From positions 2,542,001 through 2,606,000 of the forward strand of contig NZ_CP017560.1 in assembly GCF_001753205.1 (NCBI RefSeq): DNA of 64,000 nucleotides, in the 5' to 3' direction. Source of the stretch: Sporosarcina ureilytica. GTDB lineage: Bacteria > Bacillota > Bacilli > Bacillales_A > Planococcaceae. The translations under genes and the position numbers were made by a program. Below are positions 1 through 64,000 of the stretch, piece by piece. A model generated the notes under the pieces. The model worked only from the letters and a program-made list of their open reading frames with translations, ran no database searches and was not told where the DNA came from. Numbering within the stretch: the first letter of the stretch is position 1; every line of letters starts with the position of its first letter.

Positions 1-314
1 ATAATAACGGTTGGTGCTTTTCTAGCGAATTGAATCGGTTCTTGTTCGCCACCCATTAAATTCGTCAATTCATCTTGAACAATTTTCACAACTTGCTGTC
101 CAGGCGTTAAGCTCTTCAGTACATCTTGCCCGACAGCCTTTTCACTAACTTTTTTTACGAATTCACGAACGACTTTTAAGTTAACGTCCGCTTCAATGAG
201 CGCAAAGCGAACTTCACGCATCATCTCTTTGACGTCTGCTTCGTTTACTTTCCCTTTGCCCCTAATTTTTTGGAGCGTTCCTTGCAGCCTCTCAGCTAAT
301 CCTTCAAATGCCAT
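1..314 (-). CDS. ffh: Signal recognition particle protein Ffh (partial, N-terminal part)
   Basis: Only the first ~104 codons are in the window; the gene runs off the left edge. It starts at the ATG at 312-314, preceded by an AGGAGG ribosome binding site at about 322-327. The visible part reads MAFEGLAERLQGTLQKIRGK and continues into the N domain (four-helix bundle) typical of Ffh, stopping before the GTPase P-loop. Ffh binds 4.5S/scRNA and the signal sequences of nascent membrane proteins, and docks on FtsY, which is encoded two genes upstream in the same transcription direction. The ylxM-ffh pairing is standard in Bacillales, and the ylxM stop lies just before this start. Confidence 0.95.
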   Translation of the reverse strand, partial: MAFEGLAERLQGTLQKIRGKGKVNEADVKEMMREVRFALIEADVNLKVVREFVKKVSEKAVGQDVLKSLTPGQQVVKIVQDELTNLMGGEQEPIQFARKAPTVI

Positions 315-325
315 GGCGACGCCTC

Positions 326-661
326 CTACTCATGATCTTTTAATGCGTACAATAAACGCTTTATCTCTTCTGATTGAGCCGATTCATCTACTAACATTTT
401 CTCCATCTTTTCAATGATTGCTAATCGTCTTTGAAATTTGGAAAACAAATTTAATTTTTGTTCATAGTCTTCTAACATGGCTTCCGTCCGTCGAACATTA
501 TCATACACAGCTTGCCTAGATACATCGTGCTCTTCAGCAATTTCTCCTAGCGACAAGTCTTCCAGATAATATAATTTCATATACGTTCTTTGTTTATCCG
601 TCAAAAGTGATTGATAAAAATCAAAAAGGAAGTTAACACGTGTCGTTTTTACGAGCGACAT
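326..661 (-). CDS. ylxM: YlxM family DNA-binding/SRP-associated protein
   Basis: Predicted 111-residue helix-turn-helix protein of the UPF0122/YlxM family, encoded between ftsY and ffh as in B. subtilis. The N-terminus ([20 protein letters not shown]) and the sigma-70 region 4-like segment around residues 24-60 ([19 protein letters not shown]) are typical. I chose the ATG at 659-661, because the GTG three codons upstream is embedded in the ribosome binding site GAGGTG (668-673), which sits 6 bases before the ATG. The family is thought to modulate the SRP pathway (in streptococci it stimulates Ffh/FtsY); its role here is inferred from context. Confidence 0.9.
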
Positions 662-727
662 TTTTGTCACCTCAACTTTTTATTCCAACGTAAGCATAGT
701 ATGAACTTTTCATGCTGTCAAGCTATT

Positions 728-1729
728 TTACTTGTCTTCTTTCTCGTCCTCTTGTTCGAGTCCTTCAGCAAATAATCCATAAACATATTTCTCTGGATCA
801 AACGGTTGTAAATCATCTACGCCTTCTCCAAGACCGACAAACTTCACTGGAATGTTCAACTTATTTTTGATCGCTAAGACAATTCCACCCTTTGCTGTAC
901 CATCTAGCTTTGTTAATACAATCCCTGATACATTTGTTGCCTCTTGGAACGTTTGTGCTTGGACAAGTGCATTTTGGCCAGTCGTTGCATCTAGTGCTAG
1001 CAACACTTCATGGGGAGCCCCTGGTACCTCACGATCGATGACACGATGAACTTTTTCCAGCTCATTCATCAAGTTCACCTTATTTTGAAGTCGTCCTGCC
1101 GTATCACAAATTAAAATATCAACGTTTCGATTTTTGGCTGCACGGATTGCATCGTACATCACCGCGGCTGGGTCAGAACCTTCAGATTGGCGAATGACTT
1201 CTACTCCTGTTCGTTCACCCCATACGACTAATTGATCAATTGCCCCCGCACGGAACGTATCCCCCGCTGCTAACATGACAGATTTACCTTCCGCTTTAAA
1301 TCGTGAAGCTAGTTTTCCAATCGTCGTTGTTTTCCCAACACCATTCACACCGACCATTAAGATGACGGACAGCCCTTCCTTTTGTAAATTGAGCCCTCCA
1401 TCATTTTCCTTACCGGCATTGTAAATCTCTACTAGTTTTTGAGAAATAACAGATTGAATGCCTTCCGTATTTTTGATGTTTTTCCTTTGTACTTCAAGTT
1501 TTAATTCATCGATTAGCTCCATAACTGTTTCAAAGCCAACGTCCGCTTGTAATAGCAAGTCTTCGAGTTCTTCGAAAAACTCCTCATCTACTTCCCTAAA
1601 CCGAGCGACAAGATCATTTATTTTAGATGTAAACTGGTCACGAGTTTTCGTCAGTCCATCTTTAAATTTTTCTGTCACCGCTTCGTTCGTTCCAGTAATC
1701 TTCTCTTTTAACCTTCTAAAAAATGACAT
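728..1729 (-). CDS. ftsY: Signal recognition particle receptor FtsY
   Basis: 333-residue SRP-receptor GTPase. An N domain of roughly 110 residues precedes the NG GTPase domain. The P-loop GVNGVGKTTTIGKL lies near residue 127, followed by the DTFRAGA and DTAGR motifs, TKLDGTAKGG, and the C-terminal GLGEGVDDLQPFD segment. The protein lacks the long acidic A domain of E. coli FtsY, as is usual in Bacillus. It receives Ffh-ribosome complexes at the membrane. The gene follows smc by 23 bases, with a GAGAGGGG ribosome binding site, and precedes ylxM-ffh, so the SRP GTPase pair is probably co-transcribed. Confidence 0.97.
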   Translation of the reverse strand: MSFFRRLKEKITGTNEAVTEKFKDGLTKTRDQFTSKINDLVARFREVDEEFFEELEDLLLQADVGFETVMELIDELKLEVQRKNIKNTEGIQSVISQKLVEIYNAGKENDGGLNLQKEGLSVILMVGVNGVGKTTTIGKLASRFKAEGKSVMLAAGDTFRAGAIDQLVVWGERTGVEVIRQSEGSDPAAVMYDAIRAAKNRNVDILICDTAGRLQNKVNLMNELEKVHRVIDREVPGAPHEVLLALDATTGQNALVQAQTFQEATNVSGIVLTKLDGTAKGGIVLAIKNKLNIPVKFVGLGEGVDDLQPFDPEKYVYGLFAEGLEQEDEKEDK

Positions 1730-1752
1730 TTTCCCTAACCCCTCTCTACTGA

Positions 1753-4700
1753 TTACATCATCGCTTCTTCGGGTACTTCCGATAATTTAACGGAAATCAG
1801 TTTAGAAACGCCCGATTCTTGCATTGTAATTCCATATAAAACATCCGCGCCTTCCATTGTACCTTTCCTGTGCGTAATCACAATAAACTGTGTCTTATCC
1901 GAGAATTTTCTTAAGTAGTTGCTATATCGAATGACATTCGCTTCATCTAGTGCAGCTTCGACCTCATCTAAAATACAAAACGGAACAGGACGCACTTCAA
2001 TAATGGAAAATAATAATGAAATTGCAGTAAGTGCTCTTTCTCCACCAGATAAAAGACTTAAGTTTTGCATCTTTTTCCCTGGTGGTCTTGCAACGATATC
2101 AATACCCGTATGCAGTAAATCAGTCGGGTCTGTAAGAATAAGATCAGCATTTCCGCCACCGAACATTTCTTTAAATACTTGTCTAAATTGATTTTGCACG
2201 GCATCGAATGTTGATGAAAAACGGATACTCATCTCATGATCCATCTCTGACATCGCTTCTTGTAAAGTCTCTTTCGCCTCTAGTAAATCATTACGTTGTG
2301 CCGTTAAAAACTGATGGCGTTCAGACACTTCTTCATATTCTTGTACAGCGCTTGGATTGATTGGTCCAATATTTTTCAGTTCATGCTTTAACCTAGCCAA
2401 TTGTTCACGTTTTTCCTGTTCATTGAAGTCTAAAGCCAATTCATCGTCCGGTCGTAAGCCGTATTCATGAAACAATCTTTGAGTAATCGTTTCATACGTC
2501 ACCTCAAGTCGAGATAATTCAATTGTGTGTTCATGAAGTTTAGCATTTAGTTTCTCAGCATTTTCGCGCAGTTGACGTAGATGCGTTTCTTGATGATTCT
2601 TCTGAATGACAATTTCTGAACGGTTTTTTCGAATTTCAGCAATTGAATTTTCAATTTGTTGTTTGTCTTTTGCTGATCGTTCAATTTGTTCCGCTATCTC
2701 TTCCGCTGTTACATGTTCTTGTTCTTCATCTGTCAGGTAATCTAACTCTTGTTGCAGTAAATTTATCTTATCGATTGCAACCTTATTTGAGGCTTCCATA
2801 TCTGTTATCGCTCTATTTTGATAGGAAAGTTGTTCGCGTAAAATAGCAGCTCGCTCCCGGAGTTCTGTCAATCGGGCCGTAAGCGTAGCTTCTTCGTTTC
2901 GCCAATCTGCAGCAAGACGTTCCAACTTTGTAATTTCTGCTTGAAGTGATTCAAGCGTCTTTTTTAATGCCGCGTGAGCTGTTTCAAGTTCCTTTTTCTT
3001 TTCCATTAATTCAGAACCAGCTGTTTCCGCTCCTAGTCGACCTATCTCTACTGTTTCCAATTCGCTTTGGACAGTATGTATGGCCATATCGCTTTCACGG
3101 ACATTTGCTTCGGCCGTCGCCATTTCAAGTTGTAAAGCTTCAGATTGCTTGCGGAAATGCTCTACTTTTTGCATATACTCAGCGACTTTCAACTTCGTGT
3201 CGCTAATCGATTCGTTACCTCTTTCAATAGATGCAGACATTTGCTCAACTTGTGTTGTTAACATTTCAAGTTCAGCCCTTCTAGAAAATACTGAGGAACG
3301 ACCTTGAGTGCCACCACCCGTGAGCGATCCCCCTGCATTCACAATATCGCCGTCTAAAGTTACAACTCGATAACGATAATTTAAAGCCTTAGCAATCGCC
3401 GAAGCTCCGGCGAGAGATGAAGCAACAAGAACATTTCCTAGTAAATTTTCTGCAATGATTTTATAATTCGGTTCGACGCGAATAAGTCCATCGGCAATGC
3501 CGATAAATTCTGGATGTCGCGCTATCGTTTGAAGTGTGGATTGCTGGATTTTTCGAGAACGCATCACATCTAGCGGAAGAAATGTCGCTCTTCCTTTATT
3601 TTGCGTCTTTAAATAACCGATTGCTTTTCTCGCATTCACTTCGGAAGAGGTTACGATATGTTGCATAGCGCCACCAAGTGCCGTTTCGACCGCCTTAATA
3701 TAATCATTTTCAACGGTAATTAGCTCCGCTACTGCCCCTTCTATCCCGGCTAACTTTCCAGCTTCACGTGCGACAAGCACTTCTTTTACACCTGAATAAA
3801 ACCCTGAAAAATCCGCTTCTAGACTTTGCAGTGCACGTAAACGCCCTTGCATTTCATGTTGTTTATTATGCGCTTTTTGAAGCAGCTCTTGTTTACTTCT
3901 TAAATCATCTTCATGCTTTTTTAATTCGACTGCATCGTTCTTATAATTTTCTGATGCTTCTGTGGCAGATTGCTTTATACGGTCTAATGTTTGTACTATT
4001 AGTTTCCTATCCGCATTTAACACTTCTAATCTATTTCGAAGTGATACCGTCTGCTCATTAATTTTCTGGGAAGATGTTTTTTCCCCTAGTAGACGTTCTT
4101 CGATATGCTTTAATTCATTTCGAATGGTCGCTTCTTCATTGAGCCCGTCAATATAGGATGATTTTAACTCTTCAATCTCATGCTCAGTTTCTTTAACAGA
4201 GCGCGTTAACATTTGAGTTGTGTCTTTTACTTCCGCTTTTACTTCTTCATATTCTTTATTTAGGATAGCTACATTATCATAGGATTCTTTTAATTTTTCT
4301 TCTAAATCTTCCTGCTCAGCTTTTGCGCTCTGAAACTCAGTTTGCACCCGTTCGATTTGTAAACTAGCGTTGCGTTCCTTCTCGACGGATAATAGTCGTC
4401 TACCTTCCCACTTTTCACTCTCCGCGCTTACTTGGACAAGCTTCTGTTGCAGTGTTTCAAACTTCTCTTCTTGCTGTTCAAGTTGCTTATTTATCGTGGA
4501 AGATTCGACTTCAGTTTTGTCTATTGCTTCAGTTAATAGCTCTTTCTCTGCTCGTTGTTTTTCTACCTCTACCAACTTTTCTTGAAGTTTTTCATGTAGA
4601 TTCCCGGCATCATAATTTAGGAGCAAAATATCCGCTTCTCGAACTTCTTCAGAAATTTCCTCGTGCTTTTTAGCCGCTTCAGCCTGTTCTTTAAGCGGCT

Positions 4701-5307
4701 CTATTCTAATATCAAGTTCTTTTAATATATCAAGCACGCGGTCAAGATTATCCGATGTTTCAAACAGTTTATGTTCTGCTTTACGTTTTCTCGTTCTATA
4801 TTTTAATACGCCTGCCGCTTCGTCAAAAATACTTCTTCGATCTTCTGGTCGGCTATTTAAAATTTCATCGACCCGCCCTTGGGAAATGATTGAAAATGCT
4901 TCTTTCCCAAGTCCAGAATCCATAAATACATCTGTAATATCTTTCAACCTGCACTGCTGTCCATTTAATAAATATATGCTTTCCCCCGAGCGAAAGACAC
5001 GTCGCGTCACGCTAATTTCAGTATAATCAAGTGGGAACAACCCTTTACTATTATCAAGAATTAAGGTGACTTCTGCAAAATTAAGTGGCTTTCTAGAATC
5101 ACTTCCTGCAAAAATCACATCTTCCATCTTGGCACCACGTAAAGATCTTGCCGATTGTTCGCCTAATACCCAGCGAATCGCATCGGTAATATTACTTTTC
5201 CCACTTCCATTAGGTCCAACGACAGCGGTAACGCCTGGCACGAAGTCTACGCCAATTCGTTCCGCAAATGATTTGAACCCTATTATTTCAAGCCTTTTTA
5301 AAAACAT
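1753..5307 (-). CDS. smc: Chromosome segregation ATPase SMC
   Basis: 1184-residue condensin subunit, the usual Bacillus length. The N-terminal Walker A motif GPNGSGKSN is at residues 31-39. Two long coiled-coil arms flank a hinge at about residues 505-670 (FYSGVKEVLVA to about GGSLTGGGTQG). The C-terminal ABC signature LSGGERAL (about 1085) is followed by Walker B FCILDEVEAALDEANV. It dimerises at the hinge and, with ScpA/ScpB (not in the window), organises and segregates the chromosome. It sits between rnc and ftsY, the standard Firmicute order. Confidence 0.98.
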   Translation of the reverse strand: MFLKRLEIIGFKSFAERIGVDFVPGVTAVVGPNGSGKSNITDAIRWVLGEQSARSLRGAKMEDVIFAGSDSRKPLNFAEVTLILDNSKGLFPLDYTEISVTRRVFRSGESIYLLNGQQCRLKDITDVFMDSGLGKEAFSIISQGRVDEILNSRPEDRRSIFDEAAGVLKYRTRKRKAEHKLFETSDNLDRVLDILKELDIRIEPLKEQAEAAKKHEEISEEVREADILLLNYDAGNLHEKLQEKLVEVEKQRAEKELLTEAIDKTEVESSTINKQLEQQEEKFETLQQKLVQVSAESEKWEGRRLLSVEKERNASLQIERVQTEFQSAKAEQEDLEEKLKESYDNVAILNKEYEEVKAEVKDTTQMLTRSVKETEHEIEELKSSYIDGLNEEATIRNELKHIEERLLGEKTSSQKINEQTVSLRNRLEVLNADRKLIVQTLDRIKQSATEASENYKNDAVELKKHEDDLRSKQELLQKAHNKQHEMQGRLRALQSLEADFSGFYSGVKEVLVAREAGKLAGIEGAVAELITVENDYIKAVETALGGAMQHIVTSSEVNARKAIGYLKTQNKGRATFLPLDVMRSRKIQQSTLQTIARHPEFIGIADGLIRVEPNYKIIAENLLGNVLVASSLAGASAIAKALNYRYRVVTLDGDIVNAGGSLTGGGTQGRSSVFSRRAELEMLTTQVEQMSASIERGNESISDTKLKVAEYMQKVEHFRKQSEALQLEMATAEANVRESDMAIHTVQSELETVEIGRLGAETAGSELMEKKKELETAHAALKKTLESLQAEITKLERLAADWRNEEATLTARLTELRERAAILREQLSYQNRAITDMEASNKVAIDKINLLQQELDYLTDEEQEHVTAEEIAEQIERSAKDKQQIENSIAEIRKNRSEIVIQKNHQETHLRQLRENAEKLNAKLHEHTIELSRLEVTYETITQRLFHEYGLRPDDELALDFNEQEKREQLARLKHELKNIGPINPSAVQEYEEVSERHQFLTAQRNDLLEAKETLQEAMSEMDHEMSIRFSSTFDAVQNQFRQVFKEMFGGGNADLILTDPTDLLHTGIDIVARPPGKKMQNLSLLSGGERALTAISLLFSIIEVRPVPFCILDEVEAALDEANVIRYSNYLRKFSDKTQFIVITHRKGTMEGADVLYGITMQESGVSKLISVKLSEVPEEAMM

Positions 5308-5328
5308 TTAAATACTCTCCTCAACCTG

Positions 5329-6069
5329 CTAACTCTTTAGTTCTGCAATTGCATGTCGGGCCGCTTCCTGCTCTGCTTCTTTCTTCGACCTACCTCTACC
5401 GGTACCAAGTATTTCTTCATCTAACTGCACAACAGTGATAAATACTTTTGCATGGGCAGGGCCCTTTTCTTCTACTACTTCATAATGAAGCTGTCCATTA
5501 TTCGTTTGCTGGACAATTTCCTGTAACCGACTTTTATAATCCATCACATGCGAAAAAGCACCGACACTTACTTTCGGAAATACTACTTTATCAAGAAATG
5601 CGGTTACTGCTTCCATCCCTTGATCAGTGTATAATGCACCGATAAAGGCTTCAAAAACATCTGCTAAAAGAGCTGGACGTGTTCTTCCACCTGTTTGTTC
5701 TTCTCCTTTACCTAAAAGAACATAACGACCAAATTCAAGTTCATTCGCAAAGGAAACGAGCGCTGGTTCGCAAACAATTGCGGCTCTTAATTTGGTCAAC
5801 TCTCCTTCGCTCATAGTAGGCTCTGTCGTATAAAGAAACTGGGAAACACCTAGTTCTAACACCGCATCACCTAAAAATTCAAGTCGCTCATTATCTGTAT
5901 ATTTTTTTCTTCGATGCTCATTCACATATGATGAATGCGTAAATGCATTGTATAAAAGTGACACTTCCTCAAATTGAATCGAAAGTTTTCGTTGCAATTC
6001 CTCAAAGTCATTTCGAACCGTTTGGGGAAATATATTTTTTGGATTCATTGCTGTACGTTTACTTGTCAT
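5329..6069 (-). CDS. rnc: Ribonuclease III
   Basis: Double-strand-specific endoribonuclease, 246 residues from the chosen ATG at 6067-6069. The catalytic signature [13 protein letters not shown] and the second acidic site [13 protein letters not shown] are present. They are followed by a C-terminal dsRNA-binding domain ([18 protein letters not shown] to the end). It processes rRNA precursors and scRNA, consistent with neighbouring SRP genes. An upstream in-frame extension to 6159 is rejected, because it would run through the promoter (6105-6133) and the acpP terminator (6137-6187). The ribosome binding site (AGGAAAGG) is somewhat distant from the ATG, at about 13 bases, so the start is likely but not certain. 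Confidence 0.93.
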
Positions 6070-6104
6070 AAGAACGATTCTGCCTTTCCTACGTAATGTA
6101 TATA

Positions 6105-6133
6105 ATTTTACCTTTTTCAACGACCAGTTGCAA
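6105..6133 (-). promoter_or_regulatory. Candidate sigma-A promoter for rnc-smc-ftsY-ylxM-ffh
   Basis: On the minus strand a -35 TTGCAA (6128-6133) and a -10 TAAAAT (6105-6110) are separated by exactly 17 bases. It lies immediately after the U-tract of the acpP terminator and 36 bases before the rnc start. This placement makes it the likely start of a separate rnc transcription unit. It was assigned by eye only. Confidence 0.6.
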
Positions 6134-6136
6134 AGT

Positions 6137-6187
6137 AAAAAAGAGACGCCTTCATCCATTTCAAAGGGAAAAGGATAAAAGCGCCTC
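6137..6187 (-). terminator. Intrinsic terminator after acpP
   Basis: Minus-strand stem of 15 pairs including G-U pairs (GAGGCGCTTTTATCC with GGATGAAGGCGTCTC), a loop of about 15 bases, then TTTTTT. It begins 24 bases after the acpP stop codon. It should end most transcripts of the fapR-acpP operon. Confidence 0.85.
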
Positions 6188-6210
6188 CGCTAAATTGAAT
6201 TAGCTTTTAA

Positions 6211-6447
6211 TTAGTTCACTTTTGTTTCGATATATGAAACTGCATCGCCGACAGTTGCAATCTTCTCAGCGTCATCATCGGAAATCTCCATATCGAATTC
6301 ATCTTCTAATTCCATTACAAGCTCAACTACGTCTAGTGAGTCCGCACCGAGGTCATCACGGAAAGATGCTTCTGTTTTAACTTCGCTTTCATCGACGCCT
6401 AGTCGATCAACGATTACTTTAGTTACTCGTTCAGTTACTGTTGCCAA
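6211..6447 (-). CDS. acpP: Acyl carrier protein
   Basis: 78-residue acyl carrier protein. The phosphopantetheine attachment motif [12 protein letters not shown] places the modified serine at residue 37, the same position as in B. subtilis AcpA. Protein chemistry is typical: acidic helix II-III ([19 protein letters not shown]). The start is a TTG at 6445-6447 with the ribosome binding site GGGGAGG placed 8 bases upstream. The in-frame GTG at 6454-6456 overlaps that site and is rejected. It carries growing acyl chains for FabD/FabG and delivers them to PlsX, all encoded just upstream in the same operon. Confidence 0.95.
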
Positions 6448-6480
6448 ATCTGTCACCTCCCCTCAATGAATATTTAAAAG

Positions 6481-6592
6481 CGTAGGCGCCTGGTCAGAGA
6501 CGACAGGCATAAGACGGGACGGCGAAGCGGCGTTTTTTTGCCGCACAGCCGAAACGGCTTATGACCTGAGTCTCTAGGCGCCGAAGCTGGAT
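6481..6592 (-). repeat. Imperfect palindromic repeat, copy 1 of a dispersed family
   Basis: Most of the fabG-acpP gap is a large imperfect palindrome. TAGGCGCC at one end faces GGCGCC at the other, with internal CATAAG/CTTATG and GCCGCTTCGCC-type arms and a poly-T in the centre. Read on the minus strand it shares blocks with the elements at 28,324-28,436: CCAGCTTC, GCGCCTAG, CATAAG, GGCAAAAAA, CTTATG and CCAGGCGC. It is probably transcribed within the operon mRNA as a long hairpin. Confidence 0.75.
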
Positions 6593-6646
6593 AGATTTAA
6601 AAACATAGGACATTTAATAGGCGCGACATGCGCCCACGCCCATTTA

Positions 6647-7393
6647 TTACATCACCATTCCACCGTCAACATGGATTGTTTGTCCTGTAATATAATCTGC
6701 GTCTTCCGATAGTAAGAATAACACAGTCTTAGCGACATGTTCAGCATTCCCTAGTTTCGCCAATGGAATCGTCGCAAGCATTTGTTCTTTCACGTCTTCG
6801 CTTAATGCATCAGTCATTTCTGTTGTAATGAATCCTGGTGCTACTGCATTGACATAGATATTACGTGATGCCAATTCTTTCGCTGACGTCTTCGTTAATC
6901 CGATCACACCTGCTTTTGCGGCAACATAATTTGCTTGTCCTGGATTTCCTGAAACACCAACGATGGAAGCAACATTGACAATTTTACCTGCACGTTGGCG
7001 CATCATTTGACGTGTAACACCTTTCGTGCAGAGGAAAACGCCTTTTAAGTTAATGTCAATGACATCGTCCCACTCGTCTTCTTTCATTCGCATGAGCAAA
7101 TTATCTTTTGTAATTCCAGCGTTATTTACAAGTATATCAATTGAACCGAATGTTGCAATTGTCACGTCTACTAAGTTTTTCACACTATCCGCGTTAGACA
7201 CATCTGCTTGGATTGCAAATGCTTCTCCGCCTGCTTCTTGAATTAGTTGGACGACTTCTTCAGCCTTATCTTTACTGCCGCTATAGTTGACCGCAACTTT
7301 GGCACCTTCACGCCCTAACTGAAGTGCAATTTCACGACCAATTCCGCGAGATGCACCCGTGACGATTGCTGATTTCCCTTCAAATCTACTCAC
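6647..7393 (-). CDS. fabG: 3-oxoacyl-ACP reductase FabG
   Basis: 248-residue short-chain dehydrogenase. The nucleotide-binding motif TGASRGIG is near residue 12, NNAG follows in the middle, and the catalytic set is Ser (NVASIVG), Tyr and Lys (YVAAKAG). It reduces 3-ketoacyl-ACP with NADPH in the elongation cycle. The GTG start at 7391-7393 overlaps the fabD stop by 4 bases (GTGA), with AAAGG about 9 bases upstream. An earlier GTG at 7400-7402 lies inside the ribosome binding region and is rejected. Gene order fabD-fabG-acpP is the standard one. Confidence 0.95.
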
Positions 7394-8337
7394 TCTGACC
7401 ACCCTTTCGAAGCTTCCAATACTTCCGCTAATGATTTCTCATCATAGACAGATAAAACTGTCGCTTTCCTATCAATCTTCTTAATTAATCCGCTCAACAC
7501 TTTACCAGGTCCACATTCGATAAAATGTGTCACGCCATTATCTAACATCGTTCGAACAGAATCTTCCCAACGTACCGGGGAATATAACTGTTCGACAAGT
7601 AGATCCTTTAACTGATTGCTATCCTCAACAATCTCCGCATTTACATTCGCAATAATTGGCGGTGTTGCGTCTTGCATTGTAATTTCATCAAGCGTTGCCT
7701 TAAGTTTCTCGGCAGCTGGCTTCATAAGTGAAGAGTGGAATGGACCACTCACATCTAACGGAATGACTCTTCTAGCGCCCGCTTCTTTTAATTCATGACA
7801 AGCGTTTTCAACGCCTGTTTTCGTTCCGGAAATGACAATTTGTCCAGGACAGTTCAAATTCGCTGGTTGGACAGCATCCCCGCTCTCTGTAATCTTGTTC
7901 GTAATTTCGGATACAGTTTCAGCATCTAATCCAAGGATAGCTGCCATCGCACCAACGCCTGCCGGTACTGCTTCGTTCATATACAATCCGCGTTTATGAA
8001 CAGCTAATACACCTTCTTCAAATGTAAGAACACCTGAAGCTACGAGTGCTGTATATTCACCAAGACTATGGCCTGCTGTATAATCTGGTTGAATTCCTTC
8101 TCCTTTTAAGCGACTCGCAATCATCGCGCCCACCGTCAACAATGCAGGTTGTGCATTGTAAGTAACTGTTAATTCTTCCTGAGGCCCTTCTTCAATTAGT
8201 TCACTTAATGAAAAGCCGAGTACGCGGTCAGCATTCGTAAAAAACTGTTTACTTTGCTCATGATTCTCTACTAATTCAGTACCCATTCCTACCTTTTGAG
8301 AACCTTGTCCAGGAAATACGAAAGCAATCTTCGTCAT
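7390..8337 (-). CDS. fabD: Malonyl-CoA:ACP transacylase FabD
   Basis: 315-residue acyltransferase that loads malonyl groups from CoA onto acyl carrier protein. FPGQGSQ is at residues 8-14. The nucleophile motif GHSLG (Ser91) and the catalytic His201 in GPFHSSLM are both visible, as is the QPALLT segment. The ATG overlaps the plsX stop by 4 bases (ATGA), and the AAGGGG ribosome binding site is inside plsX. It supplies the same malonyl pool that FapR senses. Confidence 0.96.
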
Positions 8338-9326
8338 TTTGTTAACCCCTTCCCAATCGTTTCATGAATCGTTTCTGTAACTTCATATTGCACCATTGTT
8401 CTTGCTTGTCGAATCGCATTATAAATTGCACGGGCATTTGACGAGCCATGTGCTTTAATAATTGGGGCTTTCAGGCCAAATAACCCAGCACCGCCATATT
8501 CGGAGTAATCCATTTTATTTTTCAATCCGCCTAACTCGTTCTTCACAAGTGCAGCAGATAGTTTAGTTTTTATCGAGGACATATACACTTCTTTAAGCAT
8601 TGTGAAAAAGCCAAGCGCAGTACCTTCAATTGTTTTCAATACCATATTGCCTGTAAAGCCGTCTGTTACAATTACATCGGCCGCTCCCATTAATAAATCA
8701 CGGGCTTCAACGTTTCCAATGAAGTTGATCGGCGCTTCCGAAAGAATATCAAATGCTGCTTTTGTTAATTCATTTCCTTTTCCTTCTTCAGTCCCAATAT
8801 TTAACAGCCCAACTCGAGGCGTTGCAATGCCACGAACTTTTTCCGCGTAAATACTTCCCATCACAGCATATTGACCGAGATGCTCTGGCTTCGCGTCTGC
8901 ATTTGCACCGAGATCCAGCATAACAAAGCCTTGGCCGTCTACTGTTGGAAGCGTCGGTGCGAGTGCCGGTCTTTCAATCCCGTCGATTCTACCGACAATA
9001 AAAAGGCCTGCCGCCATTAGCGCTCCAGTGTTTCCCGCCGAAACACCTGCATCTGCTTCATTTTCTTTAACTGCTTGCGCCATCCGTACCATCGACGCAT
9101 CTTTTTTTCGGCGAATCGCACGGACCGGTTCATCATCTGGCTCAATTATTTCCGTACAATGAAAAACCTTTAAACGTTCATGCCTTTGTAAATAAGGCGC
9201 CATCTTTTCTTCATCACCATAAATATGTATATGTATATCTGTAAATTCATTCAAACTTTCCATTGCACCTTGAATAATTTCGCCTGGCGCATGGTCGCCA
9301 CCCATTCCATCTAAAGCAATAATCAT
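8334..9326 (-). CDS. plsX: Phosphate acyltransferase PlsX
   Basis: 330-residue acyl-ACP:phosphate transacylase that makes acyl-phosphate for PlsY, the first step of phospholipid synthesis. The N-terminus [18 protein letters not shown] and the segments [12 protein letters not shown] and [12 protein letters not shown] are diagnostic. It is a peripheral membrane enzyme linking fatty acid elongation to phosphatidic acid. The ATG overlaps the fapR stop by 4 bases, with AGGAGG 7 bases upstream of the ATG. It belongs to the FapR-controlled operon. Confidence 0.96.
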
Positions 9327-9907
9327 TGTTTATCCTCCTGCTTCTTATCCGTCGTGCGGTACATATAGAATTGTCCTGTAACTACAAGAACATCACCTAC
9401 AGTCAAATCTACTTTAACTAAGGTACGTTTCTCTTTTACAGTTTCCTTTATTACTTCGGCACGTGCAACAACTCTATCACCGGCTTTGACAGGTTTAAGA
9501 AATTCAATATTGGATTTAACTGTCAATGCCAGGTCATCATCCATAACCGCAACAGCTAGTGAATTTGCTTGTGCGAATAAATGATGTCCTCTAGCAATTC
9601 CATTTCGTTGAAAAACATGGTCCGCAGTAACATCAAAAATCGAGATGGCTCTGGCATCGAGTTTAATATCAATAATATCGCCAATCACTTCATCTGACCC
9701 TAATGATTTTACTTCTCCGGCCATTGTCTGTGTAGCGACTTGCTTCAAACGTTTACGTAATTCCGGAATTCCACATTCAAGTCGATCCAATCGGATTGTT
9801 TGAACACTAACCTCAAAATGTTTGGAAAGGTCTTCATCTGTTACAAATGGATTTTCTTCTATCAATTTTCCCAGACGTAGCTGCCTTTCTTTTTTAGGCA
9901 TTCGCAC
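9323..9907 (-). CDS. fapR: Fatty acid and phospholipid biosynthesis regulator FapR
   Basis: Malonyl-CoA-responsive transcription repressor, about 194 residues (B. subtilis 188). An N-terminal DeoR-like helix-turn-helix (about residues 28-50, [18 protein letters not shown]) is joined to a C-terminal hot-dog fold domain ([18 protein letters not shown]). The start is set at the GTG at 9905-9907, 8 bases after AAGG; an ATG two codons later is the alternative but is badly spaced. A longer reading to 9931 would place coding sequence in the operator. The gene heads the operon fapR-plsX-fabD-fabG-acpP and its own promoter carries the operator, so it is autoregulated. Confidence 0.94.
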
Positions 9908-9924
9908 ATACTTCACCTTCCGAT

Positions 9925-9941
9925 TTAGCACTTGGTACTAA
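9925..9941 (-). promoter_or_regulatory. FapR operator
   Basis: Minus-strand 17-mer TTAGTACCAAGTGCTAA is an interrupted palindrome matching the known FapR site pattern TTAGTACC-NN-GT-(C/A)CTAA. It lies just downstream of the -10 box and before the fapR ribosome binding site, so bound FapR would block transcription until malonyl-CoA releases it. Confidence 0.88.
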
Positions 9942-9945
9942 TATC

Positions 9946-9974
9946 AGTATATAAAGAGAGGTATCAGAATGCAA
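9946..9974 (-). promoter_or_regulatory. Sigma-A promoter of the fapR operon
   Basis: Minus-strand -35 TTGCAT (9969-9974), 17-base spacer, -10 TATACT (9946-9951). The expected transcription start falls in or next to the FapR operator. Confidence 0.7.
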
Positions 9975-10013
9975 GAAATTTATAGATGTGTACAAGAAAT
10001 ATTATTGTAAGAC

Positions 10014-10052
10014 AAAAAGTAGCGGGGAAGGAAGATGCTCCCGCTACTTTGA
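10014..10052 (-). terminator. Intrinsic terminator after recG
   Basis: Minus-strand stem AAAGTAGCGGG / CCCGCTACTTT followed by a T tract. It lies between the recG stop and the fapR promoter and separates the two transcription units. Confidence 0.85.
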
Positions 10053-10119
10053 ATCGTTTTATAAATCTACCTATCTTCCATAATCAAACGCACATACAGA
10101 GGTTCGATACAGTGAATTA

Positions 10120-12168
10120 TCAGTCCATTCGATCGGCACTTAAAGCGCCTGACTGTTCTAGAAGTCCCCTTAGCACACCGTATTCCTCTGCACGCCAAAA
10201 CTCTTCTGATGCTAGAAGTTGTTCAGCGTCTTTCCTCGCTGTATCAAGCGCCCGGTAATCATGAACGAGATCTGCCATTTTAAATTCTGGGAGTCCACTT
10301 TGCTTTTTACCGAAAAAGTCACCGGCCCCTCTTAATTCAAGGTCCTTTTCAGCTAAAACAAATCCATCATTTGTTTCTGTCATCGAATGCATTCGTTCTT
10401 TACCTTCTTCTGTCTTTGGATCTGCTAAAAGCACACAATAAGATTGTTCAGCGCCTCGCCCGACACGTCCTCTTAATTGGTGGAGTTGGGATAAACCAAA
10501 GCGCGTTGCATCATAAATTAACATAAATGTTGCATTCGGAACGTTTACGCCTACTTCAACAACTGTTGTTGAAACTAGGACATCAATCGCACCTTCGCTA
10601 AACTCACGCATAATCTGTTCTTTTTCGTCTGGATGAAGACGCCCATGCATGAGGCCAACTTTAAATCTGCCTTGAAAATATACCGATAATTGGTTATATA
10701 CATCGACAGCATTTTGCACATCAAGTTTGTCGGATTCTTCAATAAGCGGACAAATCACGTACGCTTGGCGCCCCTTTTGCAATTCACCTGCCATTTTTCT
10801 CAAAACTGGCTGTAAAGCATCTTCTTTCAACCAATGCGTTTCAATTTCTTTTCTACCAGCCGGCAATTCATCCAATACCGATACATCCATTTCACCATAA
10901 GCCGTAATGGCTAATGTTCGTGGTATCGGCGTGGCAGTCATAAAGAGCACATCGGGGTCAATCCCTTTTTCACGAAGAACACGACGTTGTTCGACACCAA
11001 ATCGATGCTGCTCGTCTGTAATGACAAACCCTAAGTTTTTAAAAATAACATCTGGTTGAATAAGCGCATGCGTACCAATCAACAAATCAATTTTTCCTTC
11101 TTCCAGCATTTCCAGAAGTTGCTTTCGTGCTTTTCCTTTTGTTGAACCTGATAAAAATGCAACGGATACATTAAATGGTTCTAGCCATTCCGCAAGAGAA
11201 GTTGCATGTTGTTCTGCTAAAATTTCTGTCGGGGCCATCATCGCACCTTGAAAACCAGCAGTAATGGCTGCATAAAGACCTATTGCCGCAACAACTGTTT
11301 TTCCTGAACCTACATCTCCTTGAAGAAGTCGATTCATTCGCACTTCGCTCTTTAATTCAGCGCAAAGTTCATTCACAACTCTTTTTTGTGCATTCGTTAA
11401 TTCAAATGGCAACGATGCGATAAACTTTTTCACTTTATCAAGATCGTAGTTTATCGGCATGCCTTTTTCCGCTTCTTTTCTTACCTTCTTCATCGCTTGC
11501 ATTTTCATTTGAAATAAAAGTAATTCCTCATAGACAAAGCGTCTTCTTGCGTGTTTCATTTGTGCAGGACTTTCAGGAAAATGAATCATTTCCAGTGCCT
11601 GTTTTATTTTCGGTAATTTGTACGCTTCAAGTAGTCCAGCTGGCAATGACTCTTCAAATTCATCTCCAATACTATCTAGCGCACTTCTCATAAACCGTCT
11701 GAAAGTTTTTTGATGCATGGCACCTTTCAAGCTATAAATAGGTTCGAAATTTGATTGTTCATCTTTTGGACCTACCGAAAAATTGCTTACGTTAATTGTT
11801 TGTCGACCACGGTCCCATTTTCCAGTTACCGTCACAGTATTGCCCGGCATCATTCGGTCTTTTAAATAATGTTGATTAAAAAAGACTGCTCTTACGAGAT
11901 GTCTTCCTGCAAGTAACCTAACTTCTAGGCGGGACCGTTTATTTCCAAAAAATTGAACGGAAGGCTCACTTTCGACCCTTCCTTCAACCGTCACTCTTTC
12001 GTTATGTGGTGTTTCAGCTAAATCTTTTAATGTAAAATCATCATGCCGATACGGGAATGTCATAATTAAATCTGAAATTGTGAAAATGCCCAGTTTTTCA
12101 AGTTGCTCGCTCGCCTTTTGCCCAATCCCTTTAATCGTTTTTACATCATGATGAAGGATTGTGGTCAC
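10120..12168 (-). CDS. recG: ATP-dependent DNA helicase RecG
   Basis: 682-residue superfamily 2 helicase that remodels stalled replication forks and branched recombination intermediates. An N-terminal wedge/OB domain (VTVEGRVESEP) is followed by the helicase core: GDVGSGKT (Walker A), DEQHRFG (DExH), FMTATPIPRT, and the C-terminal QLRGRVGRG motif. I chose the GTG at 12166-12168 (AAAGG 7 bases upstream). This gives exactly the B. subtilis length, whereas a longer open frame to 12297 runs deep into sdaAA. With this start it overlaps sdaAA by 23 bases. Confidence 0.95.
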   Translation of the reverse strand: MTTILHHDVKTIKGIGQKASEQLEKLGIFTISDLIMTFPYRHDDFTLKDLAETPHNERVTVEGRVESEPSVQFFGNKRSRLEVRLLAGRHLVRAVFFNQHYLKDRMMPGNTVTVTGKWDRGRQTINVSNFSVGPKDEQSNFEPIYSLKGAMHQKTFRRFMRSALDSIGDEFEESLPAGLLEAYKLPKIKQALEMIHFPESPAQMKHARRRFVYEELLLFQMKMQAMKKVRKEAEKGMPINYDLDKVKKFIASLPFELTNAQKRVVNELCAELKSEVRMNRLLQGDVGSGKTVVAAIGLYAAITAGFQGAMMAPTEILAEQHATSLAEWLEPFNVSVAFLSGSTKGKARKQLLEMLEEGKIDLLIGTHALIQPDVIFKNLGFVITDEQHRFGVEQRRVLREKGIDPDVLFMTATPIPRTLAITAYGEMDVSVLDELPAGRKEIETHWLKEDALQPVLRKMAGELQKGRQAYVICPLIEESDKLDVQNAVDVYNQLSVYFQGRFKVGLMHGRLHPDEKEQIMREFSEGAIDVLVSTTVVEVGVNVPNATFMLIYDATRFGLSQLHQLRGRVGRGAEQSYCVLLADPKTEEGKERMHSMTETNDGFVLAEKDLELRGAGDFFGKKQSGLPEFKMADLVHDYRALDTARKDAEQLLASEEFWRAEEYGVLRGLLEQSGALSADRMD

Positions 12169-13057
12169 TGCTTGCCTTTGTCCCACCAAATATTTTTGCT
12201 TCCAATGCCTTTCCAGTTGGTGTTGTGGCGAGTCCCCCTTTGGCAGTTTCCCGTAAAGCTGACGGCATAGATTGTCCGATTCGGTGCATTGCATCAATTA
12301 CTTCGTCTGTTGGAATACGACTCACAACGCCAGCAAGTGCCATATCCGCTCCGACAAGCGCTTTTGCAGCCCCCATCGCGTTTCGTTTCACACATGGCAC
12401 TTCAACGAGCCCTGCAACCGGATCGCAAACGAGCCCGAGCATGTTTTTCATGACAATAGAGAAAGCTTCTGCACTTTGCTGTGGTGTTCCCCCTGCCATT
12501 TCAACGATTGCAGCAGCGGCCATAGAAGCTGCCGACCCTGTTTCTGCTTGACATCCGCCCGCCGCACCTGAAATAGACGCATTATTTGCTACAACAAATC
12601 CAAATGCACCTGTTGTAAATAAATAATTGAGCATCTGCTCTCTCGTCGGATTCAATTTATCTATTACTGCAAATAGCGTTCCGGGTACGATACCCGCCGC
12701 TCCCGCAGTTGGTGTTGCACAAATTGTTCCCATCGCCGCATTTACTTCATTTGTTGCGACCGCTTTACTCACAGCATCTAATATTAAATCGCCTGATAAG
12801 GACTTGCCAGAAGCCATATATTTTTGAATTAAAACAGCATCCCCGCCAGTTAAACCTGACGTGGACTGAACGCCTTGCAAACCTTTTTCAACAGCTTCTT
12901 CCATTACCGTTAAATTATTATCCATTTGCGCAATAATTTCTTCACGTGTTCGTCGTGACAGAAGCATTTCCTGTTCTATCATAATTTCCGAAATCGGCTT
13001 TTTACTTGATTCCGCTAAGGCGACTAGTTCTTTTACAGATTTGAATAATACTTCCAT
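12146..13057 (-). CDS. sdaAA: L-serine dehydratase, alpha subunit
   Basis: 303-residue iron-sulfur subunit of the two-subunit L-serine deaminase, which converts serine to pyruvate and ammonia. The cysteine-containing segments typical of the 4Fe-4S site are present (GGCQAETGSAA, LGLVCDPVAGLVEVPC). The start ATG has AAGGAGGG about 6 bases upstream and follows sdaAB by 12 bases. The 3' end overlaps recG. Confidence 0.95.
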   Translation of the reverse strand: MEVLFKSVKELVALAESSKKPISEIMIEQEMLLSRRTREEIIAQMDNNLTVMEEAVEKGLQGVQSTSGLTGGDAVLIQKYMASGKSLSGDLILDAVSKAVATNEVNAAMGTICATPTAGAAGIVPGTLFAVIDKLNPTREQMLNYLFTTGAFGFVVANNASISGAAGGCQAETGSAASMAAAAIVEMAGGTPQQSAEAFSIVMKNMLGLVCDPVAGLVEVPCVKRNAMGAAKALVGADMALAGVVSRIPTDEVIDAMHRIGQSMPSALRETAKGGLATTPTGKALEAKIFGGTKASSDHNPSS

Positions 13058-13069
13058 GTCAATCCCTCC

Positions 13070-13732
13070 TTATTCCGCTATCGTAGAGACTTGCGTGATA
13101 TGCGGCAACCCTCTTAATTCATTAATAATATCGTCATCTATTAATTGATCGACTTCAATGACCATTAAAGCCATTTTTCCTTTTTCTTTTCTGCCAACTT
13201 CCATATGTGCAATATTAACGCCTCGTTTAGCAAGTGCATTGGCAACACTCGCAATGAGTCCCGCTCGATCTTGGTGAACTACGAGCAGTGCAGGATAATT
13301 TCCTGAAAGTCTTAACGGGAAACCATTTAACTCGACAACTTCCATTTTTCCACCGCCAATTGAAATCCCCGTTAATTCCATGACACTGTTTTCATCGCCA
13401 ATTACAATTTTCGCAGTATTTGGATGTTCCATTTCTTCCTCTTCAGGAATAAACTCAAATGTAAAGCCAGCTTTCTTTGCATCTTCAAATGCTGTCTTTA
13501 TTCGTTCATCAAATGTATCGTAATCCATTAATCCGCCAATAATCGCGACATCTGTCCCATGACCTTTATATGTCTCTGCAAATGAACCATATAAATATAT
13601 TTTTGCCCATTCCGGCTGCCTTCCAAATAAAGTTCTTGCAACACGGCCAATCCTTGCCGCACCTGCCGTATGAGATGACGATGGTCCAATCATGACTGGC
13701 CCAATAATATCGAATACTGATCTAAACTTCAT
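13070..13732 (-). CDS. sdaAB: L-serine dehydratase, beta subunit
   Basis: 220-residue partner of SdaAA. The N-terminal half carries the SSHTAGAARIG motif of the serine dehydratase beta fold. The C-terminal ~75 residues (PALLVVHQDRAGLIASVANALAKRGVNIAHMEV) form an ACT domain, probably serine-sensing. The ATG has AAGGGGG about 10 bases upstream. The preceding 177-base gap holds the terminator of yloV, so the serine dehydratase genes probably have their own promoter, which I could not assign. Confidence 0.95.
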   Translation of the reverse strand: MKFRSVFDIIGPVMIGPSSSHTAGAARIGRVARTLFGRQPEWAKIYLYGSFAETYKGHGTDVAIIGGLMDYDTFDERIKTAFEDAKKAGFTFEFIPEEEEMEHPNTAKIVIGDENSVMELTGISIGGGKMEVVELNGFPLRLSGNYPALLVVHQDRAGLIASVANALAKRGVNIAHMEVGRKEKGKMALMVIEVDQLIDDDIINELRGLPHITQVSTIAE

Positions 13733-13831
13733 GTTTCATACCCCCTTCTACTGCACTTAATTCTATTTTACACGAATAAATGGTCTATGCCAAAATACTT
13801 TTTACGTTAAATACTTCTTGAAATGAAGGAG

Positions 13832-13878
13832 AAAAAGTAGAGTAAAGAATTTGTTAGAATTCCCTACTCTACTTTTAT
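13832..13878 (-). terminator. Intrinsic terminator after yloV
   Basis: Stem AAAGTAGAGTA / TACTCTACTTT with internal AATT pairing, followed by T residues on the minus strand. The hairpin is symmetric, so it could also act on the plus strand. Confidence 0.8.
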
Positions 13879-13909
13879 TTTAGCTTCTGAAAAACCAATG
13901 ACGCCTATT

Positions 13910-15559
13910 TTATTCCACAGAAATGATATATGGATATAATGGTTGTTTTCCATTATATACTTCAACATCGACATGGTCGAAGTGCTCGTCTATATAGTTT
14001 TCGATGTGTGTTGCTTCTTCCTCGCTCACATCTTCACCATATAATACTGTAATAATTTCAGATTCTTCATCAATAATCTTTTGTAATAGAGACTTTGTTA
14101 CTTCTTCTAATAAAGGATTCGTCGTAACAATTTTGCCGCTATTAATTCCCATGAAGGCACCTTTTTTAATATCAATGCCATCAATTGTAGTGTCACGAAC
14201 TGCGTATGTCACTTGAGCTGTTTTCACATATGAAGCAGCTTCAATCATTGCATTTTTATTTACTTCAACATCAGCTTCCGGATTAAATGCTAATATTGCT
14301 GAAAGACCTTCGGGAACCGTCGTAGTAGGTACAACCGCTGCTTCGATACCTAGATGTTCTGCCGCTTGTTCCGCTGCCATTACGATATTTTTATTGTTCG
14401 GCAAAATAAGAACTCTTTCCGCACCAACACCTTCAATCGCTTTAACGATGTCTTGAGTTGAAGGATTCATCGTTTGGCCACCTTCAATGACGACTGAAGC
14501 TCCGACACTCTTTAATAATTCAGCAATACCCGTCCCCATCGCTACAGTAACAACGGCATAAGGATGCTTTTCTTTTTTGTCATTTGCTTTCTTTCCTACA
14601 ATGTCTTCGTGTTGCTGTCGCATATTTTCAATCTTCATATTGATAAGTGAACCGTACTTTTGGCTGAATGTTAGGACATCGCCCGGTGTTTCTGAATGAA
14701 TATGTACTTTTGCAATTTCGTCATCAGAAATTACCAGCAAGGAGTCTCCAAATTCACTTAGTTCTTGACGGTATTCTCCCTCATCAAAAGGATTTTCAAT
14801 AAGTTTTTCGGGCTCAAACTTTACCATGAACTCGGTACAATAGCCGTAAATAATATCATCTGTACTCATAAAGTCTTGAACACTTTGATGATGCGCCGCA
14901 TTCACAAGCTCATCCATAGATTGGACATCTGTTCTAACTGGTAACTCTTCACCTTTCAGACAAGCCAGAAACCCTTCATAAACGTAAACGAGACCTTGAC
15001 CGCCACTGTCAACAACCCCAACTTCCTTCAATACAGCGAGTAGTTCAGGTGTACGTTCGAGGGAGGCTTTCGCTTCAGCTACGACGGTTTCCATCACTTC
15101 AATGACATCATCTGTGGAATTCGCTTTTTCTACTGCCGCATTCGCTGCATCTTTTGCAACTGTTAAGATTGTTCCCTCGACAGGCTTCATAACAGCCTTA
15201 TAAGCCGTTTCGACTCCGTATTTTAATGCTTCTGCAAATTTCTTTCCGTCAATCTCTGCTTCTTCTTCTATTGCTTTTCCGAATCCTCGGAACAATTGAG
15301 AAAGAATAACGCCTGAGTTTCCACGCGCGCCCATTAATAAGCCTTTTGAAAGGGCTTCTGCCGTTTCGCCAATATGTTCGACTGTATTAGCTTCAATTTC
15401 TTTAGCTCCTGATGACATGGACAAATTCATATTCGTCCCTGTATCTCCGTCCGGAACTGGGAAAACGTTAAGCGAATCAACGTAATCCGCATTTTCATAA
15501 AGGTGATGGGCACCGAGCTTCACCATTTCTGAAAATTTCACTCCATCAATAAACTTCAT
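13910..15559 (-). CDS. fakA: DAK2-domain fatty acid kinase subunit FakA (YloV)
   Basis: 549-residue protein. The N-terminal DhaL-type ATP-binding domain (residues ~1-205) contains NVFPVPDGDTGTNMNLS near residue 33 and ARGNSGVILSQLF. The middle and C-terminal DegV-related parts match FakA/YloV. In the fatty acid kinase system FakA phosphorylates fatty acids held by FakB proteins (none in this window), feeding acyl-phosphate to the PlsX/PlsY pathway. That fits the lipid genes 5-7 kb away. It lies 18 bases after yloU. The name rests on the family; the B. subtilis name is yloV. Confidence 0.9.
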   Translation of the reverse strand: MKFIDGVKFSEMVKLGAHHLYENADYVDSLNVFPVPDGDTGTNMNLSMSSGAKEIEANTVEHIGETAEALSKGLLMGARGNSGVILSQLFRGFGKAIEEEAEIDGKKFAEALKYGVETAYKAVMKPVEGTILTVAKDAANAAVEKANSTDDVIEVMETVVAEAKASLERTPELLAVLKEVGVVDSGGQGLVYVYEGFLACLKGEELPVRTDVQSMDELVNAAHHQSVQDFMSTDDIIYGYCTEFMVKFEPEKLIENPFDEGEYRQELSEFGDSLLVISDDEIAKVHIHSETPGDVLTFSQKYGSLINMKIENMRQQHEDIVGKKANDKKEKHPYAVVTVAMGTGIAELLKSVGASVVIEGGQTMNPSTQDIVKAIEGVGAERVLILPNNKNIVMAAEQAAEHLGIEAAVVPTTTVPEGLSAILAFNPEADVEVNKNAMIEAASYVKTAQVTYAVRDTTIDGIDIKKGAFMGINSGKIVTTNPLLEEVTKSLLQKIIDEESEIITVLYGEDVSEEEATHIENYIDEHFDHVDVEVYNGKQPLYPYIISVE

Positions 15560-15577
15560 TACTAAAAATTCCTCCTT

Positions 15578-15940
15578 CTAAAAGTTCGTCACACGGACTC
15601 CCTGAACGAAAATGTTAATTGACTTAACACTAAGACCTACTGTTTTTTTCAATGTATATTTTACTTTCGATTGAACTTGGTACGCAACTTCGGAAATTTT
15701 AGTGCCGTATCCAACAATGACATGCACATCAATATGTGTATCCTCACCAATATTACGGACAATCACACCGCGCGCAAAGTTTTCTTTCCGCAATATTTCT
15801 GTCAACCCATCTCGAATCTGATGTCTAGACGCCATTCCTACAATTCCATAACATTCAATTGATGCTTCACCTACGATTTGGGCAATTACATCATTTGTAA
15901 TATCAATCTTGCCATATTCATTCTTTACTTCGATTGACAT
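15578..15940 (-). CDS. yloU: Asp23/Gls24 family envelope stress protein YloU
   Basis: 120-residue Asp23-family protein (IEVKNEYGKIDITNDVIAQI; GIVGMASRHQIRDGL; VDVHVIVGYG-like segment). Members are membrane-associated or cytoplasmic proteins of uncertain biochemical role. The yloU-yloV pairing downstream of divergent rpmB is conserved in Bacillales. The 219-base gap to rpmB must hold two divergent promoters. A TACAAT-like -10 is visible for yloU at about 15,977-15,982, but I found no convincing -35. Confidence 0.88.
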   Translation of the reverse strand: MSIEVKNEYGKIDITNDVIAQIVGEASIECYGIVGMASRHQIRDGLTEILRKENFARGVIVRNIGEDTHIDVHVIVGYGTKISEVAYQVQSKVKYTLKKTVGLSVKSINIFVQGVRVTNF

Positions 15941-16070
15941 AAATATGTCCCCCCCGCATCATTTTTTCGTTCACCCTATTGTACTATACCCGACTTTATA
16001 ATAAAAGAAATGATATTGCATATCCCATTTGATGTAAAGAACATTTACTTGAAAGACCTGTCAAAATTAG

Positions 16071-16099
16071 TTGCTATTGCCTTTACTTTATGATAAATT
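16071..16099 (+). promoter_or_regulatory. Candidate promoter of rpmB
   Basis: Plus-strand TTGCTA (16071-16076), 17-base spacer, TAAATT (16094-16099), about 60 bases before the rpmB start. The match is moderate. Confidence 0.4.
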
Positions 16100-16159
16100 A
16101 AGTTGTATGCAAATTAATGAGTGCATCATTGAATCTTCATAAACGAGGAGGTAACAAAT

Positions 16160-16348
16160 ATGTCTAAACAATGTGTAATTACTGGCCGTAAAGCTGGTGT
16201 TGGTAACACGCGTTCACACGCATTAAACTCAAGCAGACGTAAATGGGGTGCGAACCTTCAAAAAGTACGCATTCTTGTTAACGGAAAACCTAAACGTGTT
16301 TGGGTATCTGCAAGAGCACTAAAATCTGGTAAAGTACAACGCGTATAA
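16160..16348 (+). CDS. rpmB: 50S ribosomal protein L28
   Basis: 62-residue basic ribosomal protein with the family start [20 protein letters not shown] and the NLQKVRI core. It has a single pair-less CxxC pattern, so it is the zinc-free form. The ribosome binding site GAGGAGGT is about 9 bases upstream. It is one of only two plus-strand genes in the window, transcribed divergently from yloU, as in B. subtilis. Confidence 0.97.
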
Positions 16349-16457
16349 TCTACAAAGAGAAAGTACAAAATGTTCTAAGCGAACGCTAATACTTCTTAAA
16401 TAGAAATTCTATATGTAAATTATTCCACTATATCAGATTTTATAGTTGATTTAAAAC

Positions 16458-16500
16458 GTAAAAATGCCAAGCTGAGAAATATCAGCCTGGCATTTTATCA
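16458..16500 (+). terminator. Bidirectional terminator between rpmB and spoVM
   Basis: Stem AATGCCAAGCTGA / TCAGCCTGGCATT with T residues on the plus strand and a T run on the minus strand. It ends rpmB, and in the opposite direction its right arm contains the spoVM stop codon, so it also ends the minus-strand transcript. Confidence 0.85.
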
Positions 16501-16622
16501 TTTTTCCTTCTTTTCTTCTTATTTGAAGCTTGTTTTGGTTTCTCATCCTTTTGGAATACAACCATGCATTTCCTTACAATTCCACTTACAAATTTAGGTA
16601 AAGTAAATGTATAGACGCGCAT
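16482..16622 (-). CDS. spoVM: Stage V sporulation protein SpoVM
   Basis: 46-codon gene found by direct translation. It starts at the ATG at 16620-16622, with AAAGGAG 7 bases upstream. The first 26 residues begin MRVYTFTLPKFVSGIVRKCM and align residue for residue with the 26-residue B. subtilis SpoVM, including Pro9, the helix IVRK and the ending FQKD. SpoVM is an amphipathic helix that recognises the convex forespore membrane and anchors SpoIVA at the start of coat assembly. About 20 further residues, very rich in Lys and Arg, follow before the stop at 16482. The location between thiN and rpmB is the conserved one. Confidence 0.92.
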   Translation of the reverse strand: MRVYTFTLPKFVSGIVRKCMVVFQKDEKPKQASNKKKRRKNDKMPG

Positions 16623-16635
16623 TCTCCCACTCCTT

Positions 16636-17289
16636 TCAAGCATCTGAACTCCTTACCATTAAACATATGCCTTCAAGGAATGAGATAGTACTAACACTTG
16701 TTGCAAGTTCATTACTTGTAAACCTTGTCATACCTAATTCCAGCGTTTCATCAATTGTTTCATATTTAAAACCACTTAACGTTAACCCTCTAACAGTGCC
16801 TTCAAATGCAAAAAAAGACACATAAGGTAAACTTTCATTGTAGATAATTTGATGTTCGGCTGGCTGAAGAATTGTTAATTCATTTTGTCGATTACAAATC
16901 TTGAAGGAGATTTGTGGATGATCCATTTGAAGACGGTAGAGCAATTGTAACGCCGCCGCCATATGATCTAATCTACCGCCGGTAACGCCCGTTAAAACAA
17001 CTTGCTCAGGTTGATAGGAAAGCGCCCGTTCAACTGCAAGTTCCGTATCTGTTTCGTTCTTTTCTGTAAGAAATTCGTCCATTATTTTTACAGCGGATTG
17101 AATTTTTGCATATTCTTCCTTTGATACGGAGTCAAAATCACCGACTGCCTCCTGCGGAACGATTCCTTCCATAAGTAAATGAAGCGCTCCCCTATCTGCA
17201 CCAATAAATACCGTTTCTTCAACTGGAAATTTTGTTAAGTTAACAACTTCCTCTTTCGGTCCACCTGCACAGACAACAGCTAGCTTCAT
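16636..17289 (-). CDS. thiN: Thiamine pyrophosphokinase
   Basis: 217-residue enzyme transferring pyrophosphate from ATP to thiamine. The N-terminal half contains the catalytic acidic patches GADRGALHLL, AVGDFDSVS and NETDTELAVERAL, and GVTGGRLDHMAA follows. A small C-terminal beta-sandwich completes the fold. The start overlaps the rpe stop by 4 bases (ATGA). The order rpe-thiN-spoVM is conserved in Bacillales. Confidence 0.94.
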   Translation of the reverse strand: MKLAVVCAGGPKEEVVNLTKFPVEETVFIGADRGALHLLMEGIVPQEAVGDFDSVSKEEYAKIQSAVKIMDEFLTEKNETDTELAVERALSYQPEQVVLTGVTGGRLDHMAAALQLLYRLQMDHPQISFKICNRQNELTILQPAEHQIIYNESLPYVSFFAFEGTVRGLTLSGFKYETIDETLELGMTRFTSNELATSVSTISFLEGICLMVRSSDA

Positions 17290-17954
17290 CTAATGATGGC
17301 CCCTTCTCCCGCCGCCTTTATCCGTTGTAGGGCTTCTGCTCTATTTTCCTTACCAAATACAGCAGATCCCGCTACCAAAATTGTTGCCCCCGCTTCCACA
17401 CACGGAATAATTGTCTCTTCATCGACACCACCATCAATTTCAATTTCAATTGGCAAATTACGTTCCCTAATTATTGTCGATAATTGTTTTACTTTAGGCA
17501 AGACAGAATGAATGAATTTTTGTCCACCAAAACCTGGATTCACCGTCATAAACAGCACTAAATCAACTTCATCTAACACATGAAGAATCGTTTCAACTGG
17601 TGTATGTGGATTTAATACAACACCTGATTTAACGCCATACGAACGAATGAGTTGAAGCGTACGATGTAAGTGCGGACAAGCTTCAACATGAACCGTTATA
17701 TAATCTGCGCCGGCTTTTACAAATTGCTCAATATAAGCATCCGGGTTTTCAATCATTAAATGAACATCTAATGGTAATTTCGTAACGGGTCTTAACGCTT
17801 CTACAACGAGTGGCCCCATTGTTATATTCGGTACAAAATGTCCGTCCATGACATCGATGTGAATGAGGTCTGCGCCCGCTTTCTCAACTTCGATCACTTC
17901 TTCGGCTAATTTTGAAAAGTCTGCAGCTAAAATTGATGGTGCAATTTTAATCAT
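17286..17954 (-). CDS. rpe: Ribulose-phosphate 3-epimerase
   Basis: 222-residue TIM-barrel enzyme of the pentose phosphate pathway interconverting ribulose-5-phosphate and xylulose-5-phosphate. The motifs HIDVMDGHFVPNITMG, DVHLMIENP, MTVNPGFGGQKF and EIDGGV cover the metal and phosphate sites. Its start overlaps the rsgA stop by one base (TAATG), indicating translational coupling. Confidence 0.97.
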   Translation of the reverse strand: MIKIAPSILAADFSKLAEEVIEVEKAGADLIHIDVMDGHFVPNITMGPLVVEALRPVTKLPLDVHLMIENPDAYIEQFVKAGADYITVHVEACPHLHRTLQLIRSYGVKSGVVLNPHTPVETILHVLDEVDLVLFMTVNPGFGGQKFIHSVLPKVKQLSTIIRERNLPIEIEIDGGVDEETIIPCVEAGATILVAGSAVFGKENRAEALQRIKAAGEGAIIR

Positions 17955-18835
17955 TAGTAATACCTCGGCTTTCGTTCCTTAATTTCTTTTAAAAAATGTA
18001 AATAGTTATGATAACGAAATGGTGCAATCTGTCCAGATTCCACCATTTCCTTAACTGCACAACTTGGTTCATTTTCATGTAAGCAGCCACGGAATTTACA
18101 CGATCTTGACGGTTCATTAAATTCGATGAAGTTACTGGATAACTGCTCTTTTTCGATATGCTCGAATTCCAATGAACTAAATCCTGGCGTATCAGCGACT
18201 AGACCTTCCCCGACCTCTAACAATTCTACATGGCGAGTTGTATGTTTTCCGCGGCCAAGAGCGTCCGATATAGCACCGGTTTTCAACCCTAGCGAAGGAA
18301 GTACCGTGTTGAGTAACGTCGATTTTCCAACACCTGATTGTCCTGCTAATACGGTAACTTTCCCTTTTAATATAGGTTTCAAATCTTCAGGCAGTTGAGG
18401 GTCGTCAATAAAAGAGATGACGACTTGGTAGCCTATTTCCTCATAATATTTGGCTGCTTCTAATACTGAATTTAATTCGCTTTCGCTCGCTAAGTCCTTT
18501 TTCGTTAAGCAGATGATTGGTTCTATGCGGAAAGATTCAATAACAGTAAGGAAACGATCTAGTAAGTGCGTACTAAAATCAGGTTCAACGATTGAAAATA
18601 CGAGTAATGCTTGATCGACATTTGCAATTGGCGGTCGAACAAGCTCGTTTTTTCGTTCATGTACCTCTGTAATCGTCGCATCATTGTCACCGTCAGGTTT
18701 ATAGGTTACAAAATCACCGACTAAAGGATGTATTCCTCTTTTCCTAAAAACTCCTCGACCTTTACATTGCACTAATTTATCATTATTTTGTACGTAATAA
18801 AATCCACTAATTGCTTTTCTAATTTGACCTTCCAG
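17954..18835 (-). CDS. rsgA: Small ribosomal subunit biogenesis GTPase RsgA (probable CTG start)
   Basis: 293-residue circularly permuted GTPase that matures the 30S subunit. An N-terminal OB fold precedes the permuted G motifs: TKKDL (G4), GQSGVGKST (G1), DTPGFSS (G3). The C-terminal zinc knuckle is CKFRGCLHENEPSC. The coding frame extends upstream of the first usual start (GTG 18770-18772). The extra codons match the family N-terminus (EGQIRKAISGFYYV). The only sensible start there is a CTG at 18833-18835, placed 7 bases after GGAGGG; ATA just before it is spaced too closely. It follows prkC by 15 bases, the conserved order. Confidence 0.88.
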   Translation of the reverse strand: MEGQIRKAISGFYYVQNNDKLVQCKGRGVFRKRGIHPLVGDFVTYKPDGDNDATITEVHERKNELVRPPIANVDQALLVFSIVEPDFSTHLLDRFLTVIESFRIEPIICLTKKDLASESELNSVLEAAKYYEEIGYQVVISFIDDPQLPEDLKPILKGKVTVLAGQSGVGKSTLLNTVLPSLGLKTGAISDALGRGKHTTRHVELLEVGEGLVADTPGFSSLEFEHIEKEQLSSNFIEFNEPSRSCKFRGCLHENEPSCAVKEMVESGQIAPFRYHNYLHFLKEIKERKPRYY

Positions 18836-18850
18836 TATTCTTCCCTCCTC

Positions 18851-20818
18851 TTAGTCTGCTTCACCATAATTGAACTTTTTTTCATCAACAAGCAAATCAT
18901 CACGCGTGATTCGATATGCGCCTGTTTGCCCTTCTTCAAGTTCAATTTTTATTTTCACTTCAATGTCATCAGTAATCTCAAATTCCTCATACGTATCCGC
19001 CATCAAGTGATTTCGATCTTGCACGTAAATCTTAATCATTTGTGGCGTCCTCTCCCTTTGCTCTCCATCTTCATCCTGATCATTTGCATCTTCTAAATAC
19101 TGAATTGTGACCGTATGAAGGTAATGTTGAACAGGTTGTTTTTCTTTTCCTGTAGAAATGACAACACTGATGCCCCTGCCTTTCTCAATTTGCGTGCCGG
19201 CAGCGGGATTTTGCGAAATAACATGCCCCTCCGGAACGTTAGCAGAGCTTACTCGGGACGCGATAGACACTTCCAACCCCGAATTTCTTCCGTATTCTTT
19301 CGCCTCTGCCTCACTTAGGCCAGACAAGTTTCGGACCGATACCATATCTTTTCCTTTACTAACTGTAAAGACTAGGTCGGTCTCATTCACAATGATTTCT
19401 GTACCCGGTTCCGGATCTTGACCGATTATGGTTCCTTCCGGTTCATCCGAATACTCTTCATTCTGTTTGATTGTGTGATACCCATAATTTGCAAGTAAAC
19501 TTGCGACTTGTTTATAATCATCGCCGATATAACTTTCCATCGCGACTAACTCTTTACCGATACTAACGTATAATGTAATCTCGGTACCAATCGGCCTTTC
19601 CTTCCCCGCTTCTGGAGTTGTTTTGATTACTTTACCAGCTTCGATATCGTCCGAATTCTCTTCAATACTTTCCGCAATGACAAATCCATCCTCTTTAAGT
19701 GCTTTAATCGCTTCCGTTTCTGTCATTCCGACCACATCTGTCACTTCTATCTTTTTCAAACCTAATAAACTTGGTAGAAAGTAAATAAGTAGACCGATGA
19801 TAATTAAGGTTGTAAGTCCACCAACGATAAACGGCCATTTTTTCCGTTTCTTTTTCGGCTCGGCTTTCTTCTCTTCCGGAATAGGCGCTTGTTTAATCGT
19901 CTGCTCAACACTTCCAAATTTTGGTGCATCCATAATGGCCGGGATGGCACGGGTTGCTTCATCATCAAAAGAAATCGAAAACTTCTCTTCATTCGCCCGT
20001 TCTGGTGAAAGAACTGTGGCTAAATCCTCTTGCATTTCATCGGCTGAACTGTAACGCACAGCAGCCTCTTTTGCCGTTGCTTTTAATATGACATTTTCAA
20101 CACTTTGCGGAATCGATGGGAATAAAGCCCGTACAGAAGGTGTCTCTTCTTGTAAATGCTTAAGCGCGATTGAAACAGCGGATTCTCCAGAAAAAGGCAA
20201 TTTACCCGTTAACAGTTCATAAAAGACGATGCCAACCGAATAAATATCCGATTTTTTTGTCGCCATTCCCCCACGAGCTTGTTCGGGAGATAAATAATGA
20301 ACTGTTCCTAGTACAGAATTTGTTTTCGTGTGCGCAGTAGCATTCAGCGCCATTGCGATGCCAAAATCCGTAATTTTCACGTTTCCTTCATTGTCCATTA
20401 AAATATTTTGTGGCTTAATATCACGGTGAACAATTCCATTATAATGGGCATTAGAAATGGCAGATACAAGTTGTTTCATAATGGGTAGCGCCTCTTCAGG
20501 CGATAAAGGTCCTTGTGAAACGATAAACTCTTTTAACGTTTGACCGTCAATAAACTCCATGACTAAATAATGAATATCTCCGTCTTCACCGACATCAAAT
20601 ATATCCACTATATTGGGATGAGTTAAACTCGTTGCTGAGAGAGCTTCGCGCATAAATCGTCGTTTTAGCTCTTCTTCATTTGAAAAGTCATAATTTAATA
20701 CTTTAATTGCGACATCTCGTCCTAAAATTACATCATGCGCAAGATAAACACGAGACATTCCGCCTCCACCAATATAGCTTAATACTTCATAACGGCCGCC
20801 AATTCTTTTCCCAATCAT
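18851..20818 (-). CDS. prkC: Serine/threonine protein kinase PrkC with PASTA repeats
   Basis: 655-residue membrane kinase. The cytoplasmic kinase domain spans residues ~10-270, with Lys39 (VAIKVL), HRDIKPQN at 131-138, and DFG at 151-153. A Lys-rich juxtamembrane stretch precedes the transmembrane helix (about 329-349). Three extracellular PASTA domains follow (about 356-421, 423-488, 491-557) plus a ~95-residue C-terminal domain. It senses muropeptides or lipid II and controls germination and wall synthesis in relatives. Its ATG overlaps the prpC stop by 4 bases, pairing kinase with phosphatase. Confidence 0.96.
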   Translation of the reverse strand: MIGKRIGGRYEVLSYIGGGGMSRVYLAHDVILGRDVAIKVLNYDFSNEEELKRRFMREALSATSLTHPNIVDIFDVGEDGDIHYLVMEFIDGQTLKEFIVSQGPLSPEEALPIMKQLVSAISNAHYNGIVHRDIKPQNILMDNEGNVKITDFGIAMALNATAHTKTNSVLGTVHYLSPEQARGGMATKKSDIYSVGIVFYELLTGKLPFSGESAVSIALKHLQEETPSVRALFPSIPQSVENVILKATAKEAAVRYSSADEMQEDLATVLSPERANEEKFSISFDDEATRAIPAIMDAPKFGSVEQTIKQAPIPEEKKAEPKKKRKKWPFIVGGLTTLIIIGLLIYFLPSLLGLKKIEVTDVVGMTETEAIKALKEDGFVIAESIEENSDDIEAGKVIKTTPEAGKERPIGTEITLYVSIGKELVAMESYIGDDYKQVASLLANYGYHTIKQNEEYSDEPEGTIIGQDPEPGTEIIVNETDLVFTVSKGKDMVSVRNLSGLSEAEAKEYGRNSGLEVSIASRVSSANVPEGHVISQNPAAGTQIEKGRGISVVISTGKEKQPVQHYLHTVTIQYLEDANDQDEDGEQRERTPQMIKIYVQDRNHLMADTYEEFEITDDIEVKIKIELEEGQTGAYRITRDDLLVDEKKFNYGEAD

Positions 20819-21573
20819 GTTAGCGGCACCTCCGAATCAGACGAACCAAGTAAAATCACAGAGATATTATCTTCTCCGCCCATATTATTCGCCATATCTA
20901 CGAGTGTTTTGGTTTTTTCTTTTAAAGATAAATCCGATTGTACAATTTTGTGAATAGAAGGATTATCGACTTTATTGCTGAGTCCATCCGAACAAAGAAG
21001 TAAATAAGTCGTATTAGCAAGTTCAAACGTGTAACAATCCGGCTCAACTGACCTTTCGGAACCAAGCGCTTTAATAATCCAATTCCGCTGCGGATGAACT
21101 TCTGCCTCTTGTTCCGTAATTTCTCCGCTATCTACTAGGACTTTAACATAGGAATGGTCGGACGTAATTTGTTCAATCTGTTCGTTGTTAATTTTATAGA
21201 CCCGACTATCTCCTATGTGCGCACCGAAACAAGTACGGTCCTTAATGAGCACAGCATCGAGCGTAGTTCCCATTCCTTCTACTTCTTTATTTTCATTTGC
21301 GTAATTATATAAGTAACGATTTATATAGAGGACCGTTTCCTTTAACCATTCAGCCCAGTCTTCACCTTCTTGAAAAGAAGATGCTTCCAACTTCATAAAT
21401 TCTTCTTCCATTATCCGTATTGCAGTCGAACTAGCAAAATCACCACCTTGGTGGCCACCCATTCCATCTGCAATGACTGCAAGCAGTATCCCATTAGGAA
21501 GCGTAAAAACAGCAGCACCGTCTTCGTTTAATGTTCTCTTTTTCCCAATGTCTGAAAGAACTTCATATTGCAC
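20815..21573 (-). CDS. prpC: PP2C-family protein phosphatase PrpC
   Basis: 252-residue metal-dependent Ser/Thr phosphatase that reverses PrkC phosphorylation. The PP2C metal-binding motifs are all present: ADGMGGHQGGDFAS, GAHIGDSRVY, LCSDGLSNKV and GGEDNISVILL. Translation starts at the GTG at 21571-21573, with GAGGGG upstream. It follows rsmB by 30 bases. The rlmN gene, which sits between these two genes in B. subtilis, is absent here. Confidence 0.95.
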   Translation of the reverse strand: MQYEVLSDIGKKRTLNEDGAAVFTLPNGILLAVIADGMGGHQGGDFASSTAIRIMEEEFMKLEASSFQEGEDWAEWLKETVLYINRYLYNYANENKEVEGMGTTLDAVLIKDRTCFGAHIGDSRVYKINNEQIEQITSDHSYVKVLVDSGEITEQEAEVHPQRNWIIKALGSERSVEPDCYTFELANTTYLLLCSDGLSNKVDNPSIHKIVQSDLSLKEKTKTLVDMANNMGGEDNISVILLGSSDSEVPLT

Positions 21574-21603
21574 TGCTCTTCCCCTCGTTTCTTCACAAAC
21601 TAT

Positions 21604-22956
21604 TTATACTTTTTTACGAAATGCCGCAACGAAAAAACCGTCACCGCCAAAGTGTTGGGGTAAAACTTGAAGGGTATTTTCTTGCATCTGTAATTTTTCA
21701 TTTTCCTCCAAGTTTGGTAGTGGAATTAGTTCCATTGTCGGATGTTCTTTTAAAAAGCTTTCAACCATGCCACGGTTTTCTTCGTATTCCACTGTACAAG
21801 TACTGTAAACAATAATGCCATTTGGTTTAATTAATTGTTCAGCAGTATGTAATAATTCTGATTGAATTTTTAATAATCCCGTAACATCAGCTTCATTTTT
21901 ATGATACTTAATTTCAGGTTTTCTTCTGATTACGCCAAACCCACTACAAGGTGCATCTACTAAAATCCGATCAAAAGATTCTTTGTCGTAAAATTCCATT
22001 AATTCTCTACTATCTCCACTTTGGGCTTTAATTGATGAGAGTCCAAGTCGCTCACTATTTTTCTCGATTAACTTAATTTTATGCTCGTGAAGGTCATGGG
22101 CATACACTTCACCCTTGTCATTCATTTTCTCAGCGATATGCGTAGTTTTGCCGCCCGGTGCTGCACACATATCTAAAACCTTCATATTTGGCGCAACATC
22201 TAAAGCATATACTGGAAGCATAGAGCTTTCATCTTGAATCGTAATGAGTCCATTTTTGAATATTTCCGTTGAAGCCGGATTTCCTGACTCACTAATGAGA
22301 CATTCGGTAATGACCTCTCCTTGACGAACATGTATATTATGCTTTTCAAGTTCCAATGTCACCGCATTCACATTCGTCTTAACTTCATTGACACGAATGG
22401 ACATATTCGGTGGCACATTATTTTGTGTCGCCATCTCTTTTGTCGCTTCTTCACCGAATAAGGCTACCCATCTCTCGATAAGCCATTTAGGATGACTCGT
22501 TTCAATCGCAATTCTTTCAATCGGATCTTTAATTTCATCCAATGAGCGAACGCCCGAACGTAAAACTGAACGTAATATCCCATTCACGGTTGGTGCAATT
22601 CGTTTATGTCCGCGTCTTTTTGCGATTTCAACAGCTTCATGGACAACTGCATGCGGAGGGATTTTCGTCAAATAAACAATTTGATAGATAGACATGCGCA
22701 ATAATTCTCGTACCCAACCATCTAATTTTCCTCTTACAAATGGCTCTAAATAGTAGTCCAGCGTCATCCGATGTTGCAACGTACCATATGTCAATTCAGT
22801 CAACAGCGCACGGTCTTTTGGTTGTATTTCATATTTTTCGATTGTCCTATGAAGAAGCAAATTACTATACGCTTGATTTTTATTAATCTCCATCAAAATG
22901 GAGAGGGCCGCATCACGAACATTTCCGTTCCAAATCTTATTGCCCTGTTTCATCAT
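21604..22956 (-). CDS. rsmB: 16S rRNA (cytosine-967-C5) methyltransferase RsmB
   Basis: 450-residue rRNA methyltransferase. An N-terminal NusB-like RNA-binding domain (about 1-140) precedes the Rossmann domain with [12 protein letters not shown] (SAM site), [10 protein letters not shown] (catalytic base region) and [10 protein letters not shown] (nucleophilic Cys). The start overlaps the fmt stop by 4 bases. The gene belongs to the priA-def-fmt-rsmB translation cluster. Confidence 0.95.
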
Positions 22957-23894
22957 TCGAATTTTTCTCCTTTATTCCAGGATGCGCCAACCCCACGAAT
23001 AAACACTTCTGCCAACATCCTTTTTCTACCTGCAGGCTGAATATCCGTAATCGCGATTCCGATGTCGTCACCGGTTTTCACAATGATGCGATCCTGTTCG
23101 ATTGCGATAATTGTTCCAGGTTCAGCATCCGATTGAACTTCGACTTTTTCACTCCACCATATTTTTACGTTTTCTTCTTGAAATACAGTGTAGGCGACTG
23201 GCCATGGGTGAAGTCCCCGAATTTGATTGTAAATTTCTGTTCCTGTAGCTGTCCAATCAATTCTTTCTTCTTCACGTGATATATTTCTAGCAAACGTAAC
23301 AAGTGATTCATCTTGTGGAATTCTTTCATTTGTACCGTCAATAATGGAAGGCAATGTATCTTTTAATAAAGTAACACCAGCTTCCGAAAGTTTCGTAAAC
23401 ATCGTTCCGGTACCATCCGTTTCCGCTATTGGCACAGTGACCTGTGAAATCATGTCACCTGCATCAAGTTTTTCAACCATATACATGATTGTGACGCCAG
23501 TTTCAGTCTCGCCCTCCATAATTGCTTTATGAATCGGTGCACCACCTCTATACTTCGGAAGTAACGATGCATGCACATTAATACATCCGAGACGAGGTGC
23601 TTCTAGCAATTCCTTTGGTAATAATTGGCCGAATGCTGCCGTTACAATTAAATCTGCTTCTAATGATAGGATTTCCTCAAGTTCCTGTGAGCCCTTTAAT
23701 TTCTCTGGTTGAATAACGGGAATTCCTAACTTTTCTGCTTCCACTTTTACAGGCGGCGGTGTGAGCACCCTTTTTCTTCCAACCGGTCGATCTGGTTGTG
23801 TCACAACCGCGGAAACGTTATAGCCTTCTTCTTTTAGCATCGATAAAATTGGCACTGAAAAATCGGGTGTTCCCATGAATATAATGGATGTCAT
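22953..23894 (-). CDS. fmt: Methionyl-tRNA formyltransferase
   Basis: 313-residue enzyme formylating initiator Met-tRNA from 10-formyl-tetrahydrofolate. The formyltransferase signature [19 protein letters not shown] is near residue 110, and the catalytic Asp region DAGDMISQ follows. A C-terminal tRNA-binding domain completes it. The ATG overlaps the def stop by 4 bases, so the formylating and deformylating enzymes are coupled. Confidence 0.97.
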
Positions 23895-24409
23895 ACTTCC
23901 TCACCTTCTCTTTCCGTTGTTAATTCATCCTCGACTTCTAGATCTTCAAGGTCGACAATGCGAATCATTTTCGAGTTAAATAAAATGCCATTTAAATGGT
24001 CTATTTCATGCAAAATTGCACGTGCCGTAAAATCTTCCGCTTCAATTTCATAAATAGAACCATCCCGTTCTTGCGCTTCAACTTTCACATAGTACGGTCG
24101 TTCAACTTCGCCAAATAAATCTGGGAAACTTAAACAACCTTCTACATCAATCTCAGAACCGCCCGTAGCTGTCACAACTGGATTGATAAGCTCAATTACT
24201 TCTTGACCATCACCCATATCAACGATCGCTACTTGAACATTCTCGCCTATTTGCGGCGCAGCAATACCTACTCCGTCTGCTTCTATCATCGTGTCATACA
24301 TATCATCAAGAAGTTTCACGAGCTTTTCGTCAAACTCCACAACTTCTTTACATTTCTTTTCAAGTATCGGCGAAGGATACTTTACAATTTCTCTTACTGC
24401 CAACTTCAT
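23891..24409 (-). CDS. def: Peptide deformylase
   Basis: 172-residue metalloenzyme that removes the N-formyl group from nascent proteins. The three motifs are intact: [10 protein letters not shown] (46-55), EGCLS with Cys92, and HEIDHLNG with His134, Glu135 and His138. It has a short acidic C-terminal tail beyond the catalytic fold. It starts 13 bases after the priA stop. Confidence 0.96.
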
Positions 24410-24422
24410 TCCTCTTTTCTAA

Positions 24423-26834
24423 TCAAAAAATGGACATCGGATCAACGTCTACTGTCATGATGAGGCCCGATTTAATCCAGTCTGTTCGATACATTCTAAT
24501 TAATTGTTGTAATGTTTCTGTTAGCTTTGGTTCTTTTTTGTATTTTATCAAACATTGGTAACGATATCTATTGTTCACACGACTTATGGCCGCTGCGGTA
24601 GGACCGATAATAACCGTTTCAGGTGAAAGATTCGCACTCAAATAAGTCGTACCCCTATTCGCAAAATCGCTGACCTTTAAAACGTCTTCATGTGAAAACT
24701 GAATTAGCGTAAAAAAATAAAATGGCGGATAGCCAAATTGCCTTCGTGACTGCATTTCCATTTGATAAAACGGTTCGTAATGCTGTTCCTTGGCAAGTTC
24801 GATTGCATAATGTTCCGGGGAATAAGTTTGAATATATACTTCACCTGGTAAATCATGTCTTCCTGCACGTCCACTCACTTGCGTCATCAACTGAAAAGTC
24901 TTTTCTGCCGCCCGGAAGTCTGCTAAATGGAGCGTTGTATCTGCTGCTAATACACCAACTAAAGTGATATTAGGAAAATCAAGCCCTTTCGCAATCATCT
25001 GTGTACCAAGCAAAATATCTGCTTTCCCCTCACTAAATTGGCGAAGTAACCGTTCATGCGCGCCTTTTCTTCTCGTGGTATCTACATCCATACGAATGAC
25101 GCGTGCTTCTGGAAATAGTTTTGCAATCTCCTCTTCTACTTTCTGCGTTCCAGTACCAAAAAAACGAATATGTTCACTTTCGCATTGTGGACAAACAGTC
25201 GGCACGCGTTCTTCATGTCCGCAATAATGACATTTTAACAACTCATGTGCCCGGTGATACGTTAAAGATATATCACAATTTGGACATTCAACGGTCGTTC
25301 CGCAATCCCTACATAATACGAACGAAGAAAAGCCTCGGCGATTTAAAAATAAAATAATTTGTTCATTTCTTTCTAGACGTTCTCGAATGGCCTCAGCTAA
25401 AGGGATCGAAAACATTGATCGATTCCCCGATTTCAACTGTTCACGCATATCGACCACTTCAACTTCAGGTAGTTGTTGGCTTTTGGCTCTGTTTTTTAGA
25501 GTTAACAATGTATAAACATCTTTAGATGCGCGTGCATAAGATTCTAATGACGGCGTTGCACTCCCTAAAATGACTGGGCATTTATAATATTCGGAGCGCT
25601 TTATCGCAACATCCCTTGCATGATAACGCGGCGATTCTTCTTGCTTATATGTGGATTCATGTTCTTCATCCAAAATAATAATGCCTAAATTTTCAAATGG
25701 TGCAAAAATGGCTGATCGGGCACCAACTACGACTTTCACTTCACCGCGGTGAATCTTTCGCCATTCATCGTATTTCTCTCCCGCTGAAAGCGCACTATGT
25801 AATACAGCAACGAGCTGACCAAAACGTGCTTTAAAACGTGCAGTCATTTGCGGTGTGAGCGAGATTTCTGGAACGAGAACAATGGCCTCTTGCCCTTTCT
25901 CTAGAACCTTTGTGATCGCTTGCAAATAAACTTCTGTTTTTCCACTGCCCGTGACACCGTGCAATAAAAAAGTTTCTTGTCTGCCATCCTTTATCGCTTG
26001 TCCAATCGGTTGCAAAGCTGACTCTTGTTCATCTGTTAACTTTTCAGGAATCGGAACGTCTTGCAATTCAGGACTTGTCGGTTCACGATACACTTCCTCG
26101 TAAGTTTCCTGAGCCGCCCCGCGTTCAATCATCGTCTTAAGTACATTCGATTGAATTCCAGTCGCCTCAAAAATTTGTTTTGCTTGTACAGTTTGCCCAG
26201 CATGTTCGATAAACCAGTCGATTAACTCGATTTGTCGAATTGCATTTGGCTGAATGGTCTCTTTCACTTGGAATAACTTCTCTTTTTCTTCAATGTGAAT
26301 CGTTCTTACTTTTTTCACGTCTACTTGTTGCTGAACCGCTGTGTCAACTGTTACAATTTCTTCCGCCACATAACCTTTCAATATGTGAAATAAACCGGCA
26401 TCATTAATCGCACTGAGCGGGATTCGTTTTCTCCCCGCTAATAACCTTTTAAAGTTTTCATCTTGAATCTTTTCGCTATCTAGAACAACAATAAACTTGT
26501 CATACTTCGCACGCATCGCAGCTGGTAACATCACTTGTAACGCGTCGATTTGATAAGCCAATGTCTCAGTCGCCAACCAACGTGATAGCATTAATTGTTC
26601 TTCAGATAACACCGGTTCAATATCGATAAGTTCTTCAATAGGTCTTAATTTATTCAGTGCCAATTCACTTTCATTTTTTATGTTCGTAACATAACCGACG
26701 ACTTTTCGTCGACCAAAGGGAACTTTCACCCTTATTCCTCGTTCAATCGTTGTTTGAAAAGCTTCCGGTACAATATAATCGAAAGGTCTGTCAATCGGAT
26801 AAGCTGCTACATCCACAATGACTTCAACTATCAT
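24423..26834 (-). CDS. priA: Primosomal protein N' (replication restart helicase PriA)
   Basis: 803-residue helicase that reloads the replisome at collapsed forks. A DNA-binding domain (residues ~1-200) precedes the Walker A motif GVTGSGKTEVYLQ, the DEEH box, and the zinc-binding insertion (CRDCGTTVECPNCD, CHYCGHEERVPTVCPQC). The C-terminal helicase lobe includes QVSGRAGR. I set the start at the ATG at 26832-26834 (MIVEVIVDVAAYPIDRPFDY, the usual N-terminus). A longer frame to 26930 would lie inside coaBC. The start overlaps coaBC by 11 bases. Confidence 0.95.
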   Translation of the reverse strand: MIVEVIVDVAAYPIDRPFDYIVPEAFQTTIERGIRVKVPFGRRKVVGYVTNIKNESELALNKLRPIEELIDIEPVLSEEQLMLSRWLATETLAYQIDALQVMLPAAMRAKYDKFIVVLDSEKIQDENFKRLLAGRKRIPLSAINDAGLFHILKGYVAEEIVTVDTAVQQQVDVKKVRTIHIEEKEKLFQVKETIQPNAIRQIELIDWFIEHAGQTVQAKQIFEATGIQSNVLKTMIERGAAQETYEEVYREPTSPELQDVPIPEKLTDEQESALQPIGQAIKDGRQETFLLHGVTGSGKTEVYLQAITKVLEKGQEAIVLVPEISLTPQMTARFKARFGQLVAVLHSALSAGEKYDEWRKIHRGEVKVVVGARSAIFAPFENLGIIILDEEHESTYKQEESPRYHARDVAIKRSEYYKCPVILGSATPSLESYARASKDVYTLLTLKNRAKSQQLPEVEVVDMREQLKSGNRSMFSIPLAEAIRERLERNEQIILFLNRRGFSSFVLCRDCGTTVECPNCDISLTYHRAHELLKCHYCGHEERVPTVCPQCESEHIRFFGTGTQKVEEEIAKLFPEARVIRMDVDTTRRKGAHERLLRQFSEGKADILLGTQMIAKGLDFPNITLVGVLAADTTLHLADFRAAEKTFQLMTQVSGRAGRHDLPGEVYIQTYSPEHYAIELAKEQHYEPFYQMEMQSRRQFGYPPFYFFTLIQFSHEDVLKVSDFANRGTTYLSANLSPETVIIGPTAAAISRVNNRYRYQCLIKYKKEPKLTETLQQLIRMYRTDWIKSGLIMTVDVDPMSIF

Positions 26835-28041
26835 TGTTCGTATCAAGCCCTTCTTCTTGAACAATTGCTTGAAGTAAAACTGTTGCGAGCTCCTTTTTCG
26901 GCATGGATGAATACGGGTGATAAGTCCCATTTTCAGAAATTAACGTAACGACATTCGTGTCACTGCCAAACCCTCCACCCGGGTCTGTCACATCGTTCAC
27001 AATAATAAAATCTAAATTTTTTCGTTGTAATTTACCTTTTCCGTTTTCAATAACATTTTCAGTTTCGGCCGCAAAACCGACTAGAATTTGGTCTTCTTTC
27101 CATTCACCAAGCGTCTGTAAGATATCCGTTGTTCGGGCTAACTCTATAACAGAATCATCATCGGATTTTTTGATTTTTTGTGTATGAATTTCTGCCGGAC
27201 GATAATCTGCAACTGCAGCAGATTTAATTACGATTGTCGCATCTTCATATTCAGCGCGTACCGCTTCAAACATGTCTGCGGCACTTTCCACATTAACCAC
27301 TTTTACACCCGCTGGCTTGTCTAATGAAACAGGCCCTGAAATCAAAATCGTTTCGGCGCCTAAACTTGCCGCCGCTTCGGCCATACTGTACCCCATTTTT
27401 CCGCTTGAAAAATTGGATATGTACCGGACAGGGTCAATTCTTTCTCGTGTTGGTCCTGCCGTAACGACGACTTTCTTCCCTTTTAACGGTAAGTTTTTCG
27501 GTTCAAAATGCGCTTTAATCAATTCAACAATTCTCTCTGGTTCCTCAAGGCGTCCTTTTCCTACATAGCCACAAGCGAGAAACCCTTCAGAAGGTTCGAT
27601 AAAACGATGACCGTCACTCACTAACGTTGCAATATTACGCATCACTGCTTTATTTTCATACATATGTACGTTCATGGCTGGTGCAAACCAAACTTCTGCT
27701 GTCGTTGCAAGAAGTGTCGTCGTTACCATATTATCTGCAATTCCATTTGCTACTTTTCCAAGGACATTCGCAGTAGCCGGTGCAACAATTACAAGATCTG
27801 CCCAATCCGCTAAATCGATATGTGCAATCACCCGGGAATCTTTTTCATCAAACGTATCAAAAAAGACATCATTTCGCGACATCGCTTGAAATGTTAACGG
27901 GGTAACAAATTCTTTTGCAGATTCCGTCATAATTACTTTCACATTCGCTCCTGCTTGAGATAACTTACTGACTAGCGCAACCGCCTTATAAACTGCAATT
28001 CCACCGGTCACACAAACGAGGATTTTCTTATCGTTCAGCAT
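26824..28041 (-). CDS. coaBC: Bifunctional phosphopantothenoylcysteine decarboxylase/phosphopantothenate-cysteine ligase CoaBC
   Basis: 405-residue coenzyme A enzyme. The N-terminal flavoprotein CoaC domain (about 1-185) has GGIAVYKA, the DLADWADLVIVAPAT segment and the substrate-loop Cys in GFLACGYVGKGRL. The C-terminal CoaB ligase begins at KKVVVTAGPTRERIDPVRYI. The ATG at 28039-28041 has AAAGGA about 9 bases upstream and gives the usual N-terminus MLNDKKILVCVTGG. An upstream in-frame codon at 28083 is not needed. A ~400-base repeat region separates it from rpoZ. Confidence 0.95.
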   Translation of the reverse strand: MLNDKKILVCVTGGIAVYKAVALVSKLSQAGANVKVIMTESAKEFVTPLTFQAMSRNDVFFDTFDEKDSRVIAHIDLADWADLVIVAPATANVLGKVANGIADNMVTTTLLATTAEVWFAPAMNVHMYENKAVMRNIATLVSDGHRFIEPSEGFLACGYVGKGRLEEPERIVELIKAHFEPKNLPLKGKKVVVTAGPTRERIDPVRYISNFSSGKMGYSMAEAAASLGAETILISGPVSLDKPAGVKVVNVESAADMFEAVRAEYEDATIVIKSAAVADYRPAEIHTQKIKKSDDDSVIELARTTDILQTLGEWKEDQILVGFAAETENVIENGKGKLQRKNLDFIIVNDVTDPGGGFGSDTNVVTLISENGTYHPYSSMPKKELATVLLQAIVQEEGLDTNNDS

Positions 28042-28195
28042 TGCTTTCTTCCTTTCTAAAATGACAAACTCCCGAAGAAGCAATCGTTCTTAGGGAGTAC
28101 AACGTCGTTATATTTTTGTTTTTAATCGGGCATATAGCATTGGGCAGTACGTCAAAAAATTAAAGCTTAGCGACGTTTAAAAGCCCGATGTGTGC

Positions 28196-28310
28196 TTACT
28201 GTCCAGCTACGGCCGCTAGTCTTTCGACCGACAGGATGTCCTAGTGCCGACGTTGCCACAGGACGTGGCGCACTTAGTCGGCCAGTGCCTGTCGAGGCTA
28301 TACGAGCTCT
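28196..28310 (+). repeat. Palindromic intergenic element, left part of the rpoZ-coaBC gap
   Basis: In the non-coding stretch 28,042-28,440, this segment contains nested inverted repeats. GTGCCGAC (about 28,236) pairs with GTCGGC (about 28,276), and inside it GCCAC-aggac-GTGGC. GACAGG and CCTGTC arms lie outside. It has the same flavour as the following element (GTCCAGC start, CTTTTTT end). No open frame of note is present. Confidence 0.6.
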
Positions 28311-28323
28311 CCGCTTTTTTATT

Positions 28324-28436
28324 GTCCAGCTTCAGCGCCTAGCCCCTCGAGTCGCTTCAACCATAAGGTAAAGGCAAAAAACGCCTTTATCTTATGGTCT
28401 CCAGCGCTTGTCGGGGCTAACCAGGCGCTTCAGCTT
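28324..28436 (+). repeat. Imperfect palindromic repeat of the dispersed family
   Basis: Large hairpin-forming element. The outer arms are AGCGCCTAGCCCC (28334-28346) and GGGGCTAACCAGGCGCT (28413-28429). The inner arms are CCATAAG (28361-28367) and CTTATGG (28391-28397), and the apex is AAGGC-aaaaaac-GCCTT. It shares blocks with the fabG-acpP element (6481-6592), in inverted orientation. It lies in the rpoZ-coaBC gap of a co-directional gene cluster. Confidence 0.75.
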
Positions 28437-28440
28437 TTCT

Positions 28441-28665
28441 TTACATTTCGTCTTCGTAAACGACTGATGCATCTGTTGCTTTTTTCGTTAAGACACCCGC
28501 TGTAATTTCCTCAAGCGCTCTTCCAACATCTTTTTTCGTTTTGTAAGAGGATAGAAGTTTATTATTCTCCTCTTGGATTTCACGTGCACGTTTTGATGCA
28601 ATCGTTACTAGTGTGTATTTTGATTCAATTTTTTCCTGTAATGAGTCGACCGATGGATATAGCAT
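28441..28665 (-). CDS. rpoZ: RNA polymerase omega subunit
   Basis: 74-residue omega subunit, which helps assemble RNA polymerase. The family pattern LYPSVDSLQEKIESKYTLV followed by IASKRAREI is clear. The start codon directly follows the gmk stop, and the AAGGAG ribosome binding site is inside the last codons of gmk, so translation is coupled. The gmk-rpoZ-coaBC-priA order is standard. Confidence 0.96.
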   Translation of the reverse strand: MLYPSVDSLQEKIESKYTLVTIASKRAREIQEENNKLLSSYKTKKDVGRALEEITAGVLTKKATDASVVYEDEM

Positions 28666-29286
<621 letters not shown>

Positions 29287-29332
29287 CTAATCCCTCTTTT
29301 TAATTAAAATTAATGGCAAACAACTTGTTCAT

Positions 29333-29341
29333 ATTATAACA
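29333..29341 (-). promoter_or_regulatory. Extended -10 promoter element for gmk
   Basis: Minus-strand TGTTATAAT is a perfect extended -10 (TGnTATAAT). No good -35 is visible at 17-18 bases, which is tolerable for extended -10 promoters. It lies 47 bases before the gmk start in the divergent gmk/rqcH gap. Confidence 0.55.
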
Positions 29342-29396
29342 CAAATGGCAGATAGAGTGCTAAAATAGAACAAAATGAAATGAAAGAGGATAAAAA

Positions 29397-31088
29397 ATGG
29401 CATTTGACGGTTTATTTACAACAGCGATGGTGAACGAACTACAAGTTTTAGAAGATGGTCGTCTATCGAGAATCCATCAACCGAACGGACATGAGGTCAT
29501 TTTTACAATCCGTGCGAAAGGAAAAAACTATCGACTATTAGTTTCGATTCATCCTTCTTATTCACGTATTCACTTCACAGAAGAAACAATTACAAACCCA
29601 CCGGAACCGCCAATGTTTTGCATGGTGCTTCGAAAACATTTGGAAGGCGGATTTATTACATCTGTTGAACAGTTTGAAACGGATAGAATCATTATCATGT
29701 CCATCCGTGCGAAAAACGAAATTGGGGATGATATCGACCGTAAACTGTACATCGAAATTATGGGGAGACATAGTAATATCATCCTCGTAGACCCAGCACG
29801 TGAAATGATCATCGACAGCATGAAACATTTACCGCCATCGGTTAATAGTTACCGGACTGTATTACCGGGTCAACCTTATATACCTGCGCCGCCACAAGAT
29901 AAAGTAAATCCTTTTGCAATATCAGAAGAAGAATTTTCAAGTTTACTCCCTACTATTGAAACAGGTCGTGATTTTGTCCGTTCCTTTTCAGGATTTTCTC
30001 CGATTAATGGGGAAGAACTTTTATATCGACTACAAACGAAGACAGCTGAAAAACCTTATACGATATTCAAAAACTTTCTAGCTTCTTTTAATTCAGATGT
30101 TGGCAATCCAACTATCGCAGAAAAAGCAAATCGGACAGTTTTCTCGGCAACAACTTTATCACACGCAGAAAAAACGATTGCTGAATTTGATACGGTAAGC
30201 GAAATGCTCGATAAAGTATATTTCGAACGCGCAAAAAGAGAACGAGTTAGGTCACAAGCAGCCGATCTTGAACGTTGGTTAAATAATGAAATTACAAAAT
30301 TAAAAACAAAAATGGGTAAACTTGAAAAAGAGCAGAAATCCGCGGGAAAACTTGATACGTACCAATTATACGGCGAACTACTCACTGCAAATGGACACGC
30401 GATTCAAAAAGGAGCAACTGAAGCGACTGTTGATAACTATTATGACCAAGGAACGCAAATTACAATCCCACTTGATCCACAAAAAACAGCTTTTGAGAAC
30501 GCACAACGCTTTTTTTCTAGATATTCCAAAGCGAAAAATGCTTTAGTAATGATTGCTGAACAACTAGAAATTACAAAAGATGATATCGAATACTTTGAAA
30601 TGGTGAAACAACAAGTACTCCAAGCCTCACCGGATGATATTGCCGAAATACGCGAGGAATTATATGAACTCGGCTACATGAAGTCACGTTCAAAAAACAC
30701 ACGTAAAAAGAAAAAGCGACCGATGCCAGAAACCTATCATTCATCGACAGGCATCAAAATTTCAGTTGGGAAAAATAATAAACAAAATGACTACCTAACT
30801 TTTAAAATGGCAGCAAGAAACCACGTTTGGTTACATACGAAAGACATCCCGGGTTCTCACGTCGTCATCCATAGCGATTCGCCAGATGAAACGACACTGA
30901 CAGAAGCAGCCATATTAGCCGCCTACTTTAGTAAAGCACGCGAATCTTCATCGGTACCCGTTGACTATACGGAAGTTAAACAAGTGAAAAAACCAAACGG
31001 TGCAAAGCCTGGTTTTGTTATTTACTTTGAACAAAAAACCTTGTTTGTTACGCCTGAAGAAGACTTAGTTAGAAAACTCTTTGGATAA
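29397..31088 (+). CDS. rqcH: Ribosome quality control protein RqcH (Rqc2/NFACT family)
   Basis: 563-residue NFACT protein. On stalled 50S subunits it recruits tRNA-Ala and builds C-terminal alanine tails that mark nascent chains for degradation. The N-terminal NFACT-N domain carries the Asp96-Arg97 pair matching the functionally required DR of B. subtilis RqcH. A long coiled coil (about 250-400) and the NFACT-R segment (MAARNHVWLHTKDIPGSHVVI) follow. Older annotations call it fibronectin-binding protein. It has AGAGGA upstream of the ATG and is divergent from gmk. Confidence 0.93.
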   Translation: MAFDGLFTTAMVNELQVLEDGRLSRIHQPNGHEVIFTIRAKGKNYRLLVSIHPSYSRIHFTEETITNPPEPPMFCMVLRKHLEGGFITSVEQFETDRIIIMSIRAKNEIGDDIDRKLYIEIMGRHSNIILVDPAREMIIDSMKHLPPSVNSYRTVLPGQPYIPAPPQDKVNPFAISEEEFSSLLPTIETGRDFVRSFSGFSPINGEELLYRLQTKTAEKPYTIFKNFLASFNSDVGNPTIAEKANRTVFSATTLSHAEKTIAEFDTVSEMLDKVYFERAKRERVRSQAADLERWLNNEITKLKTKMGKLEKEQKSAGKLDTYQLYGELLTANGHAIQKGATEATVDNYYDQGTQITIPLDPQKTAFENAQRFFSRYSKAKNALVMIAEQLEITKDDIEYFEMVKQQVLQASPDDIAEIREELYELGYMKSRSKNTRKKKKRPMPETYHSSTGIKISVGKNNKQNDYLTFKMAARNHVWLHTKDIPGSHVVIHSDSPDETTLTEAAILAAYFSKARESSSVPVDYTEVKQVKKPNGAKPGFVIYFEQKTLFVTPEEDLVRKLFG

Positions 31089-31135
31089 ACTGTTAGTAGT
31101 GGACTTTTAACAATACATTTGTTCGAAAAAACAAC

Positions 31136-31175
31136 AAAAATCCTCATTCGGAATAACCGATTGAGGATTTTTTTA
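31136..31175 (+). terminator. Bidirectional terminator between rqcH and the catalase gene
   Basis: Stem AAATCCTCA / TGAGGATTT with a T tract on the plus strand and a T tract on the minus strand. It separates two convergent genes. Confidence 0.9.
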
Positions 31176-31189
31176 TACTGTATTTTTAA

Positions 31190-33244
31190 TTAAACAATCT
31201 GACGGTCCCAAAAACGATTGGCTGCAATTGCATCAATAAATTCCTGTGCAAACTCACTCGTATTATCAGACATCACAACGCCTGGCTGACCTTCAAATCC
31301 ATTAACGATTAACCATTCTTTTCCTTCTCCAGTGGCACCTATTGGTTTATAATGATTGAAAGCTTGATCAATAAAGTAAGCAGCTTTTTTATTAAATTTC
31401 GCATTTACACTGCTGCCCCTCACCATATAAACCGCATCGAAGAGCACTGAGTCAACTGTTAATAGTGTATGGTCAACCTTAAGCTTAGTTCCACCCGACC
31501 CAACAATCTCCCCAAGGTTTTCACTAACGATCTCTGGTTGAATACCCGCTGATTTTAATGCTCCGAGTACATCATCCACTTCAGCATCATTGAATCCATT
31601 TGTAATAATAACCGCAACTGTGCGCGTATCAGGGACTTTAATTGTATTTTCTTGGCTAAGTGCAGGAGAGGATTTCGTGACGTTTGAACCCCCACTTTGA
31701 GGCGGCTCAATCCCAATATGTTTCGCAAATGCCGTTGTTAATTCCAAACTGACATTTGCAAACATATCAACCACTTGCTGTCTCACGGACCTACTTTTTA
31801 CTTTACCAAGTTCGAAACTAAATGCATCGATAATATGCTGTTTTTCAGGCGCAGTCATACTATTCCAAAAGAGAGTTGCTTGTGAAAAATGGTCTTTAAA
31901 ACTGTCACTTCTGGCCTGCACGACCCGGCCTTCCACTTTTTCTTGGTAATGCTGATAACCGCCTTCTGCAGGGCTTGCCGGTGCTGGTGTATTCCCTGCA
32001 AGGGAGTTTCTATGATAACTTACCTTCCCAGTATTAATGGTTTGACGATGATATCCATCACGTTGATTGTTGTGGATAGGCACAACCGGCCTGTTAATTG
32101 GCAATTCATGAAAGTTCGGACCACCAAGTCGGATAAGTTGGGTATCGATATAGGAAAATAAACGCCCTTGCAATAGCGGATCATTGGTAAAATCAATTCC
32201 CGGTACAACATTACCCGGGTGAAAAGCGACTTGCTCAATTTCAGCAAACGCATTATCTACATTTCGATTCAACACCATTTTCCCAATAATTTGCACGGGT
32301 ACGTCTTCTTCTGGCCATAGCTTTGTCGCATCTAATATATCAAAATCAAACATAAATTCATCTTCTTCATTAATAATTTGGACACCTAATTCAAACTCAG
32401 GATAATTTCCTTTTTCAATATTATTCCATAAATCACGGCGATGAAAATCAGGATCCTCTCCAGAGATTTTCTGAGCTTCATCCCAAACAAGCGAGTGTGC
32501 ACCAAGCGTTGACCGCCAATGGAATTTCACAAAATGTGCTTTTCCGTCCTCATTAACGAAACGAAATGTATGAACGCCAAATCCATCCATCATTCTGAAG
32601 CTTCTCGGTATGGCACGATCTGACATCAACCACATCATCATATGAGCCGTTTCTTGGTTGTTCGCAACAAAATCCCATAACGTATCATGAGCAGATGATG
32701 CTTGAGGAATTTCGTTGTCTGGCTCAGGCTTTATCGAATGAACGAAATCCGGAAATTTGATGGCGTCTTGAATGAAAAAGACTGGCATATTATTTGCGAC
32801 TAAATCATAATTCCCCTCTTCCGTATAGAACTTTGTCGCAAAACCACGCACATCTCTCACTGTATCTGCAGAACCACGGGAACCAACTACGGTCGAAAAC
32901 CTAACAAATACGGGGGTTTTAGTTCCTGGATTGTGTAAAAACTTCGCCCGCGTAAATTCCTTCAAATTCATATTTTCATACACATGAAAATAGCCATGCG
33001 CAGCAAAACCTCGCGCATGAACAACTCGCTCCGGTATCCGTTCATGATCAAAGTGCGTCATTTTTTCCCTAAAATGAAAATCTTCCATTAAAGTCGGACC
33101 GCGCACACCAGCTTTTAAGGAAAACTCATCTTCCGACACCCTTAATCCTTGATTGGTCGTCAGTTTTGTTCCTTTATCGTCAACCCGAAACTGCTCTAAC
33201 TGCTCATCTTTACTATTTTCATTTACATTACGCTCATCGGCCAT
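31190..33244 (-). CDS. katE: Large-subunit catalase (clade 2, HPII/KatE type)
   Basis: 684-residue heme catalase removing hydrogen peroxide. The catalytic His76 lies in ERVVHARGFAAHGYF. The heme-ligand tyrosine motif is GRLFSYIDTQLIRLGG, and the core MPVFFIQDAIKFPDFVHS is typical. Unlike small-subunit catalases it has a C-terminal class I glutamine-amidotransferase-like (DJ-1/PfpI) domain of about 150 residues (TVAVIITNGFNDAEVDDVLGAL onward). GGGAGG precedes the ATG. It is flanked by terminators on both sides and stands alone, unlike the equivalent region of B. subtilis. The B. subtilis homologue is a sporulation/sigma-B-controlled catalase; no such promoter is clear here. Confidence 0.93.
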   Translation of the reverse strand: MADERNVNENSKDEQLEQFRVDDKGTKLTTNQGLRVSEDEFSLKAGVRGPTLMEDFHFREKMTHFDHERIPERVVHARGFAAHGYFHVYENMNLKEFTRAKFLHNPGTKTPVFVRFSTVVGSRGSADTVRDVRGFATKFYTEEGNYDLVANNMPVFFIQDAIKFPDFVHSIKPEPDNEIPQASSAHDTLWDFVANNQETAHMMMWLMSDRAIPRSFRMMDGFGVHTFRFVNEDGKAHFVKFHWRSTLGAHSLVWDEAQKISGEDPDFHRRDLWNNIEKGNYPEFELGVQIINEEDEFMFDFDILDATKLWPEEDVPVQIIGKMVLNRNVDNAFAEIEQVAFHPGNVVPGIDFTNDPLLQGRLFSYIDTQLIRLGGPNFHELPINRPVVPIHNNQRDGYHRQTINTGKVSYHRNSLAGNTPAPASPAEGGYQHYQEKVEGRVVQARSDSFKDHFSQATLFWNSMTAPEKQHIIDAFSFELGKVKSRSVRQQVVDMFANVSLELTTAFAKHIGIEPPQSGGSNVTKSSPALSQENTIKVPDTRTVAVIITNGFNDAEVDDVLGALKSAGIQPEIVSENLGEIVGSGGTKLKVDHTLLTVDSVLFDAVYMVRGSSVNAKFNKKAAYFIDQAFNHYKPIGATGEGKEWLIVNGFEGQPGVVMSDNTSEFAQEFIDAIAANRFWDRQIV

Positions 33245-33339
33245 AACAATACCTCCCGCTCATTATTATGTTTTTCCATCCTGAATTAGAACCGAAAACG
33301 GTGGAAATTACGCCCCCCCTCCGGAAGGATGAATTCACT

Positions 33340-33386
33340 AAAAAAATGCATTGCCACGACGTCCCTCAATCGTGGCAATGCATTTT
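33340..33386 (-). terminator. Intrinsic terminator of the pyr operon
   Basis: Minus-strand stem ATGCATTGCCACGA / TCGTGGCAATGCAT (14 perfect pairs) followed by a run of seven T. It is placed about 50 bases after the pyrE stop. Confidence 0.92.
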
Positions 33387-33437
33387 CCAGTTCAAGTCAC
33401 TTAACACCCCAGCTTGTGAGGCTTTGCAAGTAGTTGA

Positions 33438-34059
33438 TTATCCTAATAAACCTTCTTTCAATTTTCCATGCCAGTCTAATAAACCAGCAATTGCTACTTC
33501 GTCGATTACACCGTTTTCTTTTGACGCTTCAATCAATGCACCGAAATTTGTTAGGCTTTGATATGTAAGCTTTTCCCCACTAAAAGCTTCATCCGCTTTT
33601 TTTAATTCGTATGTAAATATCGAAACAATCCCTGTTACTTGTACACCTTCTGCATGAAGTGCCGCCGCAGCATTTAAACTACTTCCCCCCGTGGAAATTA
33701 AATCTTCAATAATGACCGCTTTATCGTCCTTTGAAATTTTCCCTTCAATTTGGCGACTGCGTCCATGCCCTTTGGCAGATGAACGTACGTAAACCATTGG
33801 CAATTGTAAAATATCTGCAACCCAAGCTGCATGAGGTATTCCAGCTGTGGCTGTTCCTGCAATGACCGTCGTTTCAGGATAATGTTCGCGAATTAAATAC
33901 GCCAATCCTTCCGCAATTTGCTTGCGACCAACAGGATCTGACATCGTTAAACGGTTATCACAATAAATTGGAGATTGAATGCCGGAAGCCCATGTGAAAG
34001 GATCATTTGGACTCAATTCTACTGCACCGACTCGAAGTAGAACTTTTGCTATTTCTTTT

Positions 34060-34067
<8 letters not shown>
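33438..34067 (-). CDS. pyrE: Orotate phosphoribosyltransferase
   Basis: 209-residue enzyme joining orotate to PRPP to give OMP. The PRPP-binding motif VIIEDLISTGGSS lies near residue 120 and the YVRSSAKGHGR loop precedes it. It is the last gene of the pyr operon, overlapping pyrF by 8 bases. Confidence 0.96.
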
Positions 34068-36459
<2,392 letters not shown>

Positions 36460-36463
<4 letters not shown>

Positions 36464-39400
36464 ACAAGGACCTCCTGCGTCTGCTGGCTAGCCATTGGTT
36501 CCGCTTGAAAAGTCATAGATTCAATCACACGGAGCATTGCATTTGCCGTATCTAATGATGTAAAGCAAGGAATGCCATTTTCAACTGTTTGACGGCGAAT
36601 ACGGAAGCCATCTCTTTCTGGTTGCTTGCCTTTTGTTAACGTATTAATCACAAGTTGCGCTTCACCTTTTTGAATCACATCAAGTAACGTCGGTCCTTCA
36701 GAACCAATTTTATCTACCATATCTACGCGGATCCCTGCTGCTTGCAGTACGTTTGCTGTGCCTTCAGTCGCGAGAATACGATAACCTATTTCGGTAAAAC
36801 GCTTTGCCATGCCAACAATTTCTTCTTTATCTTTATCTGACACGGTCATAAGAACAGAACCGTATTCTTTAATTTTCATGCCTGCAGCAACTAGTCCTTT
36901 ATATAGCGCTTTTTCTAGGGTCGTATCTTTCCCCATTACTTCCCCTGTCGATTTCATTTCTGGTCCTAACGTAATGTCTACGCGCCCCAATTTTTCGAAT
37001 GAAAATACTGGAACTTTTACATAAACGCCTTCCGGAACTCTCGCTAAACCATTCGAATACCCTTGACTTGGTAACGATTGACCAAGGACAGCTTTCGTCG
37101 CAACATTAGCCATTGGTATATTCGTAATTTTACTTAAAAAAGGTACTGTACGACTTGAACGCGGGTTAACTTCAATGACATACACTTCATCATTCGAAAT
37201 GACATATTGAATATTGAGTAGACCGATGATTTTTAATCCTTGCGCCAATCTTGTTGTATACTCAGTAATTGTTTGCATATGTTTTTGTGATAAATTTTGC
37301 GGTGGATAAACAGCAATTGAGTCGCCTGAGTGAACCCCTGCACGTTCGATATGTTCCATAATGCCTGGAATTAAGACATTTTCACCGTCACTAATTGCAT
37401 CTACTTCTATTTCAGTACCTGTTAAATAACGGTCAATTAACACCGGATGCTCAGGACTCGCTTCCACCGCGTGCTCCATATAATAAATCAGTTCTTCCTC
37501 TTTATAGACAATTTCCATTGCACGCCCACCAAGTACGTAAGAAGGTCTTACCAATACTGGATACCCAATTTCTGTTGCAATCGTGACGGCCTCAGGTACT
37601 GAAACTGCCGTTTTTCCTAATGGCTGCGGAATCTGAATGTCCCTTAAAGCACGCTCAAATTTATTACGGTTTTCTGCACGGTCAATATCCTCAAGCGACG
37701 TGCCTAGTATTTTAACGCCCCGTTCCTCTAAACCATCTGCTAAATTAATTGCGGTTTGCCCACCAAATTGGACAATAACGCCTTCAGGTTGTTCAAGATC
37801 GATAATGTTCATCACATCTTCTAATGTAAGCGGCTCAAAATAAAGCTTATCTGAAATGGAGAAATCCGTTGAAACTGTCTCAGGATTATTATTTACTATA
37901 ATTGCTTCATAACCTGCTTCTTGTATCGCCCAAACAGAGTGAACGGTCGCATAATCGAACTCAACCCCTTGACCAATTCGAATTGGACCTGATCCTAACA
38001 CGACAACGCTTTTCTTATCCGTTTGAACAGATTCATTTTCCTCTTCGTACGTACCGTAAAAATACGGCGTGTCAGATTCATATTCACCCGCACAAGTATC
38101 TACCTTCTTGTAAACCGGTACGATTCCATGCTCTTTACGGAATTGATAAATCTCTTTCTCCGAGGCATTCCAAAGTTTTGCAATTGAAACATCTGCAAAG
38201 CCCATTCTTTTCGCGTCATATAATACTTTTTCATTAAATGGATTGGCTTTCACTTTTTCTTCGAAGCGAATAATCTTTTCAAATTTTCGCAGATAGAATT
38301 CATTGATCATACTCCATTCATGGAGTGTTTCGATCGAAACCCCTCGACGCAGTGCTTCGCCAATAAAGAATAATCGTTCATCCCCCGCACGTCGAATTCT
38401 TTTTTCAATCCAATCCATATCCATAGCAGGACCATCTTTTAAAGATAAATCAAAGAATCCCATTTCTAACGAACGTACTGCTTTTAAAATCGATTCTTCA
38501 AAAGTTCTACCGATGGCCATTACTTCACCAGTCGCCTTCATTTGCGTACCAAGATTTCGTTTCGCAGATTCGAATTTATCGAATGGCCAACGTGGAATTT
38601 TCGTCACGACATAATCAAGCGTCGGCTCGAAACAAGCATAAGTCGTTCCCGTTACCGGATTCTTCATTTCATCTAATGTAAGACCGACTGCAATTTTTGC
38701 TGCTAGTTTCGCAATAGGATAGCCTGTCGCTTTCGAAGCAAGTGCCGAAGAACGACTCACTCGTGGATTTACCTCAATAATATAGTAATCGAAACTATGA
38801 GGATCGAGTGCTAACTGAACGTTACAGCCTCCTTCAATTCCAAGTGCGCGAATAATTTTCAATGAAACATTTCGCAGCATTTGATACTCGCGGTCTGTTA
38901 ACGTTTGACTCGGTGCAGTGACAATAGAATCTCCCGTATGAATGCCGACTGCATCAACGTTTTCCATATTACAGACAACAATGGCATTATCTTGACTATC
39001 CCGCATGACTTCATATTCAATCTCTTTAAAGCCCGCAATCGACTTTTCCAATAAACATTGCGTTGCTGGACTGGATTTCAATCCATTTGCTACAATCTCT
39101 TCAAGCTCTTCATCGTTATGGCAAATTCCGCCGCCCGTTCCCCCTAATGTAAAAGCAGGACGAACGATGACTGGATAGCCAATTCTCTCAACGAATGTGT
39201 ACGCCTCTTCAATTGTATGGATAATATCACTTTCAGGGACTGGTTCACCAAGTTCATTCATCAATGTTCTAAACAGGTCGCGGTCTTCTGCTTGATGAAT
39301 TGCATCCAATTTTGTGCCAAGAATCTCAATATTTAATTCATCTAAAATCCCAGATTCATGAAGTTCAATCGCCATATTCAATCCTGTTTGACCACCCAGT

Positions 39401-39666
39401 GTCGCTAGTAGCGCATCTGGACGTTCTTTTCGAATGATCCGACTGACAAAGTCTAACGTAATGGGTTCAATATACACTTTGTCAGCAATTTCAGTATCCG
39501 TCATAATTGTTGCTGGGTTTGAGTTAATTAAAATGACTCGATAACCTTCTTCTTTTAACGATAAACAAGCTTGTGTACCTGCATAATCAAACTCTGCTGC
39601 TTGACCGATAACAATTGGTCCCGAACCGATTACTAAAATAGTTTCTATATCTGTACGTTTAGGCAT
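36460..39666 (-). CDS. carB: Carbamoyl-phosphate synthase, large (ammonia-utilising) subunit, pyrimidine-specific
   Basis: 1068-residue subunit that makes carbamoyl phosphate from bicarbonate, ammonia and two ATP. Two homologous ATP-grasp halves (about 1-400 and 550-930) each start with an IGSGPI(V/R)IGQ-type motif, and a C-terminal MGS-like allosteric domain covers the last ~130 residues. In B. subtilis this is pyrAB. I see no disruption of its ATP-grasp motifs. Its glutaminase partner carA appears catalytically impaired, which would leave this subunit dependent on free ammonia. Confidence 0.96.
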
Positions 39667-40762
39667 TGACTTGCTCCTTTCGGCTATTCGAAATCATTAG
39701 CTCCATAAAACGGTCAAATAAGTGATTGGCATCCTCTGGCCCTGGAGAGGCTTCTGGATAAAATTGAACAGAAAATGCCTTATATGCCACACTTTCCAAA
39801 CCTTCGATTGATTGATCATTAAGTGCACGGTGTGTAACCTGTAAACCCGTTTGCGCCAGTGATTTTTCCTCCACCGTATAACCATGGTTTTGAGCGGTTA
39901 ACTCAGTCCTACCTGTCTTCAAATCTTTTACGGGAATATTACTTCCACGATGTCCACTTTTCAATTTGACGACTTTAGCATTTAAAGAAAGGGCTAGTAA
40001 TTGGTGCCCCATGCCAATCCCAAAAATAGGAACTTTTCCTAATAACGACTGAATCGTTTCCACTGCACCTTCGACATGGGTAGGGTTTCCTGGTCCGTTT
40101 GTTAATACGATACCGTCGGGAAATAAAGAAGTAATCTCTTCTGCTGACGTGTGATACGGTACAACAATGACATCACAATCTCTTTTATTTAATTCTCTTA
40201 AAATCCCATGCTTCATACCATAATCAATCACTACAACGCGTTCACCACGGCCCGGACTTGGATAAGGTCGCTTCGTTGAAACTTGTGCAACTAGATTCGT
40301 CGGTAATTCAGTATCTTTCAACAATTGTACTTGTTCCTCCGCCTCTTCAATCGTTGTGCCCGCTGCGGTTAACATTCCTTTTAGTGCACCTTTTTCCCGA
40401 AGTAGTCGCGTTAATTTTCGCGTGTCAATTCCTTCAATTCCTGGAATGCCTTTTTGAGTTAATAATTCTCTTAATGTCATGTCACTTCGGAAGTTAGACG
40501 GATGATCTTCCAATTCCCGTGCGACTATGCCATTCATCGCAAGTTCAATAGATTCAAAGTCGTCCCTATTAATGCCATAATTCCCAATTAGCGGATACGT
40601 CATCACTATAATTTGTCCGCAGTTTGATGGATTTGAAATTGTTTCCTGGTAGCCCGTCATCCCTGTTGTGAAAACCGTTTCTCCAATAGATGCTTCATCA
40701 GAACCAAATGCAATTCCTTCGAAAATCGTACCATCTTCTAAAATAAGCATTCTTTTCTTCAT
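39659..40762 (-). CDS. carA: Carbamoyl-phosphate synthase small subunit, with degenerate glutaminase active site
   Basis: 367-residue CarA/PyrAA. It has a complete N-terminal CPSase domain ([25 protein letters not shown]) and a class I glutamine amidotransferase domain (about 175-355). At the nucleophile elbow the family reads FGICLGHQ; here it is FGIGMGHQ, so the catalytic Cys is Gly250 (codon GGC, 40013-40015). The catalytic His of HPEASPGP is Tyr335 (codon TAT, 39758-39760), while Glu337 remains. The GPGDP motif is GPGNP (Asn226). All other landmarks ([21 protein letters not shown]) are intact. It should still form a complex with CarB but probably cannot hydrolyse glutamine. It overlaps carB by 8 bases and shares TAATG with pyrC. 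Confidence 0.93.
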
Positions 40763-42039
40763 TATTCTTCATCCTCCCAGACGATTTCACCGCCGAATAT
40801 TGTTTTCACTGGCCATCCGAAACATTTCCATCCATCAAAAGGCGTGTTCTTCCCTTTCGATACGAATGTTGTTCGGTCAATCGTTTGCTCTTTATTTAGA
40901 TCAATTAGAACAAGGTCCGCTACTTCACCAACCGCTAACGTTCCATACGGCAAATTGAATACTTCGGCAGGCTTCTTCGTCATCCAATCAACAAGCTGTG
41001 AAAGCGTCCATTGTCCGTTCTTCACAAAATTTGTATATAGAAGTGGAAATGCAGTTTCTAGGCCTGTAATCCCAAAGGGTGCTTTTTTAATACCAGCCGC
41101 CTTTTCTTCAGCAGTATGAGGCGCATGGTCTGTTGCGATAAAATCCAATGTCCCATCAAGTAGCCCTCTTCTAAGTGCCTCTAAATCTTCTTGTCCTCTT
41201 AATGGCGGGTTCATTTTCCAATCGGCATCCTCCCCTGGGATATCATTTTCCGATAATAAAAGATGATGTGGACTAACCTCCGCAGTTACATGAATGCCAG
41301 CTTTTTTGGCATCACGAATGACTCGAACGGATTCTTTTGTGCTCACATGACAAACGTGATAATGTGCCCCAGCGGCTTCTGCAAGCAGTACATCTCTAGC
41401 AATATGTACTGATTCTGCAATTGAAGGAATGCCCGGTAGTTCCAATTCTTTATTTCGCTTCCCTTCATGAAGTGCACCACCATAGATGAGTGTATTATCT
41501 TCACAATGTGCCACAATTGGCATGCCAATTTTCGCCGCGTCTTGCATCGCTTCATACATCATGCCCGCTTCTTGTACACCCACCCCGTCGTCTGTAAATG
41601 CAAACGCCCCGTACTCTTTTAATTCCTCAAGGTTTGTGCGCTCTTTACCTGCCTCACGAATTGTTATCGAAGCATATGGGAGTACGCGAATATGTGCGTT
41701 TTGTGCAATTAAATCATTCACATGTTGCAAGTTCTCTTTCGTATCTGGAACTGGTCGAGTATTAGGCATTGCACAGATTGTTGTATAACCGCCTTTTACT
41801 GCAGCCAATGTACCCGTTTCAATCGTCTCTTTATGTTCTCCACCTGGTTCACGTAAATGAACATGGACATCGATAAATCCAGGTGCAAGAAAAAGTCCTG
41901 TTCCTACTATTACTTTTGATGATTCAACCGGAAGATTTTCACCAATCTCTGAAATCTCCTCATTGTTAATTCGAACATCCCTTACGACCAACTGCCCCGC
42001 TTCATCTAGTAATTGAACTCCTTGAATGATTTTCCCCAT
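40762..42039 (-). CDS. pyrC: Dihydroorotase
   Basis: 425-residue zinc amidohydrolase closing carbamoyl aspartate to dihydroorotate. Metal-binding segments are visible: [33 protein letters not shown] and [12 protein letters not shown]. The ATG at 42037-42039 is one base after the pyrB stop, with GGGAGG 7 bases upstream inside pyrB. The longer frame to 42054 would begin within that site. Type I family as in B. subtilis. Confidence 0.96.
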
Positions 42040-42040
42040 G

Positions 42041-42919
42041 TTATTTCCTCCCATTTAGTATTGCTTCTAATACTGCCATACGTACGTAGACACCATTTTC
42101 CATTTGCTTGAAAATTCGAGACTTCGAACATTCTATTAATGCCTCATCGATTTCTACTCCTCGATTGAATGGTGCAGGATGCATAATGATTGCATCATCT
42201 TTCATCATTTTCGCACGCGCTAATGTCAGTCCGTATTTTTCGTGGTAATCTTGTTTTGTAAAAGTCGTTTTCCCATCATGTCGCTCATGTTGTACTCGTA
42301 ACAGCATAATGACATCGCTATGTAAAAGTTCTTCTGTCCATTCAGAAGTTGATTCAAATTCCCCAGCCCACTCTTCCGGGCATAAATAAGTTACGTCTGC
42401 ACCGAGCCGAGTCAGTGTATCCGCGTTTGATCTTGCCACTCGACTATGGCCAATATCGCCTGCTATCACAATCTTTAGCCCTTCGAAACTTCCGAATTCC
42501 TCTCGAATTGTAAACAAGTCTAATAAAGATTGCGTAGGGTGTTGGCCGGAACCATCTCCACCATTTATGATTGAAACATTCGTTCTCCCAATCAGATGCT
42601 CATAATATCCCTCATCGGAATGACGGATTACGAGTGCATCTACACCGATTGCTTCAAAAGTTTTAACAGTGTCGTATAACGTTTCTCCCTTTAACGTACT
42701 AGAGAATCCAGATTCAAAAGGAACAACATCTAAACCAAGCTTTCGTTCCGCTACTTCGAAACTAATTTTCGTTCTCGTACTTGGTTCAAAAAACAAATTA
42801 CTCACTGTATATTTCCCGGGCAATTCTCTAGCCCCATATTTATGGAAATTTCGTGCTCTATCCAATAATGCGATAATTTCTTGTTCAGATAGCCATGTTG
42901 TCGATACTAAATGGTCCAT
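42041..42919 (-). CDS. pyrB: Aspartate carbamoyltransferase catalytic chain
   Basis: 292-residue enzyme condensing carbamoyl phosphate with aspartate. The carbamoyl phosphate loop [11 protein letters not shown] and the HPTQSLLDL motif are intact; the C-terminal [11 protein letters not shown] binds aspartate. No regulatory chain (pyrI) is present, as expected for Bacillus. It is preceded by a 91-base gap containing a strong hairpin but no U-tract. Confidence 0.97.
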
Positions 42920-42945
42920 TCGAATCCCCTTTCTGGCTGTGCGAA

Positions 42946-42985
42946 GTATGAGTAAAGTGGCGATGACGCCACCTTACTTCCATAC
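42946..42985 (-). other. Intercistronic hairpin between pyrP and pyrB
   Basis: Minus strand GTATG-ga-AGTAA-g-GTGGCG-tca-(T)CGCCAC-t-TTACT-c-ATAC forms a long stem with only small bulges. It is followed by no T-run, so it is not a standard terminator. In B. subtilis this gap holds a PyrR attenuator; here I could not find the PyrR-binding motif, so an RNA-processing or stability role is a guess. Confidence 0.6.
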
Positions 42986-43010
42986 AAATTTGAATCGATT
43001 CATTCATTTG

Positions 43011-44297
43011 TTAATCTTTTACATCCGTCAATTTTTGTTCGTCTTTTCCAGGTAAAAGTAAGTTTAATAAAACACCGACGATTGCTGCTAGAGCCATCCC
43101 CTCTATAGAGAATGTTTCACTAAATTTAACCGTTGCTCCTCCAATCCCAATTACTAGGATGACTGAAGCAATCACTAGATTACGTTGTTTTCCAAAGTCA
43201 ATATTATGGTCTACGAACATTCTTAAACCTGATGAAGCGATAATTCCAAATAATAAAATCGAAATGCCACCAAGTACTGCTGTTGGTATCGTTGCAATCA
43301 TCGCCATAACTTTCCCGAGGAAAGAGAAGATAATCGCAAACACTGCCGCACCTAAAATAACATACACACTATACACACGCGTAATTGCTAGTACGCCTAT
43401 ATTTTCACCATAAGTCGTTTTTGGAGGTCCACCAACAAGTCCGCTAATAAGTGTTCCAATTCCATCCCCTAGTAATGAACGATTTAATCCAGGATTTTGT
43501 ATATAATCTCTGTCAACAATTCGCCCGAGTACAAGTTGGTGGCCAATATGCTCTGAAATGGTAACAATGGCAATTGGAACCATGACCGCCAACAAGGTTG
43601 GCGTCACTACAAACTCATAATCTACCCCGGGGATCAACATTTCTGGAAAGGCAAACCATTTTGCTTCTTTTACTGCTGTAAAATCTAAAATTCCGATAAA
43701 TGAAGAATAAATATATCCTACAATGATGCCGATTAGGATAGGCATTAAACTGACAACGCCCCTAAAAAACATGATACAAATTATCGCGGAAATTAACGTG
43801 ACAAGTGCAGCTGAAAAATGAAGTAAGCTATAAACCGTTTCGCCTTCAACTTGAATCGTACTCGCCATTCCTACCGCTGTCGGTGCGAGTGCCAGACCGA
43901 TCACCATAATGACTGGCGCAACCACGATAGGGGGTAAAATTTTCATGATCCACTCATAACCTGTTTTCCAAATAATGAGCGAGACGATCGCGTACACAAG
44001 CGCGACGAACATACTTCCAATCATTGCACTTCCAACTCCACCGGATACCGTAGCTATTTGAATCGGTATAATAAAGGCGAATGAGGAGCCTAAATAGGCT
44101 GGAACTTGAAACCGAGTCACGATGATAAAAATTATCGTGGCAATTCCACTTGTTAATAGCGCAATCGCTGGGCTTAACCCAACCAGCTGTGGCACTAGAA
44201 TTGTTGCGCCAAACATTGCAAACATATGTTGCATACTAAGTGTTAACCATTTACCTGCTGTCGGTTTTTCATGTACATCTAGAACTTTTCCATCCAT
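43011..44297 (-). CDS. pyrP: Uracil permease PyrP
   Basis: 428-residue NCS2 (UraA-type) membrane transporter with about 12-14 hydrophobic helices. The substrate-site segments TISEHIGH and GLVGGPPKTTYGENIGVLA are diagnostic of uracil permeases. It imports uracil for salvage. It follows pyrR by 27 bases, with no room for an attenuator between them. Confidence 0.95.
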   Translation of the reverse strand: MDGKVLDVHEKPTAGKWLTLSMQHMFAMFGATILVPQLVGLSPAIALLTSGIATIIFIIVTRFQVPAYLGSSFAFIIPIQIATVSGGVGSAMIGSMFVALVYAIVSLIIWKTGYEWIMKILPPIVVAPVIMVIGLALAPTAVGMASTIQVEGETVYSLLHFSAALVTLISAIICIMFFRGVVSLMPILIGIIVGYIYSSFIGILDFTAVKEAKWFAFPEMLIPGVDYEFVVTPTLLAVMVPIAIVTISEHIGHQLVLGRIVDRDYIQNPGLNRSLLGDGIGTLISGLVGGPPKTTYGENIGVLAITRVYSVYVILGAAVFAIIFSFLGKVMAMIATIPTAVLGGISILLFGIIASSGLRMFVDHNIDFGKQRNLVIASVILVIGIGGATVKFSETFSIEGMALAAIVGVLLNLLLPGKDEQKLTDVKD

Positions 44298-44324
44298 AAT
44301 CCCAAAACTCCTCTTTCCTATTTC

Positions 44325-45071
<747 letters not shown>

Positions 45072-45169
45072 TCAATTTTCCTTTTCAGTCGACTTTTCTA
45101 TCGACTAAGGTCACACTCATTTTCAATCTCACAGGATTCTAAATGGGTGCTTTTCAATTGCTTGATTGT

Positions 45170-45199
45170 AGTATACCTCTATCGGTTTCTATTTGTCAA
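45170..45199 (-). promoter_or_regulatory. Sigma-A promoter of the pyr operon
   Basis: Minus-strand -35 TTGACA is perfect (45194-45199) and -10 TATACT (45170-45175) follows after 18 bases. The -35 lies in the last codons of the upstream rluD-type gene. Confidence 0.82.
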
Positions 45200-46106
45200 C
45201 ACTATTTCGCACTTCGTTTAATAATTTCTGGAAATCTTCTGGAGGCTCTACTGTAAATTCTACATACTCATTCGTTCTAGGATGCATAAAGCCTAACGTT
45301 CCTGCGTGTAACACTTGTCCCCCAAATGGGATTGTATTTTTCTGTCCGTACTTTGGATCTCCTACGAGTGGATGACCGATATACTCCATATGGACTCGAA
45401 TTTGATGTGTTCGACCCGTCTCAAGTTCACACTCCACTAGCGTATAATCTTTGAATCGGTCAAGTACTTTAAAATGGGTAACCGCATCTTTTCCACGATC
45501 TGTCACGGTCATTTTTTGACGGTCAATTTCATCCCTGCCGATTGGCGCATCAATCGTTCCATTATTATGCGGAATATGTCCATGAACGAGTGCCAAATAA
45601 ACCCTTTTCACAGATTTCTCTACAAGTTGATCGACTAGCGAAACATGTGCTTTATCATTTTTGGCAACCATTAAAAGTCCCGAAGTATCTTTGTCCGTTC
45701 GATGCACAATTCCTGGTCGCAGAACACCATTAATTCCCGACAAGTCTTTACAATGATACATCAGACCGTTCACCAATGTACCGGATGCATGCGACTTTGC
45801 AGGATGCACAACCATTCCACGTGGTTTATTAACAATAAGCACATCTTGATCTTCATAAATAATATCTAAATCTAAATCTTCTGCAATAATATTCAGTTCT
45901 TCTGGCTCGGGTTCGTCAATGACAATACAATCATTTTCTCTCACTCGATAGTTTGGCTTAACTGCTTTATCATTCACAAGAATATTCCCATCTTTTATCC
46001 ATTGCTGGATTTGTGTTCGAGATATTTCTGGGCGATTCATCGTAATGACTCTATCAAGACGTGATCCCGCTAATTCTTCTTCAATTTCAATTCGATTAAC
46101 TTCCAT
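45189..46106 (-). CDS. RluA/RluD-family rRNA pseudouridine synthase (YlyB type)
   Basis: 305-residue pseudouridine synthase with an N-terminal S4 RNA-binding domain (about 14-80) and the catalytic segment PGIVHRTDKDTSGLLMVAK containing the nucleophilic Asp. The common HRLDKDTSG motif reads HRTDKDTSG here, a conservative-position change next to the catalytic Asp. It corresponds to B. subtilis ylyB between lspA and pyrR and probably modifies 23S rRNA. The ATG follows the lspA stop directly. Confidence 0.9.
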   Translation of the reverse strand: MEVNRIEIEEELAGSRLDRVITMNRPEISRTQIQQWIKDGNILVNDKAVKPNYRVRENDCIVIDEPEPEELNIIAEDLDLDIIYEDQDVLIVNKPRGMVVHPAKSHASGTLVNGLMYHCKDLSGINGVLRPGIVHRTDKDTSGLLMVAKNDKAHVSLVDQLVEKSVKRVYLALVHGHIPHNNGTIDAPIGRDEIDRQKMTVTDRGKDAVTHFKVLDRFKDYTLVECELETGRTHQIRVHMEYIGHPLVGDPKYGQKNTIPFGGQVLHAGTLGFMHPRTNEYVEFTVEPPEDFQKLLNEVRNSVDK

Positions 46107-46583
46107 TTACGACACCTTTTTTCTATTCTTTTTTTCATCCAATAAAACATGAATAATGAGTAGAGCAACACCGATAGATAAAGCCGCATCAGCCACATTA
46201 AAAATCGGAAAATCATATTGAATGAATGGGATTAAGACGCTAATAAAATCGACGACTTCCCCCATCAACAATCGATCAATAAAATTACCAATCGCTCCGC
46301 CAAGTAGCAGCATTAAACTGATACTAAATAATCGATGACCTTTTGCTTCTTTATGAAAGTAATAAATAAGTCCGATAACAACTACGACGGTGACGACGTA
46401 AAACAACCACATTTGCCCTTGAAGCATTCCCCAAGCCGCGCCTCGATTGCGATGCGAAAACAATGAGATGTATGGTTCCATGATGTCAATTCTTTCCCCA
46501 AGCTCCATATTTTTTATAACGAGCCATTTCGTCAATTGATCGATTGCTATGACGATAGCTGCCAATGCATAATAAATAAACAA
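46107..46583 (-). CDS. lspA: Lipoprotein signal peptidase
   Basis: 158-residue integral membrane aspartyl protease that cleaves prolipoprotein signal peptides. Four transmembrane helices are evident. The catalytic aspartates are in GNFIDRLLMGEVVDF and FPIFNVADAALS. Its stop is immediately followed by the start of the pseudouridine synthase gene. Confidence 0.96.
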   Translation of the reverse strand: MFIYYALAAIVIAIDQLTKWLVIKNMELGERIDIMEPYISLFSHRNRGAAWGMLQGQMWLFYVVTVVVVIGLIYYFHKEAKGHRLFSISLMLLLGGAIGNFIDRLLMGEVVDFISVLIPFIQYDFPIFNVADAALSIGVALLIIHVLLDEKKNRKKVS

Positions 46584-46629
46584 TTCCTTTAACCCCCGTC
46601 CGACAGTTTACAGGTTTATTTTATCATAA

Positions 46630-46684
46630 TGAAAGAGACAGTTGTAGCAATCTTCTTAGTAAGAATGCCACAACTGTCTCACAG
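46630..46684 (-). terminator. Candidate terminator after ileS
   Basis: Minus-strand stem AGACAGTTGTGGCA / TTGCTACAACTGTCT, followed by CTTTCATT, a weak U-tract. The stem is strong but termination may be partial, so lspA could be read from both ileS and a local promoter. Confidence 0.6.
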
Positions 46685-46702
46685 TTTAACCCTTAGATAG
46701 AA

Positions 46703-49462
46703 TTATGCATAATGATTTTTTACAACATCCGCACAACGAGCACAAATTTCTGGGTGTGTTTCGTCGTTTCCAACTGTTTCAGAAATTGTCCAGCAACGCT
46801 CACATTTCTCGCCATCTGCCTCTTCAACAAGTACGCTAACCGTATCTAGTTGAAGTGCTTCTGCAGGAACAGCGCCTTCACCCTCTTCAAATTTCGAAAC
46901 AATAAAGAACTGTCCGTAATTGACATCATCAGATTTGAACACATCTTGTAATTGTTCAGGAACGTAAACTGTCACTTTCGCTTCGAGTGATTTTCCGATT
47001 CCTTTTTCGTTACGCGCCACTTCTAAAGCTTTCAAGACATCATCACGGATTAGCATTAACGTTGCAAAACGCTCTTTCAATGCTTGTGCTTGTTCACCTA
47101 AATCTTCTGCTTCCGGCATATCAGTTAACTGAGCACTTTCTTCTTCAACATGTTCTAAATGTGCCCACATTTCATCTGCCGTATGCGGTAAAATTGGTGT
47201 TAACAATTTCACAAGTGCAAGCAATGTATCATACATTACAGTTTGCATTGCGCGACGATGTGGATGCTCTTTATTCTCAATATACACAACGTCTTTTGCA
47301 ATATCGAGGTAGAATGAGCTTAAAATTCCTGTACAGAAATTATTTGCCGCGTGATAAACCCCTGCAAATTCATAACGGTCATACGCTGCACGTACTTCTT
47401 TAATTAATTCTTGAAGTTTTACATATACATACTGATCGACCGGACGCAAATCTTCAAACGCAATGCGATCTGTTGTCGGATTAAAGTCCGATGTATTTCC
47501 GTGAATGAAACGGAATGTATTACGGATTTTACGATACACTTCAGAAACTTGTTTAAAGTTTGAATCAGAAACGCGTACGTCTGCCGTATAGTCAACAGAA
47601 GACACCCAAAGCCTTAAAATTTCAGCACCAAACTGGTTCATAACTTTAGCTGGATCCACAACATTTCCAACTGACTTACTCATCTTATGGCCTTTGCCGT
47701 CCAGTGTAAATCCGTGGCTCAGCAATCCCTTATACGGTGCATGGCCGTTCATTGCAACACTTGTCGTTAAGGATGAGTTAAACCATCCACGATACTGGTC
47801 AGAACCTTCTAAATACAAATCTGCCGGATAAACAAGGTCTTCTCTTTCCTCTAACACACCTTGATGAGAAGATCCTGAGTCAAACCAAACGTCCATAATA
47901 TCAGTTTCTTTCGTAAACTCGCCATTGGGACTGCCTTCATGTGTAAAGCCCTCTGGTAATAAGTCTTTTGCATCTGTTTCAAACCAAATATTTGAGCCAT
48001 GTTCACGGAATAATTGTGATACATGTGCAATTGTTTCATCTGTAATAATAGATTCCCCATTTTCCGCGTAAAACACTGGAATTGGAACACCCCATACACG
48101 TTGACGTGAAATACACCAGTCGCCGCGGTCACGAACCATATTATGAAGACGTGTTTCTCCCCAAGTCGGCGTGAACGCTGTTTCTTTAATCGCACCGAGT
48201 AATTCCTCACGGAAAGATTCAATGGATGCAAACCATTGCGCAGTTGCACGGTAAATTACCGGTTTCTTCGTACGCCAGTCATGTGGATACGAGTGTGTAA
48301 CAAACGATAATTTTTCTAGCGCGTTTGCTGCTTCAAGCGCTTCGCCGACTGCTTTATTTGCATCTTCATAAAATAGTCCCGCAAATCCTGGCGCTTCTTC
48401 AGTCATAACCCCTTTATCGTTCACTGGGCAAAGTGCATCAATGCCATACTCCTTTGAGACGTAAAAGTCTTCTTCACCATGTCCAGGTGCAGTATGAACA
48501 CAACCCGTTCCTGCATCCATTGTGACATGGTCACCAAGCATAATGAGGGAGTCACGGTCGTATAAAGGATGCTTTGCAATAATACGATCAAGCTCGGCAC
48601 CTTTCACTACTTTTTCTACCGTGTAATCTTCCCAGTCAACTTCTTTTGCAACGAACGACAGTAAGTCTTCAGCAATTAAGAACTTCTTGTCGCCAGCTTT
48701 CACGACAATATAGTTATACTCCGGATGAACAGTAATTCCTAAGTTGGCAGGAATTGTCCAAGGCGTTGTCGTCCAAATTAAGAAATGCACATCTTCAGCA
48801 ATCACACCACGTCCATCTTTAATCGGGAAACTTACATAAATCGAAGGTGAACGTTTATCTTTATATTCAATTTCCGCTTCAGCTAATGCAGATTCACTTG
48901 ATGGAGACCAGTATACTGGCTTTAATCCTTTATAAATATAGCCTTTTTTCGCCATTTCTCCGAATACTTGAATTTGACGTGATTCATATTCAGGTGTCAG
49001 TGTAATATACGGATTCTCCCAATCTCCTCGAACGCCAAGACGCTTAAACTGCGTGCGTTGGATATCGATTTGTCCATAAGCGTACTCTTCACACATACGA
49101 CGGAACTCTGCTGTAGAATGTTCTTGACGTTTCACACCCGTATTCACAAGCGCTTGTTCAATCGGCAGGCCATGCGTATCCCATCCAGGAACGTAAGGCG
49201 CATGATAGCCAGTCATTGACTTATGACGAACAATCATATCTTTCAACACTTTGTTTAATGCGTGCCCCATATGGAGGTCACCATTCGCATATGGCGGTCC
49301 ATCATGCAATACGAAAAAAGGTCGTCCTTTTGTTCTCTCTTGAACCTTTGTGTAAATGTCCATTTCATCCCATTTTGCTTGCATTTCTGGTTCCCTGTTC
49401 GGTAAATTACCGCGCATTGGAAACTTTGTCTTTGGCATAAGTAACGTTTCTTTATAATCCAT
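46703..49462 (-). CDS. ileS: Isoleucyl-tRNA synthetase
   Basis: 919-residue class I synthetase. The HIGH-type motif HMGH is at residues 64-67 in [20 protein letters not shown] and KMSKS is present at about residue 595. An editing CP1 domain lies between them. The C-terminal zinc finger is CERCWTI...CARC. The ATG has AAGGAGG upstream. The leader contains an isoleucine-type T-box and, unusually, an inserted repeat element between T-box and start. The ylyA gene found next to ileS in B. subtilis is not present here. Confidence 0.97.
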
Positions 49463-49528
49463 TCAAAAATCCTCCTTAAAATAATCGGACGTAATCGCAT
49501 CCTACGTTTTATTATGTTTTTCAACAAT

Positions 49529-49658
49529 GTTGATTTCCGTTCCAGGCGGACGCTTTCCGCGGGGCGTGCGGTGAGCCTCCTCGTCGCTGTGCTCCTGCGG
49601 GGTCTCACCTGTCACGCTTAATCCCGCTGGAGTCGCCGCCTTCCACTCCAATCAACAG
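49529..49658 (-). repeat. 130-bp inverted-repeat element inserted in the ileS leader
   Basis: Bounded by perfect 8-bp terminal inverted repeats TGTTGATT (49529-49536) and AATCAACA (49651-49658). The interior is GC-rich with nested palindromes: GGCGGACGC against GTCGCCGCC, and GGTGAG against CTCACC. It differs in sequence and composition from its flanks. I recall similar elements in intergenic regions of other Bacillales, but this was not searched. It contains no open frame. Confidence 0.75.
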
Positions 49659-49734
49659 AGAGATCTCATCAATAAAAGATACACTATTTGCAACAACCTA
49701 CTTAATGACGAGAGGAATAAAGATAATTTTCCAC

Positions 49735-49975
49735 AAAAAAATCCCCATCCCTAAAAAGGGACGAGGAATTATACTCGCGTTACCACCCTACTTGCAGCAA
49801 AAACACATTTTGCTACCGCTTAAGTCGCCATAACGGAGGCTAACCGGGACTACGTACTCCATTCCGTAATCCAGCTCGAGAGTGATTTTCTTTTCCAGAT
49901 GTGTCATTAGGCTCTCACTATCCCTAACTCGCTTTATAACAAACAGGAAAATACTGTCTCTGTCCATGCTATTAT
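49735..49975 (-). promoter_or_regulatory. ileS: T-box riboswitch (isoleucine) in the ileS leader
   Basis: The conserved T-box sequence AGGGTGGTAACGCG lies at 49776-49789 (minus strand). A stem I region with GACAGAGA near 49,955 and GTGAGAGCC follows the leader start. A plausible specifier codon ATC (Ile) is at 49884-49886 in the GAAAATCAC context. Downstream is the terminator: AATTCCTCGTCCC / GGGATGGGGATT followed by T7 (49736-49768). Uncharged tRNA-Ile should stabilise the antiterminator and raise ileS expression. Confidence 0.93.
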
Positions 49976-50012
49976 TAATAAATTCAAATTTATCTTGTAT
50001 TATATGCTTATC

Positions 50013-50041
50013 ATTATAATTGTGAAACTAATATGAGTCAA
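50013..50041 (-). promoter_or_regulatory. Sigma-A promoter of the ileS leader
   Basis: Minus-strand TTGACT (50036-50041), a 17-base spacer and perfect TATAAT (50013-50018). It is located about 40 bases upstream of the T-box stem I, just after divIVA. Confidence 0.85.
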
Positions 50042-50082
50042 GTTTAAGAATTCTTTATCATTGTGGGCGAAGTCCCTAAAAT

Positions 50083-50592
50083 TTAAACCTCTTCTCCCGC
50101 AAGTTCTTGAACTTGTTCTACATCAATTTCATATTCAAGTAAATTATCCCAGTCATCTGCATTCACCAATTCCAGCTGCGCCTCAATTAACATTTTAAAA
50201 CGGTTGCGGAACACTTTGGATTGCTTTTTTAAATCTTCAATTTCTAAAGAAATTTTTCGTGCGCGTGACAAAGCTTCATTGACAATACGATCAGCGTTTT
50301 TTTCCGCTTCTTTAATAATCAATTTCGATTCTTTCATCGAATTCCTACGAACATCCTCTGCCGCTTCTTGAGCCGTAAGAATTGATTTTTGTAATGTTTC
50401 CTCTATCGTATTAAAATGCGTAATTTGCACTTGCGTTTGCTTTAATTCGCCTTTAAGCGTTTTATTTTCTTCAATGAGATTTTCGTAATCCTTCATAACT
50501 TGTTCTAAAAACTCATTAACTTCATCTTCGTCGTATCCACGCCATTTACTACTAAATTCTTTATTATGTATGTCAAGCGGTGATAAAGCCAT
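50083..50592 (-). CDS. divIVA: Cell division/polarity protein DivIVA
   Basis: 169-residue coiled-coil protein that binds negatively curved membrane at septa and poles. The N-terminal membrane-binding motif is LSPLDIHNKEFSSKWRGYDEDEVNEFL; the membrane-inserting residue 17 is Trp, where B. subtilis has Phe, and Arg18 is kept. Long heptad-repeat helices follow to about residue 150. It organises Min proteins and sporulation chromosome anchoring. The position between ylmH and ileS is conserved. Confidence 0.96.
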   Translation of the reverse strand: MALSPLDIHNKEFSSKWRGYDEDEVNEFLEQVMKDYENLIEENKTLKGELKQTQVQITHFNTIEETLQKSILTAQEAAEDVRRNSMKESKLIIKEAEKNADRIVNEALSRARKISLEIEDLKKQSKVFRNRFKMLIEAQLELVNADDWDNLLEYEIDVEQVQELAGEEV

Positions 50593-50690
50593 CTAAAATA
50601 ACCTCCTCTTACATTGTACTTCTCATTATACATCTTAAAGTTGTCGATTACAGCTGTTTTCTGTATTTTCACTAACAACAACGCATAAAA

Positions 50691-51467
50691 TCATTCTAAT
50701 TTCCCAGTAATAAGACGAATTTTGTCTTTTCTAGTTCTACCTTCAATCGATATGACTTTAAAACGACCAAATCCACGGATAGAGAGAACATCTTCCTCAA
50801 ATAATTCCATTGCAACATCACTTTGAGATACCCAATTGACGCGTACTTTATCACTACGGACTAATGAAACCGCTTTTTGTCGCGACAAGTTCGTCAAGGC
50901 AGCTATGACAGCATCTAGGCGCAAAGAACTGACAACTTGTAGTGATTCTATCCACGTATCCGTAGAAACTAATAACTCGGAGTCTTCCTCAATTTGCGTT
51001 ACGGAGATTTTCCCTTTACCAATCGTAGTAAAATTCGCTACAATATAGTCCTCTAACTCGGCCGTCACTGCAAATTGAACTTCCTCATCACGAAATTGAA
51101 TATCTCCAAACTTCCCACGGTCAATTCCGAGCGACATAAGCGACCCAAGTACATCTTTGTGTGCTAATGTTATAAATTTAGAAGCATAATTAATCTTAAA
51201 AACGGTTACGCGATAATCTTTTTTGGTCGGTTCATAATAATTCGGGTAAATGAGCACTCTCATTCTTTCAGCATTCGAAAATGCACCATGCGCCGCAACA
51301 AGTAAATCGCTCCCACCCGCTAAAGACTGTACGATATAACGCTCTCTAGGATTGAGGTAATCAGTTTGTTTAGGCACATATAAGTTTTCAACTTCTCTAA
51401 TCCAACCAATTACGGTTTCTATAAATGGTTGTTCGTCTTTTCTAAAATGTTGAAGTATCGAGTCCAT
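50691..51467 (-). CDS. ylmH: RNA-binding protein YlmH (S4 domain)
   Basis: 258-residue protein with a C-terminal S4 domain (residues ~180-250: SLRLDAVIAALTNLSRQKAVSLV) preceded by a photosystem II S4-like domain. In B. subtilis YlmH is linked to rescue of stalled 50S subunits and to cell division genes by location. It acts on the same obstructed 50S complexes as RqcH, which is encoded elsewhere in this window. Confidence 0.92.
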   Translation of the reverse strand: MDSILQHFRKDEQPFIETVIGWIREVENLYVPKQTDYLNPRERYIVQSLAGGSDLLVAAHGAFSNAERMRVLIYPNYYEPTKKDYRVTVFKINYASKFITLAHKDVLGSLMSLGIDRGKFGDIQFRDEEVQFAVTAELEDYIVANFTTIGKGKISVTQIEEDSELLVSTDTWIESLQVVSSLRLDAVIAALTNLSRQKAVSLVRSDKVRVNWVSQSDVAMELFEEDVLSIRGFGRFKVISIEGRTRKDKIRLITGKLE

Positions 51468-51503
51468 GCTGATTCTCCTTAGGATAATTCATGCAATTTT
51501 AAA

Positions 51504-51546
51504 TAAAAATAGCTGTAGACAAAGATTCAGTCACCTTGTCTACAGA
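51504..51546 (-). terminator. Candidate terminator between ylmG and ylmH
   Basis: Minus-strand hairpin CTGTAGACAA / TTTGTCTACAG followed by a T-rich stretch (CTATTTTTATTT). The downstream ylmH may be read through or have its own promoter. Confidence 0.65.
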
Positions 51547-51567
51547 CTAGAGCATTTAATTTAAATT

Positions 51568-51855
51568 TTAAGCCATTGCATTAATTAAAATTTGAAATAC
51601 GTTAGACACACCGGCGGATATGAAGCGTAACGCAAAGATCGCGATGATTGGCGATAAATCAATCATACCGAGTGGTGGGATAAACTTTCTGAAAAATGAT
51701 AGATAAGGTTCAGCTAATGTACCGATAAATCGGCCAAATGCATTCTCTCGCATGGATGGTACCCAAGACATTAATATATAAATAATTAAAATAAAGCTAT
51801 AAATGGAAATTGCATTTTTAATAAATCCATGCAATAACAGTAAAATGTCAATCAT
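51568..51855 (-). CDS. ylmG: YggT family membrane protein YlmG
   Basis: 95-residue protein with two hydrophobic helices (about 5-30 and 66-90) separated by the conserved MSWVPSMRENAFGRFIGTLAEPYL-type loop. YggT/YlmG proteins are found beside sepF in division clusters of bacteria and plastids; their function in nucleoid and membrane organisation is not settled. Confidence 0.9.
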   Translation of the reverse strand: MIDILLLLHGFIKNAISIYSFILIIYILMSWVPSMRENAFGRFIGTLAEPYLSFFRKFIPPLGMIDLSPIIAIFALRFISAGVSNVFQILINAMA

Positions 51856-51881
51856 TGTAAAACTTACACCTCATTCAGTTT

Positions 51882-52361
51882 CTATTGTTCGAAATAATCG
51901 GATATAGCACCAGCAACTTCTACGTTTTCCGGTACACAGAGAAAGATATCTGTTCCGATTCGCTGAATGTCTCCACCAAGTGCATAAACCGTGCCGCTTA
52001 GAAAATCTATAATTCGTACTCCTTGATCACGCTCGATACGTTGTAAGTTTATTACGACTGCTCTCTTGTTTTTTAAATGCTCTGAAATGTCTTGTGCTTC
52101 TGCATACACACGTGGCTCAGCCAGGACAACTTTGGAAGATTTCTGAGCACTTTGCAAACTAACGATCCGCGGAGATGTTTGTTCATCTCTTACTGGATCA
52201 GGCTTACGATTTTTTGTCCTCTTTGGTCTTGGTTGTTCGGTCATCATTGGGCGGCGTACTTCATTTTTAGACTGTTGTTGTGGCTGTTGTTTAGCTTCCT
52301 TTAGTTCCTCTTCTTCCTCGTCAAGATAAAACCAGTTTTGGAATTTGCTTTTTAAACTCAT
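51882..52361 (-). CDS. sepF: Cell division protein SepF
   Basis: 159-residue FtsZ-binding protein. A short amphipathic membrane helix ([13 protein letters not shown]) is followed by a charged linker of about 60 residues. The C-terminal SepF domain spans about residues 73-155 ([19 protein letters not shown] to the end), including [18 protein letters not shown]. It forms rings that bundle FtsZ and anchor it. Its ATG shares one base with the ylmE stop (TGATG). Confidence 0.95.
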
Positions 52362-53050
52362 CAGTCTCCCTCGCTTTCCTCTCCGACTAGTGCTGTTCCG
52401 ATTCTAACGTATGTTGCTCCTTCTTCAATTGCAATCATATAGTCGTTTGACATCCCCATAGATAGTTCAGTACAAGGGGCATGCGCTAAGTTTAAAGTTT
52501 GAATACGATCACGCAGTTCTCTCATTTCTTTGAAAATCAATCGAATTTCTTCCTCGTCTTCAATATTCGGCGCCATTGTCATAAGTCCAACGATTCGAAC
52601 TTTATCGTAATTCCCTAATTCTTCTATAAAACCTGGCAACTCATCAGGAATCAAGCCAGATTTTGAATCTTCGCCAGAAACGTTTACTTGAATGAAGCAA
52701 TCTACTTGTTCTGTGGCACGTTTTTGAATTTCTTTTACTATACTCATTCTACTCAGTGAGTGGATATGGCTAACCTTATCAATGATATCTCGGACTCTTC
52801 TACTTTGAAGATTTCCAATAAAATGCCAGTTCACATTATCTGAAACTTGTTCGAGTTTTTGTGTTAAGCCATCTGGACGATTTTCCCCAAGATGTTTAAA
52901 TCCAGCATCAATTACTTGTTTTGCGCGTGTCGAAGAAACACCTTTCGTAACAGCGACAACATGAACCTCGGAACGATTTCGCCCAACTTTGTCACAAGAA
53001 GTTTGAATGTTTTTTTCGATTTGTTGTATACGTTGTTGAAGTTTGTTCAT
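52361..53050 (-). CDS. ylmE: YggS family pyridoxal phosphate homeostasis protein (YlmE)
   Basis: 229-residue PLP-binding barrel protein of the PLPBP/YggS family. The PLP lysine is in the [12 protein letters not shown] segment (about residue 35), with [11 protein letters not shown] following. The C-terminal [26 protein letters not shown] binds phosphate. The usual family motif GENYVQE is GENRPDG here. I chose the ATG at 53048-53050; a GTG three codons upstream is possible, and neither has a strong ribosome binding site. The usual ylmD gene between ylmC and ylmE is missing. Confidence 0.9.
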
Positions 53051-53118
53051 TCTAATCACTACTTTTCATATATCATTCCTTTTATTGTAGCAATGAAAAA
53101 CATACTAATCAATAAAAA

Positions 53119-53364
53119 TCATTCTTTTTGCTCTTTCTTTCCGACTAAAACGATATCTTTTCCAATTACTGTAATATCCGAAACGCGAACTTTTTTTACG
53201 TCATTTTTCTTTGAATCAAAAAATAGAGCCCTTTCACCGCCACCGATATGAAAAGTTTCTATTTTTCCACTTTTCACATCGATGGTTGCATCTTGCACGT
53301 ATCCAAGAAAAGAACCTCTTGTCGCATCAATGACTTCCTTTTTTTGTATCTCAGAAAACTTCAT
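53119..53364 (-). CDS. ylmC: YlmC/YmxH family PRC-barrel sporulation protein
   Basis: 81-residue PRC-barrel protein (MKFSEIQKKEVIDATRGSFL; FHIGGGERALFF). The YlmC/YmxH family is restricted to spore-forming Firmicutes, and in B. subtilis the gene lies next to sigG as here. The ATG at 53362-53364 has AAAGGAG 7 bases upstream; the longer reading to 53394 lacks one. Function is unknown. Confidence 0.9.
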   Translation of the reverse strand: MKFSEIQKKEVIDATRGSFLGYVQDATIDVKSGKIETFHIGGGERALFFDSKKNDVKKVRVSDITVIGKDIVLVGKKEQKE

Positions 53365-53446
53365 AATATCGCTCCTTTTTACCACCATATGCATATGAGG
53401 AGATAAAGAAAACCGTTAACATAACGTTATTCTTCTTTGGTCTAAT

Positions 53447-53484
53447 CAAAAAAAAGCGCAATGCAACCGATGTGCACTGCGCGT
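53447..53484 (-). terminator. Intrinsic terminator after sigG
   Basis: Minus-strand stem GCGCAGTGCA / TGCATTGCGC followed by a run of eight T. It starts 14 bases after the sigG stop. Confidence 0.92.
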
Positions 53485-53498
53485 TAACTTTAAATCAG

Positions 53499-54281
53499 TC
53501 AATTTTCTTCCATGCCGTCGCGAATAATTTTCACAGCATTTTTTTCTAATCTAGAAATTTGGGCTTGTGATATGCCCATCTCTTTTGCTATTTCTGTCTG
53601 TGTTTGCCCGAGATAAAAACGTTTATTCAAAATAGATTGTTGTCGCTCGTCCAATTCAGTCATCGTTTCTTTTACTGACACATAAGTTAACCATCGATCT
53701 TCTGATATAGTTTTATCTTGTAACTGGTCCATTAAAAATACAGGGTCTCCTTCTCCACTATTCATCGGTTCGTGAAGAGACATCGGATCTTGTATAGCGT
53801 CTAGTGCATACAGAATATCATCTGCTGGGATATCAATCATCTCCGACAAGTCAGAAAGCTTTGGTTCATGTTGATGTTCATTTATAAACTCTTCTCTAGC
53901 TCTCATTGCTTGGTAAGCAATATCTCGAAGCGATCTTGAAACTCGAATTGCATGATGGTCACGGAGATGTCTTTTGATTTCTCCTAATATCATTGGAACA
54001 GCGTACGTTGAAAATCGGACATTATGTTTTAAATCAAAGTTGTCAATCGATTTTAATAAACCGATACATCCAACTTGAAACAAATCATCTGCATGCTCGC
54101 CGCGATAAATAAATCGCTGAACCAAGCTGAGAACTAATCTCAGGTTTCCAATTACTAGTTCTTCTCTTGCAGACTCATCGCCGCTTTGTAATCGCACAAA
54201 TGTCTCTCGCATTACTTCATTTGAAAGTAACGGTAATTCAGACGTATCGATTCCACATATTTCAACTCTTGTACGTACCAT
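53499..54281 (-). CDS. sigG: Late forespore sigma factor SigG
   Basis: 260-residue sigma-70 family factor, the same length as B. subtilis SigG. The N-terminal VEICGIDTSELPLL motif, region 2 (LFQVGCIGLLKSIDNFDL, FSTYAVPMILGEI) and region 4 (TQTEIAKEMGISQAQISRLEK) are clear. It directs late forespore transcription. The ATG at 54279-54281 has GGAGG 7 bases upstream; the frame extends to 54374, but that part would cover the sigma-F promoter. Confidence 0.96.
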   Translation of the reverse strand: MVRTRVEICGIDTSELPLLSNEVMRETFVRLQSGDESAREELVIGNLRLVLSLVQRFIYRGEHADDLFQVGCIGLLKSIDNFDLKHNVRFSTYAVPMILGEIKRHLRDHHAIRVSRSLRDIAYQAMRAREEFINEHQHEPKLSDLSEMIDIPADDILYALDAIQDPMSLHEPMNSGEGDPVFLMDQLQDKTISEDRWLTYVSVKETMTELDERQQSILNKRFYLGQTQTEIAKEMGISQAQISRLEKNAVKIIRDGMEEN

Positions 54282-54317
54282 TCTTATTCCTCCGCATTCT
54301 TTAGATGACTGTACCGA

Positions 54318-54346
54318 TAGTCTATCCGCAGCAGTGAGGAATATGC
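54318..54346 (-). promoter_or_regulatory. Candidate sigma-F promoter of sigG
   Basis: Minus-strand -35 GCATA (54342-54346), 14-base spacer, -10 GGATAGACTA (54318-54327). This matches the published sigma-F pattern (GCATA, 14-15 bases, GGnRAnAnTW) at all but one informative position. It is placed ~37 bases before the sigG start, between sigE and sigG, where B. subtilis also has its forespore-specific promoter. Confidence 0.65.
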
Positions 54347-54373
54347 GCAAAATATTTCCTCCAATTTCAACCA

Positions 54374-55084
54374 TTATGCAATTGGATGGTTTAACATTTC
54401 ACGAAGTTCAATAATAATTTTCTTTTCTAACCGAGAGATATAGGACTGGGAAATGCCAAGCATTTCAGCGACTTCTTTTTGAGTCATTTCGGTTTTACCA
54501 GTTAAACCGAAACGGCATGCCATAATATATCTTTCTCGATCATTCAATGTCTTAACAGCTTCAATCATATGCTGTCTTTCAATTTTTCTCTCCACGTTAT
54601 CTATAATAATTGTCGCTTCGGTTCCCAATATATCAGATAATAATAATTCATTTCCATCAGCATCCGAATTTAATGGTTCATCGAAAGAGATTTCCGATTT
54701 CGTTCGATTCGTTTTACGAAGATGCATTAAAATTTCATTTTCAATACAACGGGAAGCATACGTAGCTAACTTAATATTTTTATCAGGCTTAAATGTTTCA
54801 ATTGCTTTTATAAGTCCAATTGCACCAATACTAATTAAATCTTCAATATGCGTATTCGTATTATCAAATCGACGCGCAATATAAACGACGAGACGTAAGT
54901 TTTTTTCAATTAACGTATCCCTCGCTTCCATGTCACCTTCCATAAATGCACGAATTGTCTCGGCCTCTTCTTCTCTTGTGAGCGGTTTCGGAAGTGAACC
55001 ATGTCCTCCGATATAGTACGTACCATTTTTACCTCTGAAAAATGAAGCGATAATCGTCATCCACTTTTTAATTTCATTTAACAT
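54374..55084 (-). CDS. sigE: Mother cell sigma factor SigE precursor
   Basis: 236-residue pro-sigma-E (B. subtilis 239). The first ~22 residues form the basic, membrane-binding pro-sequence ([20 protein letters not shown]) before the cleavage region TYYIGG. Region 2 ([33 protein letters not shown]) and region 4 ([22 protein letters not shown]) are typical. Processing by SpoIIGA, encoded directly upstream with an 11-base overlap, activates it in the mother cell. Confidence 0.96.
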
Positions 55085-55925
55085 GTTCTTTTCCCCTTTC
55101 GCCTATTATTTTTTCCATGGCAGAGACGTGTAAAATTGCATGAGCACCTTCGGGATAACGGCGGTCTTCTTTTGTTATGACGATAAATCCTTGTTCGAGC
55201 TCTCCACCTCCTTCGATTGACCAGTGATCGTATTTAATTCCAACTGCCCATGATTTGCCTTGTACAGTTAATATCCTAACAAGGCGGAGTGCTTTCCTAT
55301 ATTCCTCAGGAAAGTCTACCAAAGACGGTCCTTGTGGATTCCATGAAATTAAAGGTTGCTTTAATGATTCAGGAATAAAATCCTCTATTGTACGTAATGC
55401 GATGAAATGAACTGGATACCCTGATAACGGCTCAGTACAGCTATTTCCCGAATCCACAAAAACCGTTACAGGAATTTCTCTCCCCCAGATATGAAGGGTT
55501 GAATTGGCAAGAAGTTCTGAAACGTGTTGCGAAGTACGCACATCAAGCCACTTTCTTTTAATAAGATAAAGCGCAAAATAAGCAATCCCTGCATAAATAA
55601 TAACGGCCTGATAACCGCCAAATATTCGGACATTGTATTGTAACGCCGTCAACAATCCTCCTGCAAATAATGCACCAATTAGCACCATCGAGGCTGATTT
55701 TCTCCATGGTCCAAATGTCTTGCCGAAAGCAACGACTGTCATACTTATAAAAGCGACAAGTATCGTCCAAAATGAAACAGGGAAAAAAACAACTGGTATC
55801 GCACCGACAAAGGAAGCTAAACAGAGCCGGGCAAGACCAATTTTCACATTTTGCATTTTATTTGCGAATGACAAAATCGTAAAATTAAAGACCATATTCA
55901 ATCCGATAATCAGCTCGCCATACAT
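55074..55925 (-). CDS. spoIIGA: Sigma-E processing peptidase SpoIIGA
   Basis: 283-residue membrane-bound aspartic protease. The N-terminal half has about five hydrophobic helices (to residue ~125); the C-terminal cytoplasmic half holds the catalytic motif VFVDSGNSC (Asp158). It cleaves pro-sigma-E after signalling from the forespore by SpoIIR. GGGAGG lies 7 bases before the ATG. It is about 25 residues shorter than the B. subtilis protein. Confidence 0.94.
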
Positions 55926-56004
55926 AGAATGTCCTCCCTCGTACTAAAGATAGCACGCAACCTTTAAAATGTTTGTCGGTTTGGGTACTTTTCATAAAAA
56001 AAGG

Positions 56005-56011
56005 TTCGACA
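56005..56011 (-). promoter_or_regulatory. Candidate Spo0A box upstream of spoIIGA
   Basis: Minus-strand TGTCGAA matches the Spo0A consensus exactly, about 80 bases before the spoIIGA start. A weaker TGTCGGT-like site is nearby on the plus strand (about 55,973-55,979). The B. subtilis spoIIG promoter is Spo0A-activated. I could not place a convincing -10/-35 pair. The rest of the 322-base gap 55,926-56,247 shows only the ftsZ terminator. Confidence 0.55.
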
Positions 56012-56183
56012 ATTTCCATGTTGAAAATATATGTATAACGCCCAGATTACATGAGTAAAATGACGGACAAACTTTTTAATTATTTTTTCACTGGCATACA
56101 AGGCAGAATCATTAAAGTTTTTGTAGAGTCAAGCAATGTGGTAACTCAAAGCGATTTAATCATAAAAATCATCTCAGATAATA

Positions 56184-56230
56184 CAAAAAAACATTCCATC
56201 AATGGTAAATCCATCGATGGAATGTTTTAA
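56184..56230 (-). terminator. Intrinsic terminator after ftsZ
   Basis: Minus-strand stem AACATTCCATC / GATGGAATGTT followed by T7. The loop contains a second small palindrome. It starts 18 bases after the ftsZ stop and ends the division gene operon before spoIIGA. Confidence 0.92.
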
Positions 56231-56247
56231 ATGTTTATATTTATTAT

Positions 56248-57432
56248 TTATCTACGGCGACGGTTTCTTAAAAATGTCGGAATATCCAAACCATCATCCG
56301 CCTGACTATTTTGTTGCGAATGAATTGGTTCCGGTTCAGGCTGCTTATATTGCTCCTGTTCCTCACGGCGACGTTCCATCGGACGTTCTACTTGTTGTTC
56401 ACGAGCAGGCGATTGTCCGCGGTTTTGAACCGTTCCACCAATTCCTGTACCTCTTGTAGGTCTTGCCGAAATTAATTGTTCTTCTGTAAACCCTGTCGCA
56501 ATAACAGTAACAATAATTTCGTCCTTCAAGTTATCATTGATTACAGAACCGAATATCATATTAACATCTTCATCAGATGCTGATGCAACGATATCTGCCG
56601 CTTCTTGTACTTCAAATAAACTTAAATTGGATCCCCCTGTAATGTTCATGAGAACACCTTTAGCACCGTCAATAGACGTTTCTAGTAGTGGACTAGAAAT
56701 TGCTTTCTTCGCTGCCTCAGAAGCACGGTTCTCGCCAGTAGAAATACCGATTCCCATAAGTGCAGAGCCTTTGTTAGACATAATTGTTTTCACGTCAGCA
56801 AAGTCGAGGTTAATCAGTCCTGGGACTGCAATTAAATCTGAAATACCTTGTACACCTTGACGTAAAACGTTATCCGCTTCACGGAATGCTTCAAGCATTG
56901 GTGTATTTTTGTCAACGATTTCAAGTAGCTTGTCATTTGGAATGACGATTAATGTGTCTACTGAATCCTTCATTGCTGTTATTCCGCCAATTGCTTGTGT
57001 TTGACGCTTTCTACCTTCAAACGTAAACGGTCGCGTCACAACACCAACTGTTAAAGCGCCCAAATCTTTTGCAACTTGCGCGATTACGGGTGCTGCTCCT
57101 GTTCCCGTACCGCCACCCATTCCTGCCGTAACAAATACCATATCTGCACCGCGTAACGCTTCTTCGATTTGTTCTCTACTTTCTTCCGCTGCTTTCTTTC
57201 CAACTTCCGGGTTTGCTCCCGCTCCGAGTCCTCGTGTTAACTTTGTCCCAATTTGTAACTTCACTTCAGCTTCGGATAAATTAAGTGCTTGTGCATCTGT
57301 ATTTACAGCAATAAACTCGACACCTTCTACTCCATGCTCAATCATTCGGTTTACTGCATTATTTCCCCCACCACCAACGCCGATAACTTTAATGACGGCA
57401 AGTTGGTCAATATTCGTATCAAAATCCAGCAT
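56248..57432 (-). CDS. ftsZ: Cell division GTPase FtsZ
   Basis: 394-residue tubulin homologue forming the division ring. The GTP-binding motif [10 protein letters not shown] is near residue 105, and the N-terminal [15 protein letters not shown] and the T7-loop region [11 protein letters not shown] are intact. A variable, Gln/Glu/Arg-rich linker leads to the C-terminal peptide [12 protein letters not shown] that binds FtsA, SepF and other partners. I set the start at the ATG at 57430-57432 ([11 protein letters not shown]), with GGAGGAG upstream; the longer reading to 57459 would start before that site. Confidence 0.97.
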
Positions 57433-57490
57433 TTTCTCTCCTCCTAAGTTTACTTCCATATATGGTTGCTCATTCTATCAATCTCTAACA

Positions 57491-58774
57491 CTATTCAAAG
57501 AAATTATTAAATACTTTTCTCGCTTTAGACATAAAGCTTTCCTTTTCTACGTGCTCTCTGTTCGTCTGCTTTTGCGCTTTAGTTTGTGCAAATGAATGAT
57601 CATCACTTGTACTTACAGCTGGTTCATCGGAAATTGAACCAAAGAATTCTTCTTGCATATGCGCATATCGAATTAGACCCACTGCTGTTGTATACATCGG
57701 TTCACGAACACCGATGTATTCAGGTGTATGAATACGAACTCTCGATTTTAGGACATGGCGAGCGAGTGGAAGCATTCCATCGATCTTCGTAATGCCTCCT
57801 GTTAGGACGACACCGCCTGGTAAATCCTTAACCCCCATCTTAAATAACTCTTCTAAGACCAGGTCGAAAAGTTCTTCTAATCGTACACCAATGATTTCCG
57901 ATATGTATCGTTGACTGTATTGTTCTTTAGAATCTGCACCAATCACTGGCACTTCGAATAAATCATCATCTGAAGCATCGTCATAAAAAGCATGTCCAAA
58001 CTTATGCTTTATTTTTCTTGCTTGTTCGGTAGGTGTCTTTAACACAATTGACAAATCTTTTGTTACGTGGTCTCCCCCTATTGGCAGTACACTAGTCGCC
58101 ATGAGTCGGTCATCACCGAAAATAGCAATCGTCGTTGAGCCTCCACCTATGTCAATAAAGGCTGTCCCATGATTCATTTCATCGTCCGTTAGCGCAAATG
58201 TTCCTGCTGCAAGGGGCTGCAAATAAATTTCTCGAATTGTTAAACCTGCACGTTCAACACATCGTAAAATGTTATGAACGAGTGTTTTAGACGTCGTAAT
58301 TAATGTTCCGTCCATTTCTAAACGAACCCCAATCATACCGCGAGGATCGGTAATTTCCCCGTAATCATCAACGATAAATTGCTTTGGAATAATGTTCACG
58401 ATTTCCCGTTCGGGTGGAACAGACATCACTTGTGCTGACTCCATCACACGATCAAGATCGTCATCGGTAATTTCCCGATTCTCCGAATTAACTGCAACGA
58501 CTCCTTTAACATCTTGTAAAGTGACGCCGTTAGCAGGAATCCCTACTACCACTTCATGTATTGCCATCCCTGTCATTCTTTCGGCTTGATCAACCGCTTT
58601 TTGAATCGACTCTACAGTCGCATCAATATCAATAATCGTACCTCTACGAATTCCTGCAGACTGAACATTTCCTACTCCAATGACGTGAAGGGTTTCACCA
58701 TCTACTTCCCCAATCAACACTTTAATTGACGATGATCCAATATCTAATGAAACATATAGTTCAGATTGGCTCAA
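57491..58774 (-). CDS. ftsA: Cell division protein FtsA
   Basis: 427-residue actin-like ATPase tethering FtsZ to the membrane. The N-terminal phosphate loop LDIGSSSIKVLIGE and FIDIGGGSTTIAIFGD are typical, followed by VVLTGGITKI. The C-terminal amphipathic anchor (SFMSKARKVFNNFFE) is present. The start codon is TTG (58772-58774) with GGAGG about 9 bases upstream. It lies just before ftsZ, as in most Firmicutes. Confidence 0.96.
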   Translation of the reverse strand: MSQSELYVSLDIGSSSIKVLIGEVDGETLHVIGVGNVQSAGIRRGTIIDIDATVESIQKAVDQAERMTGMAIHEVVVGIPANGVTLQDVKGVVAVNSENREITDDDLDRVMESAQVMSVPPEREIVNIIPKQFIVDDYGEITDPRGMIGVRLEMDGTLITTSKTLVHNILRCVERAGLTIREIYLQPLAAGTFALTDDEMNHGTAFIDIGGGSTTIAIFGDDRLMATSVLPIGGDHVTKDLSIVLKTPTEQARKIKHKFGHAFYDDASDDDLFEVPVIGADSKEQYSQRYISEIIGVRLEELFDLVLEELFKMGVKDLPGGVVLTGGITKIDGMLPLARHVLKSRVRIHTPEYIGVREPMYTTAVGLIRYAHMQEEFFGSISDEPAVSTSDDHSFAQTKAQKQTNREHVEKESFMSKARKVFNNFFE

Positions 58775-58868
58775 TGACTGACACCTCCAAATTCAACGCT
58801 TATCTTCCATTCTATTTCATTATAACCATATTGTCTAAATTTTTTCGACATCGGGTATCCAAATCCTT

Positions 58869-59240
58869 TCATTCATTCGTATTTCCGGTAGTACTTTTAC
58901 TTCTATCAGTCCATTTTGCAAGTAAAATTCTTCGGATGACTGCAATATTTTGAAATAGCCGAACACCAAATGCAAAGATTGCAGCAAGATATAAATCGAG
59001 TCCTAGATGAACCCCTAAAAACGCAAGTCCAACTGCAAGCGCGATATTAAAGAAAAATCCTGTTACAAAGATTTTATCATCATATACTTGCTGTAGGCTA
59101 GCACGCATTCCGCCAAATAAAGAATCGAGTGCGGCTAAAATAGCGATAGATAGATAGTTACTGTAAATTTGCGGTACTTGAATGTCTGATAAAAGACCAA
59201 ATGTTACACCTAATATAAGGCCAAGCAAGGGTAGCCACAT
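58869..59240 (-). CDS. sbp: Small basic family protein Sbp (DUF1290)
   Basis: 123-residue membrane protein with three to four hydrophobic helices and a basic cytoplasmic end (VIRRILLAKWTDRSK). The DUF1290 pattern DIQVPQIYSNYLSIAILAALDSLFGG is clear. The gene sits between the DUF881 genes and ftsA, as in B. subtilis. Its function is unknown; membrane location and division context are all that can be said. Confidence 0.92.
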   Translation of the reverse strand: MWLPLLGLILGVTFGLLSDIQVPQIYSNYLSIAILAALDSLFGGMRASLQQVYDDKIFVTGFFFNIALAVGLAFLGVHLGLDLYLAAIFAFGVRLFQNIAVIRRILLAKWTDRSKSTTGNTNE

Positions 59241-59242
59241 CG

Positions 59243-59956
59243 TTATTCCCCTTTCGGCAATTCATTTAAATACAAATTTTTGATACTTTCTTTCCAGCCC
59301 CTAATTTTCACACTATCTACAGATTCTCCAACTCTTAACACTAAATCATCTAAATAAAAGTCATCATGAATTGCAGAGGCCTGCAACGTGTTATATACCT
59401 TTTCACTATCCTCAAAAGTATCTGTAATTACTTTTATGGTGAATGGCGGAGAGGAAACATTTAAACCATTGACAGTCGTATAGCCATTAATATCCCGAAT
59501 TGCACTTAACGAGGTATACCGTTTACCGTCAATTTCTAACGCTCGCCATTTCACACGATTTAATTCATTAACAAAGCGCGTCAAAAGATCCGGAGAAATA
59601 CTCGTAATTTCAATACCTAGCGCAATACTTTCAGGAGACGGTTCAACCTCAATTAGTAACCCTGGCCCTTCTGTATCTGTCATCCCGGCCTGGGCATGTA
59701 ATTTATCCACAGTTTCTTTAAGTGCTTTCCCCGTATTTTCATCATTTAATGATTCGTAAGTCCGAATGGTTTCATCCAAACCTCGTATTTCAGAAAGCAA
59801 TTCAGAATGCAATTTTTTTTCATTCGACAATTCATTTCGAATCGCCCACATATCGCGTGTATCGCGTTTCTCTGGCTTTTGGATTGTATTATACTGAATC
59901 GCTATCATAAAACCAACAATGAGCAATACGATTGTAAACTTCAGTTGTCTTCGCAT
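59243..59956 (-). CDS. ylxX: DUF881 family protein YlxX
   Basis: 237-residue bitopic membrane protein. One N-terminal transmembrane helix (about residues 6-24: FTIVLLIVGFMIAIQY) is followed by a coiled-coil stretch and an extracellular DUF881 domain. The ATG at 59954-59956 has GGAAGGTGA upstream. It lies tandem to a second DUF881 gene, so the pair looks like an old duplication conserved across Bacillales. No biochemical function is established. Confidence 0.88.
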   Translation of the reverse strand: MRRQLKFTIVLLIVGFMIAIQYNTIQKPEKRDTRDMWAIRNELSNEKKLHSELLSEIRGLDETIRTYESLNDENTGKALKETVDKLHAQAGMTDTEGPGLLIEVEPSPESIALGIEITSISPDLLTRFVNELNRVKWRALEIDGKRYTSLSAIRDINGYTTVNGLNVSSPPFTIKVITDTFEDSEKVYNTLQASAIHDDFYLDDLVLRVGESVDSVKIRGWKESIKNLYLNELPKGE

Positions 59957-59975
59957 TTGCTCACCTTCCTTACGT

Positions 59976-60695
59976 TCAGCTTTCTTCACCAACTGCGGCT
60001 AACTGAAGATTTTTAATTTGTTCTGTCGTGACAACTATATTGTCCAATAAAAGCCGGTCAACGACGCCACCTTTTAAATAAAGAGCTTCATGCAAAACAT
60101 CCATTTTTCCAACTGCCTCGATAACAAACGGGGCTGGAAATGTTCTCCCGTCAACTGTAATGACAGGGCCTGTACATTTAATATAAGAATTATGTGTGAT
60201 TCGTTGCCCGTTAATTGAAATTCCTTGAGCTCCTGAAATTCTTAATTCATTAATTACTTTAAAAATATGGCTTTCATGCACAATATAATCGTTTGGGTTC
60301 TGCTCGATTGGATCATATTCTGCATCCTTAAGCGTAACCCTAAGGCCTTGTCCCATTGCTGGAACTACACCAAGCAGCAGGCGAAGATCTTTCGCTTCCT
60401 CTACTAAATCAGCATGATCTTCTTCTTGTTCTAAGAAGGAACGTTCATAGGCTCTAATCTCCTCCTGCTTGACGCCGATATCGTCGGAAAGTTCCCGGTT
60501 TCGCTCTTGTTGTTCTATAAGTTCTCCTCTATATTTCTCTTCTGCCAAAAACGCAGAAGACGATAACTGATCGTGCTGTGCATCCTTACCAAAAGTTCTA
60601 TAAGAAAACGCAAGAATAAAGCCTAAAACGAGGAACACGATTGCAAATAGAATAGGTCTTCCTCTTTTATCAAAGAAACTACTCACTCTCCTCAT
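59976..60695 (-). CDS. ylxW: DUF881 family protein YlxW
   Basis: 239-residue membrane protein with one N-terminal helix (PILFAIVFLVLGFILAFSYR), then a coiled coil and the DUF881 domain (GQGLRVTLKDA; AQGISINGQRITHNSYI). The ATG at 60693-60695 with AGAGG about 9 bases upstream is preferred to ATGs at 60716 and 60737. It overlaps the end of divIB by 17 bases. It is the paralogue of the next gene downstream. Confidence 0.85.
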   Translation of the reverse strand: MRRVSSFFDKRGRPILFAIVFLVLGFILAFSYRTFGKDAQHDQLSSSAFLAEEKYRGELIEQQERNRELSDDIGVKQEEIRAYERSFLEQEEDHADLVEEAKDLRLLLGVVPAMGQGLRVTLKDAEYDPIEQNPNDYIVHESHIFKVINELRISGAQGISINGQRITHNSYIKCTGPVITVDGRTFPAPFVIEAVGKMDVLHEALYLKGGVVDRLLLDNIVVTTEQIKNLQLAAVGEES

Positions 60696-61488
60696 CCAAT
60701 TCGACCTCTTCCTCATCTTCTTCTTCCTCGTTTCCAATTAAACCGTATATTTTGCTATACGGGGTAAAGAAAGTGCCCACTTCCATGTCAATAACGCCTT
60801 TTTCTTTCCCATCTAACTGAGCAATGATTGCGGAATAATAGGCCATTTTCTCTGCAAAAGTAGGAATAACCGCCTTTATTTCATATCCATCATCCATAAA
60901 TACGGTAATATAATTCGGTTCTTCTTTCCTACCTGTATAAATGATTTCAGATATTAACTGATAGACTTCATTTTCCATTTTCATTAACTGTTCAGTCATC
61001 CGTTTTTTAACATCTATATCAGAAAAGCCGTTTAAAATCGGTGCATCCTCTTCTGGTGAGAGCTTTTTGGGTGTGAAAACGTCGCCATTTTCTAATAACA
61101 GTCCAAATTGACCATCATTTTCTATATAAGCGATAGGCTTCCATTCAGTCACCGTAATCTGAACCCCTCTTAACCATTTCCGAGAGACGTTAGCTTTTTG
61201 AACCCCTTCAATTTTCTCTAGCCGCTTTTCTACCTCTTTCGTCGAAAATCCCCATAAGGAATCGTCCACCTGCAGTTCACTTTTGTCTGTATAAAATGAG
61301 GGTTCATAAATTTTTGCACCCGCAACATGAAACTTATCAATTCGACTAAATGGTGATTGGAAATATAGAATGATGAGAAGAGCGATTAGGAATACAGAAA
61401 CGATGAAGATGAACTTCCGATTTGTTCTCCTCCGTCGTCTTTCACGCATCGATGGAATTCTTTCTTCAATATCAATAATCTTTTCCAT
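60679..61488 (-). CDS. divIB: Cell division protein DivIB (FtsQ)
   Basis: 269-residue bitopic division protein. A short basic cytoplasmic segment (RERRRRRTNRKF) precedes one transmembrane helix (about 25-43), then a POTRA domain (FHVAGAKIYEPS onward) and a beta domain, ending in an acidic tail rich in Glu/Asp. It acts with DivIC and FtsL at the septum. The ATG at 61486-61488 has AAAGGAGGGG upstream; the frame to 61569 is not used. In B. subtilis murG and murB precede it; here the SEDS gene does. Confidence 0.93.
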   Translation of the reverse strand: MEKIIDIEERIPSMRERRRRRTNRKFIFIVSVFLIALLIILYFQSPFSRIDKFHVAGAKIYEPSFYTDKSELQVDDSLWGFSTKEVEKRLEKIEGVQKANVSRKWLRGVQITVTEWKPIAYIENDGQFGLLLENGDVFTPKKLSPEEDAPILNGFSDIDVKKRMTEQLMKMENEVYQLISEIIYTGRKEEPNYITVFMDDGYEIKAVIPTFAEKMAYYSAIIAQLDGKEKGVIDMEVGTFFTPYSKIYGLIGNEEEEDEEEVELDEESE

Positions 61489-61569
61489 ATCGCCCCTCCT
61501 TTCATGTACGTTAAATTTTAGTTTCTGTAAAAATTTTATCACTTGGAAACCGTGCCACCGAATTTGCAT

Positions 61570-62700
61570 TCAGTTATTGCTCGACTTATTCCCGTCGTTT
61601 CTGAGCAGGCGCCCTCCGCTTTTGTTATTCATAAAGTGTAAGATGACTCCGGCTGCCATCCATGTTGTTAGTAAAGATGAGCCTCCGTAGCTTATAAACG
61701 GTAAGGTAACGCCTGTGACGGGAAGTAATCCCGAGACTACACCAGTATTTAAAAATGTTTGAAAGAATATCATAGCGCCCATGCCCGAAACTACGAGCAA
61801 AGAAAAGCGTGCTTCAGTGCGAATGGCTATCCCAAATGTCGCACTTAAAAACACAACAAATAAAAGAAGAATAATCGATGCACCTATAAACCCTGATTCC
61901 TCGGCAATAATGGAAAAAATAAAATCATTTTGTGGTTCAGGTAAATACAAATATTTTTGTCTGCTATTGCCATATCCGTGTCCAAAAAGGCCACCAGGTG
62001 CAATCGCAAACAATGATTGTATTCCTTGAAACCCAGTTCCTAATGGATCGTTCCACGGATCGATATACGATTTAATCCGGTCTAATCGATAAGGTGCAGT
62101 AGCAATGAGTGCAACAAAAGCCCCCACCCCAGCGATTCCAATTAAAGTAAAAAAACGTAAAGAGTAGCCCGCGACGAACAATACGACAAACGCAGAGACA
62201 ATCAAGATAACGGTCGAGCCGAGGTCTGGTTGCAACATAATAAGTGCAGCTGGCAATAAAATATACCAAAGATGTTTAAAACGAAACACTTTTTTTCCAC
62301 TTGTTTCAACCAAACTACTTGCTAGTTTACCAATAAGCGCTACTTTAATGAACTCGGCTGGTTGCAAGCTGAATGGTCCAAGAATAATCCAACTTTGCGA
62401 CCCATTTCGAACGGCACCGATGCCAGGTATTTTCACGGCAACAAGCGCAACAATTGCTAAGTAATACAATATCGTCCATACTTTTTGATTGGACGTTAAA
62501 GGACTTTTCATAATAAACACTGCAATCCCAATTGATACCAACATGTAAATGCCTTGTTTCACAATAAATGGAGACGAATTTGCATAATGAACTGTCCCCC
62601 AATAGGAACCTGCCGAATGCACAAATGCCAATCCAATACACGACAGTGCGAGCGCCGAAGTGACGAACGCAACTTTTAGCTTACCTTCCAGTGAACGCAT
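61570..62700 (-). CDS. ftsW: SEDS family peptidoglycan glycosyltransferase (FtsW/SpoVE type)
   Basis: About 376-residue polytopic protein with ten hydrophobic helices. SEDS landmarks: GIGAVRNGSQSWI, LQPAEFIKVALI, LQPDLGSTVIL, LPEPQNDFIFSIIAEESGFIGA and FISYGGSSLL. It polymerises lipid II together with a class B penicillin-binding protein. By position after murD it corresponds to B. subtilis spoVE. The start is uncertain: ATG 62698-62700 directly abuts GGAAGG, and a TTG at 62725-62727 has no ribosome binding site. The C-terminal ~15 residues overlap a fragment of a palindromic repeat. Confidence 0.88.
   Translation of the reverse strand: MRSLEGKLKVAFVTSALALSCIGLAFVHSAGSYWGTVHYANSSPFIVKQGIYMLVSIGIAVFIMKSPLTSNQKVWTILYYLAIVALVAVKIPGIGAVRNGSQSWIILGPFSLQPAEFIKVALIGKLASSLVETSGKKVFRFKHLWYILLPAALIMLQPDLGSTVILIVSAFVVLFVAGYSLRFFTLIGIAGVGAFVALIATAPYRLDRIKSYIDPWNDPLGTGFQGIQSLFAIAPGGLFGHGYGNSRQKYLYLPEPQNDFIFSIIAEESGFIGASIILLLFVVFLSATFGIAIRTEARFSLLVVSGMGAMIFFQTFLNTGVVSGLLPVTGVTLPFISYGGSSLLTTWMAAGVILHFMNNKSGGRLLRNDGNKSSNN
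61594..61623 (+). repeat. Fragment of the dispersed palindromic repeat inside the 3' end of the SEDS gene
   Basis: Plus-strand GTCGTTTCTGAGCAGGCGCC followed by CTCCGCTTTT resembles the end of copy 1 read on the minus strand (GTCGTCTCTGACCAGGCGCC, then TACGCTTTT). Only about four mismatches occur in 30 bases. It encodes part of the C-terminal tail KSGGRLLRNDG. Confidence 0.5.
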
Positions 62701-62743
62701 CCTTCCACAATCGTGTTTTAGTGCCAATTTTTACTTATAAAGG

Positions 62744-64000
62744 TTAAAGAGACATGACCGCATCAATAAATTTGTCTCCACGTACCTCAAAGCTTGCATA
62801 TTCATCCCAACTTGCACTCGCCGGCGACAATAAGATAATATCCTTTTCTGAAGATAAATCGTGAGCCAACTGAACAGCGTGTTCCATTGTTGTTGCTTCT
62901 ACAACACTTTTCACTCCACATGATTTGGCAAATTCAGCAAACCTTTTTTTCGTTTCACCAAGTGCGACGACAGCCTTCACATTCTCCATATAAGGTCTTA
63001 ATTCTTCGAATGAATGCCCTCTATCCAATCCACCGGCTAACAATACTATCTGGCTATCAAATGCGGCTAACGCACTTTTAGTTGCCAATGTGTTGGTCGC
63101 TTTCGAATCGTTATAATATTTTCTGCCATGTAACTCCTTCACAAACTGCATACGATGCTTAACACCCGTGAAAGAACTGAGTACGTCAATAATTGCGGAT
63201 TTCTCACAGCCTAGCAAGATTGCTGCAGCTGACGCAGATAATATATTTTCAAGATTATGCTTTCCTGGTAGTTTAATAACTGAGCGACTAATAAAAGGTT
63301 CACCATTCCAATATATTTCATGTTCATCAGCTGATATGCCATAGTCTTTCTTTCCTTCAACAGAAAAAGGAATTTTGATTGCATTAGAGTGTGCCGCAAT
63401 TTCTCGTACAGGTGCTTGATCAGCATTATAAATTAGGAAATCATCATCGATTTGATGCGCTGTAATTTGTGCTTTCGCTTGACTATATGATTCAAAATTC
63501 CCATGGTAATCAAGATGTGCGTCGTATAAATTTGTGATCATCGCGATTTTAGGCCGAAATGTTTCCACGCCCATTAATTGAAATGAAGAAGCTTCTAGCA
63601 CAATGACGTTCTCTTCTTTTGCCTCTTGGGCAACTGAACAAGCAACAGTTCCTATGTTCCCAGCAATGAGTGGTTTCTCATTTCCAATACTCAACATGTG
63701 GTACAACAAAGTCGTCGTCGTTGTTTTTCCATTCGAACCAGTAATCCCGACAATTGGTGCTTCGCTAATTTGATAAGCGATCTCAATTTCGGTCCAAATC
63801 GGAATCTCTTTTTCAATCGCCTGTTGAATCATGCTATTCGTATAAGGGATTCCAGGATTTTTGACGATGACAGCAAAATCCTCATCTAACAAATCAGTCG
63901 GATGCCCCCCACAAATTACTCGAACACCTTCTTTTAATAAAGCAGAAGCTTCCGCGTTATTCTCTAAGGGTGAAGCATCGTTTACTGTCACTTCAGCGCC
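62744..64000 (-). CDS. murD: UDP-N-acetylmuramoylalanine-D-glutamate ligase MurD (partial, N-terminus missing)
   Basis: About 418 residues are visible; roughly the first 40 lie beyond the right edge. The reading frame is open to the end (GAEVTVNDASPLE at the edge). Mur ligase motifs are visible: ATP loop GITGSNGKTTTTTLLY, YDAHLDYHGNFESY, the KHRMQFV region and NDSKATN. It adds D-glutamate to UDP-MurNAc-L-Ala in the cytoplasm. It is followed by the SEDS gene after 16-43 bases, depending on that start. Confidence 0.95.
   Translation of the reverse strand, partial: GAEVTVNDASPLENNAEASALLKEGVRVICGGHPTDLLDEDFAVIVKNPGIPYTNSMIQQAIEKEIPIWTEIEIAYQISEAPIVGITGSNGKTTTTTLLYHMLSIGNEKPLIAGNIGTVACSVAQEAKEENVIVLEASSFQLMGVETFRPKIAMITNLYDAHLDYHGNFESYSQAKAQITAHQIDDDFLIYNADQAPVREIAAHSNAIKIPFSVEGKKDYGISADEHEIYWNGEPFISRSVIKLPGKHNLENILSASAAAILLGCEKSAIIDVLSSFTGVKHRMQFVKELHGRKYYNDSKATNTLATKSALAAFDSQIVLLAGGLDRGHSFEELRPYMENVKAVVALGETKKRFAEFAKSCGVKSVVEATTMEHAVQLAHDLSSEKDIILLSPASASWDEYASFEVRGDKFIDAVMSL

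Follow-up and report, generated by a model that had tools for sequence, protein, structure and literature searches.

A structured hairpin in the ileS leader of Sporosarcina ureilytica, probably the core of a decayed mobile element

Introduction

The leader of the ileS gene of Sporosarcina ureilytica contains a GC-rich element of 130 bp with perfect 8-bp inverted ends, placed between the terminator of a T-box and the ribosome binding site. This raises the question of whether the element belongs to the leader or was inserted into it and, if inserted, from what kind of unit it derives. The initial annotation of this DNA, made from the sequence alone, took the ends TGTTGATT/AATCAACA to suggest a non-autonomous mobile unit. 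Here we analyze the element in its host genome (G000; 3.44 Mb, single contig), in a genus set of 68 genomes assigned to Sporosarcina by ileS, and in a set of 261 genomes from 19 genera of a single family. The window is the whole stretch of 64,000 nucleotides analyzed (G000:C1:2542001-2606000). By GGA strand we mean the strand with GTTGATTGGAG...GGAAATCAAC, which at ileS is the strand transcribed together with the gene.

Results

The hairpin in the ileS leader

The element is present as initially described (Table 1). On the minus strand, the order is T-box, terminator-like stem, 130-bp hairpin, ribosome binding site and ileS, and the G+C content is 0.63 in the hairpin versus 0.30 in the remaining gap. 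A folded segment of 146 nt containing the hairpin reaches −63.4 kcal/mol, compared to −48.1 ± 3.7 for 200 shuffles, none of which was equally low. The initial annotation suggested that the element could affect mRNA stability or translation. In the predicted leader RNA, the core forms an independent hairpin; the centroid structure leaves the ribosome binding site open, whereas the minimum-energy structure pairs it in part.

Table 1. Features of the ileS region, in window coordinates
Feature	Position	Strand	Basis
ileS, 919 aa	46703..49462	-	ORF; relatives' ileS
Likely ribosome binding site of ileS, AAGGAGGA, at 50 nt from the core	49470..49477	-	read from sequence
Stretch between G060-alignable blocks, probable extent of the decayed element (209 bp)	49509..49717		G060 alignment
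Structured core hairpin	49528..49657	-	fold; covariance-model match of 144.8 bits at 49529-49656
8-bp arm TGTTGATT on the left, closing an internal stem rather than ending a transposon	49528..49535		inverted repeat; longer copies
Right 8-bp arm AATCAACA	49650..49657		inverted repeat
Terminator-like stem of the T-box leader	49742..49767	-	consensus match
T-box leader, RF00230	49754..49975	-	Rfam match, 130.7 bits
Promoter-like TTGACT-17-TATAAT, upstream of the T-box	50013..50041	-	consensus match only

The distance from the T-box motif AGGGTGGTAnCGCG to the ileS start is 327 nt in G000, against a median of 126 nt at the 67 of 68 genus loci where the motif was found and of 116 nt at 79 named loci. 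These medians bear out the earlier statement that the gap is usually short, but at 17 of the 67 genus loci it is at least 200 nt, with the element in 7 of these and without it in the other 10.

At the gathering score, no model of Rfam 15 matches the core, and at E≤10 there is a single match over it, of 10.5 bits (E 3.7) and on the opposite strand. Elsewhere in the window, a Bacillaceae-1 RNA (RF01690, 48.1 bits) lies at 28228-28295 on the minus strand.

Presence at ileS among relatives

Judged by the N-terminus of IleS, the closest named genomes are Sporosarcina (L061-L067, 87-91% identity). We examined the ileS leader of all 68 genus genomes with covariance model R1 and found the element in eight, with no match at this place in the other 60. 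Five copies are in ileS direction (G000, G039, G053, where the copy is truncated by the contig end, G023 and G046) and three are reversed (G007, G010, G025). Of the 80 named loci, four match the model within the ileS leader, in each case in ileS direction: L065, whose sequence is that of the G053 copy, Cytobacillus depressus, C. eiseniae and, partially, Neobacillus (L086). In L140 and L083, the model matches lie outside the ileS leader. A different repeat, resembling CTACAGGATGTAGGTATGCAG...GCGACAGGACGTCGCG, occupies the ileS gap in the genus genomes of loci L164, L170, L171, L172, L176 and L178.

A conserved ileS leader element is ruled out by this distribution, with a model match in only 8 of 68 genus loci. 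The initial annotation had named, as the result that would speak for a regulatory leader, the same sequence at this locus in all relatives without further copies; we found many genomic copies and, at ileS, an element that is missing even in the closest relative.

This relative, G060, has an IleS N-terminus 99% identical over 120 residues and lacks the core at ileS. Between flanking blocks of ∼92% identity each, G000 has 209 bp (49509-49717) and G060 70 bp, in which there is no similarity to the arms of the element. Because this is not a clean insertion, gain in G000 and loss in G060 are indistinguishable. Moreover, G060 retains shortened remnants with internal deletions at two other sites, L054 and L006, so that absence from G060 need not mean that a copy was never present.

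Copy number and spread

The suggested search for further copies was productive. BLAST finds 51 matches in the host genome and the covariance model 45 (E≤0.01); our own-genome set comprises 52 sites in all. At E≤1e-3, BLAST has a match in 61 of 61 genus genomes, although G006 and G021 have one weak match each. At E≤1e-4, the covariance model locates the core, for which Rfam 15 holds no matching model, in 249 of the 261 family genomes and in all 19 genera; the 12 genomes without a match at this threshold are G006, G021, G065 and nine others. In addition, the core occurs by BLAST on 11 plasmid records, nine of them from Priestia, Bacillus, Peribacillus, Radiobacillus and Niallia. On Priestia megaterium plasmids, annotated hypothetical proteins overlie the core (L244:2501-2638, L245:2502-2684); these are probably spurious. 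A literature search by sequence string, mostly outside subscription papers, found no report of the core.

The GGA strand is that of the upstream gene at 35 of 52 sites (p 0.018) and that of the downstream gene at 32 of 50 (p 0.065). Both counts use our own ORF calls and sites that are not independent, and we give this orientation bias little weight.

Structure and covariation of the core

A length of 120-140 bp is found in 29 of the 45 own copies. Leaving out two odd ones, we aligned 27 of them with three cores from Priestia. For these 30 cores, RNAalifold predicts 36 pairs, 24 of which have changes on both sides. The share of paired cells is 98.3%, compared to 87.2% for shuffles, and falls to 33-48% when the partner is shifted. 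A larger alignment of 95 distinct rows, drawn from several genera and fitted to the model, shows double changes in 31 of the 36 pairs. Since unpaired stretches of the core are also conserved, the pairing is not merely that of a perfected palindrome; by eye, GGA lies opposite GGA twice near the base. The 8-bp arms TGTTGATT and AATCAACA close this structured core and are not transposon ends.

Among 3295 cells of the cores, 78 are G-U and 24 A-C, whereas T-box leaders, used as control, have 546 G-U and 5 A-C in 2233 cells. As rows are related, these tallies are not independent counts, and the contrast to the T-box is a hint only, because RNAalifold's 34 T-box pairs miss part of the known fold. 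With these limits, G-U outnumbering A-C suggests selection on the GGA strand, and the scarcity of G-U hints that the selected form could be DNA rather than RNA.

In type A copies (27 of our own; see below), the arms contain a conserved A+T-rich stretch like TATAAAGGTATCTTC before the core, without a −35 box by eye, and ATTGTTnGGAATT after it. Some cores contain nested hairpin cassettes (L023, L024, L029, L032; also L144, L179, L193): cassette X (AAAAGCCGTCACGAAGAACGGCTTTT) is terminator-like by eye, and cassette Y is CTTAATTTCTGCAAA...CGCAGAAATACGGCAAA. Y-like sequence also occurs in the core-less ileS leaders L144 and L179.

Outer ends and target-site duplications

In the better kept copies, conservation continues past the core, for ∼45 bp on one side and ∼88 bp on the other, to an outer repeat, GAGTCAATTTCATAATT. 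We refer to MITE-like stretches ended by this repeat, of 168-598 bp, as type A. Own and genus loci together yielded 63 GAGTCAATTTCATAATT-bounded stretches, a number in which sub-stretches nested in others are counted and one element appears from two genomes. Exact 4-bp direct repeats abut the GAGTCAATTTCATAATT ends in 29 of the 63, where 2.6 are expected from shuffled flanks. The 23 core-bearing stretches include 11 with an exact 4-bp repeat, one with 2 bp only and 10 with none. The same genome also has a core-less MITE family of 66-144 bp (L210-L237, e.g. L214) that shares the GAGTCAATTTCATAATT ends and likewise shows 4-bp duplications. Between pairs of GAGTCAATTTCATAATT repeats we found no ORF of at least 250 aa in 30 loci (reach ∼1.5 kb from the repeat), and for this commonest type of ends no autonomous element or transposase was found within ∼1.5 kb of each repeat. 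In viral contigs, an 18-base form of the outer repeat is matched exactly twice; the 170 bases on either side of these matches show no partner repeat.

We compared all 52 own sites to G060, which has no orthologous locus for seven and one flank only for three; the others include sites with sequence of G060's own. Eleven sites are empty or near-empty in G060 (L003, L007, L012, L014, L027, L033, L034, L059, L295, L296, L298), with clear duplications at four and none clear at seven. L003, of type A, is a 265-bp insertion with an AAAT duplication. The type B elements L295 (1049 bp) and L007 (1207 bp) have ends TGATTGAGTCAAG...; L295 has the exact 8-bp duplication TCGTTAAA and L007 the 8-bp TTCCAATA, identified by eye inside a 16-bp overlap. 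L298, of type D, is a 1238-bp insertion with the exact 8-bp duplication TAACTTTC and ends that look ISL3-like by eye. L027, one of the seven sites without a clear duplication, is 205 bp long and has other ends again. The larger elements of 1.0-1.2 kb combine 8-bp duplications with two outward-facing cores.

The ileS copy shows neither a recognisable outer repeat nor a target-site duplication; by eye, its inner arms resemble type A. The view of the element as a non-autonomous mobile unit holds as far as a dispersed, non-autonomous mobile repeat is concerned, but the proposed ends are the base of an internal stem. In better kept copies the outer ends lie ∼45 and ∼88 bp farther out, and other copies are contained in larger elements with different ends. 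The target-site duplications that had been suggested as a check are seen in part of the copies, with 4 bp in type A and 8 bp in the larger elements, but not visibly at ileS.

Insertion sequences with the core

Four own copies lie in an ISL3-family IS (L019, L020, L022, L028). The transposase frame is open in L019 and L022, where the core is located between the transposase stop and the right end; L020 and L028 are deleted versions that retain the core. The intact own copy is L022:144-1700 (NF033550, E 3.1e-100). By eye, ISL3 IS of the genus carry the core in G000, G023, G034 and G052 but not in G001, G018, G027, G047 and G063, so the core is not a fixed part of this IS. Model matches fall into the ISL3 loci L250, L251, L265 and L266. 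Relative to the diverged IS of G027, the extra stretch in G052 comprises the core and ∼40 bp on each side. The ISL3 IS of G016 (L252, L262) has, at the same place, a related hairpin whose ends differ (GTTTGGAG...CGGAAAAC).

In G055, the core is part of an IS1182-family IS (NF033551, E 4.2e-111; 1852 bp in L386), where it lies between the IS end and the transposase start. Three copies (L386, L387, L388) have 8-bp direct repeats. They are also flanked by inverted repeats, whose resemblance to a terminator is clearer in L387 than in L386 and L388.

Elements whose ends differ share the same core, as do IS of two families. In a tree of the cores, which is based on ∼130 columns and has many weakly supported nodes, the carrier types are mixed in two clades.

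In the ISL3 IS as well as in the IS1182 IS, the GGA strand reads toward the nearest element end. Among 20 pairs of neighboring cores at most 1500 bp apart, found in 98 loci, 16 point outward, 4 in the same direction and none toward each other; these loci are best matches rather than a random sample, many are copies of one element, and our guess is about six independent cases. In the host genome, L007, L021 (both counted in the 16), L041, L295 and L298 are all outward pairs.

Discussion

Most probably, the insert at ileS is a decayed copy of a non-autonomous MITE whose interior of ∼130 bp is the conserved structured core. The element would have been moved to ileS by a transposase that acted in trans at its outer ends, these ends would have been lost since insertion, and the core would now ride in the read-through ileS mRNA as an independent hairpin. 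A T-box leader can accordingly acquire a large hairpin downstream of its terminator.

As initially proposed, TGTTGATT/AATCAACA could instead be the ends of a mobile unit consisting of the 130-bp core alone. Such a unit would account for a core common to elements with different outer ends and for the same kind of ISL3 IS existing with and without it. Against this, at none of the 11 sites that are near-empty in G060 is the inserted stretch a bare core, every insertion having extra arms; the extra stretch of the ISL3 IS includes ∼40 bp on either side; and target duplications, where present, adjoin the outer ends. We consider a bare-core unit quite unlikely, and only slightly less so a transposon relic since co-opted as a stability element of the ileS mRNA. 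In favor of the latter, the ileS core is intact and well paired, and in Bacillus cereus co-transcription of bcr3 repeats is associated with longer mRNA half-life, although according to the authors a causal role of the repeats does not follow from this (PMC3446304). Against it, the relative G060 manages without the core.

A regulatory role in the ileS leader is very improbable for the core, even though it lies in the read-through mRNA and has a strong, independent fold: the model has no match at ileS in 60 of the 68 genus genomes, three of the eight copies are reversed, and 45 model matches are spread over the genome. Least probable of all is a REP- or REPIN-like repeat mobilised by a Y1 (REP-associated) transposase. 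The core is a hairpin repeat, frequently in inverted pairs, and the host genome has two Y1_Tnp matches, but 18 of 68 genus genomes have no such match and all 18 contain the core, whereas Y1_Tnp is present in G006, G021 and G065, which have no model match at E≤1e-4. The inverted ends with 4- or 8-bp duplications also point to another kind of transposase.

As for the role of the core in its carriers, it possibly acts in transposons, though we would not put this at even chances, as a boundary hairpin at the element end, on outgoing RNA or single-stranded DNA and via a host factor; a host factor is favored over a transposase because elements with different transposases share the core. In a similarly tentative, more general reading, the core may be a portable, strand-oriented hairpin module that DDE families (ISL3, IS1182, several MITE types) acquired separately near their ends and kept outward, with selection on its structure, as a shared accessory recognised by the host and by no single transposase. 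If one folded module does serve different transposases, this would point to a host process common to mobile elements, and the core would offer a marker for insertion mapping across Bacillales.

Among known systems, MITEs are described as short non-coding elements with inverted ends, Bcr1 being an example (PMC3733652). The core elements resemble them in being short (168-598 bp in type A), multicopy (45 model matches) and without a transposase gene of their own. The two IS differ in transposase family, end sequences and the side of the core, yet both carry it, and the intact ISL3 copy of the host has the core while related IS in five genomes do not. REPINs and BIMEs are palindromic repeats in alternating or paired orientation, as are the core pairs; unlike REPINs, the core is present without a Y1 transposase and with 4- or 8-bp target duplications. 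The repeats bcr1-bcr3 of the Bacillus cereus group, MITE-like and often found within UTRs or operon gaps (PMC3446304), are by description also short and non-coding with inverted ends. What sets the present elements apart from the bcr MITEs, again by description, is that several element types, differing in their ends, share one structured core.
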